A stretch of 64,000 nt of DNA, from positions 930,001 through 994,000 of the forward strand of contig NZ_CP149822.1 in assembly GCF_038396755.1 (NCBI RefSeq), written 5' to 3'. The stretch comes from Chitinophaga pollutisoli. GTDB taxonomy: Bacteria; Bacteroidota; Bacteroidia; Chitinophagales; Chitinophagaceae. The stretch's first letter is position 1. Each line of letters opens with the position of its first letter. The notes beneath the pieces are model-generated. The model worked only from the letters and a program-made list of their open reading frames with translations, was not told where the DNA came from and did no database searches. Made by a program: the position numbers and the translations under genes. Of this stretch, positions 1 through 64,000 are shown piece after piece.

Positions 1-1235
1 AGGGCAATACCAACTTCTATTCCTTCCAGGCCGATTATGTGGACCCGGTTGGCAAAACCGGCAAGTTTGAAACGGGTGTGAAGGGATCGTTCCGGAATTA
101 TGAAAGCATTTATGATGTATATGAAGGCGGCCAGTATTCCGATGCCATGTCCAACGACTATGCGTATAAAGAACAGATCTACGCCGCGTATGTGAACTAT
201 TCCAACGCCATTAAGAACTTCGGTTACCAGGTGGGCCTGCGCGCGGAGCAGTATGTTTATTCCGGCGCCATCCCGAGCGAGAACAAAATTTTCGAGCCTA
301 CGAAAGCCGTGCCCGGCCTTTTCCCCAGCGCGTATTTATCCTACAAGTTGCCAAAGGAACAGGAGCTGCAGCTGAATTACTCGCGCCGGGTGAACCGGCC
401 GAACTTCTTCCAGCTGGTGCCTTACCGCGACTTCAGCGATCCGCTGAACCACCGCGAAGGCAACCCCAATCTCACCCCCGAATACACCAACTCGCTGGAG
501 TTCAGCTATATGAAACAATGGAAGAACCACAACTTCCTCGGTTCGCTGTACTACCGCAATACCAACAACCTCATCAGCACCCTCAACACCCCCATTTCGG
601 CGGGCAACGATACGCTGCTGACCACCTTCGTGAACGCCAACAAAAACTTCAGCTACGGTGCGGAGCTGACGATGAAGAACCAGATCATCAAGGGCTGGGA
701 CATCACCACCAACGTCAACCTCTATCAAACGGAGCTGCAGGTGCGCAATGACAAGGAATCCTACAACAACCGTGGTTTCAGCTGGCTGGCGAAGGTGAAT
801 TCAGAAACGAAGTTGCCGTATAACTTCACGCTGCAGGTAACGGCCAATTACCAGGCGCCCGCTATTACGATACCGCAGGGTAGCGGCGGCGGCGGTCGTG
901 GCGGCGGAGGCCCCATGGGCATGCCACCATCCTCGGCGCAAGGCACGATCAAAGGCCTGAGCTCCGTGGACCTTGCGCTGAAAAAGGATTTCCTGAAGAA
1001 CAAAGCCGCTTCGGTAACGCTGGCGCTGAGCGATGTGTTCAACACACGGCAGTTTGAGATCGACCAGGAGTCGATGTTCTTTTCCCAGTACATGCTGCGC
1101 AAACGCGAATCCCGCATTTTAAAGCTGAACTTCTCCTACCGTTTCGGCAAGATGGACGCGCAGATTTTCAAGCGCCGCAACAACCGTTCCAGCGCCGATG
1201 GCATGCAGATGGAAGGCGGGCAGGGTGGATTTTAA
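1..1235 (+). CDS. TonB-receptor-type outer membrane beta-barrel protein, 3' part
   Basis: The reading frame is already open at the left edge (first full codon at base 3), so only the C-terminal ~410 residues are present. They consist of alternating aromatic/polar beta-strand segments typical of a TonB-dependent barrel, with the short motif SRRVNRPNF followed by GNPNLTPEYT, which is characteristic of the Bacteroidota 'outer membrane beta-barrel family' that often has a carboxypeptidase-regulatory-like domain in front. A Gly-rich loop (GSGGGGRGGGG) lies near residue 280 of the visible part. The gene at 26372 is a relative and carries the same SYRRSINR/RQGNPDIKP strand pair. Probably a surface receptor; substrate unknown. 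Confidence 0.85.
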   Translation, partial: GNTNFYSFQADYVDPVGKTGKFETGVKGSFRNYESIYDVYEGGQYSDAMSNDYAYKEQIYAAYVNYSNAIKNFGYQVGLRAEQYVYSGAIPSENKIFEPTKAVPGLFPSAYLSYKLPKEQELQLNYSRRVNRPNFFQLVPYRDFSDPLNHREGNPNLTPEYTNSLEFSYMKQWKNHNFLGSLYYRNTNNLISTLNTPISAGNDTLLTTFVNANKNFSYGAELTMKNQIIKGWDITTNVNLYQTELQVRNDKESYNNRGFSWLAKVNSETKLPYNFTLQVTANYQAPAITIPQGSGGGGRGGGGPMGMPPSSAQGTIKGLSSVDLALKKDFLKNKAASVTLALSDVFNTRQFEIDQESMFFSQYMLRKRESRILKLNFSYRFGKMDAQIFKRRNNRSSADGMQMEGGQGGF

Positions 1236-1258
1236 CCCTTTGTGAAAGCGAAAACATA

Positions 1259-1294
1259 AAAAAAGGCCGGCAGTACGTACTGCCGGCCTTTTTT
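1259..1294. terminator. Bidirectional terminator, perfect 36-bp palindrome
   Basis: A-tract, GC-rich arms (GGCCGGCAGTAC / GTACTGCCGGCC) and T-tract form a perfect 36-base inverted repeat with no unpaired centre. It lies between the convergent beta-barrel gene and pcm and has a U-tract in both directions. Confidence 0.9.
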
Positions 1295-1309
1295 GTAATA
1301 CCTTTCCTG

Positions 1310-1966
1310 CTAGCTGTTTTTACCGGCGAGCATGGGAACGAAGGAGAAATTATCGAAAATTTCTTCTTCGAATTGGTCCTCGGCCACTTTGGTGATGCGG
1401 AGCATACGCTGCACATCGCCGCCACCGACGGGGATGACCATTTTACCGCCGATTTTGAGCTGTTTGAGCAGTTTTTCGGGGATCTGGGGTGCCGCCGCCG
1501 TTACGAGCACTTTGTCGAACGGTGCATAGGTAGGCAGCCCCTCGTAGCCGTCTCCGTAAAAGAACCGGAGGGTCGGATACTTGTTTTTAAAGGGAAATAA
1601 CTTGACCAGGTCGAACAGTTTTTTTTGCCGTTCGATGGTGTAGACATGCGCTTTCAGTTCTCCGAGCACACAAGCCTGGTAGGCGCTTCCGGTGCCGATC
1701 TCCAGGATCTTCTCAAAGGGTTTCACTTCCAGTAGCTGCGACTGGTAAGCCACCGTGTAGGGCTGCGAAATCGTTTGCCCCTCCCCGATCGGGAATGCCC
1801 TGTCTTCATACGCGATTCCTTCGAACGCGGTATCCAGGAAATAATGCCGGGGGATGTTGTTGATGGCTGCCAGTACGTTTTCGTCCGTAATCCCTTTCTT
1901 TCTGATGTTGTCAACCAATTGTCTGCGTAGTCCTTTTTGTTTGTAGTTGTCTTCGTACCGCCTCAT
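1310..1966 (-). CDS. pcm: Protein-L-isoaspartate O-methyltransferase
   Basis: Cytosolic SAM-dependent repair enzyme that methylates isoaspartyl residues in aged proteins (218 aa, usual length for the family). Visible signatures are the N-terminal VPRH-like segment NNIPRHYFLD, the SAM-binding motif ILEIGTGSAYQACVL near residues 85-100, and the post-motif stretch TAAAPQIPEKLLKQL with GGKMVIPVG. The SAM loop reads GTGSAYQ where most family members have GTGSGYQ, a conservative change. A TAnnTTTG promoter element ends only about 8 bases before the start codon, so the message is probably leaderless or nearly so. Transcribed convergently with the barrel gene, sharing its terminator. Confidence 0.95.
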   Translation of the reverse strand: MRRYEDNYKQKGLRRQLVDNIRKKGITDENVLAAINNIPRHYFLDTAFEGIAYEDRAFPIGEGQTISQPYTVAYQSQLLEVKPFEKILEIGTGSAYQACVLGELKAHVYTIERQKKLFDLVKLFPFKNKYPTLRFFYGDGYEGLPTYAPFDKVLVTAAAPQIPEKLLKQLKIGGKMVIPVGGGDVQRMLRITKVAEDQFEEEIFDNFSFVPMLAGKNS

Positions 1967-1973
1967 ATTACTG

Positions 1974-1981
1974 CAAAAATA
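1974..1981 (-). promoter_or_regulatory. Putative -7 element of pcm
   Basis: TATTTTTG on the minus strand matches the Bacteroidota -7 consensus TAnnTTTG. It sits 7 bases upstream of the pcm ATG. No clear -33 box is visible. Confidence 0.45.
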
Positions 1982-2061
1982 ACCATTACCCCGGTAATTC
2001 CCTTTTTCTCCTTATTTTACAGTCCGTTTTTAGTTATAAAGCCCTCAAAAGTTAATTCACA

Positions 2062-3783
2062 ATGGACGCAAACATTCTTGGCAAGGCAGAGCAATGGCTT
2101 CACGGAGGCTATGATGCTGAAACCGTATCTACCGTAGAAAAACTCATCAAGGAAAACCCGGACGAGATTACCGACGCATTTTACCGCAACCTCGAATTCG
2201 GCACCGGCGGCCTCCGCGGTGTGATGGGCGTGGGCACCAACCGTATGAACAAATATACCGTTGGCACCGCCACCCAGGGATTCGCCAATTATCTCAACAA
2301 ATCCTTTCCCGACGGCGTGAAAGTGGCCATCGCGCACGACAGCCGCAACAACAGCCGCTTCTTCGCGGAAGTAACGGCCAACGTGATGGCGGCCAACGGG
2401 ATCAAAGTATACCTGTTCGAAAGCCTGCGCCCCACGCCCGAGCTTTCGTTTGCCATCCGCCACCTGGGCTGCCAGGGCGGCGTGGTGATCACCGCTTCCC
2501 ACAACCCGCGGGAATACAACGGCTACAAAGCTTACTGGAACGACGGCGCTCAACTGGTACCGCCCCACGATAAAAACGTGATCGCCGAAGTGGAAAAGAT
2601 CCAGGGCATCGGCGAAGTGAAATGGACCGGCTGGGGACAAAATATCACGCTCATCGGCAAGGAAATGGACGAAGCCTACCTCGCCATGCTCAAAAGCCTC
2701 AGCGTATATCCCGAAGTAGTTGCCAAACAACACGCGCTGAAGATCGTTTATACTCCCATCCACGGCACCGGCATCACCCTGGTCCCTGAAATCCTGCAAC
2801 GCTTTGGTTTCACCAATGTGCATGTAGTGGAAGAACAGGCCAAACCTGACGGAAACTTCCCGACCGTGGTTTATCCCAATCCCGAAGAGGCGGAAGCCAT
2901 GAGCATCGGCCTGAAAAAAGCCGCTGAACTCGACGCCGACATCGTCCTCGGCACCGATCCCGACTCCGACCGCGTGGGCATCGCCGTGAAAGACCATACC
3001 GGCAAATGGATCCTGCTCAACGGCAACCAAACCGCCGTGCTGCTCTTCAATTACATCGTGGAAGCGCGCAAACGGAAGGGATTATCCAAACCCAATGATT
3101 ACATCTGCAAAACCATCGTTACATCTGACCTCATAGACGTATTCGCGGCCAGCAACCAGATCACCTGCTACAATACCCTCACCGGTTTCAAATGGATCGC
3201 CGACCTCATCCGCAGGAAGGAAGATACCGAGCATTTCGTGTGCGGCGGAGAGGAATCCTATGGTTACATGATCGGCGATAACGTGCGCGACAAAGACGCC
3301 ATCGCTTCCGTGGCCATGATCTGCGAGATGGCGGCATATGCGAAAAACGAAGGCCGTTCCCTCTACGAACAGCTCATCGATATTTACCTCCGTTACGGAT
3401 TTTATAAAGAATCGCTCATTTCCATCACGAAAAAGGGCATGAAAGGCGCGGAAGAGATCGCGGAGATGATGACCCGTTACCGCGAGAATCCCCCCACCGT
3501 GATCAACGGCTCCAAAGTGGTGAAGATTTTCGATTACGAGCAACAGTTTGTAACCACGCTGGCTACCGGAGAAAAACAACAGCTCGATCTGCCGAAATCC
3601 AACGTGCTGCAATTCCTGCTGGAAGACGGCAGCCGTATTTCCGCGCGGCCTTCCGGCACGGAGCCCAAGATCAAGTTCTACTTCAGCGTGCATGAATCGC
3701 TCGACAGCGTGGCGGATGTGGAAAGAGTGGAACAGGCCCTCGACGCGAAGGTCACCAACATTATTCACGACATGCAATTGTAA
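2062..3783 (+). CDS. Phospho-sugar mutase (phosphoglucomutase/phosphomannomutase family)
   Basis: Four-domain alpha-D-phosphohexomutase of 573 aa, interconverting hexose 1- and 6-phosphates for central carbon and glycan precursor supply. Active-site phosphoserine loop TASHNPREYNGYK (about residue 145), metal loop GTDPDSDRVG (about 295), sugar-specificity loop GGEESYGYMIGD (about 395) and C-terminal phosphate-binding loop RPSGTEPKIKF (about 535) are all intact. The length and the GEESYG loop resemble the PgcA/PGM2 branch more than short bacterial PMM/PGM enzymes. Its TAA overlaps the next ATG (TAATG), implying coupled translation with the DUF2279 gene. Confidence 0.93.
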   Translation: MDANILGKAEQWLHGGYDAETVSTVEKLIKENPDEITDAFYRNLEFGTGGLRGVMGVGTNRMNKYTVGTATQGFANYLNKSFPDGVKVAIAHDSRNNSRFFAEVTANVMAANGIKVYLFESLRPTPELSFAIRHLGCQGGVVITASHNPREYNGYKAYWNDGAQLVPPHDKNVIAEVEKIQGIGEVKWTGWGQNITLIGKEMDEAYLAMLKSLSVYPEVVAKQHALKIVYTPIHGTGITLVPEILQRFGFTNVHVVEEQAKPDGNFPTVVYPNPEEAEAMSIGLKKAAELDADIVLGTDPDSDRVGIAVKDHTGKWILLNGNQTAVLLFNYIVEARKRKGLSKPNDYICKTIVTSDLIDVFAASNQITCYNTLTGFKWIADLIRRKEDTEHFVCGGEESYGYMIGDNVRDKDAIASVAMICEMAAYAKNEGRSLYEQLIDIYLRYGFYKESLISITKKGMKGAEEIAEMMTRYRENPPTVINGSKVVKIFDYEQQFVTTLATGEKQQLDLPKSNVLQFLLEDGSRISARPSGTEPKIKFYFSVHESLDSVADVERVEQALDAKVTNIIHDMQL

Positions 3784-4733
3784 TGCGCCTACAGGTCGTA
3801 TCGATACACCTGACCTTAACATTATTGTACAGCCCGGTATCCGCCCAGGAGGCCAGCCGCACGGGATTCTTCGAACGGCCCGACACGACCGTTCCGGCCC
3901 GGATGGTAGCCCTCAGCGCGGGTACCGTTGCTGTATCTACGGGATCCATGCTTGTGCTCAACGAGTACTGGTACAAAGGATTTCCGCGGCGGCGCTTCCA
4001 TTTCTACAATGACGCCGGCGAATGGCTCCAGATGGACAAAGCCGGCCATGTTTTCACCACTTATTTCCTGTCCAAATACAGCCGCGAATTGTGGCGATGG
4101 ACGGGACTGCCGCGCAAAAAGCAAATCTGGTACGGGGGGCTCAGCGGGCTCGCATACCAGTCGGTGATCGAAGTGCTGGACGGGGGATCGGCGAACTGGG
4201 GGTTCTCCTGGTCCGACATGGCGGCCAATACCATTGGCGCCACGGCGATGGTGGCGCAGGAACTGCTGTGGGACGAACAGCGCATTCAATTGAAATTCTC
4301 CTGGTCGCCGGTGCGTTATCCGGACCCCGTGTTGCGGAAGCGGGCCGATGAGATTTACGGGGTGAATGCGCTGGAAAGGGTACTAAAAGATTACAACGGG
4401 CAAACGTATTGGGCATCCCTTAACCTGTCATCTTTCTTTCCCCAAAAAAACCTGCCCAAATGGCTGAACATTTCGTTCGGATATGGAGTAGACGGGGTGT
4501 TTGATGCTTTTGTAAATGTGTGGGACACCCGGGAAGGGCTCCACACAGATTACCGTCATATCCGGCGGGTACGGCAGTTTTACCTCTCGCCCGACATCGA
4601 TCTTACGCGCATCCCTACACGGCGTAGGGGTATCAAAGTGTTGTTGCAGGCGCTGAATATGATTAAGATCCCCGCTCCCGCGCTGGAAATCAACAGTGCG
4701 GGCAGGTTACGGGCGCATGCCTTTCTTTTTTAA
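3783..4733 (+). CDS. DUF2279 family exported protein
   Basis: 316 aa with an N-terminal signal peptide ending near VSAQ. The central region (AGHVFTTYFLSKYSRELWRW, then SVIEVLDGGSANWGFSWSD) carries the conserved His, Glu and Asp-rich pattern of the DUF2279/YfiM-like family, which has several hydrophobic segments and no established biochemical role. Translationally coupled to the upstream sugar mutase by a one-base overlap. Its 3' end stops 7 bases from the convergent phosphoribosyltransferase gene with no room for a separate terminator. Likely envelope-located; function not known. Confidence 0.8.
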   Translation: MRLQVVSIHLTLTLLYSPVSAQEASRTGFFERPDTTVPARMVALSAGTVAVSTGSMLVLNEYWYKGFPRRRFHFYNDAGEWLQMDKAGHVFTTYFLSKYSRELWRWTGLPRKKQIWYGGLSGLAYQSVIEVLDGGSANWGFSWSDMAANTIGATAMVAQELLWDEQRIQLKFSWSPVRYPDPVLRKRADEIYGVNALERVLKDYNGQTYWASLNLSSFFPQKNLPKWLNISFGYGVDGVFDAFVNVWDTREGLHTDYRHIRRVRQFYLSPDIDLTRIPTRRRGIKVLLQALNMIKIPAPALEINSAGRLRAHAFLF

Positions 4734-4740
4734 GGAAAAA

Positions 4741-5238
4741 CTACACCAGGTAAGCAGAGGAGATCTCCTCTCCTTCCACATCCACCATTACCATGTTCTG
4801 CGGCGTTGTGGCCAGGCTGTATCCGACAAAATCAACGGATAAGGGGAAAGACTTATGCTGGCGGTCGACCAGTACGGCGGTGAGGATTTTCTTTGGGAGA
4901 TAAGCGAGGAAAGGTTTGATGGCATAGAGCATCGTGCGGCCGGAATTGGCGACATCATCGATCACCACGATAACTTTGTTATTGAAATCGGAGCTGGCGG
5001 AAAGTGTTACTTCGCCCGGGGATTGCTTGTCCAGCTTGATTTCCATGACTTCGACGGTAAAGGGCGCGATCCGCTGGAGGTGCGCGGCGATCTTGCGGGT
5101 GATGAGCGAGCCGCGGTCCCAGATGCCCGCGAGGATGATGGAGGGCTCGTCGTAATTGTGCTCGTAAATTTCATACGCGATCCGTTCGATCTTCTTTTCA
5201 ATTACTTCCCCGGTGAGGATGACGTTCCGATTTTCCAT
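4741..5238 (-). CDS. Phosphoribosyltransferase family protein (PyrR-like)
   Basis: 165 aa type-I phosphoribosyltransferase. The PRPP-binding loop is VIVVIDDVANSGRTML (two acidic residues followed by NSGRT), and the N-terminal half carries the pyrophosphate loop region ILAGIWDRGS. The start is placed at MENRNVIL (ATG at 5238); an upstream in-frame ATG would add 23 residues of unlikely composition and enter the divergent spacer. The fold is that of PyrR/uracil or purine PRTases, but I cannot tell the base specificity. It faces the Fe-S protein gene at 5302 across a 63-bp divergent spacer. Confidence 0.85.
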   Translation of the reverse strand: MENRNVILTGEVIEKKIERIAYEIYEHNYDEPSIILAGIWDRGSLITRKIAAHLQRIAPFTVEVMEIKLDKQSPGEVTLSASSDFNNKVIVVIDDVANSGRTMLYAIKPFLAYLPKKILTAVLVDRQHKSFPLSVDFVGYSLATTPQNMVMVDVEGEEISSAYLV

Positions 5239-5301
5239 ACTAAAAAATTGTTCAGCCGTAAAAATACATAAATTGCGACAACAACCGGTCAAATCAACGA
5301 T

Positions 5302-6588
5302 ATGCAAATTGTTTCACAACTGCTCTTTTTCGCAGCGCTGGCAGCTGCCGTTTATTTCTTCAGCCGGAGGGCCGCAGGCATCCGCCGCAACATCCTGCTG
5401 GGGAGGGACACCGACCTGTCGGACCAACCCGCCCGGCGCTTGAACAACCTGCTGTTGCTGGCCTTCGGTCAGAAGAAGATGTTCCGCAACCCGCTGGTGG
5501 CGGTCCTTCACTTTTTCGTATATGCGGGCTTCGTCATCATCAACCTGGAGATCCTGGAGATCATTATTGACGGGCTGGCCGGCACGCACCGCATCTTCGC
5601 CCCTTACCTCGGGCCGGTGTATAATGTACTGATCGGTTGTTTCGAGATCCTGGCGGTGCTGGTGGCCGTTTCCTGCGCGATTTTCCTCGTCCGCCGCAAC
5701 GTTTTGAAAATTAAGCGTTTCCTCAGCCGCGACCTTGACGGCTGGCCGCGTTCCGACGCGAATTATATCCTCATCACAGAAATCGTGCTTATGCTGCTGT
5801 TCCTCACCATGAACACGGCCGACGGGGTGTTGCAAACGCGCCATGCGCCGCATTACCCGGATACCGGGAGTTTCTGGGTAACCGGGATGTTCCAGCCCCT
5901 GTTCGAAGGCTTCTCCACGCCCACGCTGGTAGGAATCGAAAGGGCGGCGTGGTGGCTCCATATCCTGGGTATCCTCGCATTCCTGAATTACCTGCCCTGG
6001 TCCAAGCACCTGCATATCATCCTCGCTTTCCCCAACGCGTATTTCGCGCGGCTGGAGCCGAAGGGGAAGATGGAAAACCTGCCCGCCATCCAGCAGGAAG
6101 TACTGTATGCCATGCAACCCGAGCTGGCACCGACGGACGCGGCGGCGGAAGTTCCGAAGTTCGGCGCCAAAGACGTGCACGACCTCACCTGGAAAAACCT
6201 GCTAGACGCGTTCGCCTGTACAGAATGCGGCAGGTGCTCGGCTGCCTGCCCCGCAACGCAGACCGGCAAAGCCCTTTCTCCGCGGCTGATCATGATGAAA
6301 ACACGTGACCGCGCGGAGGCGGCGGGCCGTGGCGAGACCGATAAAACGCTGTTGCACGACTACATTACCGTCGAAGAGCTCCGCGCCTGCACCAGCTGCG
6401 GCGCCTGCGTGGAAGAATGCCCCGTGAGCATCCACCCGCTGGATATCATTTACCAAATGCGCAGGCAACTGGTGATGGAAGAATCCAACGCCCCGCAGGA
6501 ATGGACCCTCATGTTCTCCAATATCGAAAACAATATGGCCCCCTGGAAGTCCTCCCCGGACGAACGGGACGCCTGGATACACGCTTAA
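5302..6588 (+). CDS. Membrane-anchored 4Fe-4S dicluster protein (HdrD/GlpC-like)
   Basis: 428 aa. The first ~250 residues hold about five hydrophobic helices (for example LLFFAALAAAVYFFS, LVAVLHFFVYAGFVIINL, LHILGILAFLNYL), followed by a soluble ferredoxin-type domain with two complete cluster motifs, CTECGRCSAACPA and CTSCGACVEECPV. This layout matches the N-terminal part of membrane heterodisulfide-reductase-like or lactate/glycolate-oxidase Fe-S subunits. The partner CCG-domain protein follows 4 bases downstream, so the two form one redox module, probably passing electrons between a cytosolic donor and the quinone pool. Donor unknown. Confidence 0.88.
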   Translation: MQIVSQLLFFAALAAAVYFFSRRAAGIRRNILLGRDTDLSDQPARRLNNLLLLAFGQKKMFRNPLVAVLHFFVYAGFVIINLEILEIIIDGLAGTHRIFAPYLGPVYNVLIGCFEILAVLVAVSCAIFLVRRNVLKIKRFLSRDLDGWPRSDANYILITEIVLMLLFLTMNTADGVLQTRHAPHYPDTGSFWVTGMFQPLFEGFSTPTLVGIERAAWWLHILGILAFLNYLPWSKHLHIILAFPNAYFARLEPKGKMENLPAIQQEVLYAMQPELAPTDAAAEVPKFGAKDVHDLTWKNLLDAFACTECGRCSAACPATQTGKALSPRLIMMKTRDRAEAAGRGETDKTLLHDYITVEELRACTSCGACVEECPVSIHPLDIIYQMRRQLVMEESNAPQEWTLMFSNIENNMAPWKSSPDERDAWIHA

Positions 6589-6592
6589 ATAT

Positions 6593-7381
6593 ATGAGTAT
6601 GCAGATCAAGACCATGGCTGAATATTTTGCCGAAGGCGAAACGCCGGAAGTGCTTTTCTGGGTAGGATGCGCCGGCAGCATCGACCAGCGCTCGCAGAAG
6701 ATTACGCGCGCCTTCGCCGAGATCCTCACGCGCACCGGCACCCGGTTCGCCGTGCTGGGTAAAGAGGAAGCCTGTACGGGAGATCCCGCCCGCCGCGCCG
6801 GCAACGAATTCCTGTTCCAGATGATGGCGTATAACAACATCCAGGTGCTAAATGGTTATGGCGTCAAGAAGATCGTGACGGCCTGTCCCCACTGTTTCAA
6901 CACCCTTAAAAACGAATACCCCGAACTGGGTGGCCATTACGAAGTGATGCACCACACCACCTTCCTGCAGGGCCTTATTAATGAAGGCCGGATCAAAATG
7001 AAGGAAGGCGGCAGTTTCAAAGGGAAAAAGATCACCTACCACGATTCCTGCTATATCGGCCGCGCCAACGGCATCTACGAAGCGCCCCGCGCCGTTCTGG
7101 AAGCCCTCGACGCCGAACTGGTTGAAATGAAACGCTGCGGCAGCCGCGGCCTTTGCTGCGGAGCAGGTGGCGCCCAGATGTTCAAGGAAGAAGAAAAAGG
7201 AACCACCCGCGTCAACTTCGAAAGAGGCCGCGAAGCCGTGGAAACCGGCGCCGAAATCATCGCCTCCAACTGCCCTTTCTGCATGACTATGCTTACCGAC
7301 GGCGTAAAGGAAACCGGGAAAGAAGACAGCGTAAAAGTGCTGGACCTGGCCGAACTCATCGCCCGCGACATGCAGGAATAG
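6593..7381 (+). CDS. (Fe-S)-binding protein with two cysteine-rich CCG domains
   Basis: 262 aa cytosolic partner of the preceding membrane Fe-S protein. Two CCG (DUF224) repeats are visible: the first around VTACPHCFNTLKNEYP and the second around MKRCGSRGLCCGAGGAQMF with ASNCPFCMTML. These bind a non-cubane or 4Fe-4S cluster in HdrB/HdrD, GlpC and LutA proteins. In fused homologues the two proteins form a single HdrD-like polypeptide; here they are split. A second in-frame ATG lies 12 bases downstream and cannot be excluded as the start. Confidence 0.88.
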   Translation: MSMQIKTMAEYFAEGETPEVLFWVGCAGSIDQRSQKITRAFAEILTRTGTRFAVLGKEEACTGDPARRAGNEFLFQMMAYNNIQVLNGYGVKKIVTACPHCFNTLKNEYPELGGHYEVMHHTTFLQGLINEGRIKMKEGGSFKGKKITYHDSCYIGRANGIYEAPRAVLEALDAELVEMKRCGSRGLCCGAGGAQMFKEEEKGTTRVNFERGREAVETGAEIIASNCPFCMTMLTDGVKETGKEDSVKVLDLAELIARDMQE

Positions 7382-7401
7382 CCCGTTTCCTCCCGATTTC
7401 G

Positions 7402-7409
7402 TAAATTTG
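7402..7409 (+). promoter_or_regulatory. Putative -7 element
   Basis: TAAATTTG matches TAnnTTTG and ends 4 bases before the ATG of the 7414 gene, suggesting a leaderless message if used. Confidence 0.35.
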
Positions 7410-7413
7410 TCAT

Positions 7414-7926
7414 ATGGACCAGAACGCAATCATACAACAACTGCCCGCCGGCTTCGCCGCCGATTCCCGGGTTTGGATATACCAGAGCAACCGTCCTTTC
7501 AGCGAAAAGGAAACCATGGAGATAGAAGAACAGTTGCACCAGTTCACCGCGCAATGGAATGCCCACGGCGTTCCCGTGAAAGGCTGGGGAAAAGTGCTCT
7601 TCAACCAGGTGATCGTGCTCATCGCCGACGAGTCGGAAACGCATGTCAGCGGATGCAGCACCGACAGCTCCGTGCGCATCGTCAAAAGTATTGAACGGCA
7701 ATACGAAGTAAACCTGTTCGACCGCCTGCTGCTGGGGTTTATCGTGAAAGACAAGTTCCAGCTGCTACCGCTGCAACAGGTGGCGTATGCGCTGGAGAAA
7801 GGATATATCAGCAAAGACACGCTGTACCTGAACAATACGGTATTGTCGCTTGGCGAAATGAAAGAGAAATGGCTCATGCCGCTGAAAGACAGCTGGATCA
7901 TGCAGCGCATCGGGCAAACGGCCTGA
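7414..7926 (+). CDS. Conserved protein of unknown function
   Basis: 170 aa, soluble, no signal peptide or membrane segment. It has a notable conserved-looking block HVSGCSTDSSVRIVKSIE (residues about 75-92) and FDRLLLGFIVKD just after. I recognise the general type from Bacteroidota genomes, where it is sometimes labelled an ABC-transporter ATPase, but there is no Walker A or ABC signature here, so that label is not supported. It follows the Fe-S pair by 32 bases and ends before a strong terminator. Confidence 0.75.
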   Translation: MDQNAIIQQLPAGFAADSRVWIYQSNRPFSEKETMEIEEQLHQFTAQWNAHGVPVKGWGKVLFNQVIVLIADESETHVSGCSTDSSVRIVKSIERQYEVNLFDRLLLGFIVKDKFQLLPLQQVAYALEKGYISKDTLYLNNTVLSLGEMKEKWLMPLKDSWIMQRIGQTA

Positions 7927-7952
7927 TCCGTAACACGCGAAGAATATACAGG

Positions 7953-7983
7953 AGCAGCCCCCGGCCGGGGGCTGCTTTTTTTT
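7953..7983 (+). terminator. Rho-independent terminator
   Basis: AGCAGCCCCCGG / CCGGGGGCTGCT, a perfect 12-bp stem with essentially no loop, followed by eight T. It closes the unit that ends with the 7414 gene. Confidence 0.92.
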
Positions 7984-8047
7984 ACAAGTAATACTACTCA
8001 AATATGAATTGAGTTGTTCTACTGAAAAATTCCGCCCACCGCGATGA

Positions 8048-8055
8048 TAGTTTTG
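8048..8055 (+). promoter_or_regulatory. Putative -7 element of the lipoprotein gene
   Basis: TAGTTTTG matches TAnnTTTG and lies about 145 bases before the lipoprotein ATG at 8200, which would give a long 5' leader. No clear -33 box is seen. Confidence 0.35.
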
Positions 8056-8199
8056 CATTCGTAAACATGCGTCGCCGACATGCAAAAATCACCACCCCAA
8101 AGTTCCTTCCATACCCTCTCTTCATCAGTTTACCCCAATGCATGGAGGCGACGGCATTTTTACCCGCATACGTTCGCCACATCATTCAAAAGTATATAC

Positions 8200-9030
8200 A
8201 TGAAAAAGCTCATCATCATTCTTTCCGCCTGTTGCGTCACCTTTTTCGCCGCTTCGTGCGGTGGAGAAACCTTAGAACCGGAACCGGAACAACCTGACCC
8301 TACCGAGCAGGAAGAACCGGATTGGGCCGATATTCTCGACCTCTTCGACATCCACCACCTGGCAGCGCCCGGCATCGGTGCGGATACCGCGAAGCCTTAC
8401 AACCGCCCGGTAGACACCTGGCCCGGTGTGAAGGTGGTACGCAGGCCCAACAAGCCTTTCAACCCCGACATTCAACTGCTGCACGGCAATACCAATTCTT
8501 TCTATGTAGACGTGAATCTCGTAAACACCAATACCACCGCGAAGGAGCAGAAGTTCCCCGCCGGCACCATGTTCGTTTCTTTCGCCAGAACCACCGACCG
8601 CAAAAGGTATCGAACCGGTATGCTCATGCAGGATGTTACGGTAACCGTTCCGCCCACGGGGCCCCAGAAAGACACCATGACTATTTACCTCGGCCTGGCG
8701 AGTATCAACCTGAACGCACCGTCGCCGTTGGGCGTCAAACCCGGCCACCCCGAATTCCCGATCGCGCTGGACATGTACGAAATCCACGACTGGACTACCT
8801 ACAGTCCCCTGCTCGATTTCGCGGAATACCTCACACATTTCCCCAAACTGAAACTCACGAAACATTATAACCCCGCCGAGCTCATGAAGTCTGTTAACGA
8901 TCGTCCGGAATGGCTGCGCCCCTATGGCTGGATCCAGGAGGCGATTTACCAGATAACGGACGGCGACGGGTTGTCGGTAGCGGAACAAACGGAGCTGACG
9001 AAGAAGTTGAAACCGTACATGGAAGACTAA
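8200..9030 (+). CDS. Lipoprotein of unknown function
   Basis: 276 aa from the ATG at 8200, chosen because it gives a proper lipoprotein signal (MKKLIIILSACCVTFFAASC, lipobox AASC then GG); the frame is open 120 bases further up but that extension is not signal-like. After the lipid-anchored Cys comes an acidic, Pro/Glu-rich linker (EPEPEQPDPTEQEEP) and a ~230-residue domain without a motif I recognise. Probably outer-membrane or periplasmic. Stand-alone gene bounded by terminators on both sides. Confidence 0.8.
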   Translation: MKKLIIILSACCVTFFAASCGGETLEPEPEQPDPTEQEEPDWADILDLFDIHHLAAPGIGADTAKPYNRPVDTWPGVKVVRRPNKPFNPDIQLLHGNTNSFYVDVNLVNTNTTAKEQKFPAGTMFVSFARTTDRKRYRTGMLMQDVTVTVPPTGPQKDTMTIYLGLASINLNAPSPLGVKPGHPEFPIALDMYEIHDWTTYSPLLDFAEYLTHFPKLKLTKHYNPAELMKSVNDRPEWLRPYGWIQEAIYQITDGDGLSVAEQTELTKKLKPYMED

Positions 9031-9102
9031 ATAACCGATACACCTATATCCCATCACAAAAACCACACAATCATCCGTTCGAGTAATTACCCTTATTCAA
9101 AG

Positions 9103-9132
9103 AAAAGCCGTCCATTCCGGGCGGCTTTTTTT
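9103..9132 (+). terminator. Rho-independent terminator of the lipoprotein gene
   Basis: AAAAGCCGTCC, loop ATTCC, then GGGCGGCTTTT with a seven-T tract. Confidence 0.88.
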
Positions 9133-9134
9133 GT

Positions 9135-9335
9135 ATTTGAGTAGAATTACCCTAAACGATAATCACGAAAATGTACGGTGACGGCGGGATGTGAACTGCC
9201 GTATTTTGTTAATGATGCAGCGGCACTGCATTCCGGCTGGCGGGCAACCTGCAATGGTTACCTGTAGCCGATCCTTGAGGGAATTATGCTTAGATGAGCG
9301 AACACGCGAGCGCCTCTTTCGGGGCGCTTTTTGTT
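9135..9335 (+). ncRNA. Candidate small structured RNA with its own terminator
   Basis: No open reading frame of note occupies this stretch, yet it ends in a second plus-strand terminator (9309-9333) after the upstream gene has already been terminated at 9132. Between them are short hairpins: ACGGC/GCCGT (9181-9202), ATGCAG/CTGCAT (9215-9231), GCGGG/CCTGC (9240-9252) and GGTTA/TAGCC (9256-9269). The downstream gene is on the other strand, so this is not a leader for it. I do not recognise a known RNA family. The 5' end is not defined, and no clear TAnnTTTG promoter is seen. Confidence 0.35.
9309..9333 (+). terminator. Rho-independent terminator not attached to a gene
   Basis: AGCGCC, loop TCTTTCGG, GGCGCT followed by TTTT. 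On the opposite strand no U-tract follows, so it works only for plus-strand transcription, where there is no CDS between it and the previous terminator. Confidence 0.75.
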
Positions 9336-9366
9336 AAGTTAGGTAAAGCATCCGATTAACGATCTT

Positions 9367-9978
9367 TTATCTGAAGCGTATGTTTCTTTCACCCGAGGAT
9401 TTTACCTGATTGATATACCCGTTCATCTCATCCGCCACTCGTTTGGCGCGGAGGATCGCATCCGTGCGGGGTTGGCGGTTGCCGAGATTGATGATATCGA
9501 TGGTGGAAAGGTGCGCCAGCGGCACGGTACCGCCGCGTTTCAGCCGTAACCGTAGTGTGCGGGGCATGGAGCGGCGGATATAATGGAGGATACTGGGCCT
9601 GCTTCCCTTGTTCGAAGAGGTGAAGCCACTGACTTCGCGCAGCGGATAAGTGCGCTTGTTGAAGATGGAGGGACGGATGGTGAGGGATTGGGAGGATTTA
9701 TCGATCCATGCAAGCTTCCCCGCCGGGCTTACCAGCCTCGACCACAAATCCCCGGCCAATAATACCGCGATGATAGTAATGAAGATCCCGAAGGCCCACT
9801 TCCCGGCAGACAGGTGCTGAAGGCCGTCGCGATAAACAAACCACACCAACCATCCGGCAAAAGCGGTGAATATAATGGACCAGGTGAGGTCGAACCAGTC
9901 TTTAAACGATCTGCGGAAGCGAAGCTCTATGGCGTCGTAGGTTTCGGTGATGGTGAAGTTATCGATCACAATGCGCAT
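9367..9978 (-). CDS. Membrane protein of unknown function
   Basis: 203 aa. An N-terminal soluble start (about 30 residues) is followed by two transmembrane helices (LTWSIIFTAFAGWLVWFVY and KWAFGIFITIIAVLLAGDLW) and a basic cytoplasmic domain of about 110 residues rich in Arg/Lys and Ser. The layout resembles small bacterial PH-like membrane proteins, but I see no diagnostic motif. The ATG at 9978 is the first plausible start. It is the only gene on this strand here apart from the small membrane ORF at 10083. Confidence 0.65.
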   Translation of the reverse strand: MRIVIDNFTITETYDAIELRFRRSFKDWFDLTWSIIFTAFAGWLVWFVYRDGLQHLSAGKWAFGIFITIIAVLLAGDLWSRLVSPAGKLAWIDKSSQSLTIRPSIFNKRTYPLREVSGFTSSNKGSRPSILHYIRRSMPRTLRLRLKRGGTVPLAHLSTIDIINLGNRQPRTDAILRAKRVADEMNGYINQVKSSGERNIRFR

Positions 9979-10082
9979 AAATGGATGGGGGTAATTACAT
10001 TTTGCGCCAAATTAAGATGATGCAGGGCCTGATGGCAGTTCCAATTAACGGTTCGCCGTTCCCGCCTAACCAATCCTGCATT

Positions 10083-10271
10083 TCAATGATTACGGATCCG
10101 TTTCGTATAAAATTGCATGGCGATCCCGAACAGCACACCGGCAATCAACCATGCCGGCACCTGTTTCCAGCGGAATTCGAGGTGGATCAGGGTATCCGTG
10201 GCGATCGACAGCACAGCAAATCCCAGTCCCGGTATAAGCGCCATCCAGGCGGACTTCCTGTTTTCACGCAT
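10083..10271 (-). CDS. Small two-helix membrane protein
   Basis: 62 aa: a basic N-terminus (MRENRKSAW), two hydrophobic segments (MALIPGLGFAVLSIATDTLI and VPAWLIAGVLFGIAMQF) and a basic tail (TKRIRNH). The positive-inside pattern supports a real hairpin membrane protein rather than chance. It lies about 100 bases upstream of the 9367-9978 gene on the same strand. No recognised family. Confidence 0.55.
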   Translation of the reverse strand: MRENRKSAWMALIPGLGFAVLSIATDTLIHLEFRWKQVPAWLIAGVLFGIAMQFYTKRIRNH

Positions 10272-10334
10272 AAAGTAATGATGGGGTGAGGCATGAACCC
10301 GTTAACAATAAATACAATGTAATGAAATCGCCGG

Positions 10335-10365
10335 GAAAAAGAAAAGCCGCTGCAAAAGCGGCTTT
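10335..10365 (-). terminator. Terminator downstream of tRNA-Gly
   Basis: Read on the minus strand: AAAGCCGC, loop TTTTGCA, GCGGCTTT, then T-rich sequence interrupted by one C. It follows the tRNA 3' end directly. Confidence 0.8.
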
Positions 10366-10371
10366 CAAATG

Positions 10372-10444
10372 AGCGGGAAACCGGGCTCGAACCGGCCACC
10401 CTCAGCTTGGGAAGCTGATGCTCTACCAAATGAGCTATTCCCGC
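10372..10444 (-). tRNA. tRNA-Gly (anticodon CCC)
   Basis: 73 nt cloverleaf: acceptor arms GCGGGAA/TTCCCGC with discriminator U, D-arm GCTC..GAGC, anticodon stem TCAGC/GCTGA with loop TTCCCAA (anticodon CCC), and T-arm CCGG-TTCGAGC-CCGG. CCA is not encoded. It reads GGG codons. A terminator follows at once on the same strand. Confidence 0.95.
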
Positions 10445-10582
10445 TGGTATTTTCCTGAAAGGATGGCAAATATACATCCCGCCTTTTTCAATTCAAAATG
10501 CAATTTTCCCCTCTCGTAAACCGCTCAGCGATCCGTCCCATCTTTCCCCGGATTCTTCCTGTCATTCTGTCATTTTTTTATG

Positions 10583-10590
10583 TACTTTTG
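10583..10590 (+). promoter_or_regulatory. Putative -7 element of the miaB unit
   Basis: TACTTTTG matches TAnnTTTG and lies 22 bases before the ATG at 10613. It would drive miaB and probably the genes through secG. Confidence 0.5.
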
Positions 10591-10612
10591 CAGTTCTTAA
10601 ATTTTGACAGGC

Positions 10613-12030
10613 ATGCTGGAAACAGTTCAGAAAGTACATGACGAGCGCCGCCAGGGCGAAGCCATCGCCCCGGCGGCGGAGGACACCCGTACCTATTCAA
10701 AAAATTCTATATAGAAAGCTATGGTTGCCAGATGAATTTCAACGACAGTGAAATCGTCGCGTCCATTCTCAATACCCAGGGTTACGGCGCCACCCGCAAT
10801 GTGGAAGAAGCAGACCTCGTGTTGCTCAACACCTGCTCCATCCGTGAAAAGGCGGAGCAGACCGTGCGCCAGCGCCTCACCACCTTCAAAAAAACCAAGC
10901 AACAGAAGCCCGGGTTCCTCGTGGGCGTGCTTGGCTGCATGGCCGAACGCCTCAAATCCAAGTTCCTCGAAGAGGAAAAACTGGTGGACCTGGTCGTGGG
11001 CCCCGACGCTTACCGTACCCTCCCCGCCCTCATCGAAGAAGCCGGCACCGGACAGAAAGCCATCAACGTGCTGCTGAGCCGGGAGGAAACGTATGGAGAC
11101 ATCAGCCCGGTGCGCCTCGACAGCAACGGCGTCACCGCTTTTGTATCCATCATGCGCGGCTGCAACAATATGTGCACCTTCTGCGTGGTGCCTTTTACCC
11201 GTGGCCGCGAACGCAGCCGCGACCCGTATTCCATTCTGGCCGAAGCCACCGATCTTTTCGAACGCGGCTACCGGGAAGTAACGCTCCTGGGCCAGAACGT
11301 AGACTCCTACTATTTCGTGGACGAATCCAAAGATGAAACGATCACCTTCGCCAGCCTGCTCGAACGCGTTGCCGGCATCAGCCCGCTGCTGCGGGTGCGT
11401 TTCAGCACTTCCCACCCGAAAGACATTACCGACGAAGTGCTCCACGCCATGGCCCGCCACGAAAACATCTGCAATTACATCCACCTCCCCGTGCAAAGCG
11501 GCTCCACGCGCGTGCTGCAACTGATGAACCGCACCTACACCCGGGAATGGTATATGAAAAAGGTCGACCGTATCCGTGAAATCCTCCCCGATTGCGCCAT
11601 CTCCACCGACGTAATCACCGGTTTCTGCACGGAGACGGAAGAAGACCACCAGGACACTATGTCCATCATGGAATACGCCAAATATGACCTCGCCTACATG
11701 TTCGCTTACTCCGAGCGCCCCGGTACCCTGGCGGCCCGCCGGTACCAGGACGATGTGCCGGAAGACGTGAAAAAGCGCCGCCTCGCCGAGATCGTGGCCC
11801 TGCATCGCGGACATTCGCACGAAAGCATGCAGAAAGAAGTGGGCAAGACGGTGAAAGTCCTTGTAGAAGGCACTTCCAAGAAATCCGACGAGCAGCTTTT
11901 CGGCCGCACCGATCAGAATAAAGTGGCGGTGTTCGACAAAGGCGATCTGCAAAAAGGCGATTATGTGATGGTCAAAATCGATGACTGTACGGCAGGCACC
12001 CTCATTGCTACAGTGGTGGGGCGCTGCTGA
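10613..12030 (+). pseudogene. miaB: tRNA-2-methylthio-N6-dimethylallyladenosine synthase, frameshifted near the N-terminus as given
   Basis: Radical-SAM methylthiotransferase that converts i6A37 to ms2i6A37 in tRNAs. The ATG at 10613 opens a frame reading [20 protein letters not shown] and ending in ..RTYSK before a stop at 10712. The remaining 432 codons run in the +1-shifted frame, which is open without an ATG from about 10642. One extra A in the A6 run at 10699-10704 would join them through [18 protein letters not shown]. The CQMN cysteine, first ligand of the auxiliary 4Fe-4S cluster, lies in the lost segment, so a start at the ATG at 10732 would give an inactive enzyme. The other ligands (NTCS, GCMAER), the radical-SAM motif CNNMCTFC and a C-terminal TRAM domain are intact. 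Sequencing error is the simplest explanation. Confidence 0.88.
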
Positions 12031-12046
12031 TTAAAAAATAATTGGA

Positions 12047-13300
12047 ATGGACAATATTCAAAGCATAAAGAACCGCTTCGGCATCATCGGCAATTCCGCA
12101 TCGCTCAATTACGCGTTGCAGGTGGCCGCGCAGGTCGCCAATACCGATCTCACGGTGCTGATCTCCGGCGAAAGCGGTGTGGGCAAGGAAGTATTTTCCC
12201 AGATCATCCATGCGTTAAGCGCCCGCAAGCACAATCCTTTCATCGCCGTAAACTGCGGCGCCATCCCGGAAGGCACGATCGATTCGGAGCTGTTCGGGCA
12301 TGAGAAGGGATCGTTTACCGGGGCGGTCGACAGCCGCAAGGGTTATTTCGAAACTGTCAACGGCGGCACCATTTTCCTCGACGAGATCGGGGAAATGCCC
12401 CTGGGCACGCAGGCACGGCTGCTGCGCGTACTGGAAACCGGCGAATACATCCGCGTGGGCTCTTCCAAAGTGCAGAAAACCGACGTGCGCGTGATCGCCG
12501 CCACCAACCGCGACCTGCTCGAACGCACCCAGCAGGGCAAGTTCCGCGAGGATCTGTATTACCGGCTTAACACCGTTCCTATCCGCGTGCCTTCGCTACG
12601 CGACAGGAAAGAAGATATTCCCATGCTTTTCCGCAAGTTCTGCGTGGATTTCGCGGAGAAATACAAAACGACATCCATCCAGCTGAACGACGAAGCACGG
12701 GACGTGCTCGTGAACTATCCCTGGCCCGGCAACGTGCGGGAATTGAAGAACATTGCGGAGCAGATCTCCGTGCTGGCGCCGGAAAAGCTGGTGAACGCCA
12801 CGGACCTGCGGAACTTCCTCCCGGAGCAACCGGCCGTCAACCGTTTACCGATGCTCGCCCCGGGCGGCCATGCGCAGGGTAACGGGGATTTCTCGAACGA
12901 AAGGGACATCCTGTACAAGCTTTTCTTCGATATGAAGAAAGACGTAACCGAACTGAAAAAGATGTTTTTCGAAGTGATGCAGAATCCCAATCTCGCGCAT
13001 ACGACCTATGCGGATTCCGGCGTGCTGGCCGGCTTCCATCAGCCGGCGGAAGCGCCGGTGGTATCTGCGCCCGGCATCATCTCGGCGCCGGCCAACCAGC
13101 AACCGATCATCCTGAAAGACAATACCATCGATCACCACGAAGAAGTCGAAGAAACTTTATCGATCGCGGATAAGGAAAAGGAACTGATCGAGAAAGCGTT
13201 GCGCAAGCACAAGGGGAAAAGGAAAGACGCCGCGCTTGACCTCGGCATTTCGGAACGCACCCTGTACCGTAAACTGAAGGAATACAACATCCATGAATAA
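12047..13300 (+). CDS. Sigma-54-dependent transcriptional activator without a receiver domain
   Basis: 417 aa. The AAA+ domain starts almost at residue 10 with no sensory or receiver module: Walker A GESGVGKE (41-48), the sigma-54-contacting loop GSFTGA (88-93, usually GAFTGA), and Walker B GGTIFLDEIGEMP (106-118). A variable linker (about 270-350) leads to a Fis-type helix-turn-helix at the C-terminus (RKDAALDLGISERTLYRKLK). Such activators are regulated by other proteins or constitutively. It follows miaB by 16 bases and overlaps lptE by 8, so it is embedded in an envelope-biogenesis operon. Targets unknown. Confidence 0.92.
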   Translation: MDNIQSIKNRFGIIGNSASLNYALQVAAQVANTDLTVLISGESGVGKEVFSQIIHALSARKHNPFIAVNCGAIPEGTIDSELFGHEKGSFTGAVDSRKGYFETVNGGTIFLDEIGEMPLGTQARLLRVLETGEYIRVGSSKVQKTDVRVIAATNRDLLERTQQGKFREDLYYRLNTVPIRVPSLRDRKEDIPMLFRKFCVDFAEKYKTTSIQLNDEARDVLVNYPWPGNVRELKNIAEQISVLAPEKLVNATDLRNFLPEQPAVNRLPMLAPGGHAQGNGDFSNERDILYKLFFDMKKDVTELKKMFFEVMQNPNLAHTTYADSGVLAGFHQPAEAPVVSAPGIISAPANQQPIILKDNTIDHHEEVEETLSIADKEKELIEKALRKHKGKRKDAALDLGISERTLYRKLKEYNIHE

Positions 13301-13823
13301 ACGACCTATGTCCAGATACATCGCCCTGCTGGCTGGCATCGCCCTGTGGGCCGGCATCGGAGGCTGCACGATCAAATATTCCGCCAATGGCGCCACCATC
13401 GATCCGGAAGCTAAAACCGTGCTGGTGCGCTATATCGAGAACCGTGCGCCGCAGAATAACCCGCAGCTGAGCCAGAATGTCACCGAGAAGCTCCGGCAGA
13501 AAATCCTCGCGCAAACACGCCTTACCCAAACCAACGACCAAACGGCCGACTATGAGTTCCGCGGCACCATCACGGGTTATTCCGTGTCCAACTCCGCCGT
13601 TACGGATATCGACAAACCGGCGAGCGCCCGTCTGACCATCACTGTGAACGTTACTTTCGTAAAACGAATCGGCGACAAAAAAGGCTTTACCAACCAGTCT
13701 TTCTCCCGTTCGGCCGACTTCAACGCATCCCGGACGATCAACGAGGCGGAGCCCCAGCTGATCGCGGAAATCGTTCCCAACCTGGTGGATGATATCTTTA
13801 ACCGGGCGTTTGCGAACTGGTAG
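13293..13823 (+). CDS. lptE: LptE-family LPS-assembly lipoprotein
   Basis: 176 aa with a signal peptide and lipobox-like GIGGC. The mature part begins with YSANGATIDPEAKTVLV and continues with the alternating strands and TRLTQTN-type segment of the Bacteroidota LptE family. LptE plugs the LptD barrel that delivers LPS to the outer leaflet. The ATG overlaps the end of the sigma-54 activator by 8 bases. A start seven codons in (MSRYIALL) is equally possible. Confidence 0.85.
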   Translation: MNKRPMSRYIALLAGIALWAGIGGCTIKYSANGATIDPEAKTVLVRYIENRAPQNNPQLSQNVTEKLRQKILAQTRLTQTNDQTADYEFRGTITGYSVSNSAVTDIDKPASARLTITVNVTFVKRIGDKKGFTNQSFSRSADFNASRTINEAEPQLIAEIVPNLVDDIFNRAFANW

Positions 13824-13864
13824 GCTTTCTTTGATTTAGACATTATTTTCATATTTTAGCGCAC

Positions 13865-15670
13865 ATGACGCCGAACAGGATTATAGATCATATTTTTCAC
13901 GAAGATGAGCTGAAGAATGTAGACCAGCAGGCCCTGGAGCGCCTGGTGGAGCAGTATCCGTACTTCGCGGCGGCCCGCGTCCTGCTGGCGCAGAAACAAT
14001 TTGCCGACACGCCGGATTTCCAGGACCCGGTATTTAAGGCTGCGCAGCTGTATACCAGCACGCCGCAGTATCTGTACCAGCTCACCGCGACGCAATCGCC
14101 CGAGCACGCCGCCGCGCCGCCGCCTCCCCTGGAAGCGGCAGACAGCTGGCAAAGACGGGAAATCGAGGTGGAGGATGCGGTCAATGAACAGGATCAGGCG
14201 ATCATCGACAATGTGGAAGCCACCGCCGATCCTTTGCCCGCACCCTGGGGCGAACCGGCCGGGGCCGAAGTGGACGAAGAGGAAGCTGCACTGCTCGATG
14301 AGTTGGAGGCTTCCGTAGCCGCCACACAGGAAATTCCCGGAGAAAGCGCCTTGCTTACTGCCAATATTGCTACGGAAACGGAAATGACAACGGAGGTCAT
14401 CAGCGCGGAAGACCAGGCTATCCTGGACGAGCTGGAGGCCGAAGACCGCGCAGCCGCCGAGGCGCGCCTCGCTACGGAAACGGAGCCCGGCACAACTCCT
14501 GTCGCACAAATAGCGGTGCCGCCGACGGAAGTCGACGAAGTGGTGGCCGTGGATTACGAAGCGGAAGAGGAAAAGGTGGCATTCGAAGCAGCCCGCAACC
14601 TCGAAGTGCCCGATACTATCGTAGCGGTAGATTACGAAGCGGAAGAAGAAAAAGCTGCATTCGAAGCAGCCCGCAACCTCGAAGTGCCCGACAATATTGT
14701 AGCGGTTGATTTTGAAGCGGAAGAAGAAAAGGCCGCATTCGACGCGGCGCGTAATCTCGAAGTGCCCGATAACATTGTTGCCATAGATTACGAAGCAGAA
14801 GCAGAAAAATCCGCATTTAACGCCGCCCGCAACCTCGAAGTGCCCGATAACGTCATAGCTGTGGATTACGAAGCGGAAGAGGATAAAGCTGCGTTCGACG
14901 CCGCCCGCAACCTGGAACTCCCGGATGATGTGGTAGTGGTGGATTATGAAGCGCTTGGCGGACCTTCGGAATATGAACCTGAAATCGAGGAAGAAGAGGT
15001 GAAAGTGCCCACCGGTCACGCGCCGGAAGGCCACGGCATCGCTATTCCGCCGGCGCCTGAAGCCCCCAATGCTCAGGAGCCTTCCGGATACGAACCGGAA
15101 ATCGAGGAGGAGGAAGTGGAAGTATCCACCGGCCAGGCGCCCGAAGGCCACGGCATCGCCATTCCGCCCGCGCCAGAAGCCGTAGCGGAGCCCGCTGCCA
15201 ATGAAACGGACGCTCCGATCCGCATCCACCCCATGGATGCGCCTAAACCGGAAACGGAGCTTACCTTCCAACCGCTGTTTACAGAAGATTATTTCGCATA
15301 TAAAAAACTGAAAGAGCCGACTAACGCCGAAAGCATGACCGCAAAAGCCGCCGCTGAAATGAGAAGCTTTACCGACTGGCTCCGCCAGCTGAAGGACAAC
15401 TTCTCCGGAAAAGCCACAAAAGACTGGTATCATCAGCAATTGCACAAATTATATGAAGACGACGACCCGGAAGTAACCGAGCGCGTGGAAGCCATGGCCA
15501 TTCAATCCATTACCCTGAACGACGACATCGTTTCCGAAACGCTCGCCGAGATCTGGGTGAGGCAGCATCAGCCCCTGAAAGCCATCGCGGTATATCAAAA
15601 ATTAAGTTTGCTTAATCCGGGCAAAAAAGCGTACTTTGCGCAGAAGATTAAAGACTTACAAAACAATTAA
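13865..15670 (+). CDS. Acidic protein with tandem repeats, conserved ends, unknown function
   Basis: 601 aa in three parts. The N-terminus (MTPNRIIDHIFHEDELKNVD onward, ~80 aa) and the C-terminus (from FTDWLRQLKDNF to the end, ending in AIAVYQKLSLLNPGKKAYF, TPR-like) look like conserved helical domains. Between them is a highly acidic middle holding five complete 26-residue repeats (consensus VAVDYEAEEEKAAF then EAARNLEVPDNI, 14543-14932) plus a partial sixth, followed by two 39-residue repeats starting PS(E/G)YEPEIEEEEV (14963 on). No signal peptide or membrane segment is seen. Position between lptE and secG suggests an envelope or secretion link; function unknown. Confidence 0.8.
   Translation: MTPNRIIDHIFHEDELKNVDQQALERLVEQYPYFAAARVLLAQKQFADTPDFQDPVFKAAQLYTSTPQYLYQLTATQSPEHAAAPPPPLEAADSWQRREIEVEDAVNEQDQAIIDNVEATADPLPAPWGEPAGAEVDEEEAALLDELEASVAATQEIPGESALLTANIATETEMTTEVISAEDQAILDELEAEDRAAAEARLATETEPGTTPVAQIAVPPTEVDEVVAVDYEAEEEKVAFEAARNLEVPDTIVAVDYEAEEEKAAFEAARNLEVPDNIVAVDFEAEEEKAAFDAARNLEVPDNIVAIDYEAEAEKSAFNAARNLEVPDNVIAVDYEAEEDKAAFDAARNLELPDDVVVVDYEALGGPSEYEPEIEEEEVKVPTGHAPEGHGIAIPPAPEAPNAQEPSGYEPEIEEEEVEVSTGQAPEGHGIAIPPAPEAVAEPAANETDAPIRIHPMDAPKPETELTFQPLFTEDYFAYKKLKEPTNAESMTAKAAAEMRSFTDWLRQLKDNFSGKATKDWYHQQLHKLYEDDDPEVTERVEAMAIQSITLNDDIVSETLAEIWVRQHQPLKAIAVYQKLSLLNPGKKAYFAQKIKDLQNN
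14543..14959 (+). repeat. In-frame tandem repeat, 78-bp unit, five full copies plus a partial one
   Basis: Units begin at 14543, 14621, 14699, 14777 and 14855, with a truncated sixth from 14933. The protein unit is conserved but third positions differ between copies, so the array is not a very recent expansion. A second pair of 117-bp units starts at 14963 and 15080. Confidence 0.9.
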
Positions 15671-15692
15671 CAACTCATAACTAGTAGCTAAC

Positions 15693-16061
15693 ATGTTGAT
15701 TTTCTTTGGAATATTGATTGTGATTGCCTGTATTCTGCTCGGCTTTTTCGTGCTGGTACAAAACCCCAAAGGCGGCGGCCTCGCCGGTAACCTCGGCGGT
15801 TTTGGCAACCAGGTGATGGGCGTTCGCCAAACGACTGACGTGCTGGAAAAAGGCACCTGGGTACTGGCGGCCGTGATTGCCGTGCTGTGCCTTACCTCTA
15901 CCATGTTCACCGGTTCTACCTCCGGCGGTAACAACATGCCGCAGAGCGCCAGCGAACGCGCCCAGGGCGCCGCTCCCGCTCCCAGCAGCACTCCGCTCCC
16001 CGGCGCAGCGCAACAACAACAGGCAGCTCCTGTTCAGCAGCCCGCTGATTCCGGTAAATAA
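15693..16061 (+). CDS. secG: Preprotein translocase subunit SecG
   Basis: 122 aa with two transmembrane helices (LIFFGILIVIACILLGFFVL and TWVLAAVIAVLCLTSTMF) separated by the conserved cytoplasmic loop VQNPKGGGLAGNLGG, which identifies SecG of the SecYEG channel. The C-terminus is a Ser/Ala/Gln-rich tail typical of Bacteroidota SecG. It lies 22 bases after the repeat protein and is closed by a terminator. Confidence 0.95.
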   Translation: MLIFFGILIVIACILLGFFVLVQNPKGGGLAGNLGGFGNQVMGVRQTTDVLEKGTWVLAAVIAVLCLTSTMFTGSTSGGNNMPQSASERAQGAAPAPSSTPLPGAAQQQQAAPVQQPADSGK

Positions 16062-16091
16062 CAATATTCCTTCCGAATAATATTTTCCAAG

Positions 16092-16118
16092 ACCTCGCCG
16101 TTAAAAGCGGGGTTTTTT
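16092..16118 (+). terminator. Rho-independent terminator after secG
   Basis: ACCTCGC, eight-base loop, GCGGGGT with one G-T pair, then a six-T tract. Confidence 0.8.
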
Positions 16119-16153
16119 ATTGAGGATACTCCGCCTTCTGCTATCTGACCAAC

Positions 16154-17203
16154 ATGCGTAACAAGACTAACAAAAACACCTCGCCCTGGGTGCGCCGCAT
16201 CGCCATCATCGGCGCCTGCCTCATCGCCGGCGCCCTCGTGATCGCCGCATACCTTCTGATGGGGCCCAACACCCGCTCCTTCGGCGATAAAAAATACTTC
16301 TATGTGCCCACCGGCAGCCGGTACGACGACGTGCTCAAGGGCCTCTCGGACCAGGAAATTATCTCTTCCACATCCACCTTCAACCTCGTAGCCCGCCAGC
16401 TCGGCTACCCTTCCCGCGTAAAAGCCGGCCGCTACGAGATCAAGAAAGGCATGAGCAACCTCGAAATCGTGCGCATCCTGCGCAGCGGCAAACAATCGCC
16501 TGTAAAACTGGTGATCAACAAGCTCCGCCTCAAAAACGACTTCATCCGCCTCGTGTCCAACAACCTCGAAGCCGATTCCGCCGCCATGCGCGCCATCCTG
16601 GAAGACCCGGTCTACCTCCGCCAGTTCGGGCTCGACACCACCACCGTCATGGCCGCCGTTATGCCCAACACCTACGAGTTCTACTGGAACACCTCCGCTG
16701 CCAAGGTTTTCGATAAGATATCCGATGCGTACGAAACCTTCTGGAACGATACCCGCAAACAAAAAGCCGCCGCCCTCAACCTCACGCCCGTGCAGGTAAC
16801 CGTGCTCGCCTCCATCGTGGAAGAAGAAACCAACCGCAACGACGAGAAGCCCGTCATCGCCAGCGTATACCTGAATCGCATGAAAAAAGGCATGCGCCTC
16901 GGAGCCGATCCTACCGTGAAATTCGCACTACAGAACTTCGCCCTCCGCCGCATCTACAACACGCACCTCGAATTCGATTCTCCGTATAACACCTACCGTT
17001 ACTACGGCCTGCCGCCCGGCCCCATCTGCACCCCATCCGCCAAATCGATCGACGCGGTGCTGACGCCGGCCGAAACGGATTACCTGTTTTTCGCCGCAAG
17101 GCCCGATGGCAGCGGGTATCACTCTTTCGCCGTTACCTTCAAAGAACACCTGGAAAATGCCCGGGCGTATCAAAAGGGGCTCAACGCCAGAGGCATCAAA
17201 TAA
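16154..17203 (+). CDS. mltG: Endolytic murein transglycosylase MltG
   Basis: 349 aa inner-membrane enzyme that cleaves nascent glycan strands and so sets peptidoglycan chain length. One N-terminal transmembrane helix (about 15-37) is followed by a LysM-like region and the YceG catalytic domain. The catalytic segment ASIVEEETNRND places the essential Glu at about residue 223, followed by VYLNRMKKGMRLGADPTV and the late PSAKSIDAVL and FFAARPDGSGYHSF blocks. All family landmarks are intact. It is separated from secG by a terminator and followed by the BrkB gene after 33 bases. Confidence 0.95.
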   Translation: MRNKTNKNTSPWVRRIAIIGACLIAGALVIAAYLLMGPNTRSFGDKKYFYVPTGSRYDDVLKGLSDQEIISSTSTFNLVARQLGYPSRVKAGRYEIKKGMSNLEIVRILRSGKQSPVKLVINKLRLKNDFIRLVSNNLEADSAAMRAILEDPVYLRQFGLDTTTVMAAVMPNTYEFYWNTSAAKVFDKISDAYETFWNDTRKQKAAALNLTPVQVTVLASIVEEETNRNDEKPVIASVYLNRMKKGMRLGADPTVKFALQNFALRRIYNTHLEFDSPYNTYRYYGLPPGPICTPSAKSIDAVLTPAETDYLFFAARPDGSGYHSFAVTFKEHLENARAYQKGLNARGIK

Positions 17204-17236
17204 TTCGTATTTTTACGGCGGTCCAACAACACCCTG

Positions 17237-18205
17237 ATGATCGACGTAGAAAAACTCATCCTCGAATCCCGGCCGGTTCAATGGCTGACGCATAAAAGCA
17301 AATCGCTGGTATTGCCGGGGTTCGAAGGCGCGCCCCTGTACGACGTCATCGTGTTTTTCCTCAAAGAAACAGCGAAAGAAAGCCTGGTGGAAAGGGCCGC
17401 GGCCATCTCGTTCAACTTCCTCCTGGCCATCCCCCCGTTCTTCATTTTCCTGTTCACGCTCGTACCTTTCATTCCGCTGCAAAACGTGGAGCCCACGCTG
17501 TACGACCTCGCGCAAACCATCACGCCCAATTACAACAGCTACATCATCGTGCGCGACATGATCCACGACTTCCTGTACACCCAGCGCAACACCCTGCTGT
17601 CGTTCGCCTTCATCCTCAGTTTCTACTATTCCAGCAACGGCATAATGGGCATGCTGCGCTCTTTCGACAAGCTGCTGCCCGGCTTCCACCAACGCACCTG
17701 GTGGCAAACCAGGCTTACCGCGCTGAAGCTCACCGTCTTCCTCGTTTTCCTCCTGCTGGCGACCGTAGTGCTCATTATCATGCAGGGCACCCTGCTGAAG
17801 AGCATCCTCGAATACATCGGGATCCAGGATACCTATTCGCAGTTCCTGCTCCAGGTAGTAAGGTGGACGCTCATCGTGTTATTATTCTTCGCCATCATTT
17901 CCGTTATTTATAAATTCGGGCCGGCCGTCCAGAAGAAATGGAAATACATTTCTGCGGGATCTACTTTCGCTACCATCGCCATGATTGCCGTAACACTTGG
18001 CTTCTCTTACTGGGTGACCAATTTCGCGCGATACAACCAGATTTATGGCTCTATCGGCACCATCCTCGTACTCATGCTCGTAGTCTATTTCAACTCCTTT
18101 ATCCTGCTGATCGGATTCGAACTGAACACCAGTATCAGCACGTTACGGGAGATCGCGGAAGCGCGAAACAAGAAGGAATCTCCTGAGTTACAGGGACTTT
18201 CGTAA
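17237..18205 (+). CDS. YihY/virulence factor BrkB family membrane protein
   Basis: 322 aa polytopic protein. The diagnostic block ERAAAISFNFLLAIPPFFIF (near residue 53) is followed by five or six hydrophobic helices, including LSFAFILSFYYSSNGIMGML and ILVLMLVVYFNSFILLIGFE. The family was once called ribonuclease BN, but that assignment is wrong for these proteins and the real role, possibly transport, is unknown. Probably cotranscribed with mltG. Confidence 0.92.
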   Translation: MIDVEKLILESRPVQWLTHKSKSLVLPGFEGAPLYDVIVFFLKETAKESLVERAAAISFNFLLAIPPFFIFLFTLVPFIPLQNVEPTLYDLAQTITPNYNSYIIVRDMIHDFLYTQRNTLLSFAFILSFYYSSNGIMGMLRSFDKLLPGFHQRTWWQTRLTALKLTVFLVFLLLATVVLIIMQGTLLKSILEYIGIQDTYSQFLLQVVRWTLIVLLFFAIISVIYKFGPAVQKKWKYISAGSTFATIAMIAVTLGFSYWVTNFARYNQIYGSIGTILVLMLVVYFNSFILLIGFELNTSISTLREIAEARNKKESPELQGLS

Positions 18206-18286
18206 TACCTTGCCAGAAATAGGATGGATGGCTTCACTTTGCACCCGAAATACCTTAATTTCATACCAACCAAATTACGGAGGCCT

Positions 18287-18889
18287 ATGAAAAAGCATAT
18301 CTTTTTCCTCCTGCTGATCGCGGCCGCCGCCGTTTCGTTCCGGCTGCCGGGTCATATCGACATCGGGGCGAAACTGCCGAAAGTAGATGTCAAAATGAAA
18401 GATATTTCCGGCAAGGAAGTGTCGATGAACGACGCCAAAAAAGCGAACGGTTTGCTGGTGATGTTCTCCTGCAATACCTGTCCATATGTGGTGCGCAACC
18501 AGGACCGTACCCGCGCGATCTGCCAGTTCGCGCAGAAGAACAACGTGGGCGTCATCCTCATCAACTCCAATGAAGCGGCCCGCACCGGCGGCGACTCCTA
18601 CGAAGCGATGCAAACCTACGCCCGCCAGCAGTCTTACAACTGGCTGTACGTCGTGGATAAGGATAACCAGGTGGCCGACGCCTTCAACGCCGACCGCACG
18701 CCGGAATGCTATCTGTTCGACAAAAGCGGCACCCTCGTTTACAAGGGCGCGATCGATGACAATCCCGGCAACGCAAGTGGCGTGAAAGACAAATACCTCC
18801 ACGCCGCCATCCAGGCCATGGTAACTGGCAAACCCATCCCAAACCCGTCTACCGCTTCCGTGGGTTGTGGCATCAAACGGAAAATGTAA
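18287..18889 (+). CDS. Exported thioredoxin-fold (redoxin) protein
   Basis: 200 aa from the ATG at 18287, which gives a clean signal peptide (MKKHIFFLLLIAAAAVSF). The thioredoxin fold carries the active-site pair in MFSCNTCPYVVRNQDR (CxxC), where typical peroxiredoxin-like family members have VFTCNHCP, and ends with a basic GCGIKRKM tail. Likely a periplasmic thiol oxidoreductase or AhpC/TSA-like protein. Single gene, followed by a terminator. Confidence 0.85.
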   Translation: MKKHIFFLLLIAAAAVSFRLPGHIDIGAKLPKVDVKMKDISGKEVSMNDAKKANGLLVMFSCNTCPYVVRNQDRTRAICQFAQKNNVGVILINSNEAARTGGDSYEAMQTYARQQSYNWLYVVDKDNQVADAFNADRTPECYLFDKSGTLVYKGAIDDNPGNASGVKDKYLHAAIQAMVTGKPIPNPSTASVGCGIKRKM

Positions 18890-18910
18890 ATGCATTTGCA
18901 CTGATAAAGA

Positions 18911-18943
18911 AAAAGCTGACCGTAACTCCGGTCAGCTTTTTTT
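18911..18943 (+). terminator. Rho-independent terminator
   Basis: AAAAGCTGACCG, loop TAACTC, CGGTCAGCTTTT plus TTT: a perfect 12-bp stem after the redoxin gene. Confidence 0.92.
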
Positions 18944-19004
18944 ATGTGATAGCGCACTATCTGAAAGGGACGGCGTTATTACAACCATATCATTTTCAAA
19001 TCAT

Positions 19005-21497
19005 TTATTGACCCACGATGAACACGGCGTTGCCGAACAGCAGCTTCCCGTTTTCCCAGAAGCTGCGGAAAAGCGGGTTGTCGGTCATGAGGATGATTTC
19101 GCCGTTGCCGATTTCCTTAACACCAAACACGAGGCCGTCGCGGAGGCGCTCCCGGGCAGCGGCGCCCACAAACCCGGTCAGGTAGTCGTCCTGTTTGAGG
19201 GCGCCCACATTCCATCCGTCGTCTTTGAAAAATGCCAGTAGCTGGTCGTTCTGCTTTAGGGTGTAATAATATTCCGGGTATCCGAATGCCAGCGGGTGCG
19301 TTTTATCCAGGTGCACTTTGTAGATCGCGCCGGGAATGAAGCCCGACACGCTTTCGCGCTCCCGGTTAGCATAAGGTTTCAGGTTTTTGTATGGTTCTTT
19401 GGGGGCTTCGTCTTCCTCGTCTTTCACTTCTTCCTTTTCCTTCTTCATTTCATATCCCCACTCCCCTTCCGCCAGTTGCGCCACGGCATCTTCCATAACG
19501 ATTAACCGGCCGCCGGCGGAAACCCAGTCTTTCAGCCGGGCGGCCACCGCTTTGTCTTTCAGCATATCGTACCGGCCGTCCGGCAGGATGAGCACATCAA
19601 GGTCTTTCCACGCCGAACCCGGCAGCGCGGTGGCGGGCAATACCGTGAGCGGGTATTCAATCTGTTCTTCGAAGTAATGCCAGATTTCGCCCATACCCAG
19701 CGACGAAATGCCATCCCCGGCGAGCAGGCCAACTTTCGGTTTGCGGATGAAACGGATTTTATCCGAACCGAAGTCCGCGCCTTTGTCCACAAAACCAGTT
19801 GGCACACGGGTAACGCTCACACCCATACGCGCTGCGAGCACCGGGATGGATTCCAGCGAAGTATTTCCGGATTTGGTGATGATGAGCGTGCCGGCGGGAT
19901 GTACTTTTCCACCGATCGTAAAAGGCGCTTCCGCATAGCGTACCCGCAGGTTTCGGTTGAGGAGTGCGGCAAGGAACTTCACGTCTTTGGTGCTGTTCCA
20001 GGCGGCGAGATATGCGTAAGTGGCCCCTTCGGCCGGAGGCGCTGCCGACTTCTCCAACGTGTCGGCTACAGCGGGCTGCAGCCGCGCTTTTACGGCATAC
20101 GCCGGAAGGCCATAGGCGTAGGGCATCGCCCAGGCGGTAATGTCGTAAGTCACGCTGTCGGTTAACCGGGAAACCGGTTCGAAAAGTACGCGCACCATGG
20201 TTGACCGCGGCTGGTAAGCGCTCACCACCAGGTCACCTTTTTCTATCGCGAAATTCTCTGATTTACCGGTAAAATAATTGAAGCCGTTTCCGGAGGAATT
20301 GCCTGTCGCGAAGCCGAAGGAAATATCGTTGCGGCGCAGCGTTTCGGCGAGCGACATGAGCTTTTCCGTATTACCGCCGCTTTTCACGACGTAAGTTTTA
20401 TAATCGCCGGACGGCTGCTGGCGCGCGTCGCGGAAGAACTTGCCAAATTCCTCCACCAGTTTGCCGGCTTGCGCCACGGAAGCTTCCACGGTGGCGATGC
20501 CGGTAGTGAAGTGATGATCGAGCCGGTCTTTCAGCCGCAGCGTATCCCCTTCCCGGTTCACGATGGCGAGGCCCGCGCGGCCGCTGCCGCCCTGCTCGTA
20601 AGTCATCCCGATGGCGCCATTGTAAGTGGGATAGGTATCGCCGTAGCTCGGGTAAAAGAGATCGAACTGTTCTTTGGTGAAGTAGAGCCAGCCGTTGGCG
20701 TCGAAGTAAGTGGCGTTATGTTTCCCGATTTGCGTCTGGAAGGCGCGCTGCCATTCGGTAACGGCGTCGTGCAGGGGTTCCGCGGCTGGCGCGAAATAAT
20801 ACGGTGCGTCTACCCCCTGTTCATGAAAATCCACATGTACCTGCGGCATCCAGCGGTTATACTGGAGCACGCGTTGACGGGATTCCACCTGCGATTGCCA
20901 GGCCCAATCGCGGTTCAGATCGAAATAGTAGTGGTTGGGACGGCCACCGGGCCAGGGCTCCGCATGTTCGCGGGCGTAGGGCGTGGCGTCCGGGATGCGG
21001 GCGTGGATGGAATTATAGAAATTCACGTAGCGGTCGCGGCCATCGGGGTTCAGACAGGGATCGATGATGACCACCGCATTGTCCAGCAGCGATTTGCGGC
21101 TGGTGAGCAGCGTATGCGCCGTGCGCATGGCGGCTTCGGTGGAAACTGCTTCGTTGCCGTGTACGTTATAGCTCAGCCAGATGATGACAGGTTGATTTTG
21201 GGCGCTCCCTCCGTTCAGCAAGGCCAGGTTGCCGCTGCGGATCGCTTCGAGGCGGGCGATGTTGGCGGGGGAAGAAAGGATGGCGAGCACCAGCGGCCGG
21301 CCTTCGTACGTTTGGCCGTAGGTCTCGAAGCGCATCATAGCATTGCCTTCGGCGATTTTGCGGAAGTAATCCACGACTTTATAATGGGGCGTAAACTTTG
21401 CTCCCAGCTGGTACCCGAGAAATTCGGCGGGGGACTGCTGAGCATTTGCGGCCAGCATGCAAACGGAAAAGAAAAAAGACAGGACGGCAGACTTCAT
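19005..21497 (-). CDS. Secreted M14-family zinc carboxypeptidase
   Basis: 830 aa starting at MKSAVLSFFF, which gives a signal peptide ending at NAQ; the in-frame upstream extension lies in the divergent promoter region. Zinc ligands are visible in the HxxE motif NVHGNEAVS (His113, Glu116) and in HVDFHEQG, and a candidate catalytic Glu lies in TYEQGG. The C-terminal third resembles a class-I glutamine-amidotransferase-like fold, as in the large Bacteroidota M14 peptidases. It should release C-terminal amino acids from peptides outside the cytoplasm. Divergent from the gamma-glutamyltransferase gene over 99 bases. Confidence 0.9.
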   Translation of the reverse strand: MKSAVLSFFFSVCMLAANAQQSPAEFLGYQLGAKFTPHYKVVDYFRKIAEGNAMMRFETYGQTYEGRPLVLAILSSPANIARLEAIRSGNLALLNGGSAQNQPVIIWLSYNVHGNEAVSTEAAMRTAHTLLTSRKSLLDNAVVIIDPCLNPDGRDRYVNFYNSIHARIPDATPYAREHAEPWPGGRPNHYYFDLNRDWAWQSQVESRQRVLQYNRWMPQVHVDFHEQGVDAPYYFAPAAEPLHDAVTEWQRAFQTQIGKHNATYFDANGWLYFTKEQFDLFYPSYGDTYPTYNGAIGMTYEQGGSGRAGLAIVNREGDTLRLKDRLDHHFTTGIATVEASVAQAGKLVEEFGKFFRDARQQPSGDYKTYVVKSGGNTEKLMSLAETLRRNDISFGFATGNSSGNGFNYFTGKSENFAIEKGDLVVSAYQPRSTMVRVLFEPVSRLTDSVTYDITAWAMPYAYGLPAYAVKARLQPAVADTLEKSAAPPAEGATYAYLAAWNSTKDVKFLAALLNRNLRVRYAEAPFTIGGKVHPAGTLIITKSGNTSLESIPVLAARMGVSVTRVPTGFVDKGADFGSDKIRFIRKPKVGLLAGDGISSLGMGEIWHYFEEQIEYPLTVLPATALPGSAWKDLDVLILPDGRYDMLKDKAVAARLKDWVSAGGRLIVMEDAVAQLAEGEWGYEMKKEKEEVKDEEDEAPKEPYKNLKPYANRERESVSGFIPGAIYKVHLDKTHPLAFGYPEYYYTLKQNDQLLAFFKDDGWNVGALKQDDYLTGFVGAAARERLRDGLVFGVKEIGNGEIILMTDNPLFRSFWENGKLLFGNAVFIVGQ

Positions 21498-21596
21498 AGA
21501 TTCGTAGTATCCGGCTAAGATAGGGAAAAAGCGCCGGTGCGGAAGCGGCACATTCCCCAGAAAATATCCGTATTTTGGGAGGAAACAGCCACGCCT

Positions 21597-23282
21597 ATGC
21601 GCTCCTTTTTGTTCCCCCTGCTGCTGTTGCTGGCGCTTACTTCCGCGGCACAGCAGGTTGATCCCTACCATTATTCCAGTCGTAAATATATGGAAGCGAA
21701 GCGCTTCGCGGTATCGTCAGCCCATCCGCTGGCGAGCGGGGCGGGCGCGCAGATCATGCGGGAGGGGGGCAACGCGGTGGATGCTGCGATTGCGGTACAG
21801 CTGGCGCTGGCGGTCGTTTATCCGCAGGCGGGGAACCTGGGCGGCGGGGGCTTTATGGTTGCGCGGATGGCCGATGGCCGGTCCGTCACCATCGACTACC
21901 GCGAGAAAGCCCCCGGCCGGTCGCACCGCGACATGTACCTGGATTCCGCCGGCAACCCGGTTACCGCCCGCTCGCTCGAAGGGCACCTGGCCGCGGGGGT
22001 CCCCGGCACGGTTGCGGGCCTCGTGGCATCACAGGCTTATGGCCGGCTCCCGCTGTCAAAGCTCATCGCTCCGGCCATCGTGCTGGCGGAAAAGGGGTTC
22101 GCCATCACCGAACAGGAAGCCCACGGCCTCAACCGGCTGCGCGACATGTTCATCCGCCTCAACACCCAACCCAATGCTTTCGTGAAAGACACACCCTGGA
22201 AAACGGGCGACACCCTCATCCAGCAAGACCTCGCCAACACCCTGCGCCGCATTGCGAAAAAAGGCGGCAAAGGATTCTATTCCGGCGAAACCGCGCGCCT
22301 CGTGGCCGCCGAGATGCGGCGCGGCGGGGGCATCATCACCGAAACAGATATGGCCGCTTACAAAGCTGTTGTCCGACAGCCGCTGGAATTCATGTTCCGG
22401 GGGTATACCGTCATCACCATGCCACTGCCCAGCAGCGGCGGCATCGGGCTGCAGCAGATGCTCGGCATGGTCGAGGATTTTCCGCTGGAAAAAACCGGGT
22501 TTCATAGCCCGGAAGCCGTGCAACGCATGATCGAAGCCGAGCGCAGGGCGTACGCCGACCGGGCGGAATATCTCGGCGACCCCGATTTCGTGAAAGTGCC
22601 CGTAGCGCAACTCACCGATAAAAAATACCTGCAGGAAAGGATAGCGGATTATGTAGCAGGGAAACCTTCTCCCAGCAAAAGCATCAAAGCCGGCGGGCCA
22701 TTTGAAAGCACGGAAACCACGCACCTCAGCGTGGTGGACGCCGAAGGCAATGCCGTATCCGTTACCACGACCCTCAACGGCAGCTACGGCAGCAAAGTGG
22801 TGGTTGGCGGCGCGGGGTTCCTGCTCAACAACGAAATGGACGACTTCTCCGTGAAGCCCGGCGCGCCCAACCTCTACGGCCTCATCGGCACGGAAGCCAA
22901 CGCCATCGCGCCGGGGAAGCGCATGCTCAGTTGCATGACGCCCACCATCGTACTGAAAAACGGGAAGCCGTATATGGTGACCGGCACGCCCGGAGGGTCC
23001 ACCATCATCACTTCGTTATTCCAGACGCTGGTCAACGATATCGTGTTCGGGATGGACGCCAAATCCAACGTCAACGCGCCCAAATTCCACCATCAATGGT
23101 GGCCGGAAGACGTGCGGATAGAAAAGGAGTTCCCCGCCGCCACGAAAGCAGCCCTGGAAAAGATGGGATACCCGGTGAAAGTGGGATCACCGTGGAGCCG
23201 TACCGAACTGATCCGCATTGTGGATGGGAAGATTGAAGCGGTGGGCGACTGGCGTGGCGACGACAGCGTTGCGGGAGAATAA
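21597..23282 (+). CDS. ggt: Gamma-glutamyltransferase
   Basis: 561 aa from ATG 21597 with signal peptide (MRSFLFPLLLLLALTSAAQQ). The Ntn-hydrolase precursor should self-cleave before Thr374 of TTHLSVVDAEGNAVSVTTT, freeing the nucleophile of the small subunit. Substrate-binding GNLGGGGFM, DYREKAP and the late NEMDDFS and PGKRMLSCMTPTIV blocks are intact. It splits gamma-glutamyl bonds of glutathione and related peptides in the periplasm. It faces the M14 peptidase gene and may share its control region. Confidence 0.95.
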   Translation: MRSFLFPLLLLLALTSAAQQVDPYHYSSRKYMEAKRFAVSSAHPLASGAGAQIMREGGNAVDAAIAVQLALAVVYPQAGNLGGGGFMVARMADGRSVTIDYREKAPGRSHRDMYLDSAGNPVTARSLEGHLAAGVPGTVAGLVASQAYGRLPLSKLIAPAIVLAEKGFAITEQEAHGLNRLRDMFIRLNTQPNAFVKDTPWKTGDTLIQQDLANTLRRIAKKGGKGFYSGETARLVAAEMRRGGGIITETDMAAYKAVVRQPLEFMFRGYTVITMPLPSSGGIGLQQMLGMVEDFPLEKTGFHSPEAVQRMIEAERRAYADRAEYLGDPDFVKVPVAQLTDKKYLQERIADYVAGKPSPSKSIKAGGPFESTETTHLSVVDAEGNAVSVTTTLNGSYGSKVVVGGAGFLLNNEMDDFSVKPGAPNLYGLIGTEANAIAPGKRMLSCMTPTIVLKNGKPYMVTGTPGGSTIITSLFQTLVNDIVFGMDAKSNVNAPKFHHQWWPEDVRIEKEFPAATKAALEKMGYPVKVGSPWSRTELIRIVDGKIEAVGDWRGDDSVAGE

Positions 23283-23322
23283 AATCGTACATTTAAGCCT
23301 TCATCAAAAACGATCAGCAAGT

Positions 23323-23850
23323 ATGCGACTTTACCTGGACAGTGCGAAGAAACGGTTGCTCACTTACAAAGAGCTCGGCGAGAAAACCCTCCGCCAGCTC
23401 AACGACCGGCAGATACACTGGCAGCCTACGGGCCAGCCCAACAACATTTACATCATCGTAAAACATATGAGCGGCAATATGCTGTCGCGCTTCACGGATT
23501 TCCTCACCAGCGACGGCGAAAAGCCCTGGCGCCAGCGCGACGCCGAGTTCATCGACGATGCGCCGGAGGCCACGATGGCCGACCTGCTGGACATATGGAA
23601 CAAGGGATGGGAATGCCTCATCACCGCCATCGACGGCCTCGAAGAAGCGGATCTCGGTAAAACCGTTTACATCCGTACCGAGCCTCATACCGTGATAGAC
23701 GCCCTCAACCGGCAGCTCGCCCACTACCCTTACCATGTCGGCCAGATCGTGTATCTCGGAAAGATCATGCGGGCAGAAGGATGGGAAAGCCTTTCCATCC
23801 CCGTGGGGCAATCGCAGCAGTTCAACGACGCAAAAGCGGCAGGCAAATGA
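23323..23850 (+). CDS. DUF1572 / DinB-like protein
   Basis: 175 aa four-helix-bundle type. His residues that would bind a metal occur in VKHMSGNML and HYPYHVGQIVYLGK, the standard DinB/YfiT spacing. The closing block LGKIMRAEGWESLSIPVGQS is typical of DUF1572. The ATG at 23323 was chosen because it begins at the usual N-terminus (MRLYLDSAKKRLLTYKELGE). Substrate unknown; some relatives are thiol-transferases. Its TGA overlaps the next ATG (ATGA). Confidence 0.85.
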   Translation: MRLYLDSAKKRLLTYKELGEKTLRQLNDRQIHWQPTGQPNNIYIIVKHMSGNMLSRFTDFLTSDGEKPWRQRDAEFIDDAPEATMADLLDIWNKGWECLITAIDGLEEADLGKTVYIRTEPHTVIDALNRQLAHYPYHVGQIVYLGKIMRAEGWESLSIPVGQSQQFNDAKAAGK

Positions 23851-24263
23851 AACATACGATATTATTTTCCGCGGCCGCGATCTTGCTGGCCGCCTGCAAT
23901 TCCGGCAAAACCGACGCATTGCTGAAACACAAGAAATGGAAGGTGTACGACGTCACCGTTCCCGCAGGCGCTTCCTACAACCATGTGCAGGCCACGCAGG
24001 CCAAGGATCTGAAAGACGGCTATTACAGCGACGCCTTTTACCAGTTCCTCGACAACAATCTTTTCATCGCCACCATCGCCGGCGTCCCAGACAGCGGGAA
24101 ATACTCCCTGCTCAGCAACGGGAAGATCATTTCCGTGACGGGCGCCAACGGCTCGCGCAGTTCCGAGCACCTCGTGGAAGTGGTGAAGCTGAATGAGAAC
24201 GAATTCGACATGAAAGTGAATACCGGCGAATATTATTTCGTACTCCGCACCCGGAAACAGTAA
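23847..24263 (+). CDS. Small lipoprotein of unknown function
   Basis: 138 aa with signal MKHTILFSAAAILLAACNSG and lipobox LAAC. The mature domain begins with LLKHKKWKVYDVTV, a 'lipocalin-like' opening common in short Bacteroidota lipoproteins, and is mostly beta in character. It overlaps the DUF1572 gene by four bases and is followed after two bases by the PLP enzyme gene. Confidence 0.75.
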   Translation: MKHTILFSAAAILLAACNSGKTDALLKHKKWKVYDVTVPAGASYNHVQATQAKDLKDGYYSDAFYQFLDNNLFIATIAGVPDSGKYSLLSNGKIISVTGANGSRSSEHLVEVVKLNENEFDMKVNTGEYYFVLRTRKQ

Positions 24264-24265
24264 TC

Positions 24266-25324
24266 ATGATCAAGATCACAGACAGTATGCCCGGCAGAAC
24301 CACCGTTTGCGACGGCCGCGAGCTTTTATTCTTCTCAGGATTCTCATACCTGGGCATGCATACATCGCCCGTTTTCCAAACGCTCCTCGCCGAAGGCCAG
24401 GCGCTTTTCGGCAGCGTATATCCCAGCAGCCGCATCGGCAACCTGCAGCTCTCGCTTTACGAGCAACTGGAGCACGCACTGGCGGTGCATACGGGCCAAC
24501 AGGCCGCGGCCTGTTTTTCGTCGGGCTACCTGTCTGCCCAGGCGGCCGTCACTTACGCCGTTGGCAAAGGCACGCCCCTGTATGCGCCTGGCACGCACCC
24601 CGCGCTGCAGTTCCCCGGCGCCGTTGCGGCTTCCGGGAACTGGAACGACTGGCTGGCTACCACAGTGGACATGCTGAACCGCGAGCCCGATCACACCTAC
24701 GTACTGATCTCCGACGCGGTAGATCCACTCCGGGGCGAGGTGCACGACTTCAGTCCCCTCGCCCGCCTGGAGCGCAAAGCCCTGGTGCTGATCGACGATT
24801 CACATGGCCTGGGCATACTCGGCGCAAACGGGGAAGGTATTGCCGCTACGTTGCCGGAATCGACCGCCGCGAGGTACCTCCTCACCGCGTCGCTGGCAAA
24901 AGCTTATAGCCTGGAAGGCGGCTTGGTGACTGGGCATGCCGCCGATATCGCGGCCATCCGCCGGCTGCCGCTCTTTACCGCCAGTACGCCCATCATCCCG
25001 GCCAATGCGTATACCTGGCTGAAAGCGGAGCCTGCTTTCGCGGAAGCGCGCCGGCTGCTGCGCGCCAACATCACCGCGCTGGAAAGGCTCACCGGGGCTA
25101 TCGACGAAGTGCCCAACACGCACGGGCTTCCTATGTTCGTACTGGATGATCCTTCGGAAAATATATACACCTGGCTCCTCTCCCACGATACGCTTATCTC
25201 TTCGTTCGCGTATCCTGATCCGCAGGGCGACCGCATCAACCGGATCGTTTTGTCGGCCCTCCATACGCCCGACGATCTCGAAATGCTCGCCGCACAACTT
25301 GTTCAATATTACGATCACCCATAA
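24266..25324 (+). CDS. BioF-like PLP-dependent aminotransferase class I/II enzyme
   Basis: 352 aa of the alpha-oxoamine synthase branch. The PLP-binding Asp-Ser-His segment LVLIDDSHGLGILG (about 172-185) and the Schiff-base lysine in LTASLAKAYSLEGGL (about 213) are in the expected places, with SGYLSAQAA as the cofactor-phosphate region. It is ~30-40 residues shorter than genuine 8-amino-7-oxononanoate synthases at both ends, and no other biotin genes are near, so the exact acyl-CoA/amino-acid substrate is uncertain. Confidence 0.82.
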   Translation: MIKITDSMPGRTTVCDGRELLFFSGFSYLGMHTSPVFQTLLAEGQALFGSVYPSSRIGNLQLSLYEQLEHALAVHTGQQAAACFSSGYLSAQAAVTYAVGKGTPLYAPGTHPALQFPGAVAASGNWNDWLATTVDMLNREPDHTYVLISDAVDPLRGEVHDFSPLARLERKALVLIDDSHGLGILGANGEGIAATLPESTAARYLLTASLAKAYSLEGGLVTGHAADIAAIRRLPLFTASTPIIPANAYTWLKAEPAFAEARRLLRANITALERLTGAIDEVPNTHGLPMFVLDDPSENIYTWLLSHDTLISSFAYPDPQGDRINRIVLSALHTPDDLEMLAAQLVQYYDHP

Positions 25325-25337
25325 ACAGCACCCATTC

Positions 25338-26195
25338 ATGATCAAAAAGACCCTTGCCTTCGTATCCCTGCTCCTCATGATGCTACCCGCCATGGCGCAA
25401 AAGTCGCTGCTTTACAAAATCTCCGGCAACGGGTTGCCGCAGCCATCATATGTGTTCGGGACCATTCACATGATCTGTCCGCAGGACTTTAACTTCCCCG
25501 ACAAGCTCGCAAAAGTGGTGCGGGCCGCTAATGTAATTTATCTCGAAATGGATATGGACGATCCGTCCCTGATGCTGAACATGGCGATGATGATGCAGGA
25601 CAAAACACCGGGTTATTCGCTGGAAAATGCATTCTCCAAGGAAGATTACCGCCTGTTGCAGCAATTCATGAACGACAGCCTGAGCATGGATATCGAAAAT
25701 TTCAAAAAGATGAAGCCGATGGTACTGATGAGCCTGCTGGCCACCAGGCTGCTGCCCTGTAAAAAGAGCGAATCGTATGAAATGAAACTGGTGGAAATGG
25801 CCAAACAAAATAATAAGCCGGTAGAAGGACTGGAAACAATCGAGGATCAGATGGCGATTTTTGATAATATCGCCGATACGACGGAAGCGAGCTCTATAAT
25901 GGAATATGTAAAGAATATGGCGAAGCAGCGGGATATTATGAACCGGTTGATGGCATCCTATAAAAAGCAGGATGTGAACGCATTATACAACCTGGTGCTG
26001 GAAACGGCGGAAACGGAGTCCGACCGCGAAGAGATCCTGGACAAGCGCAACCGCAACTGGATCCCTATTATGGAAAAAGCGATGAAGAGAAACCTGGCGC
26101 TTTTTGCCGTAGGCGCTGGCCATCTCGGGGGCGACCAGGGAGTGCTGTCGTTATTGAAGAAGAAGGGGTACAAAGTGGAACCTGTAATCAACTAA
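25338..26195 (+). CDS. TraB/GumN family protein
   Basis: 285 aa with a signal peptide (ends MLPAMAQ). The two conserved TraB/GumN blocks are present: YVFGTIHM near the N-terminus (GxxH) and LFAVGAGHLGGDQGVLSLL near the C-terminus. The family is related to Tiki-type metalloproteases; here Glu and His residues in those blocks could bind metal. Periplasmic; substrate unknown. It is followed by a terminator. Confidence 0.88.
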   Translation: MIKKTLAFVSLLLMMLPAMAQKSLLYKISGNGLPQPSYVFGTIHMICPQDFNFPDKLAKVVRAANVIYLEMDMDDPSLMLNMAMMMQDKTPGYSLENAFSKEDYRLLQQFMNDSLSMDIENFKKMKPMVLMSLLATRLLPCKKSESYEMKLVEMAKQNNKPVEGLETIEDQMAIFDNIADTTEASSIMEYVKNMAKQRDIMNRLMASYKKQDVNALYNLVLETAETESDREEILDKRNRNWIPIMEKAMKRNLALFAVGAGHLGGDQGVLSLLKKKGYKVEPVIN

Positions 26196-26213
26196 TTAAT
26201 TATCAATATGTTG

Positions 26214-26246
26214 AAAAGCCGCTCCCATTCCGGGGCGGCTTTTCCT
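26214..26246 (+). terminator. Rho-independent terminator
   Basis: AAAAGCCGC, loop, GCGGCTTTT then TCC; follows the TraB/GumN gene. Confidence 0.8.
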
Positions 26247-26345
26247 TTGCCTGCGGTCACTTGGCATTTGGTCATCCACCAACCGGTTTCATCACGCAAA
26301 AGCGCCTGTTGGTGTATCGGATTTCAGGTCCGCGGGCAGGCGATA

Positions 26346-26353
26346 TAAGTTTG
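26346..26353 (+). promoter_or_regulatory. Putative -7 element
   Basis: TAAGTTTG matches TAnnTTTG and lies 18 bases before the ATG at 26372. Confidence 0.5.
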
Positions 26354-26371
26354 CATCATCAAATTCAGTGT

Positions 26372-28543
26372 ATGCAAACCTTTTTAACCGCTATTTTCTC
26401 AGCAACTATTCTTTCAGCAGCTCCTTCCGCCATTGCGCAGCAAAAGAAAGACTCCATCCCCGCCCCGTCCGTCAAGCAGCTCAAGACCCATGAGGTAACC
26501 AGCAGTGCGCCCCCCATTACGATGCAGGGCGGCACTATGATCGTCAACGTCGGGAAATCCGTTACCGCCGCCGGCTCCAATGGCTGGGACGTGGTGACTA
26601 AATCACCCGGCGTGATCGCCGACAACAACAACGCCCTCCAGCTGAACGGCAAGCCCGTGACGGTGTACATGGACGGTCGCCCGACACGCCTCAGCGGCGA
26701 CGATCTCAAAAACCTGCTGTCGTCCACCCCCGGCAGCAACATCGACAAGATCGAGCTGATGAGCATGCCCAGCGGCAAGTACGACGCGCAGGACGGGGCG
26801 ATTATCAACATCAAGCTGTTCAAGCCCAAAGACCTTGGCACCAACGGCAACCTCACCCTCACCGGCGGTTTCGGCCGTTATCTGCGCACCACCGAGGGCA
26901 TCACGCTCAACCACCGCAGCAAAGGCGTGAACATGTACGGCGGGTACGACCACAACTACGCCAAGACGTTCACCGAAATCACCAACGACCGCGTTTACCC
27001 CGACGGGTACACCCTCACGGAAAATGACTTCAACCGGGAAAACAAACACACCCACAACGTGCGCGCCGGGGCTGATTTCGACCTGTCCAAATCCTCTTCG
27101 GCAGGCGTGCTCGTGAAAAGCATGTTCAACAACCGCAGCCGGCTGGGCGACAACTACACCACCCTGCCGGATTCCATTTTCCGCCAGGGCGCCACCGGCG
27201 ACCAAAAGCTGATAAACCCCAGTGTAAACGCGTATTACCGCACGGCCAGCGCCAAACATAAAAACGAGCTGACCATCAACGCGGACTACTTCAATCACCG
27301 CAAAGACTGGGACGACCAGTTCGGCGGTCAGTATTATTCCCTGAAAGAAGATGCGATCGGGTCTTCGTCCCACATCCGCAACTTTACGGAATCCGCCATC
27401 GACCTGTATTCCCTCAGCGCGGACTATTCCCAGCAGTTTAAGGCGTTCAAGCTGGAAGCCGGTCTTAAAACCACTTTCACCGAAACCGACAACAACATGC
27501 GCTGGGAAATGATGAACGCCGGCAAATGGGAAAACGATCCCAACAAAACGAACCACTTCATTTACAAGGAAAATGTGAATGCGGCTTACGCCGGCCTGAG
27601 CAAAACGGTGAAGAAATGGTCGTTTACAGCCATGCTGCGCATGGAGCATACGAATGCGAAGGGGAACAGCCTCACGATGGATCAAAAATTCTCCCGTGAT
27701 TACGTGCAGTTCTTCCCCAGCGCTTCGGCATCATGGAACATGAGCGCCAAAGACCAGTTCAGCTTCAGCTACCGCCGGAGCATCAACCGGTTCGGCTTCG
27801 ATATCGTGAATCCCTTCATCACTTACGTGAACGCCTACTCACTCCGCCAGGGCAACCCGGATATCAAACCGATGCTGTCGCAGGCCGTGCAGGCAACCTG
27901 GAGCCATAAGTACCAGCTGTTCACCACCGTGGCATTTACGCGGATGACCGACAATCTGAGCATGACCTTCAAACAGGACCCGGTGACCAAGGTGCAGGTG
28001 ATGAGTTTCGACAACCAGACGAATTTCAACCTGGCGTATGCCAACGTGGTGTGGGTGAAGCCCATTACCCCGAAGATCCGGACCACCGTGACCGTGACCG
28101 GCTTGTACCTGGGTATTAACACCGTGCTGGACGGGATCGATTACAACAAGAACAGCGTTACGGCTTTCGCCAATATCCAGAATTCCTTTACGCTGCCCAA
28201 AGGCTTCACAGCCGAGCTGAACGGTAACTTCCGCGGGCCGCTCATGGCCGGGTACGCCGTGATGAAAACACAGGGCAACGTGGACCTGGGGCTGGGCAAA
28301 ACGATCATGAAAGGAGCCGGTTCGCTGAAACTGGCGGCTGTAGACATCTTCAATACCAACCAGATGCGGTTCAAGGTGAACTACGGCACCATCAACAACC
28401 TGGGCAAGATGAACATGGACACCCGCGCCGTGAACCTGACCTTCAATTATAAATTCGGCAATAAAAACGTGAAAGCCGCCAAGTCGCGCAAGAACAGTAT
28501 CGAAACGGAATCCGGACGAACTGCCACGCAACAGGGCTTTTAG
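26372..28543 (+). CDS. Outer membrane beta-barrel receptor (TonB-dependent type)
   Basis: 723 aa from ATG 26372 with signal peptide (ends AIAQQ). It lacks the usual N-terminal carboxypeptidase-like domain and begins almost directly with the plug: MIVNVGKSVTAAGSNGWDVV, LNGKPVTVYMDGRPTRLSG and IELMSMPSGKYDAQDGAIIN, the classic plug landmarks of this family. The rest is barrel, with the family motif SYRRSINRFGF and RQGNPDIKP. Related to the partial gene at the left edge. Its promoter and a following terminator make it a single-gene unit. Ligand unknown. Confidence 0.9.
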   Translation: MQTFLTAIFSATILSAAPSAIAQQKKDSIPAPSVKQLKTHEVTSSAPPITMQGGTMIVNVGKSVTAAGSNGWDVVTKSPGVIADNNNALQLNGKPVTVYMDGRPTRLSGDDLKNLLSSTPGSNIDKIELMSMPSGKYDAQDGAIINIKLFKPKDLGTNGNLTLTGGFGRYLRTTEGITLNHRSKGVNMYGGYDHNYAKTFTEITNDRVYPDGYTLTENDFNRENKHTHNVRAGADFDLSKSSSAGVLVKSMFNNRSRLGDNYTTLPDSIFRQGATGDQKLINPSVNAYYRTASAKHKNELTINADYFNHRKDWDDQFGGQYYSLKEDAIGSSSHIRNFTESAIDLYSLSADYSQQFKAFKLEAGLKTTFTETDNNMRWEMMNAGKWENDPNKTNHFIYKENVNAAYAGLSKTVKKWSFTAMLRMEHTNAKGNSLTMDQKFSRDYVQFFPSASASWNMSAKDQFSFSYRRSINRFGFDIVNPFITYVNAYSLRQGNPDIKPMLSQAVQATWSHKYQLFTTVAFTRMTDNLSMTFKQDPVTKVQVMSFDNQTNFNLAYANVVWVKPITPKIRTTVTVTGLYLGINTVLDGIDYNKNSVTAFANIQNSFTLPKGFTAELNGNFRGPLMAGYAVMKTQGNVDLGLGKTIMKGAGSLKLAAVDIFNTNQMRFKVNYGTINNLGKMNMDTRAVNLTFNYKFGNKNVKAAKSRKNSIETESGRTATQQGF

Positions 28544-28553
28544 GAAATTAAGG

Positions 28554-28586
28554 GAAAGCCTCCGCAAGGGGGCTTTCTCTTCTTAT
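28554..28586 (+). terminator. Rho-independent terminator
   Basis: GAAAGCC, loop TCCGCAAGGG, GGCTTTC, then a pyrimidine-rich tail; ends the barrel gene. Confidence 0.7.
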
Positions 28587-28592
28587 TTTCCC

Positions 28593-28600
28593 TATTTTTG
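28593..28600 (+). promoter_or_regulatory. Putative -7 element of the LytS/LytTR pair
   Basis: TATTTTTG matches TAnnTTTG. It overlaps an in-frame TTG that could otherwise be taken as the start of the kinase gene, which supports the ATG at 28622 instead. Confidence 0.5.
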
Positions 28601-28621
28601 AACGAAAGCACACCTCCGCAC

Positions 28622-29722
28622 ATGTTATTGGACCAAACCAGCCGATTTTTTAAAAAAGAATGGAAGAAGATCGTCATCCTCTTTTCCATCGCCCTCGTCT
28701 GGAACATTTTCGCCTTCCTTTTTCTCTATTCCCTCGACCCTGATCTCACCGATACGGCCTACAATCGTTTCGGCGGCATTTGGGTAACTACTTTCCGGTC
28801 CATCGTCGAATTTACCATTACTTACTACATCCTGATTTATTTCGCGTGGCTGCCGGCTTTGCACGATAATAAATGGGGCCGTTTCTTTCTCATCATCGGG
28901 TTGTTGTTTGCCGTAAAAATCGGCTATTCCCTCATTTACGAATACGCCAAAACCGTGTATGAGGTGAAAGGTCGGCAAGACAAGGTGATGAAATTCATGA
29001 CGGCCAATAAGATGTTCGTGTTTTCCCTTACGCAGATTTTCACTTATTTGTTTAATCTCACCGTGACCTTCGTGGTGGCTGTTTTCATGCATTTCAGCAG
29101 GCGCGAGAAATTGCAGAAAGAGCTGGAGAAGCAAAAGATGGACGCGGAGTTAAGTGCCATCAAATACCAGATCAACCCGCATTTCCTGTTTAATTCGCTG
29201 AGTTTTATTTATAGTAAAACGGTACCCCTGAGCGAGGAGGTTTCCAACGCGGTTTTGCTCCTTTCTGACATTATGCGGTATGCGCTGGGGAAGGAAGAGG
29301 ACGCCGAAGGGAAAGTGGCCCTCACCAAGGAAATCACGCATATGAAAAACGTGATTGAAATCAACCAGATGCGGTTCAACAACAAACTGAGCATCCAGTA
29401 CAGCGAGCAGCTCGAAAACCCCGCTGCCCGCATCGCTCCGCTCATCCTCATCACCCTCGTGGAAAACGCCTTCAAGCACGGCGATCTGCTCGACCCCGCC
29501 AACCCGCTTGTGATCCGTACGGAAGCCAGCGACAACCGCATCCGGTTTTATATCGGCAACAAAAAGAAACTGGGGCCCAAGGAGCTATCGACCAGCATCG
29601 GCCTCAATAACGTCCGCCAGCGCCTGCAGCTTACTTATGAAGGAAAGCATCACTTCACCATCAACGAAACGGAACATTTTTATACCGCTGAACTGATCAT
29701 TCAATTACAGAAAAATGATTAA
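28622..29722 (+). CDS. LytS/YehU-type sensor histidine kinase
   Basis: 366 aa. Four hydrophobic helices in the first ~155 residues (for example WKKIVILFSIALVWNIFAFL and FFLIIGLLFAVKIGYSLIY) are followed by a short coiled-coil (LQKELEKQKMDAELS) and the His_kinase domain with its signature YQINPHFLFNSLSF (phospho-accepting His187). A degenerate ATPase domain follows with LVENAFKHG (N-box) and IGLNNVRQRL (G-box). It lacks an extracytoplasmic sensing domain, so it probably senses via its membrane segment. It overlaps the response-regulator gene by 8 bases. Confidence 0.92.
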   Translation: MLLDQTSRFFKKEWKKIVILFSIALVWNIFAFLFLYSLDPDLTDTAYNRFGGIWVTTFRSIVEFTITYYILIYFAWLPALHDNKWGRFFLIIGLLFAVKIGYSLIYEYAKTVYEVKGRQDKVMKFMTANKMFVFSLTQIFTYLFNLTVTFVVAVFMHFSRREKLQKELEKQKMDAELSAIKYQINPHFLFNSLSFIYSKTVPLSEEVSNAVLLLSDIMRYALGKEEDAEGKVALTKEITHMKNVIEINQMRFNNKLSIQYSEQLENPAARIAPLILITLVENAFKHGDLLDPANPLVIRTEASDNRIRFYIGNKKKLGPKELSTSIGLNNVRQRLQLTYEGKHHFTINETEHFYTAELIIQLQKND

Positions 29723-30440
29723 TTGCCTTATCATCGACGACGAACAGCACGCCATCGACTTGCTGACGCACCACATTCAGCAAACTCCCTTCCTGAACCT
29801 TCTCTATTCCACCACCGATCCGCTGGAAGGTTTGCAGGTGCTGAATCAGCATAAGATCGACCTCATCTTCCTCGACGTACAGATGCCGTCGATGACGGGG
29901 ATCGATTTCATCAAGGCCATCAACCGTAAATGCAAGGTAATCCTCACTACCGCCTATAGCGAATACGCCATGGAAGGGTTCGAAAACGAAGTGGTAGATT
30001 ACCTGCTCAAACCCATTTCCTTCGCCCGGTTCATCAAAGGCGCCCAGCGCGCGCTGAGCCTTATCCAGCCCTCCGCGCCGCCGGCAAAGGAGGAAAGCGA
30101 TTTCATTTTCGTGAAAACGGAACAAAAAGGCAAACTCATCAAAATCAATATCCGCGATATCATTTTGATTGAAGGATTGAAGAATTATGTTAAAATACAC
30201 ACCCGCGGCGGCGAAAAAATCATCGCACTGCTCAATATGAAAGACCTGGAAGAGCGCCTTCCGGCAGGAGAATTCGTGCGAACGCATAAATCCTTCCTTT
30301 TGGCGACAGGCTTTATCCGCATGATCGAAGGCAACCTCGTCCACCTCGACCATACCGACGAAAAGGTGCCCGTGGGCGACACCTACCGGGAAACGTTCAT
30401 GAACCTGATGAAGGATAAAATCATGACCAACAAGAAGTAG
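29715..30440 (+). CDS. LytTR-family response regulator
   Basis: 241 aa. Receiver domain with acidic pocket (IIDDEQ), phospho-acceptor Asp54 in LIFLDVQMPSMTG and the conserved TTAYSEYAMEGF and YLLKPI blocks. The C-terminal LytTR DNA-binding domain carries IILIEGLKNYVKIHT and FVRTHKSFLLATGFI. It pairs with the kinase encoded just upstream. Target genes are not evident from the window. Confidence 0.93.
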   Translation: MINCLIIDDEQHAIDLLTHHIQQTPFLNLLYSTTDPLEGLQVLNQHKIDLIFLDVQMPSMTGIDFIKAINRKCKVILTTAYSEYAMEGFENEVVDYLLKPISFARFIKGAQRALSLIQPSAPPAKEESDFIFVKTEQKGKLIKINIRDIILIEGLKNYVKIHTRGGEKIIALLNMKDLEERLPAGEFVRTHKSFLLATGFIRMIEGNLVHLDHTDEKVPVGDTYRETFMNLMKDKIMTNKK

Positions 30441-30461
30441 AGCACCCAAAACCTTGTTCCG

Positions 30462-31691
30462 ATGATACAAAAGGCCGTCGTTTCCCTCATTTGCCTGATG
30501 GCGCTGCTGCCCGCCGTGGCGCAACCCGTTATGGACAGCACCGGCATCTCCCGGAAATCGCTCGAATATTTCCTTTCCCGCGCCGTTACCATGGCGGAAT
30601 TCCTGGCAGTGGATCCCTATGGCAACGACGGCCCTTATCCCTACAAAGACGACGACGTGCGGCTTATCCGGCATCTCGGCGCCAAGTTTATCGGCCGGGC
30701 GATTTATCGCTGGGGGCATGAAACGGACCTCGCCAACCCGGATTTCCTGGAAAAGGCGAAGGGGCTCATGCGCAAGGTGCACGCCGATGACCCGGAAGTG
30801 ATCTTTCAGGCTGCGGTGTTTGAAGCGGTTTCGGAGAAGGTGGATAGCATACCCGTTCCGGGATGGGCGTTTGAAGCCCTGGGATTACCGGTGGAAAAGC
30901 GGCGTTTCCGGTATGCCGGTATGTTGAATAAAGATGGAAAATTCTTGAACCATTGGGGGAAAGGCCGCAGTGTGCCCGATATAACCCGCACGGAATCGCA
31001 GTTATGGCTGATATATCTGTGCGGAACGTATATGCGGCTGGGTTGTGAAGCCATCCATATCGGGCAGGTCAGCCTCATGGGGATGGCCGACCGGGACTGG
31101 GCGGCCTGGGCCGCCTTCCTGCAGAAAGTGCGGCAATTTGCAAAAACGCAATCGCGCAGGGGCTGGATTTTGCTGGATGCGCATACGCCAGACGGCGGAA
31201 TGGTGGCGAATGGCAAGAGCCTGCTGGATTTCAATTCCTTTCCCCTGCGGATCAAACCGGTGGTGGACAAACCCATGGAAGGCATGCTGCAGGTGGGCTA
31301 CCTCGACGCCTTGTACCGGCGCAGCAAGGGCGGGCAAACACCGTCTGGATGGTCCTGCGCATCGCTTCCGTACCTGGTGGAATTCGACAACTTCGGCATT
31401 AGCAGAACGCCCGGGGTTGCGGATACGGCTTCGCATTACATCTGGGGGTACGACGAAATATCCTGGTTCTGCCTTCAACCCGAAAAATACCGCCAGCAAT
31501 GGCTGCGATACGCATATGACTGGCTGAAAGCGAATGACGGCAACGGATTCCTGCAAATGCCCGTTTCCCGGGTTATCACCACGCAAAGCCGCAAACCCAT
31601 GACCCGCTACCGCGGTAACACCCGGTCGCCCCAATGTCCGGAAGGCCTCAATCTCGAAGAAACCATTTATCAGATCTGGCACAAACCTTAA
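30462..31691 (+). CDS. Secreted protein of unknown function
   Basis: 409 aa with signal peptide (MIQKAVVSLICLMALLPAVAQ). The mature protein is rich in Trp, Tyr and Asp and looks like an alpha/alpha or barrel-type hydrolase in composition (blocks such as WGHETDLANPDFL, GRSVPDITRTESQLWLIYL and IWGYDEISWFCLQPEKYRQQW), but I do not recognise a catalytic family. It follows the LytTR regulator by 21 bases and may be part of the same transcript. Its stop overlaps the convergent DUF92 gene by four bases. Confidence 0.7.
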   Translation: MIQKAVVSLICLMALLPAVAQPVMDSTGISRKSLEYFLSRAVTMAEFLAVDPYGNDGPYPYKDDDVRLIRHLGAKFIGRAIYRWGHETDLANPDFLEKAKGLMRKVHADDPEVIFQAAVFEAVSEKVDSIPVPGWAFEALGLPVEKRRFRYAGMLNKDGKFLNHWGKGRSVPDITRTESQLWLIYLCGTYMRLGCEAIHIGQVSLMGMADRDWAAWAAFLQKVRQFAKTQSRRGWILLDAHTPDGGMVANGKSLLDFNSFPLRIKPVVDKPMEGMLQVGYLDALYRRSKGGQTPSGWSCASLPYLVEFDNFGISRTPGVADTASHYIWGYDEISWFCLQPEKYRQQWLRYAYDWLKANDGNGFLQMPVSRVITTQSRKPMTRYRGNTRSPQCPEGLNLEETIYQIWHKP

Positions 31692-32389
31692 ACGGCGGCC
31701 CATAAGCCCCATGCGGCAAGCGCCGCAATAGCCGTGTTCATGAAGTTGACGGCATCATTGCCAATGACGCCTTTCCGCTCCAGGGTGGCGCCCAGTACAG
31801 AATCGGCCAGGTTGCCGATAGTGCCGGCGACCGTGATGATCAACCAGCCCGTACCGCCTCCGCCAAAGGCGAAATATATACTGGCGATGACGGCCGATGC
31901 GGCGATACCCGCAAGCGTGCCTTCGAAACTCACGACGCCGTCGAGCCCGTTGGCTTCGCGCCGGAAAGTGAGGATATTCATGAAGCGCCGGCCGTAAAGG
32001 GTGCCGAGCTCTGAAGAAACCGTATCAGCCGAAGCGGAAGCCAGCGCCGCGGCCAGCATGATGGGGTAAGGCAAAACGGGCCCTTCTCCCACCGTCATCA
32101 GCAACGATATCAACGCCGCCATCCCGCCGTTGGCGAACACCTGCCCGGCGTTCCGCCGTTGCTGCGCACCGCCATGCGCCGCTTTGCGGAATTTACCGTG
32201 CGCCGTGGCGAGCACGCCCATCGCAAAAAAAGCAAAGAGCACCGCCAGGCCAAAATACCCGCTCCCGAAGAATACGATGATGCCCGTCAGCCCCGCGGCC
32301 ACGGCGCCCGCGCGGGTGAGTTTGCCCAGCCGGCAAGCTGCGAACGCTCCGGCGCAAAGGGCGGCAATAACGAGGATAAATTCCGGCAT
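31688..32389 (-). CDS. DUF92 family integral membrane protein
   Basis: 233 aa from ATG 32389 (an upstream in-frame ATG adds 18 residues over the terminator region). Six or so hydrophobic helices, with the family hallmarks LTRAGAVAAGLTGIIVFFGSG near the N-terminus (quoted in part), SADTVSSELG in the middle and FEGTLAGIAAS and GNLADSVLGA near the end. These Gly/Asp-containing motifs define DUF92 (TIGR00297-type). Relatives include a plant phytyl-phosphate kinase, so a lipid-alcohol phosphate kinase role is a possible analogy only. Confidence 0.88.
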   Translation of the reverse strand: MPEFILVIAALCAGAFAACRLGKLTRAGAVAAGLTGIIVFFGSGYFGLAVLFAFFAMGVLATAHGKFRKAAHGGAQQRRNAGQVFANGGMAALISLLMTVGEGPVLPYPIMLAAALASASADTVSSELGTLYGRRFMNILTFRREANGLDGVVSFEGTLAGIAASAVIASIYFAFGGGGTGWLIITVAGTIGNLADSVLGATLERKGVIGNDAVNFMNTAIAALAAWGLWAAV

Positions 32390-32404
32390 AGCGGCAAAGG
32401 TAAT

Positions 32405-32435
32405 AGAAAAAGGCCGCCCCGGAAGAGGCAGCCTT
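32405..32435 (-). terminator. Terminator of the SusCD operon
   Basis: Minus strand: AAGGCTGCC, loop TCTTCCG, GGCGGCCTT (one G-T pair), then TTTC. Lies 36 bases past the last gene of the operon. Confidence 0.78.
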
Positions 32436-32470
32436 CGATTCATCGTTATCGATTGTCAGGAAAAAAATGT

Positions 32471-33466
32471 CTACAAAGGTTTACGCGTCACATTCTTCAG
32501 CTGGATCGTAACGGTGTATTTGCCTCGCTTCCAGAAACGCTGGATGAAGCGCGGGTTGGAATGGTACCCGTTATACGTGGGATCATCGTAGATGCAGGCA
32601 TCCGCCGCGATCCGGTAGTAAACGTTAAAACCGTTGCCGGCGCTTATGAAGGGGAACGGCGACTGAAACACGGGATACATCAGCTTGTCGTCGAACAGAT
32701 CCGGTTTTACGGTATACGTCTCGAACGTCTGCAGGAAAGTGTTACCATTGGGGCGTTTCAGCACTTCTCCCCGCTTGGGATTAAACGGATTGCCATGCTT
32801 ATCGAGGAAGTAGAGCGTAATGTTGAATTCGTCGGATACTTCGCGCTTGATATCAATGCTGTAAGATTCAGCGCCCTGGCCTTTGGTCACCGATTCCTGC
32901 CCCTGTTTCATCAGCGGATTGGAATAAGCGCCGTTCATGGCTTTCAGGTCCTGGAAGGCAACCGTGTCTTTCAGGATAAACTCGCCGAATTTCGGGTACA
33001 GCTTCGTTCTTTTGATATTGGAAATCTCCAGGTCGAACACGTAATGCCCGGCGGGGAGATTGTCCGTTGTGTAGTTGGTGTAGATCTGTCCGCTCGTAGG
33101 CTCGATATTCACCGGGTAGGCGTCCACCATCTGCATTTTGGACAGGATCTTTTCCTTGGTGGAATCCAGCGTGAAGTTGAGGGCGGCTTTCCAGGTGACC
33201 ATGGGGTAACGTTTGAGGAAAAGTTCGTCCATGTTCTTGCCGGTAGCCTTGTCGTACACATGCACCAGTTTGAAGTTCAACGGCCGCGTGGAGCCGTCGG
33301 GATTCACGCCGATGCCGCGGTATTCCCATCCTTTGGGAATCACTACGGGATTCAGTTCGTAATATAGGTTATCGCTCATGTAACCGATCTCGTCTTTTTT
33401 GCAGGCACTCATCAGCGAAGCTGCAAAAAGCCCGGCCAGTATATATTGGGTCTTGAATGATTTCAT
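32471..33466 (-). CDS. DUF5007-type lipoprotein of a SusCD operon
   Basis: 331 aa lipoprotein: signal MKSFKTQYILAGLFAASLMSAC with lipobox MSAC then KK. The mature protein has blocks such as YELNPVVIPKGWEYRGIGVN and ADACIYDDPTYNGYHSNPRF. I judge it to be the DUF5007 family from its context next to fasciclin and SusD genes; the family name is an inference from memory. Last gene of the four-gene operon, probably a surface lipoprotein that helps bind the transported ligand. Confidence 0.72.
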   Translation of the reverse strand: MKSFKTQYILAGLFAASLMSACKKDEIGYMSDNLYYELNPVVIPKGWEYRGIGVNPDGSTRPLNFKLVHVYDKATGKNMDELFLKRYPMVTWKAALNFTLDSTKEKILSKMQMVDAYPVNIEPTSGQIYTNYTTDNLPAGHYVFDLEISNIKRTKLYPKFGEFILKDTVAFQDLKAMNGAYSNPLMKQGQESVTKGQGAESYSIDIKREVSDEFNITLYFLDKHGNPFNPKRGEVLKRPNGNTFLQTFETYTVKPDLFDDKLMYPVFQSPFPFISAGNGFNVYYRIAADACIYDDPTYNGYHSNPRFIQRFWKRGKYTVTIQLKNVTRKPL

Positions 33467-33478
33467 GTTAGGCACACA

Positions 33479-34129
33479 TTAATTGGTTCCGAAATACAGG
33501 GAAGGATTGCCGCTTTCATACCCGGTGGGGTTCTGCAGCACGAAGAGCATTCCCGTGTTGGTGATGATGCCGGAAGTCTGGCAGTATGTTTCCATGTTAC
33601 CGATCCGGTAATACACGATCCTGGGGTAGATGCCCGTTGCTGGATTATACCCGAGTTGCTCGGATTTCACTTCGCGGTAGGAAACCTCGGCGTCCACGCC
33701 CGGGAAAGTAGTCGGGATAGACTGTCGTTCTTCCTTGAGGGCGCTGTACGGGAGGTTTCTTTTAACGATATGGATGCGGATAGAATCCCGGAAACCCTGG
33801 AGGTGGTACTTGATCAGCGTGTCGATCGTATACGATTTGCGGGCGTCCATGCCCTGTACGATTTTATGCCGGTCGTTGAGCAATTTCTGGATATGGTAAT
33901 CGGTTGGCGCGAAAAAGCTGATATCGCTTTCGTTCACGACATTCTGGATGCCCGCTTTGTCGATCAGGAGGCAAAGCGTGTCGAACAGGGGGTTCTTGCG
34001 CAGGTAATCCAGTGTGGTCATGTCCACTTTGGCGTTGTGCGTGCCACCGCCAACGATGTAGTCGTCTTTCTTGCATGCCGTCATGAAAACGCCGGCAGCT
34101 ATGATGATGATTCCGATGATTTTGTTCAT
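33479..34129 (-). CDS. Fasciclin-domain lipoprotein
   Basis: 216 aa, signal MNKIIGIIIIAAGVFMTACKK with lipobox MTAC (an alternative ATG two codons up is possible). A single FAS1-like domain is recognisable from TTLDYLRKNPLFDTLCLLID and SDISFFAPTDYHIQKLLND. FAS1 domains mediate adhesion or carbohydrate binding. It lies 4-15 bases from its neighbours in the SusCD operon, likely acting at the cell surface. Confidence 0.85.
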   Translation of the reverse strand: MNKIIGIIIIAAGVFMTACKKDDYIVGGGTHNAKVDMTTLDYLRKNPLFDTLCLLIDKAGIQNVVNESDISFFAPTDYHIQKLLNDRHKIVQGMDARKSYTIDTLIKYHLQGFRDSIRIHIVKRNLPYSALKEERQSIPTTFPGVDAEVSYREVKSEQLGYNPATGIYPRIVYYRIGNMETYCQTSGIITNTGMLFVLQNPTGYESGNPSLYFGTN

Positions 34130-34139
34130 GTGCATGGGT

Positions 34140-35669
34140 TTAGTGGGTGGCCCAGTAATAGTTTTGGGTGAGTTTGTCGTTATTCGGCTTGAGGGCGCGC
34201 ATGTTGATGGGCCAATAGTAGCCTTTCTGTTCCCAGCGCTCGCCCTTGTAGATCGAAATCCTTTCGGTCAGCAGTCCGGTACGGATGAGATCGAAGAAGC
34301 TCGCGCCTTCGCCGAGAAGCTCGCGGTGCCGCTCGTCCAGCAGGTAATCCTTCACAGACGCATCGATCGCCGGATCGTAGTGACGGCCTTTGCGAAGGTC
34401 GGCCACGGTGTACGCCGTGGTAAGCGCTTCGGCCTCGCGGTTGAGGTTGGCCAGGGCTTCGGCTTTCAGCAGTACGATATCCGCCAGGCGGAATAATACG
34501 AGGTTATTGTTGGCATAGAGGCCCACTTCGTTTTTAGGATCTCTCCAGCTGACGTTGCTGTATTTGGTGAGGATGAATTTGTTGGGCGTCCAGGTGGTAT
34601 CCGTGATGTCGTTGGGATTCACTTTAAACACGTAGTCCCGGAAGATAAGATCGCGGAACCGCAGGTCGGAAGTCGTATCGGGGAACAGCGGCGCCATGTC
34701 TTTATAGAAATCCACTTCTGGTGTCATTTTCACGACTCTGGCCAGGATGAGCTTGTTCCCCCCGTTTGAGCCTTTCGTAATAGGCTCCTGCAGGATGGAA
34801 TTGAAAAACCCGGAAGATTCGTCGAAGGTCGGGTTGAAGAGCATGGGCAGCTCGAAGATGGATTCGGAGGAACCGCCATCCCACAGCTTTTTCAGTTCCG
34901 CGGCGTTCTCCGCCAGCCGGAATTCGTTGGATCCGATCACCGCGTCGGCTGCGGTAAGCGCCGTCGCGTAATCGTGCGCCCAGGCCGCTACGTGCGCCTT
35001 CAGTGCATATGCGGCATATTTCCCCGCGCGCACCACGCCTTCTGGATGGATATCATCGAGGTATTGGAGCGCGCTGTCGATATCCTGGCGGATCACTTTG
35101 ATCGCCTCCGCATCCGTGCTGCGGGCGATGCTGGGCGGATTGTCGAGCTCGCTTTCCTGAAGGGGTTTGAGGCGGATCACCGGCTCACCCCAGGTGCGCA
35201 GCACCTGGAAGTACGTATATGCCCGGATGAAAAACGCTTCCCCGCGCAGTTTGTCACGGCGCGAAATATCCTCCCAGCCGCTTTCAGGGATGGTAGGAAT
35301 TTTCTCCAGCGCCAGGTTCGCCTGGGCGATCACGTCGTAGTAGCGCGACCAGTCCCAGAGGGAACCTTCGAGGTAGGGGGCGTATCCAAACCGGAAACTA
35401 CCACCACGGATCAGCGAAGCGTAGTTCCACTCCCCGTTGGTATAAATATCCGCCGCGAGCTCGCTGAAGGTAAAAAAAGCGTTCTCGTTGCGCACCGCTT
35501 CGCGCAGCAGGTGGTAAGCGCCCGCCACCGACTGGTCGGCCGCCTTCTCATTCACCCAAAAAATCTCGTCGTACGAGTTATTGATGGGCGCTTCATACAG
35601 GTACTTCCTGCAACCGGGCACCACGGCCAGCATCGCGAGGAGACATGCATATATACTGAATCTTTTCAT
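34140..35669 (-). CDS. SusD/RagB family nutrient-binding outer membrane lipoprotein
   Basis: 509 aa. ATG 35669 gives signal MKRFSIYACLLAMLAVVPGC with the lipid-modified Cys. TPR-like helices and the SusD hallmarks FFIRAYTYFQVLRTWGEPV, the SKYAAY-type helix AGKYAAYALKAHVAAW and the C-terminal DLIRTGLLTERI and YYWPINMRAL blocks are clear. It forms the lid of the SusC channel. Encoded directly after susC. The ligand cannot be read from the sequence; no glycoside hydrolase or sulfatase accompanies it. Confidence 0.95.
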   Translation of the reverse strand: MKRFSIYACLLAMLAVVPGCRKYLYEAPINNSYDEIFWVNEKAADQSVAGAYHLLREAVRNENAFFTFSELAADIYTNGEWNYASLIRGGSFRFGYAPYLEGSLWDWSRYYDVIAQANLALEKIPTIPESGWEDISRRDKLRGEAFFIRAYTYFQVLRTWGEPVIRLKPLQESELDNPPSIARSTDAEAIKVIRQDIDSALQYLDDIHPEGVVRAGKYAAYALKAHVAAWAHDYATALTAADAVIGSNEFRLAENAAELKKLWDGGSSESIFELPMLFNPTFDESSGFFNSILQEPITKGSNGGNKLILARVVKMTPEVDFYKDMAPLFPDTTSDLRFRDLIFRDYVFKVNPNDITDTTWTPNKFILTKYSNVSWRDPKNEVGLYANNNLVLFRLADIVLLKAEALANLNREAEALTTAYTVADLRKGRHYDPAIDASVKDYLLDERHRELLGEGASFFDLIRTGLLTERISIYKGERWEQKGYYWPINMRALKPNNDKLTQNYYWATH

Positions 35670-35693
35670 TGCTTTACATTTCAAGGTTTGCCA

Positions 35694-38600
35694 TTAGAAT
35701 TTAACATCCACGCCCATGGTGAACTTGCGGGGGATCGGGTAACCCGAACCGTTGTACACCCCAAACACGTTTACCTGCTCCGCATCCGGCACATCCGCGG
35801 CCTGGAACATCACCAGGTTGTCTACCGTTCCGTAAATCCTGATGTTGGACACTTTCAGCCTGCGCGTCACCTGGTTGGGAACACTGTAACCGAGGGTCAT
35901 GAACTTCACTTTCAGATAATTGCCGTTTTCGTTAAACATCGTCGAGAAAGGCAGGAATTGATAGAAATAACCGTAAGGGCTCATGGCCGGATAATCGGCT
36001 TTGTAATCCTCCCCTTTCTGCGCCAGCTGCGAAGGCTTCCAGTAATTCAGCCGGTCGAGGTTCGGCAAACGGCGCGCGGCAAAGCTTTGGTCGCCGCCAC
36101 GGAAAGTATTGTCCAGCTCGTTCGACATCTGCATGTTGATGATATCGCGGCCGAGGGTGAAGGTTGTGGCGATGGACAGGTACCAGTTCTTATACTGGAA
36201 ATCGTTCACGAAACCACCGGTCAGGTAAGGATTCGGATTGCCGGTGGCCGCCAGGTCGCCGTACGGGTCGCCGCGGTCTTCATCAGACCATACATCCCAG
36301 TCGCCATTCAGGTCATGCCAGATCGGGTAACCCGGAATCACCTTGTTGTACGTTTTGAAGTACGTAATCATCTGCCCGTTCACCGGGTTGAAAGGAATCT
36401 CGTTATAATTATTGTACACGCCGCCATACAACATCTGCGCCATCACGTAAATCGGCTTGCCGATGGTGAATTCGCGGCCGATCCCGTAGTTGTCGGACTG
36501 ATAGAAGGTTTTGTTGTTATAGGGCAGTTTGGTAATCTGGTTCTTGTTGATGGAGAAGTTCAGGTTGGTACTCCATTTCAGCTTTGAGTTGTCCGGCAGG
36601 TTTTTGGTGATAACGGCTACTTCAAAACCGCGGTTGCGCACGTTGATGTCATAGTTCGCTGTCAATTTGTTATATCCGGCCCAGAAAGGCATCGCAAATG
36701 TATTGAAATCGCGGCCGGCCGTTTTCTCGTAATAATCCACCGTCAGGTTGATGCGGTTGCTCTTGAACAGGAACGTTTCAAAACCGATGTTGAACTGGCG
36801 GCTGCTCGACCAGGTAAAGTTTTTCTTCGTGATGCCATATCCGTTTTCATAATCCGGCAGGTAAGCGGCGGTGCCGTTGTAGTAACCCGGAATGGTGAAC
36901 CGGTTGTAAGGCGCGTAGAATTCATAAAACTGTTCACCGGAAGTACCATAGCTGCCGCGGAACTTCATATAACTCACGACAGATGTAAGGGGTTGGAAGA
37001 AAGGCTCTTCTGAAAGCACCCAACCGGCGCCTAAGGAATAGAACTTACCCCATTTGCTGTTCGGGCCAAAGCGCGAAGATGCATCCGCGCGGTAGCTCCC
37101 CGACAGCAGGTAACGTTCCTTGTAATCGTACTGCACCTGCCCGATCCACGACAGCAGGCTGGATGCACTGTAATCGGAATACACACGCTTGTCCTGCTGC
37201 GCCACGTTCCCGATCACCTTGATGTCGTCGCTGGGCAGGTTGTAACCGATCCCTTCCATTTTGGTCCCGATGTCGCGCTGGAAGCTCTGCCCGGCTGTAA
37301 CGTACACGTGGTGGTCGTTGGCTATTGTCTGTCGGTAGCTGAGCGCGTTGTCAACGAAGTAAGTATTGTAGCCGCCATTGAAGGAGCTGGCCCTGTTCAC
37401 ACCGTCAGCATCCAGGTCGGAGGGCATGAAATACTCGCGCTTGTTGTTGTTCACGCTGGCGGAGCCCATGAAGCGGTATTCCAGTCCTTTCACGATGTTG
37501 TATGTCAGCCCGAGGGAAGCAACGATCTGGTCGTTGATATTCACGTCGCGTAGTTTATCGTACTGATCGGTATAGGCTTTGGCTTTCTGCGGCGTGATAT
37601 AGAGCAGCGATGAGGGCAAAGCGTGGAGGTCGATCGGGAGGGGCGACTCGTAGCGGTCTTTACCGAGGCCGCGCTTACGGTCCATGCGGCTGAGGCTCAG
37701 GTTGGTGTAGCCGCTGATTTTTTCGGAGAATTTGAAGTTGATGTTGCCGCGCAGCGCGTAGCGTTTGAAGCCCGTGTTACGCACCACGCCGTCTTCGTTG
37801 TAATAGTTGGCGGAGATGCGATAGTTCATTTTATCGGTTCCGTTGCTCACCGCGAAATCCGCGTTGCCCATGTTACCTGAGCGGAGGAACATATCCTGCC
37901 AGTCTACGGCGTTGTTGAACGAGGGGTTGAGGCTGTCTGTCAGTACCACGGGCAGTTTCGCTTCGTTGGCGTAACCGCCGTATTCTTTGAGGATGGCGAG
38001 TTTCTGCCTTCTTTCCTCGGTGCCTGTCACGGTTTCGAGGAGGCGAGGGCGGGAAACGATGCCGTGGTAGTAGTTGAGGCGGAATTCCGGTTTGCCTTCC
38101 TTGCCGCGGCGGGTTTTGATGACGATAACGCCGTTGGCGCCGCGGGAGCCCCAGATGGAGGTGGCGGCGGCGTCTTTAAGCACCTGCATGTCCTCGATGT
38201 CGTTCGGGTTGAGGCCGGCGATGGCATTGGTTTGCGTACCGTCGAAACCCATCATGTCGTCGACGTTCATGGGAACGCCGTCGATCACGTAGAGCGGAGT
38301 GCTGAGGGCGCGGGCTTCGTCGAGGTTGAGGTTGACCCTGGAGTTTCCGCGGATCACGAAAGTGTTGCGGACCCCGGGCTCGCCGGTGAAGTTCTGCACA
38401 TTCACGCCGGTGACGCGCCCCTGCAGGAGGTTTTCGAAGCTGGGCGCGGGAAGGTTTTCCACGACGTCGCCTTTCACGGAGGAGATGGCGGTGGTGGAGG
38501 TTTTGCGCGTCATGGTCTGGTACCCGACCACCACAACGTCTTTCAGGCTCTGTGCGTCAGCCTGCATGGTGACGCGGATTACATCGCGGTCGGCTTTCAC

Positions 38601-38846
38601 GACCGTTTTAGCGTAACCCATGAAAGTAAATTCGAGTGAGGCGTTGGCACCTTTGAGGGTCAGCGTGAATTTCCCCTCGCCGTCAGAGGCGGTACCGTTG
38701 TTGGTACCTGATTCCCTGATGGAGACACCTGGCAGTGCCTCCCCTTTGGCATCCTTCACTGTACCGGACACCTTTCGGTCCTGGGCCAGGGCAACGGCAT
38801 AGGTTGCCCATAGCAGGACCAACAAAAAGAGTAGCTTCTTGGTCAT
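35694..38846 (-). CDS. SusC/RagA family TonB-linked outer membrane transporter
   Basis: 1050 aa starting at MTKKLLFLLVLLWATYAVAL (signal peptide). Order: carboxypeptidase-regulatory-like domain (VSGTVKDAKGEALPGVSI), TonB-box region (SLKDVVVVGYQTM), plug domain with the SusC-specific motifs LQGRVTGVNV, IRGNS and LNPNDIEDMQVLKDAAATSI followed by SRGANGVIVIKTRRG, then a large barrel ending in GVDVKF. First gene of a susC-susD-fasciclin-DUF5007 operon. No anti-sigma/ECF regulator or hybrid kinase lies next to it, so regulation is not evident. Confidence 0.97.
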   Translation of the reverse strand: MTKKLLFLLVLLWATYAVALAQDRKVSGTVKDAKGEALPGVSIRESGTNNGTASDGEGKFTLTLKGANASLEFTFMGYAKTVVKADRDVIRVTMQADAQSLKDVVVVGYQTMTRKTSTTAISSVKGDVVENLPAPSFENLLQGRVTGVNVQNFTGEPGVRNTFVIRGNSRVNLNLDEARALSTPLYVIDGVPMNVDDMMGFDGTQTNAIAGLNPNDIEDMQVLKDAAATSIWGSRGANGVIVIKTRRGKEGKPEFRLNYYHGIVSRPRLLETVTGTEERRQKLAILKEYGGYANEAKLPVVLTDSLNPSFNNAVDWQDMFLRSGNMGNADFAVSNGTDKMNYRISANYYNEDGVVRNTGFKRYALRGNINFKFSEKISGYTNLSLSRMDRKRGLGKDRYESPLPIDLHALPSSLLYITPQKAKAYTDQYDKLRDVNINDQIVASLGLTYNIVKGLEYRFMGSASVNNNKREYFMPSDLDADGVNRASSFNGGYNTYFVDNALSYRQTIANDHHVYVTAGQSFQRDIGTKMEGIGYNLPSDDIKVIGNVAQQDKRVYSDYSASSLLSWIGQVQYDYKERYLLSGSYRADASSRFGPNSKWGKFYSLGAGWVLSEEPFFQPLTSVVSYMKFRGSYGTSGEQFYEFYAPYNRFTIPGYYNGTAAYLPDYENGYGITKKNFTWSSSRQFNIGFETFLFKSNRINLTVDYYEKTAGRDFNTFAMPFWAGYNKLTANYDINVRNRGFEVAVITKNLPDNSKLKWSTNLNFSINKNQITKLPYNNKTFYQSDNYGIGREFTIGKPIYVMAQMLYGGVYNNYNEIPFNPVNGQMITYFKTYNKVIPGYPIWHDLNGDWDVWSDEDRGDPYGDLAATGNPNPYLTGGFVNDFQYKNWYLSIATTFTLGRDIINMQMSNELDNTFRGGDQSFAARRLPNLDRLNYWKPSQLAQKGEDYKADYPAMSPYGYFYQFLPFSTMFNENGNYLKVKFMTLGYSVPNQVTRRLKVSNIRIYGTVDNLVMFQAADVPDAEQVNVFGVYNGSGYPIPRKFTMGVDVKF

Positions 38847-39178
38847 ACAAATCTTGATTGATAAAACGTGTAACGATGAAAAAGTTGCAAGGATGTGCAC
38901 ACCTCATTGCAAACTGTATAATGGAAAGGTATAAGTTTTAAATATTTGTTAAAAATACCCCCAACTATTCGTGATAATCTCGTTACATTTCTCCAATCAA
39001 GATTAGATTAGCTGTTTGAACAACAATCAATATCTATACCTTGGCTTGATTATCAAGCTTTTACATAACATATACAAAATGAAGTGAAAAAACGATTTTC
39101 CCGTATTTTAATATCCCATCAGATAATGAGAATATAGCATCAACTCAAACATCTATGCATGACAATGCAATGACTTTC
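38847..39178. promoter_or_regulatory. AT-rich control region of the SusCD operon with repeated ATCAAG half-sites
   Basis: 332 bases without a gene. A perfect inverted repeat GCTTGAT-T-ATCAAGC lies at 39044-39058. The same half-site ATCAAG or CTTGAT recurs at 38853 and 38996, so four copies fall within about 200 bases. No TAnnTTTG element was found on the minus strand. The 3' end of the isoaspartyl peptidase gene forms the far border, with no clear terminator. Confidence 0.4.
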
Positions 39179-40198
39179 CTACCGGAAGATACTGATCTCC
39201 ACCTCCCCATTTTCTTTGACCGCACCGCGGTACATGCCGGCGGTGTTAAAGGACATGGCAATACGGCCCTGCCGATCTAGGGCGATGAGGCCACCGTCGC
39301 CCCCCAGCGCAGGTACTTTCTTCATAATCAATTCGTTCGCCGCCTCGCGGACGCTCATTCCCTTATATTCCATCAGGTCACAAACGGATTTGGCGACCAC
39401 CAGCCGGATAAAGTACTCACCCCAACCCGTACACGAAACGGCGCAGGAAGCATTGTCGGCATAAGTGCCCGCCCCTATCACCGGCGCATCGCCCACGCGG
39501 CCGTACCGCTTGTTCGTCATGCCCCCGGTAGACGTCGCCGCCGCCAGGTTTCCCTGCTTGTCGAGCGCCACAGCGCCCACCGTCCCGAATTTATAATCGC
39601 GCAGCTCCACCCCCAGCCTGGCCGAAGCCGCCGTATCGGCGTGGTCCAGTTGCTGCCGCGTGGAATCCAATTGCCGCGCGCGCTGCAACCCCTTCCAGCG
39701 GTCATCCGTATAAAAATATGCAGGGTCCACGATCTCCAGACCTGCTTCCCGCGCGAAAGTTTCCGCGCCTTTGCCCACCATCATCACATGCTTGCTCTTC
39801 TCCATCACCGCGCGGGCAGCCGAAACGGGGTTCTTCACCACCGTCACGCCCGCTACCGCACCGGCTTCCAGCGTTCGGCCATTCATGATCGCCGCATCCA
39901 GCTCGTTTTTCCCTTCGGCGGTAAACACCGCTCCCTTGCCGGCATTGAATAAGGGACAATCCTCCATCGAACGCACCGCGGCCTCCACAGCATCCAGGCT
40001 GCTCCCGCCTTTCTTCAGCACATCGTAACCAGCGGTGAGCGAGGCTTTCAACGCCTCCCGGTAAGCCCTTTCCCTTTCCGGTGTGAGCTGCGATTTCAGA
40101 ATAGTGCCCGCCCCGCCATGGATAACGAGCACGTAGCGGTCCTGTCCGGCCGCCCAGCGACTGAGCACCAGGAGGCAAAAAGTGAATATCAAACGCAT
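39179..40198 (-). CDS. iaaA: Periplasmic isoaspartyl peptidase / L-asparaginase (type 3)
   Basis: 339 aa from ATG 40198 with signal peptide (MRLIFTFCLLVLSRWAAGQ). Ntn-hydrolase of the plant-type asparaginase family: VLVIHGGAGT at the mature N-terminus, NAGKGAVFTAEGKNELDA in the middle, and the self-cleavage site before Thr206 in KFGTVGAVALDKQGN, followed by TSTGGMTNKRYGRVGDAPV. It hydrolyses beta-aspartyl dipeptides and asparagine outside the cytoplasm. Transcribed divergently from tamB; its promoter overlaps that of tamB. Confidence 0.95.
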   Translation of the reverse strand: MRLIFTFCLLVLSRWAAGQDRYVLVIHGGAGTILKSQLTPERERAYREALKASLTAGYDVLKKGGSSLDAVEAAVRSMEDCPLFNAGKGAVFTAEGKNELDAAIMNGRTLEAGAVAGVTVVKNPVSAARAVMEKSKHVMMVGKGAETFAREAGLEIVDPAYFYTDDRWKGLQRARQLDSTRQQLDHADTAASARLGVELRDYKFGTVGAVALDKQGNLAAATSTGGMTNKRYGRVGDAPVIGAGTYADNASCAVSCTGWGEYFIRLVVAKSVCDLMEYKGMSVREAANELIMKKVPALGGDGGLIALDRQGRIAMSFNTAGMYRGAVKENGEVEISIFR

Positions 40199-40213
40199 TT
40201 GAAGGGTTTTACT

Positions 40214-40245
40214 CAAATTTATATGTAGCAGAATCAATTGGCAAA
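40214..40245 (-). promoter_or_regulatory. Promoter of the isoaspartyl peptidase gene
   Basis: On the minus strand TTTG (40242-40245), 20-base spacer, TAAATTTG (40214-40221): a full match to the Bacteroidota -33/-7 arrangement, 16 bases before the ATG. Confidence 0.65.
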
Positions 40246-40268
40246 CATTTTGGTATTGACTATTTTTG
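40238..40268 (+). promoter_or_regulatory. Promoter of the tamB-like gene
   Basis: TTG (40238-40240), 20-base spacer, TATTTTTG (40261-40268). It interleaves with the minus-strand promoter of the neighbouring peptidase, so the two may compete for polymerase. Expected transcript start about 40275. Confidence 0.6.
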
Positions 40269-40308
40269 CCGGATAAATACGAGTTCCCTGAAAAAAGTTC
40301 GCAAAATA

Positions 40309-43300
40309 TTGACCATTGCCCTGCTGAGCCTGCTGGGCCTGTTACTCCTCGTTAGTATCCTCGTCAATATTCCCGCCGTTCAGAACCTGCTCGTAAAAGA
40401 AGTAACTGCGCGGCTGTCGAAGCAACTGAATACCCGGGTCGAAATCCGCCATGTCAATTTCCGCCTCTTTAACAGCATGCGCCTCGAAGGTACCTTGGTG
40501 GAAGACCGCCACCGGGATACGCTCCTCTATGCCGAGGCGCTCCACGTCCGCATCACGGACTGGTTCTTCCTCCAGGAAAAACCCGTTCTCAAATTCGTAG
40601 GTCTCGAAGACGCGCAGGTAAATCTCCTCCGCCCCCGGAACGATTCGCTGTGGAACTACCAGTTCATCATCGACGAATTCGGCGGCGCCCCCGTGCAACC
40701 GGCCGCCAAATCCAAAAAAACCGGCATCTCACTCGATCTCAAGAAAGTCGATCTCCGCCGCATCCGCTTCAATCTGGTGGACCAATGGGTCGGCGAAGAT
40801 ATGAACGCTTCCGCCACCCGCATTTACCTCGACGCCGAACAGCTCAACCTCCTCACCCGCAATATCCGGATCAACGAGCTGCTCCTCGATCAACCTTCCT
40901 TTATTATATCCAGTTACCCGGCCAGCCCGCTCCGCAAACGCCGCGCCCCGGCTCCCGCCGCGCCCAAACCGGTGCTGGACTCTCTCGCCGTAATCCCTCT
41001 GCGCTGGAACGCCGATAACTGGAAACTGATCGTCAAAACCCTGCAGATCAAAGACGGCACCTTCGGCGTCAACAACCTCAGCGACTCCGTTCCCTCCACG
41101 CCCGGGCAATTCGATCCCTCGGGCATCCGGTTCGAAGCCATCAACCTGGCGCTGACCAACAGCCGGCTGCAAAACGACAGCATCTTCTCCGACCTCACGC
41201 TGCGCACCCGTGAGCGGAGCGGGTTTGAGGTGAAATCGCTCAAAAGCAGGTTCAAGATGTCGCCCGTGGAAATGGAATTCAACGACCTCGACCTGGTGAC
41301 CAACAACAGTCATATTAAGGATTATTATACAATGCAGTACGAGGACATGGCGGATCTCAACGACTATGTGGACCTCGTGACCATGAAAGCCAACTTCAAA
41401 GGCACGCGCCTGGCTTCCGACGACATTGCTTTTTTCGCGCCGCCGCTTTCGAGCTGGGACACGGAGATTCTAGTGAACGGATCGGTGGAAGGACCGGTGA
41501 GCAATCTTTCGGCCGACAGCATGCAGCTTTCGGGTGGGAAATCGACCCGGCTGCGGGGGAACTTCAGCATGCGGGGGCTGCCCTACATCAACGAAACCTT
41601 TATCGATTTCAACGCGCGGGAACTGATTACCAGCGGAGCCGACGTCCGCCAGTTCTTCCCCATGCTCAAAGACCTTACGGCGGTGCATACCGAGCTGATC
41701 ACCCGGCTCGCTTTCCAGGGGAGCTTTACCGGGTTTGTGAACGACTTCGTGGCATATGGTAATTTCCAGACCAATCTCGGCAACCTCGATTCCGACATCA
41801 ATTTCAAGACCAGCAAGGATGTGCCCGTATATTCGGGAAGCATCACCACCAACGACTTCCAGGCCGGCAACCTGCTGGGGAACGACATCGTGGACCGCGT
41901 GACCATGAAAGCCAAGGTGAAAGGCGAAGGTTTCAACTTCACCAACCTGAAAGCCGCCGTAGATGCGGATATTCAGCAGATCGGGCTGTATGGTTATCAA
42001 TACCAGAACCTGAAAACGGAAGGCGAGATGAACCGCAAGTTCTTCAATGGCGCCCTTACTGTCAATGATCCCAACCTGGACATGGATTTCACGGGAACGA
42101 TCGATTTCAACAGCCGGCTGCCCATCTTCAATTTCTATTCCGAAATACGCAACAGCGACCTGAAAGCGCTCCATCTCACGGAAGATTCTATCACCCTGCA
42201 AGCCAAAGCCGACCTGAATTTCGCCGGCAGCAACATTGACAACTTCGACGGAACCGCCCGCCTGTACGACCTTTCACTCTTCAAAAACCGGAGCCGCGTG
42301 GAATTCGACAGCCTTTCCGTTTACACCGGCACCGAAAATGGACTGAAAACTTTGCGGGTACAGGGAAATGAAGTGAACGGGTTTGTTCAGGGAAGCTATA
42401 GTTTCATGGAATTACCCAACGCATTCAAACTGTTCCTGAATAAATACTACCCGAGCTTTTTCAAATCCCCGCCAATGGTCAATGCCGGGCAGGATTTCAC
42501 CTTTGCCGTGGAGTTCGGGCAGGTCGACAAACTTATCAGTGCATTTACCAATGACATTCACGGGTTTAACGGTACGCGGATCGAAGGAGCGCTCAACACC
42601 CTTTCCGGGAACGTATCGATGAACGCAACCGTGCCGTATGCCGCGTACCAGGATTTCGGAGTGAAGAACCTGGTACTGAAATCCACCGGCGATTTCAGCC
42701 GGATCAACGTGAGCACCCACCTGGGCGAAGTATTGTTCCAGGACAGCGTCATGTTCAGCAATCCGCTCATCCTGGCCAGTTCCGGGAAAGATACCTCACT
42801 TATCAAACTCGACCTGCAGGCCGACGATACCACCGCGCTGAACGGGTTTTACGCGCGGCTGGTGACGGTGGGCGACGGTGTGAAAGTCAATTTTCTGAAC
42901 AGTACGTTTACCGTCAACGGCAAACCCTGGAACATGATGGCCGGCAACGAAGTGTATTGGAGCACCCACTTCCTGACCGTGCAAAACCTTAAAATTACGC
43001 GGAACGACCAGGCCCTCACCATCAGTACGAATGAGTACAACCCCGATGAGTCGCGGTTTATGATCAATCTGAAAGACCTGAACCTGGCCGACATTATTCC
43101 CCACGGTTTGACCAATACCCTCATCGAAGGGCTGGCCAACGGCGACATCGACGTACATGACCCCTTCGGGCGCCTCGAAGTGGATGCGGATATCCGGACG
43201 AGCCAACTGCGGATCGACAATGATTCCATCGGGCTGGTGAACTGGAAAGGCAACTACGACAATTCCACGGGGCAACTGAACTTCGACGTAAAGGCCGACA

Positions 43301-45117
43301 ATTCGCTGGCAAGCTTTACGGCCAAAGGCGCTGTAGGCCTGAGCGACAGCAATCGCGTCGTGAATGCCTCCACGGATCTCGACAATACATCCATCAGCTT
43401 GCTGAACAAATACCTGGGCGATTACGTGAGTGAGCTGACGGGCACGGCCACGGGACATTTGGAGGTTACCGGTACTACTGACAAGCCTTCTTTCCGCGGT
43501 TCAGTGAAAGTGCAGAATATCGGGATGAAAGTGAATTACCTGGGCACGCGCTACAAAATTCCGCTGTTGCATGTGCATCATATGGACGACAACCTCATCG
43601 AGATGAAGCCGTTCACGCTGATCGACAAGTTCAACAACCAGGCCGTTGTGAATGGTTTTATCCAGCACCAGAACTTTTACGATATGGTTTTCGAGTTCGA
43701 CGTGCAGTCGGATAAGTTCCTATTCCTGGATACGGGCCCGACGGATAATGATCTTTATTATGGAACAGTGTTGTCGCAGGGAAGGGTGTATTTTACTGGT
43801 CCGCTCGACAACCTTGAGCTGCGCGTATTGGCGCGGCCGCTGAAGGGAACGCACTTCTTCCTGCCGCTGAGCGACAGTAAAGACATTGGCAAGCACGACT
43901 ATATCCGCTTCAAGCAATACGGGAAAGTAGTGGAAGAACCGAAAAAGAAGAGTGACATCAAGCTGAACGTGAAGATGGACATCGCGGCGAACCCCGATGC
44001 GCAGATCGACGTGATCCTGAATGCTTCCACCAATGACGTGATTTCGGCCAACGGCACGGGTAATCTGGCGATCAATGTGAACCTGGAAGGGGATTTCACG
44101 ATGTATGGAAATTATACGATTAACACCGGGACCTACAATTTCAGTTTCCAGCGGCTGGCCAGCTGGAAGTTTGATATCGACAAAAACAGTACGATCACCT
44201 GGAATGGTGATCCTGGTGAGGCGCTGGTGAATATTACAGCGAAATATACCCTGCCGAAGGTGAGTTTGTACAACCTGAGTACGGCGGCGTCGATGGGTGG
44301 CGGATCAACAATGGTGGATGACAAGCTGAACCGTTCGGAGCGGGTGGACATCCTGTTGTATTTGCGGCAATCCCTTACCCAGCCGAACATCACATATGAA
44401 ATTAAGCTGCCGGACGTGGGTTCGCTGGCGTATGAAAGCGGGATTGGTTCGCGGTTGAAGGAAATCAACTCCAACCAGAACCAGGCGCTGTACCAGATTT
44501 CGTACCTGCTGGCCACGGGGCAGTTCCAGCCACCGGATGGCAGCGCCAACGTGGCGATCACTGGCAAGAACAGTGTGGGCCAGGCGCTGAGTGCGCAGGC
44601 ATCCGCCATCCTGAATAACTTCTCCAACACCTTCCTGAAAAACGCAGGGATCGGTTTCAACGTGAATTATACAGCGTACAACATTAATAGCAGCGCCAGC
44701 AGTTCTTATGACCGTAACCTGGTGAGCACAGGCATTACGAAAAACTTCCTCAACAACCGCATTCGTTTATACGTGGGCGGCAACTACGACTGGGGAAGGG
44801 TTTCGGCGGGCTCTTCCACCCAAAATTTCGCGGGCGACTTCCGCATCGAGTATCTTCTCACGTCCGACGGGCGCGTCCGCCTGAATGCGTTCAGCAAGAT
44901 GGATTATGACGCCTGGCTGCTCGACAACCGCCTCAGGAGCGGCATTGGCATGGCCTATGTGCGGGATTACAACCGTTTCGGCGAGTTGTTTGCCGACAAG
45001 CGCATCCGCCGGATGCAGGACAGCCTGGCCCGCATTGCGATGCAAAAACGTTTGCAGGAAGACAGCCTTCGCCACGACGATCATTCCGAAGAAAAAGACA
45101 CCCTCATCAAGCGCTAG
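40309..45117 (+). CDS. TamB-like translocation/assembly module protein
   Basis: 1602 aa. One N-terminal membrane anchor (TIALLSLLGLLLLVSILVNI) precedes AsmA-like and very long beta-helical repeats, and the C-terminal ~400 residues form the TamB (DUF490) domain, ending in a barrel-like segment (NNRIRLYVGGNYDWGRV). TamB-type proteins bridge the periplasm and supply phospholipid or barrel proteins to the outer membrane. No ATG fits the N-terminus: a TTG at 40309 is the first start-like codon, while the frame extends up to a CTG at 40288, which would add the KKVRKI cap normally seen in relatives. Confidence 0.88.
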   Translation: MTIALLSLLGLLLLVSILVNIPAVQNLLVKEVTARLSKQLNTRVEIRHVNFRLFNSMRLEGTLVEDRHRDTLLYAEALHVRITDWFFLQEKPVLKFVGLEDAQVNLLRPRNDSLWNYQFIIDEFGGAPVQPAAKSKKTGISLDLKKVDLRRIRFNLVDQWVGEDMNASATRIYLDAEQLNLLTRNIRINELLLDQPSFIISSYPASPLRKRRAPAPAAPKPVLDSLAVIPLRWNADNWKLIVKTLQIKDGTFGVNNLSDSVPSTPGQFDPSGIRFEAINLALTNSRLQNDSIFSDLTLRTRERSGFEVKSLKSRFKMSPVEMEFNDLDLVTNNSHIKDYYTMQYEDMADLNDYVDLVTMKANFKGTRLASDDIAFFAPPLSSWDTEILVNGSVEGPVSNLSADSMQLSGGKSTRLRGNFSMRGLPYINETFIDFNARELITSGADVRQFFPMLKDLTAVHTELITRLAFQGSFTGFVNDFVAYGNFQTNLGNLDSDINFKTSKDVPVYSGSITTNDFQAGNLLGNDIVDRVTMKAKVKGEGFNFTNLKAAVDADIQQIGLYGYQYQNLKTEGEMNRKFFNGALTVNDPNLDMDFTGTIDFNSRLPIFNFYSEIRNSDLKALHLTEDSITLQAKADLNFAGSNIDNFDGTARLYDLSLFKNRSRVEFDSLSVYTGTENGLKTLRVQGNEVNGFVQGSYSFMELPNAFKLFLNKYYPSFFKSPPMVNAGQDFTFAVEFGQVDKLISAFTNDIHGFNGTRIEGALNTLSGNVSMNATVPYAAYQDFGVKNLVLKSTGDFSRINVSTHLGEVLFQDSVMFSNPLILASSGKDTSLIKLDLQADDTTALNGFYARLVTVGDGVKVNFLNSTFTVNGKPWNMMAGNEVYWSTHFLTVQNLKITRNDQALTISTNEYNPDESRFMINLKDLNLADIIPHGLTNTLIEGLANGDIDVHDPFGRLEVDADIRTSQLRIDNDSIGLVNWKGNYDNSTGQLNFDVKADNSLASFTAKGAVGLSDSNRVVNASTDLDNTSISLLNKYLGDYVSELTGTATGHLEVTGTTDKPSFRGSVKVQNIGMKVNYLGTRYKIPLLHVHHMDDNLIEMKPFTLIDKFNNQAVVNGFIQHQNFYDMVFEFDVQSDKFLFLDTGPTDNDLYYGTVLSQGRVYFTGPLDNLELRVLARPLKGTHFFLPLSDSKDIGKHDYIRFKQYGKVVEEPKKKSDIKLNVKMDIAANPDAQIDVILNASTNDVISANGTGNLAINVNLEGDFTMYGNYTINTGTYNFSFQRLASWKFDIDKNSTITWNGDPGEALVNITAKYTLPKVSLYNLSTAASMGGGSTMVDDKLNRSERVDILLYLRQSLTQPNITYEIKLPDVGSLAYESGIGSRLKEINSNQNQALYQISYLLATGQFQPPDGSANVAITGKNSVGQALSAQASAILNNFSNTFLKNAGIGFNVNYTAYNINSSASSSYDRNLVSTGITKNFLNNRIRLYVGGNYDWGRVSAGSSTQNFAGDFRIEYLLTSDGRVRLNAFSKMDYDAWLLDNRLRSGIGMAYVRDYNRFGELFADKRIRRMQDSLARIAMQKRLQEDSLRHDDHSEEKDTLIKR

Positions 45118-45489
45118 TTGGTATATATACCATTTAGAAAAATGGACTAGCTGAATAAATTTCCGTGTTGATTTTTTGCATAGATTTTCGATAAAATGGA
45201 AAATTATGCAACCCACAATTGATGTAACACCCAAAGACCAAAGCCACGATCTGCGGTCGCTGCCGCACGAGCAAAAGGGTTGGTGGTAACTTATTTCTAT
45301 ATGGGCTTAACCTCTCCCCGGTTGGTTAACCGGTTAATCCGATTCAGGAGGGACGCTGTAAAAAATGAGAGGCCAGATGCCTAGGTTACCAAAACAATCC
45401 TGAGGCAATTTGACTAGGCCAGCGAACCCCGCGCCGTGGGCGCAGGGTTCGCTGGCTTAAAGCCTTATGATATTAAAAACGGGTGACGG
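45118..45489. other. 372-bp intergenic region with strong secondary structure
   Basis: Lies between the convergent tamB-like gene and ribBA. It holds a long hairpin (45419-45455), a 12-bp palindrome TTAACCGGTTAA near 45325, and a 27-codon ATG-initiated ORF at 45206-45289 (MQPTIDVTPKDQSHDLRSLP...) with no recognisable family. No U-tract follows the hairpin in either direction, so it is not a classical terminator. I cannot assign a function. Confidence 0.5.
45419..45455. other. Long imperfect hairpin
   Basis: CCAGCGAACCC paired with GGGTTCGCTGG (11 bp), one C/A mismatch, then GCGCC paired with GGCGC around the loop GTG. Very stable, but not followed by a T-tract on either strand. Confidence 0.7.
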
Positions 45490-46692
45490 TTATCCTTTCA
45501 GGATTTCGTGGCCGAGTTTATCGCGTTTGGTTTTGAGGTAGAACTCGTTGTGGGGGTTGGGATGGATTTCGATGGGTACGTTTTCCACGATTTCGAGGCC
45601 GTAGCCTTTGAGGCCGGCTCTTTTACGGGGATTGTTGGTGATGAGGCGCATTTTGGTCACGTTCATGTGCCGGAGGATTTGTGCGCCAACGCCATAGTCA
45701 CGCTCGTCCATTCCGAAGCCCAGTTCCAGGTTGGCTTCCACGGTATCTTTCCCTTCCTCCTGGAGCTTGTAGGCTTTGAGTTTGTTCATGAGCCCGATGC
45801 CCCGGCCTTCCTGGTTCATGTACAGGATGAGGCCTTTGCCTTCTTTTTCTACCATTTGCATGGCGGCTTGCAGTTGTTCGCCACAGTCGCAGCGGAGGGA
45901 ATGCAGGATATCGCCGGTGAAGCAGCTGGAGTGGACACGTACCATCACGGGATCGCCCTGGTTCCAGTCGCCTTTTTTCAGGGCCATGTGCATGTCCCCG
46001 GAATTGAGCTGTTTGAAGGCTACCAGTTCGAAATTGCCGTATTTGGTGGGCATCTGCACCCGTACTTCTTCCTCGATAAGGGATTCCGTGCGGAGGCGGT
46101 ATTCAATCAGATCCTTGATGGAAATAAGTTTGAGATCGAATTTTTTAGCGATATCGCGGAGTTCGGGGAGGCGGGCCATGGAACCGTCTTCGTTCATGAT
46201 CTCCACCAATACGCCCGCGGGTTCAAAACCGGCCAGGCGCGCCAGGTCGATGGTGGCCTCGGTATGCCCCGTGCGGCGGAGCACCCCGCCTTTCTTGGCA
46301 CGCAGCGGAAAGATATGCCCGGGTTTGCCCAATTCTTCGGGACGGGTGTTGGGATCGATGAGCGCCTGCACGGTTTTGGCGCGGTCAGAAGCGGAAATGC
46401 CCGTGGTGCATCCGTGGCCCAGGAGGTCCACCGATACGGTAAACGGCGTCTGGTGCAGCGCAGTATTGTCGCGCACCATCAGCTCAAGCCCCAGCTCCTC
46501 GCAACGCTCTTCCACCAGGGGAGCACAAATCAACCCACGGCCATACATGCTCATGAAATTGATGATCTCCGGCGTTACATTGCGCGCTGCGGTAATGAAG
46601 TCTCCCTCGTTTTCACGATCCTCATCATCCACTACAATGACCAGTTTCCCCTTTTTTATATCCTCAATCGCGGATTCGATAGTATCCAGCAT
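45490..46692 (-). CDS. ribBA: Bifunctional 3,4-dihydroxy-2-butanone-4-phosphate synthase / GTP cyclohydrolase II
   Basis: 400 aa enzyme supplying both precursors of riboflavin. The N-terminal RibB domain has [14 protein letters not shown] and [15 protein letters not shown]; the C-terminal RibA domain has the zinc-binding cysteines in [18 protein letters not shown] and the catalytic region [20 protein letters not shown]. Both halves look complete. A TAnnTTTG element lies only ~32 bases before the ATG, so the leader is too short for an FMN riboswitch, and none is seen. No other rib genes are nearby. Confidence 0.97.
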
Positions 46693-47002
46693 AAATGGTT
46701 CAGTCTATTATGAATTGAAGACGCAAAGTTAGGATATAAAATCGACGTTTGGCGCCCCTCCCTACTCCCGGAAGCCCCTCCGCCGGATACACACATATTA
46801 TTATTTTACCAATTCGAAAAAATGAAAATCTCCCGACCAGACAATTAAACAAACCATGGGCTTTTTCAGTTATTAACATAGGAAATCAAAATCTATCCGT
46901 CCGATACTATCCGAATATTCAACATGTAACAATTTGTTAAAGTAGCGTTAAAATTTACACAGCATATTTCGTCATCTTTGCACCATCATCAAATTGGTTG
47001 TT
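46693..47002. other. Divergent intergenic region between ribBA and the Oar-like receptor
   Basis: 310 AT-rich bases. Contains the ribBA promoter element near its left end and a CATCTTTG element (one mismatch to TAnnTTTG) about 20 bases before the receptor ATG. No gene, repeat or RNA structure of note. Confidence 0.5.
46724..46731 (-). promoter_or_regulatory. Putative -7 element of ribBA
   Basis: TAACTTTG on the minus strand matches TAnnTTTG; the ATG follows 31 bases downstream. Confidence 0.5.
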
Positions 47003-50000
47003 ATGGGAATTAAAAAGTTACTCATTACTTGTATCATGCTTGTACTGGGAGCGACCACCTCATTGGCACAGGTCACCACCGGCGGCATCACCGGCTCCAT
47101 CACCGACGCTTCCACCAAAGAAATCCTTATCGGCGCCACCGTTAAAGCCGTCCATGTGCCCACCGGCACAGTGTACGGCACCACCACCATGGAAAACGGC
47201 CGTTTCAACATCCCCAACATGCGCGTAGGAGGCCCCTACACCATCACCGTCACCTACGTCAGCTACAAAGAAGAAAAAATTGAGAACGTCGCCATCCCCC
47301 TCGGTCAGACTTACCGGTTGGACGTGGCACTACAAACTGCCGCCACCGGCCTGCAGGAAGTGGTGATCTCCGGCCGGCAGGACAAAACCTTCAACGCCGG
47401 CCGCACCGGTGCCTCCACCACCATCGGCCGCGAACAGCTGAACAACCTCCCCACCCTCAGCCGCGGCGTATCCGACTTCACCAAACTCACACCCCAATCC
47501 GGCAAAAAACTCAATTTCGCCGGGCGTAACGGGTTGTATAACAGCTTTACCGTCGACGGCTCCACCTTTAACAATGCATTCGGGATCACCGAGCTCCCGG
47601 GCGGACAAACCAATGCCCAGCCCATCAGCCTCGACGCGATCGAACAGCTGCAGGTGAACCTCGCCCCTTACGACGTGAAACTCAGCGGCTTCACTGGCGC
47701 CGGCATCAACGCCGTAACCCGCGGCGGCACCAACGAATTCAGCGGTTCGGTATACACTTTTATCCGCTCCAAAGGCCTGACCGGCAATAAAGTCGACGGC
47801 GAAACCGTGCTGAAAGACGACTTCAAGCAGAACCAGTATGGCTTCCGCGTGGGCGGTCCCATCATCAAAAACAAGCTGTTCTTCTTCATCAGCGGTGAGC
47901 TCGAGCGCCAGGAATCTCCGGCCAGTAACTTCCGCGCCAACCGCGACCCGAACGCCAAATCCGTGAACGACGTCCCGCCCGGCGTGGCCTTCGTGAACGC
48001 ATCTGCCCTCGATTCCGTCCGCAATCTGCTCATCAGCAAATATGGTTACGATCCGGGCAGGTACGAAGATTTCTCCCTGCCAACGCACAACGATAAAATC
48101 ACAGCGCGTTTCGACTGGAACGTTAACGAAAAGAACAAGCTCACATTCCGTTATAGCTGGCTCAACGCTTACCGTGATATCGGCCCCAGCTCCTCCAACT
48201 CCAACAGCGGTCGCGGCCAGAGCAGCACATCCTTGTATTTCGAGAACATGAAATACCGCCAGTTCAACAAGCTCAACTCTTTCGTGCTGGAATGGAATAA
48301 TAACATCAGCAACCGTTTCGCCAATAACCTGACGGCCACTTATTCCCGTTTCCGCGATCACCGCGAAGTGCCCGGGAAAGCATTCCCTGTGGTAGACCTG
48401 GAAAGCGGTGGCAGGAACTATATTTCTTTCGGCTCGGAACCATTCTCCGGCCTGAACAATTCGGGGCAGGACCTCTGGCAGATTACCAACAACTTCAACT
48501 GGTATGCTGGCAAACACACGCTTCTGTTCGGCGTGAGCGGCGAATATTACAAGTTTAGCAATGGCTTCGCGCAGTTTGTTTATGGGCAATACCGTTACGG
48601 TTCCGTGGCCGACTTCTTCGACGCGGTCGACGATCCCACAGTAAACCCGACTTTTTACCAGCGCACATATTCCGCCATCCCCGGTGATCCGGCCCCCATC
48701 GCCAAACTGAATACGGCCGCCATCGCAGCTTATGTACAGGATGAATACCAGATCATGAATAACTTCCGACTGACTTACGGCATCCGCGTGGATGTGCCCT
48801 GGTATCCCAATAGCCTGGCTTCCAACCCGAAAGTCAATGAAATGACTTTCCGCGACGGCGAAAAACTGGATGTTGGCAAGTTGCCTAAAGCGCAATTCCT
48901 ATGGTCGCCGCGCCTCGGCTTCAACTGGGATATTGCGGATAACAACAAATACCAGCTTCGTGGAGGTACGGGCATCTTCACTGGCCGCATTCCCTACGTA
49001 TGGGCGGTAAACCAGGCAGGACAGAATGGATTGCTTTTCGGTTCGGAGTTCTCCAGTAATCCCACCAACCGGCCCTTCACCGATGACCCGAACGCATATA
49101 TCCCGGCCAATCCCTCTGCCGCTCCCAGTTATGCCATTAACGTGATGGACGAGAACTTTAAATATCCGCAGGTATGGCGCTCCAATCTTGCCGCAGACAT
49201 ACGGCTGCCGGAAGACTTTATCCTCACACTCGAAGGTATTTATACAAAAGACATCAACGCTGTGTTCCACAGAGATGCGAACCTGGCAAAACCCACCACA
49301 ACGCTACCCGGCCCTGATAACCGCCCCAGGTTCCCCGATGCCAAACGTATCAACCCCAGTATTAACAACGCCATCGTACTAGATAATACTTCTAAAGGTT
49401 ATTCCTATGCACTGACAGCCCAGTTGCAGAAATCCTTTGATTTCGGACTGAGCGGCATGGTGGCTTACACATATACAGATGCGAAGGATGTGACCTCAAG
49501 TCCCGGTTCCCAGGCAGCGAGCGCCTTCAACGGCAACCAAATCGTTGGCGATCCGAACATCCCGGTGCTGGCGCGTACCAACTTCCTGGTTCGTAACCGC
49601 GTGATCGGAACGTTGTCGTACCACATCCAATATGCGAAAATCCTCGGCACCACGCTCAGCCTCATTTACGAAGGCCAGGCCTACAACGACGGCTTCGATA
49701 ACTCCCGCATCAGCTATGTTTACGGTGGACAGAATATCAACAATGACAATAGTACGTTCAATGATTTAGTGTACATCCCACGCGATGCCAGCGAAATCTT
49801 ACTTATCCAAAGTCAGGCTGGCTTTAACCAGCCGCCAGACACGCGCACACCTGCTCAGATATGGAATGACCTCGACACTTATATAAAAAACAACCCATAC
49901 CTGAACAAACGACGCGGGCAATATGCCGAAAGAAACGGGCTCGAATTCCCCTGGTACAATCGTTTCGACTTCCGTCTCGTACAGGATATTGATTTCAGTA

Positions 50001-50254
50001 AAATTGCGCCCAAATCGAAGAGCAAGCTTCAACTCACCTGGGACATTATCAATGTCGGGAACCTTTTGAACAGCAAATGGGGCGTAACCAAGACTGCTAA
50101 CACTAACAGTTTCCTCACCTTCCGGAATTTGGGCGGTCCGGGCGGGCGACCTCAATATTCGTTCGACAAACTCTCCGGCCCTTTCCGCACCAACACTGGC
50201 ATCGCATCGCGCTGGCAGATGCAGCTGGGCGTCCGGTACATTTTCAACAATTAA
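47003..50254 (+). CDS. Oar-like TonB-dependent receptor with N-terminal regulatory domain
   Basis: 1083 aa from ATG 47003 (MGIKKLLITCIMLVLGATTS, signal peptide). A carboxypeptidase-regulatory-like domain (GGITGSITDASTKEILIGAT) leads to a plug (LQEVVISGRQ, GLYNSFTVDGSTFNNAFG) and a barrel in which NAVTRGGTNEFSGSVY is the hallmark of the Oar/OmpA-related TonB receptor group, distinct from SusC. Single gene with its own terminator. Ligand unknown; relatives are linked to protein or peptide export and uptake. Confidence 0.93.
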   Translation: MGIKKLLITCIMLVLGATTSLAQVTTGGITGSITDASTKEILIGATVKAVHVPTGTVYGTTTMENGRFNIPNMRVGGPYTITVTYVSYKEEKIENVAIPLGQTYRLDVALQTAATGLQEVVISGRQDKTFNAGRTGASTTIGREQLNNLPTLSRGVSDFTKLTPQSGKKLNFAGRNGLYNSFTVDGSTFNNAFGITELPGGQTNAQPISLDAIEQLQVNLAPYDVKLSGFTGAGINAVTRGGTNEFSGSVYTFIRSKGLTGNKVDGETVLKDDFKQNQYGFRVGGPIIKNKLFFFISGELERQESPASNFRANRDPNAKSVNDVPPGVAFVNASALDSVRNLLISKYGYDPGRYEDFSLPTHNDKITARFDWNVNEKNKLTFRYSWLNAYRDIGPSSSNSNSGRGQSSTSLYFENMKYRQFNKLNSFVLEWNNNISNRFANNLTATYSRFRDHREVPGKAFPVVDLESGGRNYISFGSEPFSGLNNSGQDLWQITNNFNWYAGKHTLLFGVSGEYYKFSNGFAQFVYGQYRYGSVADFFDAVDDPTVNPTFYQRTYSAIPGDPAPIAKLNTAAIAAYVQDEYQIMNNFRLTYGIRVDVPWYPNSLASNPKVNEMTFRDGEKLDVGKLPKAQFLWSPRLGFNWDIADNNKYQLRGGTGIFTGRIPYVWAVNQAGQNGLLFGSEFSSNPTNRPFTDDPNAYIPANPSAAPSYAINVMDENFKYPQVWRSNLAADIRLPEDFILTLEGIYTKDINAVFHRDANLAKPTTTLPGPDNRPRFPDAKRINPSINNAIVLDNTSKGYSYALTAQLQKSFDFGLSGMVAYTYTDAKDVTSSPGSQAASAFNGNQIVGDPNIPVLARTNFLVRNRVIGTLSYHIQYAKILGTTLSLIYEGQAYNDGFDNSRISYVYGGQNINNDNSTFNDLVYIPRDASEILLIQSQAGFNQPPDTRTPAQIWNDLDTYIKNNPYLNKRRGQYAERNGLEFPWYNRFDFRLVQDIDFSKIAPKSKSKLQLTWDIINVGNLLNSKWGVTKTANTNSFLTFRNLGGPGGRPQYSFDKLSGPFRTNTGIASRWQMQLGVRYIFNN

Positions 50255-50556
50255 ACCTCACCTGTAAAACGATAAAAGCCGCCCGGTACTTCCGTGGCGG
50301 CTTTTTTAATGAAGAACTTCCCTTCATTAACACAAAAATTACATCCTGGACCATATCCGTTAACGTAAATATAAGCAGAACAGTTATCCCGGCACTATCC
50401 AACAGGTGCAGAACAAACCTACCCGGTCGATGGATAAGGGAACGACAGTTCCGGGACGACCGTTTCGATCGAATTACAGAGGACAATGGCTGACAAGAGA
50501 GCCGTTTCACGCAGGTGGGCGGCTTTCTGTATTTTATGGGTGACGGGAAAGGCGGG
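50255..50556. other. 302-bp intergenic region between convergent genes
   Basis: After the terminator at 50274 there is a nested inverted repeat (CGGTCG..CGACCG enclosing GGAAC..GTTCC) around 50424-50462 and a weak AGCCG/CGGCT hairpin near 50500 that could end the minus-strand esterase gene. No credible coding sequence. Confidence 0.45.
50274..50307 (+). terminator. Rho-independent terminator
   Basis: AAAAGCCGCC, loop of 12, GGCGGCTTTT plus TT, directly after the Oar-like receptor gene. Confidence 0.88.
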
Positions 50557-51320
50557 TCAGCTTGTTTTCACGACCCATTCGAGGAAATTGGGCATCACGC
50601 CCGCCCAGGTTTCATAATTGTGACGCCCTCCCGGCACCAGCTCATACCGGATCTGGCGGCCTTTTTCATAGCCCTTCTGCTCAAGAATGCGGACGAGGTC
50701 TTCCGTATCGTCGACAGCGTCGATGATGCCGTTCGCGTTACGGTCGGCCAGTTCGTCATCAGTGCCGGCTTCAAAGAAGAATTTCAGTTGCGGACGGAAG
50801 GCGCCTTCCTCCACCTGCCGGTGCATGATGCGCGGGCCGCCGTCGGGCGATGAGCGCCACCAGAGCGAACCGGAGAACACCCCGGCTTTGTGGAACTGGT
50901 CGGGGTGATTCCAAACGATATCCAATGCGGAAAGCCCTCCCAGCGAGAATCCCGCGAAGGTAATATCAGGAAAGGACTGGTGATAGCGGCTGCGCAGGAA
51001 GGGCAACAACTCACGCAGCACAAAACGCGCGTACAAAGAAGCTTTACATCCTTCCCCCTTGCCCCTACATGTTTTTCCGTACCATATTCCTGGCTCCGTT
51101 GCGGGCCGGCATGGATGGCCGCCACCCACAAAGACGGATGAGTGGTGTTTTGCAGATGTTCCAGCATGGCGGGGAAGCCCATTCCTTCCAGCTCCTGCCC
51201 GTCGTTGATGAGCAACAGGTGCGGCGTTTCGCGCGAAGTGGGCGGCAAATAGCAATCAAAAGTCACTTCCCGCTGGAGGAAGAGCGAATACTGTCCGAAT
51301 GATTCTGTTCTGGGGAGCAT
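50557..51320 (-). pseudogene. Alpha/beta-hydrolase esterase, frameshifted as given
   Basis: Two frames together encode one ~254-aa esterase D-like protein. The first begins MLPRTESFGQYSLFLQREVT and runs to about AGPQRSQEYGTEK; the second continues with GKGEGCKASLYARFVLRELL, the nucleophile elbow GFSLGG (Ser) and the late HNYETW (His). The switch lies in a five-T run at 51072-51076; one more T would restore the frame. The triad appears intact apart from this. Cytosolic, no signal peptide. It may be a sequencing error; otherwise the gene is inactive. Confidence 0.82.
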
Positions 51321-51411
51321 AGCAGGCGGGTTGGGTTCTTCTGTAATTTAACAAATTAGCCGCAGAAATCAGCCCCGGATTTGTTATTTTACATACCTGA
51401 AATCAGGAATT

Positions 51412-51867
51412 ATGCAATTAAAACGATACCTGTTGCCTGTGGCATTGCTATTATCGCAGGCGGTTTGGGCGCAACAGGCCGTCACCCGCACCGACAAATC
51501 CGTTCCCAACACCCTGCTTAAAGGCCAGGCGCCCGACGGCGCTTATCCTTTCCTGGTAGTAACGGAACTAACCTTGCCGGGATGCAAGCCTTCGGGGCTC
51601 ACTGCGGAGCAGGAAGAAACGCATGCTTCCATTTCCGAATCCGCTTCGCGGCAAATGCAGCTGGTAACGGAAAATGTGGAAGCGGGATACACGACCCTCG
51701 GCTGCAAGCGTACCGATTTTTATTACGTGACCGATACGCTGGATTTGCGCACGGTCATGCAGATTTTTTATAAAGACAATTACGGCGCCTATCCGCACAC
51801 CGTGACCATCCGCCCCGATCCCGGCTGGAAGGCTTACCTCGGGCTGCTGGAAGCCACCGGCAAGTAA
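51412..51867 (+). CDS. Small secreted protein, possibly DUF695-like
   Basis: 151 aa with signal peptide (MQLKRYLLPVALLLSQAVWA). The mature region contains LLKGQAPDGAYPFLVVTELT and FYYVTDTLDLRTVMQIFYKD, reminiscent of the DUF695 family, but the match is from memory and weak. It lies between the two esterase genes, on the plus strand, 42 bases before the ligase cluster, and may or may not belong to it. Confidence 0.6.
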   Translation: MQLKRYLLPVALLLSQAVWAQQAVTRTDKSVPNTLLKGQAPDGAYPFLVVTELTLPGCKPSGLTAEQEETHASISESASRQMQLVTENVEAGYTTLGCKRTDFYYVTDTLDLRTVMQIFYKDNYGAYPHTVTIRPDPGWKAYLGLLEATGK

Positions 51868-51908
51868 GACCATCCTGATACCTGAAACTGTGAAAAACCA
51901 AACGGCAT

Positions 51909-52674
51909 ATGCCCGCATGTACCATTCCTTTACCTGAAAAACGTTTATCCGTAAAACCCGAAGCATTGACAGAAAACTATCACAAATGGCAATCCCCTAC
52001 GCTGGGCCGCGAATTTGAAATGCTTGTTTTCGGCCATGCCGGTTATCCGCTGGTCCTCTTCCCCACCTCCATGGGGCGTTACTACGAAAACAAGGACCGC
52101 GGCCTCATCGACGCAGTGGCCTGGTTCGTGCAAAACGGCAGGGTCCGCATTTATTGTCCGGACAGCATCGATTCGCTGAGCTGGTTCAACACCCACATCC
52201 ACCCCGCCGAAAGGGCCCGCAACCACGCGCAATACGACGCCCTCCTCATGCAGGAATTGCTGCCCCGTATCCGTAAAGAAACGGGGCACGATCGCATCGC
52301 TGTGGGCGGATGCAGTTTCGGGGGATATCACGCCGCCAATTTCGCGTTCCGCCATCCCGAATCGGTGGCTTACCTTTTTTCGCTGAGCGGATTGTTTGAT
52401 ATCCGTTCGCGGGTGGAAGGGCATTACGATGATAACGTGTATTACCACAATCCGATGGATTTCGTGCCCGACAACCGGCACCCCGACCTCTGGAACATGG
52501 GGATCGTGCTGGGCGCGGCGGAAAACGATATTTCCAGGAGCCAGAACGAGCAGTTTTCAGGCATCCTGCAACAAAAAAATCCAGCACTGGCTTGATGTGC
52601 GGCCCAACGCGCAGCACGACTGGCCGTCCTGGAAACAGATGCTCCCGCATTATCTCTCCCTGTTAAAACATTGA
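51909..52674 (+). pseudogene. Alpha/beta-hydrolase esterase of the ligase cluster, frameshifted near the C-terminus as given
   Basis: Esterase-fold protein with the nucleophile elbow GGCSFGGYHA and a start at either ATG 51909 or an in-frame TTG at 51966 (LTENYHKWQSPTLGREFEML). The frame runs to LQQKNPALA and stops, but after removing one A from the seven-A run at 52573-52579 it continues as QHWLDVRPNAQHDWPSWKQM and ends at 52674, supplying the catalytic His in QHDWPSW. The stop then lies only three bases before the ATP-grasp gene, as expected in a tight operon. It likely hydrolyses or transfers an ester or amide in the pathway. Confidence 0.82.
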
Positions 52675-52677
52675 CGG

Positions 52678-53625
52678 ATGATGAAAATCGGCATCCTGTA
52701 CGGCCAGGAAAACACATTCCCGCAGGCGTTCACGGACCAGGTCAACCGCATCTGCGGGCCCAACGTGCTGGCGGAATCCGTGCTGATCGACAAAGCCCTG
52801 CAGGGCGGCACGGCGGAGTACGCCGTGGTGGTGGACCGCATTTCGCACGATGTTCCTTTTTACCGCGCCTGGCTGAAAGACGCCGCGCTCCGGGGTACCG
52901 CAGTGCTGAACAATCCCTTCTGGTGGTCGGCCGACGAAAAGTATTTTAACAATGCGCTGGCGCTGCGGATCGGCGTTCCGGTGCCCAACACCGCGCTGTT
53001 GCCCGCATTTGAGCAGCCGGGCAACACCAGTTCCCGATCGTTCCGCAACCTCGCGTACCCGCTGGACTGGGAAGGGATCTTCCGCTTCGTGGGGTTTCCC
53101 GCGTATCTCAAACCTTACGCCGGCGGCGGCTGGCGCGATGTATATTACATCAACGACGCCGAACAGTTTTTTGCCGTACACCAGCAAACCGGCCGCGAAA
53201 CCATGATGCTCCAGGCCGCGGTGGAATGGGAGGAATACTACCGCTGCTATTGCATCGGCGCCGCCGATGTACGCATTATGCCCTACGATCCCCGCCTGCC
53301 GCATGCGGAACGCTATTACGCGGGGTTCAGCGCCGGAGAAGTGCTGCACGCACAGCTGGAAGCATTCACAATTGCCCTGAACCGCGCGCTGGGATATGAT
53401 TTCAACACCGTGGAATTTGCCGTAAAAAACGGCGTGCCTTATGCCATCGACTTCTGCAATCCCGCACCGGACGCGGACCCGCAATCGGTTGGCCAGGAGA
53501 ATTTCAGGTGGTACGTCGAAAAATCGGCGCGATATGCGCTGGATCGTGCGCTGGAAGCGCGCCCCGGGGTCGATAACCTTCATTGGGGCACGTTCGTCCG
53601 CCGCGCCGCCGGCATTCCGGAATAA
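52678..53625 (+). CDS. ATP-grasp family ligase-like protein
   Basis: 315 aa. Central ATP-grasp signatures are FPAYLKPYAGGGWRDVYYIN (about 140-159: Lys145-Pro-Tyr and a Gly-rich loop) and the C-terminal metal site YDFNTVEFAVKNGVPYAIDF with CNPAPD (about 240-266). The N-terminal region (MKIGILYGQENTFPQAF) resembles the pre-ATP-grasp fold. ATP-grasp enzymes join a carboxylate to an amine via acyl phosphate. It sits between the esterase and the COG2170-type ligase genes with gaps of 3 and 37 bases. Substrates are unknown. Confidence 0.8.
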   Translation: MMKIGILYGQENTFPQAFTDQVNRICGPNVLAESVLIDKALQGGTAEYAVVVDRISHDVPFYRAWLKDAALRGTAVLNNPFWWSADEKYFNNALALRIGVPVPNTALLPAFEQPGNTSSRSFRNLAYPLDWEGIFRFVGFPAYLKPYAGGGWRDVYYINDAEQFFAVHQQTGRETMMLQAAVEWEEYYRCYCIGAADVRIMPYDPRLPHAERYYAGFSAGEVLHAQLEAFTIALNRALGYDFNTVEFAVKNGVPYAIDFCNPAPDADPQSVGQENFRWYVEKSARYALDRALEARPGVDNLHWGTFVRRAAGIPE

Positions 53626-53662
53626 TTTACGAACTTCACATCCGGTTAACCAATTGTCACAC

Positions 53663-54766
53663 ATGAACTTTGCCGCTTTTACGTTAGGTATCGAAGAAGA
53701 ATACATGGTCATGGACCCCGAAACCCGGGAACTCCGCTCCCATGAACAAAAAATCGTGGAACAAGCCCAAAAGGTGATCAAAGACAAAGTGAAGGCCGAA
53801 ATGCACCAGGCCGTCGTGGAAGTGGGCACACAGATCTGCGCCAATATCGAAGAAGCCTGGGCCGACGTTTCGCTGCTGCGCAAAACCATCCACGAAATCG
53901 CCGGGAACCTCGGCTTCAGCATCGGCGCCTCGGGCACCCATCCGTTTTCGAAATGGGAAAAACAGCTCATCACCGATCATCCCCGCTACTTCGAACTGGT
54001 CAATGAAATGCAGGACGCCGCCCGCTCCAACCTCATCTACGGACTGCACGTCCACGTAGGCATGGAAAACCGCGAAATGGCCATCCACATCGCCAACAGC
54101 GTCCGTTACTTCCTGCCCCACGTATTCGCCCTGAGCACCAACTCACCGTTCTGGGAAGGGCGCAACACCGGCTTCAAATCCTTCCGTACAAAGGTTTTTG
54201 ATAAATTCCCCCGCACCGGCATCCCCGATTATTTCGCCAGTATCGAGGAATATGACAACTACATCAAGCTGCTCGTTAAAACCAATTGTATCGACAACGC
54301 GAAGAAAGTCTGGTGGGACCTCCGCGTGCACCCTTTCTTTAATACCGTCGAATTCCGCATCTGCGACGTGCCGCTCACTGTCCGCGAAACCATCACGCTG
54401 GCCGCGATTTTCCAGGCGGTGTGCGTAAAAATATACAAGCTCCGCGCCCAGAATCTCAACTTCATCCTCTATAACCGCGCCCTCATCAACGAAAACAAAT
54501 GGCGCGCCTCCCGCTACGGGATCGACGGCAACCTGATCGATTTCGGGAAAGAGATGGAAGTCAACACCCGCGCACTCATCCATGAGCTCCTCGATTTCGT
54601 GGACGACGTCGTCGACGACCTCGGCACCCGCGATATCGTAGTGCAGGGCACAGAAGAAATTTTATCCGGCGGAACCGGCGCGGACAAACAGCTTCAGGTG
54701 TTTGAAGCATCCGGAAATGATTTTACTGCTGTAGTAGATTACATACAATCCCGCTTTCTGGCGTAA
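53663..54766 (+). CDS. Carboxylate-amine ligase (YbdK/GCS2, COG2170 type)
   Basis: 367 aa with the glutamine-synthetase/gamma-glutamylcysteine-ligase fold. The N-terminal metal motif FTLGIEEEYMVMD, HQAVVEVGTQICANIEEA, SIGASGTHPFSKWEKQ and YGLHVHVGM (His pair) are diagnostic; NTVEFRICDVPLTVRET carries the active-site Arg/Glu block. It joins a carboxylate (Glu-like) to an amine with ATP. YbdK itself has weak gamma-GluCys activity, but family members are used in specialised pathways, as the neighbourhood suggests here. Confidence 0.92.
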   Translation: MNFAAFTLGIEEEYMVMDPETRELRSHEQKIVEQAQKVIKDKVKAEMHQAVVEVGTQICANIEEAWADVSLLRKTIHEIAGNLGFSIGASGTHPFSKWEKQLITDHPRYFELVNEMQDAARSNLIYGLHVHVGMENREMAIHIANSVRYFLPHVFALSTNSPFWEGRNTGFKSFRTKVFDKFPRTGIPDYFASIEEYDNYIKLLVKTNCIDNAKKVWWDLRVHPFFNTVEFRICDVPLTVRETITLAAIFQAVCVKIYKLRAQNLNFILYNRALINENKWRASRYGIDGNLIDFGKEMEVNTRALIHELLDFVDDVVDDLGTRDIVVQGTEEILSGGTGADKQLQVFEASGNDFTAVVDYIQSRFLA

Positions 54767-54771
54767 TTTTG
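54764..54771 (+). promoter_or_regulatory. Possible internal -7 element
   Basis: TAATTTTG matches TAnnTTTG, overlaps the stop of the carboxylate-amine ligase and ends 5 bases before the amidotransferase ATG. May be coincidental. Confidence 0.25.
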
Positions 54772-54776
54772 CAGTA

Positions 54777-55586
54777 ATGAAAGTAGCAGTACTTGACCTG
54801 TACGAAGGTGTACCTAACGAAGGAATGCGCTGTATCCGTGAATTGCTCCTGCAATTCGCCGAATCACGGCAGATCTCGCTGCAACTCAACGAATTCGACG
54901 TGCGTGGCCAAAGCCAGGTGCCGGATTTGGGGTACGACGTGTATATCAGCACGGGCGGGCCGGGTTCCCCCGTCGACAGTGCCGGCAGTAACTGGGAAAA
55001 CGCTTATTTCGGCTGGTTGCAATCGGTACTGGACTGGAACCTGCGGGAAGGAAGCCGTAAAAAGCACATCTTCCTCATCTGCCATTCGTTCCAGATCGTA
55101 TGCCGTTTTTTTGAACTGGGAGAAGTATGCAGGCGGAAAAGCTCCGCTTTCGGCGTGTTTCCCGTCCACCTGACTGCCGCCGGCGAGAAAGAAGCCGTGT
55201 TCGCTGGCTTGCACGATCCGTTTTACATCGTTGACAGCCGCCACTGGCAAGTAATTCAACCGCACGAGGAAAACCTCCGGGCCATGGGCGCCGAGGTATT
55301 GGCGATCGAGAAAGAAAGGCCGCACGTACCCCTGGAACGGGCTACCATGGCCATCCGGTTCAATCCTTATATGATCGGAACGCAATTCCATCCCGAAGCA
55401 GACGCCGAAGGGATGCACAAATACCTCCGCCAGCCCACCCGCCGCCATCGCGTGGTAGCCGATCACGGGGCGGAGAAATACGAAAACATGCTGGAGCTGC
55501 TGCAACAGCCGGACAAGATCCTGCTCACGCACGATACCCTGCTGCCCAATTTCCTGGAAGCGGCGCTGCATTACCAGCATACCTAA
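54777..55586 (+). CDS. Class-I glutamine amidotransferase-like protein
   Basis: 269 aa with a flavodoxin-like GATase-1 fold: GGPGSPVDSA (oxyanion strand), nucleophile Cys102 in FLICHSFQIVC, and the His-Glu pair in IGTQFHPEADAEG (His205, Glu207), so the catalytic triad is intact. The usual GxCxGxQ elbow is altered to ICHSFQ. It is a free-standing glutaminase domain, so it may supply ammonia to a neighbouring ligase, or hydrolyse a gamma-glutamyl product. Gap of 10 bases on both sides. Confidence 0.88.
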   Translation: MKVAVLDLYEGVPNEGMRCIRELLLQFAESRQISLQLNEFDVRGQSQVPDLGYDVYISTGGPGSPVDSAGSNWENAYFGWLQSVLDWNLREGSRKKHIFLICHSFQIVCRFFELGEVCRRKSSAFGVFPVHLTAAGEKEAVFAGLHDPFYIVDSRHWQVIQPHEENLRAMGAEVLAIEKERPHVPLERATMAIRFNPYMIGTQFHPEADAEGMHKYLRQPTRRHRVVADHGAEKYENMLELLQQPDKILLTHDTLLPNFLEAALHYQHT

Positions 55587-55596
55587 AACTAATATC

Positions 55597-56790
55597 ATGA
55601 TCCCCGATATCCGCCACGCATACAACCAGTCGTTCTCCCCAGCCAGGTACCAGGACCTGCTGAAAGAACTGGGCCGCATTTCAGGCGTGGAGCCCGCCTT
55701 CCGCGTAGCGGAAACCCCCGTTTTCATTCCACGCGAACTTACCAACCGGTTGCTAGAAGCAGGCGATGAAATCCTGAAAGTGGTGACGCGGCCCGATATC
55801 AAGACCCTCACGGCCGGGGCTATCCCGAAAACATTCAACGTACCTGGCGAAAACGCCCGCCCGCAGTTCATCATCATCGATTTTGCCGTCACCCGTGCAA
55901 ACGATGGCTCCCTCACCCCCAAACTCATCGAGCTGCAGGGGTTCCCGAGCCTTTTCGGCTTCCAGCAACTGCTCGCTGCCGCATACCGGCGGCATACCAA
56001 CGTACCTTCGGGATTGGAGAACCTGGGCAAAGGACTGGACGATCATTCTTATCGTGATTTGCTCCGGCGCACCATCGTCGGGAGTAAACCGCCCGAAGAA
56101 ACCATTTTGCTGGAAGTATTGCCATTGCAGCAAAAAACGTTGATTGATTTCGCCTGTACGGAAGAGATGCTCGGCATCCCGGTGGTTTGCGTATCGGAAC
56201 TGAAACAGAGTGGCCGGCAGCTGTATTTTGAAAGGCAGGGCAGGAAGCGGCCCGTCAGCCGGATATACAACCGCGTCATCTTCGAAGACCTCGAAAATAT
56301 GCGGCCGCAGCTGGGCAATCCGATTGATCTCCGCCAGGATTTCGACGTGGAATGGGCGCCACATCCCAACTGGTATTACCGTATCAGCAAATACCTCCTG
56401 CCCCACATCCACGGTCCATTTGCGCCACGCGCCTGGTTCCTGGACGAAATCCCCGTGCTACCGCAGCAGCTGGACCAGTTCGTGCTGAAGCCCCTCTTCT
56501 CCTTCGCGGGCCAGGGTGTGATCATCGACCCCACGCCGGAAGATGTGGCGAAGATCAGCGACCCCGGTAACTGGATTTTGCAGGAAAAAGTGGAGTATGC
56601 CCAGGCGGTGGAAACGCCTACCGGTCCGGCCAAATGTGAAATCCGGCTCATGTATTGCTGGCCCGACGACGCCCCGGCTCCCATCCTCGCCCAAAACCTC
56701 GCCAGGCTGAGCAAAGGCAAAATGATCGGGGTGAGTTACAACCAGTCGCAGGACTGGGTGGGTGGCAGCAGCTCCTTCTTTGAATACTAA
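55597..56790 (+). CDS. Second ATP-grasp-like ligase protein
   Basis: 397 aa, unnamed family. The C-terminal half holds an ATP-grasp-like nucleotide loop, FVLKPLFSFAGQGVIID (Lys298-Pro-Leu, Gly-rich loop), with LQEKVEYAQAV and CEIRLMYCW after it. The N-terminal half has FIIIDFAVTR and KLIELQGFPSLFGFQ, where a Glu could serve as a metal ligand; that order hints at a circularly permuted ATP-grasp such as glutathionylspermidine synthetase. It is the third putative ligase in the cluster. Predicted; no homologue known to me is characterised. Confidence 0.72.
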   Translation: MIPDIRHAYNQSFSPARYQDLLKELGRISGVEPAFRVAETPVFIPRELTNRLLEAGDEILKVVTRPDIKTLTAGAIPKTFNVPGENARPQFIIIDFAVTRANDGSLTPKLIELQGFPSLFGFQQLLAAAYRRHTNVPSGLENLGKGLDDHSYRDLLRRTIVGSKPPEETILLEVLPLQQKTLIDFACTEEMLGIPVVCVSELKQSGRQLYFERQGRKRPVSRIYNRVIFEDLENMRPQLGNPIDLRQDFDVEWAPHPNWYYRISKYLLPHIHGPFAPRAWFLDEIPVLPQQLDQFVLKPLFSFAGQGVIIDPTPEDVAKISDPGNWILQEKVEYAQAVETPTGPAKCEIRLMYCWPDDAPAPILAQNLARLSKGKMIGVSYNQSQDWVGGSSSFFEY

Positions 56791-56800
56791 AAACTAAGAT

Positions 56801-57193
56801 ATGCAACGACTCAACATCAGTTCAGGCGCCGTTTGGGAATCCAAAGTCGGTTATTCCCGCGCGGTCAGGATCGGCAATGTGGTGGAAGTTTCGGGAACGG
56901 TTTCGGCCGACGGCGACAAGATCGTGGGCGCGGGCGATCCTTACGAGCAAGCCAAACACGCCCTCGCCAAGATCGAGGCGGTGCTGGTGAAAGCCGGCGC
57001 CACGCTGCACGACGTGGTGCGTACGCGTATGTTCGTTACCGATATTTCCAAATGGGAGGAAGTAGGCCGCGCGCACGGGGAGTTTTTCGGCGGCATTCGG
57101 CCAGTTACCACCATGGTGGAAGTAAGCGCGCTCATCCACCCCGACCTGATGGTAGAAATTGAGGCTACGGCCATCGTTCCGGTACAGAGTTGA
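56801..57193 (+). CDS. RidA/YjgF family protein
   Basis: 130 aa trimeric-fold protein with the family blocks VRIGNVVEVSGTVSADG, TRMFVTDISKWEEVGRAH and MVEVSALIHPDLMVEIEATA. In RidA enamine deaminases an Arg (E. coli Arg105, in VARLPKD) is required; here the aligned stretch reads VSALIHPD, without Arg, so ordinary deaminase activity is doubtful. It ends the cluster, 10 bases after the ligase gene, suggesting a role on a pathway intermediate. Confidence 0.88.
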   Translation: MQRLNISSGAVWESKVGYSRAVRIGNVVEVSGTVSADGDKIVGAGDPYEQAKHALAKIEAVLVKAGATLHDVVRTRMFVTDISKWEEVGRAHGEFFGGIRPVTTMVEVSALIHPDLMVEIEATAIVPVQS

Positions 57194-57204
57194 TTTTCAG
57201 GTCA

Positions 57205-57234
57205 TAAAAAAGCCGGATGCGGATGCATCCGGCT
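57205..57234 (-). terminator. Terminator between convergent ridA-like and rhodanese genes
   Basis: AGCCGGATGC / GCATCCGGCT with a four-base loop and a six-T tract on the minus strand; the stem may also end the plus-strand operon. Confidence 0.85.
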
Positions 57235-57257
57235 TAAAGGCATGTGCCTTAAAAAGT

Positions 57258-57566
57258 TTACGCCCCGAAAGTTTCCTGCCATTTCAGCATTCCGCCTGCG
57301 AGGTTCTTCACGTTGGAGAAGCCCATCGTTTCCAGCACCATGGCTGCCTGACCGCTGCGGTTGCCACTGCGGCAATACACGATCACTTCTTCGTCTTTCA
57401 GCCCTTCAATTGCTCCGATCTCCATGGAACGGATATCGCCGAGGGGAACGAGGGTACCGCCGATATTGAATTCGGCGTTTTCATGCGGTTCGCGCACATC
57501 CACCAGGTTCAGCTGTTCGCCGCTGTCGATACGTTTTTTCAGGTCTTCTACGGTAATATTTTCCAT
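57258..57566 (-). CDS. Single-domain rhodanese-like protein
   Basis: 102 aa, cytosolic. The active-site loop VIVYCRSGNRSGQAA has the nucleophilic Cys, and the opening NLVDVREPHENAEFNIGG is the usual rhodanese Asp-Arg-Glu motif. Transfers sulfane sulfur to an unidentified acceptor. It stands 25 bases downstream of the PASTA gene on the same strand. Confidence 0.92.
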   Translation of the reverse strand: MENITVEDLKKRIDSGEQLNLVDVREPHENAEFNIGGTLVPLGDIRSMEIGAIEGLKDEEVIVYCRSGNRSGQAAMVLETMGFSNVKNLAGGMLKWQETFGA

Positions 57567-57591
57567 TGTCGGTTTTTTTTCAAAGTTAATA

Positions 57592-58422
57592 TTAATATTC
57601 CGATGCGGGCGGCGGAGGAGGAGGCGTACCCAGCGAGTCCGTCACAGGTTTGGTGGCGGAAAGCCACAGGTCGATGCTTTCGCCGGCGCGGATCATATTG
57701 AGTTCGCCCAGGCCGTTGCGCCGCGGGGGCGACTGGCGGTATACGAAAGCGCCGAGGGTGTCTGCCACGCCGCCGTCGATCAGCACGGTGCCGATGTTGA
57801 GATTGCTGGCGGCGAGTACTTCACGGGCTTCCAGGTAGGTCATGCCCACGGTTTCGGGCACTGGATTTTCCATGCTGCCGGTACCGCTGGAAAGTACCAA
57901 AGTGATGTTGCTGCCTTCGGGGATTTCGGTGCCGGGCTTGATGGGTTTGCCATGGAGGCGCTGTTCGAGCACGGTGTTGGTCGCGAAATCGGGTTTGTAG
58001 ATGGTATCGCCGATGTTGAGCCTGCGGGCGCGAAGCGTCATTTCGGCGCTGCGGTAGGTCAGGCCTTCGAGATCAGGCATGGGCACCATCGGCGGCACCA
58101 GTTTGTTGACTGTGAGGAAGATCGTGCGGTGGCTTTTCACGACATCCCCGCGCTCGGGAGTCTGCTCATATACAAGCAGGGCGCGCATGGTATCAATATA
58201 TATGGAGTCGCGCACTTCCACGTCGAAGCCCAGGGCTTCCAGGGTAGAAGTAGCGTCTTCAATGCTTTTACCTCTTACATCAGGCACCGTCACTTCCTCA
58301 CCGTGGCGCGTCAGAAACCCAAGCGACAGGAAGAAGATGATCCCCATGAGGATGATCAGCCCGCCTATCACCAACAGATTGAAGCCGAAGGAGCGCTTTG
58401 TTATATTATCGAACATTTTCAT
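57592..58422 (-). CDS. PASTA-domain membrane protein
   Basis: 276 aa: one N-terminal transmembrane helix (FNLLVIGGLIILMGIIFFLS) then three PASTA domains (beginning VTVPDVRGKSIEDA, PMPDLEGLTYRSAEM and NPVPETVGMTYLEAREV) and a Pro-rich end (GTPPPPPPASEY). PASTA domains bind peptidoglycan stem peptides or beta-lactams. Unlike Firmicutes Stk kinases there is no kinase domain. It follows ddl by 15 bases on the minus strand, consistent with a cell-wall role. Confidence 0.92.
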   Translation of the reverse strand: MKMFDNITKRSFGFNLLVIGGLIILMGIIFFLSLGFLTRHGEEVTVPDVRGKSIEDATSTLEALGFDVEVRDSIYIDTMRALLVYEQTPERGDVVKSHRTIFLTVNKLVPPMVPMPDLEGLTYRSAEMTLRARRLNIGDTIYKPDFATNTVLEQRLHGKPIKPGTEIPEGSNITLVLSSGTGSMENPVPETVGMTYLEAREVLAASNLNIGTVLIDGGVADTLGAFVYRQSPPRRNGLGELNMIRAGESIDLWLSATKPVTDSLGTPPPPPPASEY

Positions 58423-58437
58423 ATTAGCAAAGTATGC

Positions 58438-59436
58438 TTATTTATTAACAGCAGCAAGGCACTCTTCAATAAGTATGCCGTAAAAGTCGCGTAAAGTCTT
58501 GCCCGCAGCGCGTACCTGCTGGGGTACGAGGCTGTTTTCGCTTTGGCCGGGCATGGTGTTGACTTCCAGGAAATAGACGTCGTTGGTGCCTTCTTCCAGG
58601 ATAAAATCGGCCCGCACGATCCCTTTGCAGTTGAGGCGGTTATACAGTTCCTGGGCCACATCGCGGATATGCGCGGCTGCTTCTTCGGGAATTTCGGCCG
58701 GCGTCACTTCGGTTGTAATGCCGGGGGTGTATTTGGCTTCGTAATCGAAGAATTCTTTGGTGGAGCGGATCTCCGTGAGCGGGAGCACATTCAGTTCGCC
58801 CTGGGAGCGGAATACGCCGCAGGTCACTTCCGTGCCTTTGACGAATTCTTCGATGAGGACCTGGCTGTCTTCCTTGAACGCCTTTTGAATGGCTGCTTCC
58901 AGGTCTTCCGCATGATTCACCTTGCTCATCCCAATACTGCTGCCGCCTTCTGCCGGTTTCACGAACACGGGCAGGCGCAGGTAGCTGAGGATGGCTTGGG
59001 GGAAATAACGCTGGTCGCGGAAAATGTGATAGGATTTGCTGACCCGCACCACACCGAGCGCAGCCACCACTTTATTGCAGTAGCTTTTGTTGAAAGTCAG
59101 CGCGGAAGTGACCATGCCGCAGCTGGTGTAGGGGATGCCCAGCATTTCGAAGTAGCCTTGCAGGCGGCCGTCTTCCCCGGGCGTACCATGGATGCCGATA
59201 AAAACGGCGTCGAACCGGATATGGCCATCGGCGGTGTGCAGGGAGAAGTCGTTTTTGTCTACATCCACGGCGGTGCCGTTGGGCGTGGTATACGTCCACC
59301 CTTCGCGGGTGATAATAATTTTATATACGTTGTAAAGCGCGGGGTCGATGTTGCGTTCAATAACGGCGGCGCTTTGTACGGAGATGACATATTCCCCGGA
59401 ATAGCCGCCCGCAACGAGGGCGATGTTTTTCTTCAT
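58438..59436 (-). CDS. ddl: D-alanine--D-alanine ligase
   Basis: 332 aa from ATG 59436 (MKKNIALVAGGYSGEYVIS). ATP-grasp enzyme making D-Ala-D-Ala for peptidoglycan. FIGIHGTPGEDGRLQGYFEM, the Gly-rich VKPAEGGSSIGMSKV, IEEFVKGTEVTCGV and the metal site FLEVNTMPGQSENSLVPQQ are intact. Upstream in-frame ATG 59469 adds 11 unlikely residues. First gene of the unit ddl-PASTA-rhodanese. Confidence 0.95.
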   Translation of the reverse strand: MKKNIALVAGGYSGEYVISVQSAAVIERNIDPALYNVYKIIITREGWTYTTPNGTAVDVDKNDFSLHTADGHIRFDAVFIGIHGTPGEDGRLQGYFEMLGIPYTSCGMVTSALTFNKSYCNKVVAALGVVRVSKSYHIFRDQRYFPQAILSYLRLPVFVKPAEGGSSIGMSKVNHAEDLEAAIQKAFKEDSQVLIEEFVKGTEVTCGVFRSQGELNVLPLTEIRSTKEFFDYEAKYTPGITTEVTPAEIPEEAAAHIRDVAQELYNRLNCKGIVRADFILEEGTNDVYFLEVNTMPGQSENSLVPQQVRAAGKTLRDFYGILIEECLAAVNK

Positions 59437-59530
59437 AGTTCGGCAAAATAACAAAAAAGGAAGCCCCAACCTGCGCTGGTACTTCCTTTTTCCGTGATTA
59501 TTCGTTGAATAATATCGTTTGGCGGGAAAA

Positions 59531-59878
59531 TCAGACGTGCAGCTTGGCTTTCTTGGCCATGAGCTCGTCTACGGTTTCCTGGTACATTTCGTCGGGCACG
59601 CAGCAATCCACCGGGCAAACGGCGGCGCATTGAGGCTCTTCGTGGAAACCCTGGCACTCGGTGCATTTGTTGGGAACGATATAATACGTATCTACGGCAA
59701 TGGGGGCATTCCGCTGATCGGCGTCCATTTCGGAGCCGTCCATCATTACATAGCTTCCTTTTACGGTGGTTCCGTCGGACAGCGCCCACTCTACGCCGCC
59801 TTCGTAAATCGCATTATTCGGGCATTCGGGTTCACAAGCTCCGCAGTTGATACATTCATCCGTTATCTTAATTGCCAT
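59531..59878 (-). CDS. 4Fe-4S dicluster ferredoxin
   Basis: 115 aa from ATG 59878, the usual start ([20 protein letters not shown]). Two cluster motifs: [12 protein letters not shown] and [22 protein letters not shown], the second with the long insert found in Bacteroidota/Chlorobi-type ferredoxins. Soluble electron carrier. It is divergent from the acyl-CoA reductase gene, with overlapping promoters. Confidence 0.93.
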
Positions 59879-59910
59879 ATTGTAAACTTTTTGTTTAGGA
59901 TGTAAGCCAT

Positions 59911-59929
59911 TAATTTTGCTCCAAAAATA
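59911..59929. promoter_or_regulatory. Overlapping divergent -7 elements (ferredoxin and acyl-CoA reductase)
   Basis: TAATTTTG on the plus strand (59911-59918) and TATTTTTG on the minus strand (59922-59929), both matching TAnnTTTG and separated by three bases, pointing towards their respective genes. Confidence 0.5.
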
Positions 59930-59969
59930 AAATATCTTCAATTCAAATACTCAATTTATTTTCCCGGAG

Positions 59970-60983
59970 ATGAATGTAACTAATAAAATCACCCTCTTGG
60001 AGCGCCTGGGGGCATATCTGAACGGACAGGGTACGGAAGAAGAGCGCGAGCAGCTCCGTTTGGCCAAACAAAAGGCTTTCCATCAAAACGGGTGGTTTAT
60101 CCCCGAATTTGTGGATCTTTCGATCCAACAGATCGCAGATAATTTTCTGAGACGCCCCCTGCTGGAAGCGTGGGTAGCGCAATATCCGGGGTTCGGGGAA
60201 CTGGCTTCCCCCAAAAATGTGGGCATCGTGGCGGCGGGTAATATTCCGCTCGTCGGCTTTCATGACTGGTTGACAGGCTTCCTTTCGGGGCACCGCATCA
60301 AACTGAAATTGTCGTCGAAAGATGATGTGCTGCTCCCCCACCTGATCGGAAAAATCGCGGAATGGTCGCCCCAAGCCGGCGAAATCACGGAAATCCGGGA
60401 TGTGCTCAAAGACTGCGACGCTTACATCGCCACGGGCAGCAACAATTCCGCCCGATATTTTGAATATTACTTCTCAAAATACCCACATATCATCCGCCGC
60501 AACCGCACTTCCGTGGCGGTGCTCACCGGTTCCGAAACGCTCGCCGACCTGGAGGCCCTCGCATCCGACGCGCTGCTGTACTTCGGTCTGGGCTGCCGTA
60601 ACGTTACCAAAGTGTACGTGCCGGAAGGATATGATTTCGAAGCCCTCATGACCGCCTTCAAAAAATTCGACTGGCTCATGGACAACCACAAGTACAAGAA
60701 CAATTACGATTATAACCTGGCATTGCTTATGCTCAACAGCGCGAAGTTCCAAACGAACGACAACCTGTTGCTGCATGAAAACGAGTCGGTATTCTCTCCC
60801 CTGAGCGTGCTTCATTACAGCGTATACCGCAACCGCGCGGAGCTGGAGGAGCAACTTGCCGGAAACCCCGATCTGCAATGCATTGTGGCAGCCGATCGTA
60901 TACCGTTCGGTCAGGCGCAGGCGCCCCGCCTCTCCGATTATGCCGACGGCGTAGATACGCCCGCATTTTTCGCCGCGCTCTGA
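59970..60983 (+). CDS. LuxC-like acyl-CoA reductase
   Basis: 337 aa, PF05893-type NAD(P)H-dependent fatty acyl-CoA reductase, shorter than true LuxC (about 480 aa). Visible are VGIVAAGNIPLVGFHDWL, DVLKDCDAYIATGSNNSARYF and GLGCRNVTKVYVPEGYD, the last with the putative catalytic Cys. No other lux genes are nearby, so it is not a luminescence enzyme. It probably makes aldehydes from acyl-CoA. Its 3' side holds an inverted repeat terminator (61039-61070). Confidence 0.88.
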   Translation: MNVTNKITLLERLGAYLNGQGTEEEREQLRLAKQKAFHQNGWFIPEFVDLSIQQIADNFLRRPLLEAWVAQYPGFGELASPKNVGIVAAGNIPLVGFHDWLTGFLSGHRIKLKLSSKDDVLLPHLIGKIAEWSPQAGEITEIRDVLKDCDAYIATGSNNSARYFEYYFSKYPHIIRRNRTSVAVLTGSETLADLEALASDALLYFGLGCRNVTKVYVPEGYDFEALMTAFKKFDWLMDNHKYKNNYDYNLALLMLNSAKFQTNDNLLLHENESVFSPLSVLHYSVYRNRAELEEQLAGNPDLQCIVAADRIPFGQAQAPRLSDYADGVDTPAFFAAL

Positions 60984-61038
60984 CCGCTCCGCGCTTACAT
61001 GAGCGGTTAACAAATTGTCACATCTTATTGTTATTTTG

Positions 61039-61070
61039 ACAGGCACTGCTATACTGCTGGCAGTGCCTGT
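61039..61070 (+). terminator. Probable terminator
   Basis: ACAGGCACTGC, loop of 10, GCAGTGCCTGT: perfect 11-bp stem, but followed only by ATCGTTT, a weak U-tract. Confidence 0.6.
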
Positions 61071-61157
61071 ATCGTTTAATATAAGGAGGGTTTTAACGTT
61101 TGACCTAAAAAACTGTTAAATACTTGTATGTTATAACATTCAACCTCCTTCAGCCGT

Positions 61158-61165
61158 TATTTTTG
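61158..61165 (+). promoter_or_regulatory. Putative -7 element of the DegP-like gene
   Basis: TATTTTTG matches TAnnTTTG, 78 bases before the ATG at 61244. Confidence 0.45.
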
Positions 61166-61243
61166 CAGAAAGAGGGCATGTAAATTGATCTGGTACAGCC
61201 GTAGCATTTTTCAGAAATTATAACCCTTAAAACCAGTACCTGT

Positions 61244-62773
61244 ATGAAGTTTTCGCATGTCGCAGGCACCGTCCTGATTAGCGCGGCTACTGCCATTGCA
61301 AGTATTTATGTGTACAGCAAGTATTTCCAGCCGAAGGGTATGGGACTGTACCAGAACGGGTCGGACAGTGTGCCGGCCAATTACGTGAATTACATGCCCG
61401 GTTCCGCCGGCAGCAACAGCCTCACACCGCCAACGGATTTCACGGCGGCGGCGCGGATCGGTACACCGGGCGTTGTACATATTAAAACGAAGATCAATCC
61501 CCGGCAACTTGGCAACAACCTGCAAAAGCGGCGCAGCCTGCTGGAAGAATTCTTCGGGGAACAGTTCGAGGATAACCGCCGGCAGTATTATACACCGCCA
61601 CAAATGGCCTCCGGGTCGGGCGTGCTGATCTCGGACGACGGGTATATCGTTACCAATAACCACGTGGTGGACGATGCGGATGAAATCTCCGTAACCCTGA
61701 GCAACAACAAGACATTTACGGCAAAAGTCGTGGGGACCGACCCCAGTACCGACCTGGCCGTTATTAAAATAGCAACTTCGGGCCTTCCCTATCTGCTCTA
61801 TGGCAATTCTGATGAGGTGCAGGTGGGCCACTGGGTGCTGGCGGTGGGGTATCCGCTCAACCTCGAAACCACCGTTACGGCGGGTATCGTGAGCGCGAAG
61901 AGCCGCAGCATCGGGATCAACCGGCGCAATAGCCGCAACGCCATTGAGTCGTTCATACAAACGGATGCGCCTGTAAATCAGGGCAACTCGGGCGGCGCGC
62001 TGATCAATACCGCCGGTGAACTGATCGGCATCAACTCGGCCATCGCCTCGCCCACGGGCGCTTACGCGGGATATTCATACGCCATCCCCGTGAACCTGGT
62101 GAAGAAAGTGGTGAACGATATTATGAAGTTCGGGAACGTGCAACGCGCCTACCTGGGCATCGAATACAACGACCCGAATGCATTGTCTGATGACCGCCTG
62201 AAAGAACTTGGCATGTCGCGCGATATGGCCGGCATCAAGGTGCTGGGCGTTCCGGAAGGCGGCGCGGCTGCGGCTGCGGGTATTAAGGAAGGCGACGTGG
62301 TAACGAAGATCAACGGCGTATCCACCACTTCCATCCCAGAACTGATGGAACAACTGAGCCGGTATAAGCCCGGTGATAAGGTAACAGTGACTTACCTGCG
62401 CAATAATAAAGAGCAGACGGCCAACGCCATTCTTAAAAACCTGGAAGGCAATACCGATATCGTGAAGCTGACGGTGCTGGATCAACTGGGTGCGGATCTC
62501 GTGCCCCTGAACAAGGAAGCGTCGAACCGGCTGGGTGTGGAAGGCGGGTTGATGGTGGCCAATATCGGTAGCGGGCTGATTAAGAAACAGACGAACATGA
62601 AGCGGGAATTCGTTATCCTGAAGGCAGGAACCGCGGCGATCCGCTCATCCGACGACCTGAAGCGCGCGCTGGAAGGTAAAAAAGCCACCCGCCTGGAAGG
62701 CTTCTACCTGGGCGACCGCTACGCCAACGTTTACTATTACGACCTGGACCTCTCCGGAGGCGCCTCGTTCTAA
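61244..62773 (+). CDS. DegP/HtrA-type serine endopeptidase with two PDZ domains
   Basis: 509 aa, N-terminal signal/anchor (SHVAGTVLISAATAIASIYV). Trypsin-like domain with the triad His140 (TNNHVVDD), Asp170 (PSTDLAVIK) and Ser249 (QGNSGGALIN), all intact. First PDZ around GIKVLGVPEGGAAAAAGIKE with GDVVTKINGV; a second, degenerate PDZ-like region follows (about 410-500). Periplasmic protease/chaperone for misfolded proteins. Its own promoter and two terminators downstream. Confidence 0.95.
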   Translation: MKFSHVAGTVLISAATAIASIYVYSKYFQPKGMGLYQNGSDSVPANYVNYMPGSAGSNSLTPPTDFTAAARIGTPGVVHIKTKINPRQLGNNLQKRRSLLEEFFGEQFEDNRRQYYTPPQMASGSGVLISDDGYIVTNNHVVDDADEISVTLSNNKTFTAKVVGTDPSTDLAVIKIATSGLPYLLYGNSDEVQVGHWVLAVGYPLNLETTVTAGIVSAKSRSIGINRRNSRNAIESFIQTDAPVNQGNSGGALINTAGELIGINSAIASPTGAYAGYSYAIPVNLVKKVVNDIMKFGNVQRAYLGIEYNDPNALSDDRLKELGMSRDMAGIKVLGVPEGGAAAAAGIKEGDVVTKINGVSTTSIPELMEQLSRYKPGDKVTVTYLRNNKEQTANAILKNLEGNTDIVKLTVLDQLGADLVPLNKEASNRLGVEGGLMVANIGSGLIKKQTNMKREFVILKAGTAAIRSSDDLKRALEGKKATRLEGFYLGDRYANVYYYDLDLSGGASF

Positions 62774-62818
62774 GATATTATTCTACGTGTTTTCATATAG
62801 GTTTTATAGGTTAGGATT

Positions 62819-62847
62819 AAAAGCCCCCCGTTTCCGGGGGGCTTTTT
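62819..62847 (+). terminator. Terminator after the DegP-like gene
   Basis: AAAAGCCCCCC, loop GTTTCC, GGGGGGCTTTTT: an 11-bp stem with U-tract. Confidence 0.92.
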
Positions 62848-62942
62848 CATGCCTTTATCCGCCAATATTTTATCCATCAATATTTTTTAATGTATAAACA
62901 TTACACATTTATTAATAACTAATTGACAGATAGATATAATAG

Positions 62943-62972
62943 AAAAAGCCCTCCGGAATCGGAGGGCTTTTT
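62943..62972. terminator. Second terminator, possibly bidirectional
   Basis: AAAAAGCCCTCC, loop GGAATC, GGAGGGCTTTTT. A and T tracts on both sides allow it to end either the LytTR transcript from the right or a plus-strand transcript. Confidence 0.85.
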
Positions 62973-63160
62973 GATGGCCATGCTGGCAAATGCTTGCAAA
63001 CATGACCATATATCCTATGAAAACCCTACACCGAATGTATGACTATAACCCATTATGATCCCACGCGGTTTGGTAAACGCTGGAAACGGGTTCGGCAACG
63101 GGCATAAAATATCGGTGAAAAATCGGATCGCCCTGTCCGGATTGCCCGGAAACAGGGGAT

Positions 63161-63922
63161 TTACAGGTTGATAACGCCCTTCAGCTGGGTGAAGAACTCG
63201 TCTTTTTTGCGGGAAGAAATCGGGATATTCTTTTGATCGCTCATGATCACTGCGGTGCCGAGGCCCTTGATGATCTTAACGATGTGGTGGATATTGATCA
63301 GGAAGGATTTATGAACGCGGTAAAAACCCTTGTCCGACAGCATCTCTTCATATTCCTTGAGGGATTTGGATATAAGATGGCTGACGTTGTTGATGAGCTG
63401 GATTTTCGTATAGCTGTCGAAAGCTTCGCAGTAGATGATATCTTTCAGGTCGATCACGTTGTACCCGTCGTTCACGGGAATCACGATCTTCGAAAATGCG
63501 TTGTCGTTGTTCTTTACATAATCTTTGAGAATAGACGCCAGTTCGTTCAGGCGGCCTTTCTTGCTGCGCTTCACTTTCTCCAACGCATCTTCCACCTCAC
63601 TCACCTTGATCGGTTTGAGGAGATAGTCGAGGGCGGCGAACTTAATGGCTTGCAGCGCGTACTCCTGGAAGGCGGTAATAAATATCACCTCAAAGTTGAG
63701 CACAGGGAACATTTCCAGCAGCTGAAAACCGTTATGAGGGGGCATTTCAATATCCAGGAAGAGAACGTCGATGGGGTTGTTTTTGATCATCTCCGCGGCT
63801 TCATGGATATTTTGTGCTTCGCCAATAACTTTAACATCCTTGCAATAATTTTCCAGAATATTACGTAGGATATGAATGTTGCGGACCTCGTCGTCTACAA
63901 TGGCAGCTTTAATTATACTCAT
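63161..63922 (-). CDS. LytTR-family response regulator
   Basis: 253 aa. Receiver with acidic pocket (AAIVDDEVRN), phospho-acceptor Asp57 in VLFLDIEMPPHNGF, the FITAFQEYALQAI and YLLKPIKVSE blocks, then a LytTR DNA-binding domain (DIIYCEAFDSYTKIQL, YRVHKSFLINIHHIVKIIKG). Its ATG overlaps the stop of the upstream kinase gene (ATGA), showing a coupled pair. This is a second LytS/LytTR-type system in the window, different from the one at 29715. Confidence 0.95.
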   Translation of the reverse strand: MSIIKAAIVDDEVRNIHILRNILENYCKDVKVIGEAQNIHEAAEMIKNNPIDVLFLDIEMPPHNGFQLLEMFPVLNFEVIFITAFQEYALQAIKFAALDYLLKPIKVSEVEDALEKVKRSKKGRLNELASILKDYVKNNDNAFSKIVIPVNDGYNVIDLKDIIYCEAFDSYTKIQLINNVSHLISKSLKEYEEMLSDKGFYRVHKSFLINIHHIVKIIKGLGTAVIMSDQKNIPISSRKKDEFFTQLKGVINL

Positions 63923-64000
63923 AACATCTTTACAATGGGAATGAGGATTTCGACCAAGGTACCTGCCTTGTTGCCGAATCCAGAGTTAAATTTATCAATT
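63919..64000 (-). CDS. Sensor histidine kinase, C-terminal end only
   Basis: Frame open from the right edge to a TGA at 63919, coding ...NSGFGNKAGTLVEILIPIVK and two more residues. The TxVEIxIPI-like end is typical of the last beta-strand of a LytS-type histidine-kinase ATPase domain. The 5' part lies outside the window. Partner of the LytTR regulator, with a 4-base overlap. Confidence 0.75.
   Translation of the reverse strand, partial: IDKFNSGFGNKAGTLVEILIPIVKML

Follow-up and report, generated by a model that had tools for sequence, protein, structure and literature searches.

A conserved gene run with three predicted ligases in Chitinophaga pollutisoli, a candidate pathway to a small peptide-like metabolite

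Gamma-glutamylation is used in amine utilisation by Puu-type routes. In the PuuA–PuuD and gamma-glutamylanilide routes, a ligase attaches glutamate and a hydrolase of the class-I glutamine amidotransferase (GATase) fold removes it. Iyer et al. 2009 (Mol Biosyst 5:1636) reportedly predict amidoligase operons that combine ATP-grasp and other ligases with peptidases and make unknown peptides. These operons may already include the gene set described here, of which our literature searches found no description. Further relatives of interest are stand-alone amide-forming ATP-grasp enzymes, i.e. fungal Cp1B, which belongs to the E-64 pathway, and Escherichia coli YgiC and YjfC, which are termed peptidylpolyamine synthetases (PMC12568646), as well as a system of Anbu, Alpha-E, transglutaminase and ATP-grasp proteins that joins a putative peptide-ligase ATP-grasp to a peptidase partner (PMC5666114).

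The analysed window, a stretch of 64,000 nucleotides from the Chitinophaga pollutisoli genome, contains six closely spaced genes which, as read from open reading frames and Pfam matches, all lie on the + strand in the order noted by the first-pass annotation. These genes and their flanking features are:

51412..51867, + strand: DUF695-like protein, 151 aa (PF05117, 19.4 bits, under the cut-off of 23.1)
51909..52595, + strand: EstA, PF00756-type esterase with a GCSFGG motif, truncated by a frameshift (Pfam, 29.7 bits; cut-off 22)
52573..52674, + strand: C-terminal piece of EstA, displaced into another frame, with an HDWPxW motif (tblastn)
52678..53625, + strand: Grasp1, Ddl/LysX/ArgX-like predicted ATP-grasp ligase, 315 aa (structure model and Foldseek)
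53663..54766, + strand: GCS2, predicted YbdK-family carboxylate-amine ligase, 367 aa (PF04107, 198 bits; cut-off 21)
54777..55586, + strand: GAT, class-I glutamine-amidotransferase-like protein, 269 aa, proposed amide hydrolase (PF00117, 31.2 bits; cut-off 22.8)
55597..56790, + strand: Grasp2, predicted ATP-grasp of the eukaryotic-type glutathione synthetase/YgiC-like kind, 397 aa (structure model and Foldseek)
56801..57193, + strand: RidA-family protein, the last gene (PF01042, 104.5 bits; cut-off 27.3)
57210..57235, no strand assigned: palindromic hairpin with an 11-pair stem, 3′ of RidA (scan and reading of the sequence)

The strand, the order and the gaps of 37, 10, 10 and 10 bases given by the first-pass annotation all hold. 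Its gap of 3 bases between EstA and Grasp1, however, exists solely when the esterase is read through to 52674, whereas the true open reading frame ends at 52595. This early stop reflects an apparent frameshift in this genome, since at an A-rich run near 52580 the window is 2 bases shorter than three other loci (L005, L006 and L012). Up to that point, EstA is 89% identical to the intact homologue in L005 (residues 1–224 of the latter), and the displaced piece is 84.8% identical to residues 223–255 of the same protein (tblastn); its HDWPxW motif presumably holds the catalytic histidine of the esterase family. For GCS2, a start at 53663 is preferred over an alternative 441-aa frame beginning at 53441, which over-extends the protein because its relatives measure 364–394 aa.

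At the 5′ side, the DUF695-like gene, whose product has a signal-like N-terminus as judged by eye, ends 41 bases before the esterase. It precedes EstA in 8 of the 10 Chitinophaga loci that cover this place and is thus an optional first gene in the genus. A promoter scan returned no + strand site 5′ of the first gene. At the 3′ side, the scan calls the hairpin terminator-like on the - strand, and convergent genes come next; it is possibly the end of the operon.

The order EstA-Grasp1-GCS2-GAT-Grasp2 is found in all 10 Chitinophaga loci that cover it and also in other Bacteroidota, and Grasp1-GCS2-GAT-Grasp2 is present in an Armatimonadota MAG (L015), with the order recurring in MAGs of this phylum. 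Since the arrangement recurs in other families and in another phylum, it is more than chance, and the conserved synteny across Bacteroidota that the first-pass annotation had named as a check on its proposal is borne out. EstA, Grasp1, GCS2, GAT and Grasp2 form the core set. RidA, previously counted as a member of the wider system, is not part of it: all 11 Chitinophaga loci carry it after Grasp2, but it turned up nowhere in the 63 other Grasp2 loci examined (two of them stop some 200 bases past Grasp2), and a six-gene core was therefore rejected. The protein itself carries a Ribonuc_L-PSP domain and scores 66.8 against TIGR00004, under the cut-off of 106.25.

The ligases also travel together at the level of whole genomes, including where their genes are unlinked. 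Among 296 Bacteroidota genomes, Grasp1 is present in 89 of 92 with Grasp2 and in 90 of 93 with GCS2. By pairs, Grasp1 and Grasp2 are shared by 89 genomes (Grasp1 only, 19; Grasp2 only, 3), Grasp1 and GCS2 by 90 (Grasp1 only, 18; GCS2 only, 3) and Grasp2 and GCS2 by 87 (Grasp2 only, 5; GCS2 only, 6). All three occur in 84 genomes, over a quarter of the sampled Bacteroidota, and 185 have none of the four genes Grasp1, GCS2, GAT and Grasp2. Counting against a single pathway, 19 of the 108 genomes with Grasp1 do not have Grasp2. The three-ligase associations persist at genus and family level in Fisher tests uncorrected for phylogeny, the latter on 50 families read off the highest family label. Presence tallies derive from hand-copied lists; they leave out GAT matches in G050, G085, G215 and G270 (E 3.4e-6 to 7.1e-4) and GCS2 matches in G004, G167, G207, G215, G231, G246, G254, G258, G270 and G278 (E 1e-63 to 1e-82, 33–39% identity), and they keep divergent Grasp1 proteins in G007, G087, G160 and G287 (34–39% identity).

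Physical linkage is looser, and the core genes are scattered in many genomes. We inspected 60 further Grasp2 loci, a non-random set drawn best matches first from the 92 matched genomes: all four partners lie upstream on the same strand in 14 and at least one partner in 34, and no partner was found within 6.5 kb upstream in 26, L105 at the least being truncated where its contig ends. EstA belongs to a broad family: at E <= 0.001, 134 of 296 genomes give a match, in many cases a distant one located away from Grasp1. By a count made by eye, 54 of the 59 genomes with its closest matches (E <= 2.4e-53) have Grasp1, and in 48 the two genes are no more than 2 kb apart. Grasp1 had no match in a collection of plasmids, which leaves room for other kinds of mobile element.

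How do the three ligases compare with known enzymes? GCS2, a distant relative of glutamate-cysteine ligase, is assigned to the YbdK-type carboxylate-amine ligases by its Pfam and NCBIfam matches (PRK13515, 521.4 bits against a cut-off of 371; TIGR02050, 293.2 against 176.4), with E10–E12, H128 and H130 (alignment numbering) invariant. Neither Grasp1 nor Grasp2 returned a Pfam match at E <= 1, and their assignments come from predicted structures. The Grasp1 model (pLDDT 85.4) matches Ddl, ArgX and LysX (Foldseek E 5e-15 to 2e-12, TM about 0.6–0.7), a Ddl/LysX-like predicted ATP-grasp fold, and its rimK_fam score of 13.8 bits stays below the cut-off of 143.4; E246 is invariant and K145, G149–W152, D258 and N261 nearly so. 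For Grasp2 (model pLDDT 92.0), the predicted fold is the one seen in YgiC and eukaryotic glutathione synthetase, matching yeast glutathione synthase (E 8.7e-16) and YgiC (E 9.6e-13) at TM values of about 0.5–0.6, and Cp1B (E 3.0e-10), the best matches being glutathione and homoglutathione synthetases. By sequence, Grasp2 has no NCBIfam match, and a profile search finds YgiC only weakly (E 0.032). Throughout the aligned core families (Grasp1, GCS2, GAT and Grasp2), the catalytic residues vary little or not at all.

With synteny kept, the three ligases co-occurring and their catalytic residues retained, a single pathway whose product is a small amide or peptide, as the first-pass annotation had proposed, is the best reading. 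Because the genes stay together across many Bacteroidota, the most likely task of the run is to assemble and trim a small peptide-like molecule. Spelled out as one ribosome- and NRPS-independent pathway with the following steps, this reading stands, in our estimate, at about even chances. GCS2 would join an amine to glutamate, or to a similar acid, through the side-chain carboxylate. The resulting intermediate, of the gamma-glutamyl type, would have a free carboxyl end that Grasp2 may extend with an amino acid or a polyamine; Grasp1 would add another residue. GAT, or a relative of M29-type aminopeptidases in other lineages, would hydrolyse an amide bond, most likely to remove a (gamma-)glutamyl group put on temporarily; EstA might cleave an ester on an intermediate or the product.

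A more specific version, which we put forward tentatively, has GCS2 adding a glutamyl group as protection, Grasp2 and Grasp1 extending the molecule and GAT or the unrelated M29-type protein deprotecting it, the product, made in the 84 three-ligase genomes, being a previously unrecognised gamma-glutamyl-derived small molecule that could serve as a cofactor or as a signalling peptide. It would extend to a second lineage set, 15 genomes that combine Grasp1 and GAT without Grasp2; here, another ligase, often with a second esterase, might take over. A protein of about 450 aa in this variant shows a doubtful likeness to Grasp2 (hhalign probability 18%, E 0.0013) and scores 23.7 bits against CP_ATPgrasp_2, below the cut-off of 32.

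Does GAT cut amides or, as the first-pass annotation had it, release ammonia from glutamine? In MurT/GatD, the model for such a reaction, a glutamine amidotransferase feeds the formation of a terminal carboxamide. An equivalent role here, with ammonia passed to one of the ligases, strikes us as rather unlikely, even though GAT matches PF00117 above the cut-off, is tightly linked to the ligases in many loci and has an intact Cys-His-Glu triad (C102, H205 and E207, the same in all 20 aligned sequences), which ammonia donation would need as well. The nucleophile elbow of class-I amidotransferases, GxCxG, has lost both glycines in GAT, most alignment rows reading F[FL]IC[HY]S[FY]Q, and GAT is absent from 34 of the 84 three-ligase genomes. 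Five of these, spread over four families, have a Peptidase M29 relative flanked by GCS2 and Grasp2, which is the place of GAT, and for this reason GAT appears more likely to hydrolyse amides than to supply ammonia. Among the 296 genomes, 6 have an M29 orthologue (E <= 2.5e-131; next match 1.1e-31), all of them with three ligases and without GAT, and in 5 it occupies that same place; a search of the relative against the PDB gave no match. As 28 of the 34 GAT-less genomes have no M29 orthologue either, a hydrolase step need not be universal. When families are compared, GAT is associated with Grasp1 (Fisher p = 8e-5) and not with Grasp2 (p = 0.77) or GCS2 (p = 0.25), so it may serve a separable step. 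GAT also bears a faint likeness to MetA, a homoserine acyltransferase (E 4.3e-5; 23 bits, cut-off 460; 2vdj, E 0.0067), which would allow an acyl-transfer role, a weak suggestion.

The same enzymes could also serve the utilisation of amines or peptides, the ligases tagging an amine with glutamate for processing and GAT, M29 or EstA releasing it. In some lineages, the neighbours would suit this: an Amidohydro_3 cluster adjoins the core in 10 loci from three families (Pfam-checked for 3 members), next to an Amidase in L135, a Peptidase S10 cluster follows GCS2 in 4 loci (1 member Pfam-checked), and an aromatic amino acid lyase occurs. The amide hydrolases among these neighbours also speak for the preferred pathway with its hydrolysis step. 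Yet spending ATP on two or three ligations would be expensive for a catabolic route, and among clusters adjoining the core in at least 3 loci, no oxidase, aminotransferase or transporter recurs widely; by-eye names, each from few lineages, include short-chain-dehydrogenase-like (3 loci), sigma-factor-like (3), ferredoxin-like (6) and TonB-type pieces (4). We consider this explanation improbable. Still less probable is a thiol pathway in which GCS2 and Grasp2 are a divergent GshA and a eukaryotic-type GshB making glutathione or a relative. The distant kinship of GCS2 with glutamate-cysteine ligase and the best fold matches of Grasp2 fit such a role, but Grasp1, GAT and EstA would be superfluous for glutathione, and the genome encodes a strong BshC match (353 bits), which makes bacillithiol the likely thiol.

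A biosynthetic pathway to a peptide-like or amide product, the reading we prefer, would point to one metabolite shared across a large share of Bacteroidota. The run offers a defined minimal gene set for deletion and assay, and a clean test case of whether GATase-fold proteins in such operons are ammonia donors or amide cutters.

Set against the described systems, the run resembles the Anbu/Alpha-E system in joining a putative peptide-ligase ATP-grasp to a putative peptidase-type partner; that system's Alpha-E, proteasome/Anbu and transglutaminase Pfam models match none of the run's seven genes. Grasp2 falls into the predicted fold class of YgiC, YjfC and Cp1B, with no Pfam family in common and with different gene partners. 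Glutathione and homoglutathione synthesis likewise pairs a GCS2 relative with an ATP-grasp of the glutathione synthetase fold; Grasp2 is 13% identical to yeast glutathione synthase, and the run adds a second ATP-grasp of the Ddl/LysX type, GAT or the M29 relative, and an esterase. Finally, the pairing of a glutamate ligase with a GATase-fold hydrolase recalls PuuA–PuuD and the gamma-glutamylanilide routes, from which the run differs in having another ligase fold, no widely conserved oxidation enzyme and two extra ATP-grasp ligases.

The best-supported reading of this gene run is a pathway to an amide-linked small molecule, which would be built by way of a gamma-glutamyl-type intermediate and trimmed. 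The host genome is a single contig of 6.08 Mb, and the closest relatives by Grasp2, an ATP-grasp protein of the glutathione synthetase/YgiC fold, are from Chitinophaga. The features concerned are:

50557-51320, minus strand: second esterase, divergent from the operon and split across two frames
51412-57193, plus strand: seven-gene run of a DUF695-like protein, EstA (PF00756-type esterase), Grasp1 (Ddl/LysX-like ATP-grasp), GCS2 (YbdK-type carboxylate-amine ligase), GAT (class-I glutamine-amidotransferase-like protein), Grasp2 and RidA (RidA-family protein)
51412-51867, plus strand: the DUF695-like protein, directly upstream of EstA and present in 8/10 Chitinophaga loci
53663, plus strand: start of GCS2
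3′ of RidA: palindromic hairpin, with convergent genes further on

The EstA frame is disrupted near 52580, where the window is 2 bases short at an A-rich run relative to three homologous loci (L005, L006 and L012), and the C-terminal 33 residues are shifted into another frame. In the second esterase, whose homologue is an intact 254-aa ORF in the same three loci, the frameshift was placed within 51042-51144, a stretch with a five-G run. Both frameshifts may be real or may be sequencing errors. A short LuxC-like acyl-CoA reductase relative (59970-60983, plus strand; 26.2 bits, cut-off 21) is retained downstream of the operon in the 11 Chitinophaga loci.

The order EstA-Grasp1-GCS2-GAT-Grasp2-RidA is kept in all ten Chitinophaga loci spanning the run, an eleventh (L004) being covered from GAT onwards only. 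One of the ten, L016 of Chitinophaga sp. E66, has broken EstA, GAT and Grasp2 ORFs, possibly through sequence errors. The first-pass annotation had read the genes as one pathway and named recurrence of their order in other Bacteroidota as a check. At 60 further Grasp2 loci, the best 60 of 92 matched genomes, all four partners lie upstream on the same strand in 14, at least one does in 34 and none in 26, including one locus (L105) truncated by a contig end. In Armatimonadota, a Chthonomonas MAG (L015) carries Grasp1-GCS2-GAT-Grasp2, and two short contigs from Fimbriimonadaceae (L013, L014) hold GCS2-GAT-Grasp2, their genomes encoding Grasp1 elsewhere. Since the Grasp1 profile matched 5/61 genomes of this phylum (E <= 0.001; three strongly, the Chthonomonas MAG included), the gene set is sporadic there.

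Co-occurrence was assessed across 296 Bacteroidota genomes. Of these, 108 have Grasp1, 92 Grasp2, 93 GCS2 and 70 GAT, counts that exclude GAT matches in 4 genomes (E 3.4e-6 to 7.1e-4) and GCS2 matches in 10 (E 1e-63 to 1e-82; 33-39% identity); all four are present in 50 genomes and all absent in 185. The three pairs among the ligases Grasp1, GCS2 and Grasp2 are strongly associated by genome, genus and family, even where the genes are unlinked (family-level Fisher p 3e-6, 2e-7 and 1e-9, uncorrected for phylogeny, as are the following). At family level GAT is associated with Grasp1 (p 8e-5) and showed no association with Grasp2 (p 0.77) or GCS2 (p 0.25). EstA relatives were detected in 134 genomes; in the 59 genomes that match most closely (E <= 2.4e-53), Grasp1 occurs in 54, within 2 kb of EstA in 48 (both tallied by eye), and is missing from five. 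Four EstA relatives from genomes without Grasp1 (L163-L166) lie in other neighbourhoods.

GAT could act as an ammonia donor or as an amide hydrolase. The cysteine, histidine and glutamate C102, H205 and E207 are invariant in its alignment, which lacks the GxCxG motif of the amidotransferase nucleophile elbow. Apart from that missing motif, a hydrolase fits better because a peptidase relative occupies the GAT position: at one locus in each of four families (L068, L080, L082, L083) a different protein lies between GCS2 and Grasp2, and the two members tested matched Peptidase M29 (63.5 and 53.4 bits, cut-off 27). A phylum-wide search found its orthologues (E <= 2.5e-131; next match 1.1e-31) in 6/296 genomes, all with the three ligases and without GAT, and in five the gene sits between GCS2 and Grasp2 (G055 from coordinates; elsewhere in G208). 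Of 84 three-ligase genomes, the orthologue occurs in 6/34 without GAT versus 0/50 with it (p = 0.003, uncorrected for phylogeny). It was not found in the other 28 GAT-less three-ligase genomes, so the presumed hydrolytic step is either not universal or done by something else.

Some lineages carry variants. Fifteen genomes have Grasp1 and GAT without Grasp2; at 12 loci from 11 of these, a protein of ~450 aa follows Grasp1 in ten and precedes GAT in nine, EstA is present in eight and a second esterase follows GAT in five (one member of each of the ~450-aa and second esterase proteins was tested by Pfam). The ~450-aa protein, which matched circularly permuted ATP-grasp models below cut-off only, is possibly such an enzyme; sequence comparison did not establish kinship with Grasp2. 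Its operon type (L114-L118, L120-L123, L125) usually includes GAT. In family f24, Grasp1 is followed in 4/4 Grasp1 loci read (L126, L127, L129, L130; in L129 after a gap with a short opposite-strand ORF) by an aromatic amino acid lyase, which matched PF00221 at 654.9 bits in the member tested. There, a Peptidase S10 protein follows GCS2 in 4/4 GCS2 loci and an Amidohydro_3 protein precedes Grasp2 in 7/7 Grasp2 loci, each likewise assigned from one member; by eye, the lyase has a histidine-type look. The Amidohydro_3 cluster is also a neighbour of core genes at an f27 locus (L106) and at two loci of f1 (L048 and L135, the Pfam match being checked in both).

No account of the gene set was found in the literature searched, and novelty is limited by Iyer et al. 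2009, outside that literature, which may list this operon. Glutathione is unlikely to be the main role, because the host genome encodes a strong BshC match and a single GCS2-family gene. In alignments of 19-23 diverse members per protein, that of GAT among them, E10-E12, H128 and H130 are invariant in GCS2, and D95, E112, K298, E348 and R350 in Grasp2; in Grasp1, E246 is invariant and K145, D258 and N261 nearly so. These residues, like those of GAT, are presumed catalytic, as in their families. The Grasp1 model (pLDDT 85.4) matches D-Ala-D-Ala ligases, ArgX and LysX. The Grasp2 model (pLDDT 92.0) aligns structurally with yeast glutathione synthase, a putative glutathionylspermidine synthase and homoglutathione synthetase, and also with YgiC, YjfC and Cp1B. 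In PMC12568646, YgiC and YjfC are termed peptidylpolyamine synthetases, and Cp1B is presented as an ATP-grasp enzyme that forms amides.
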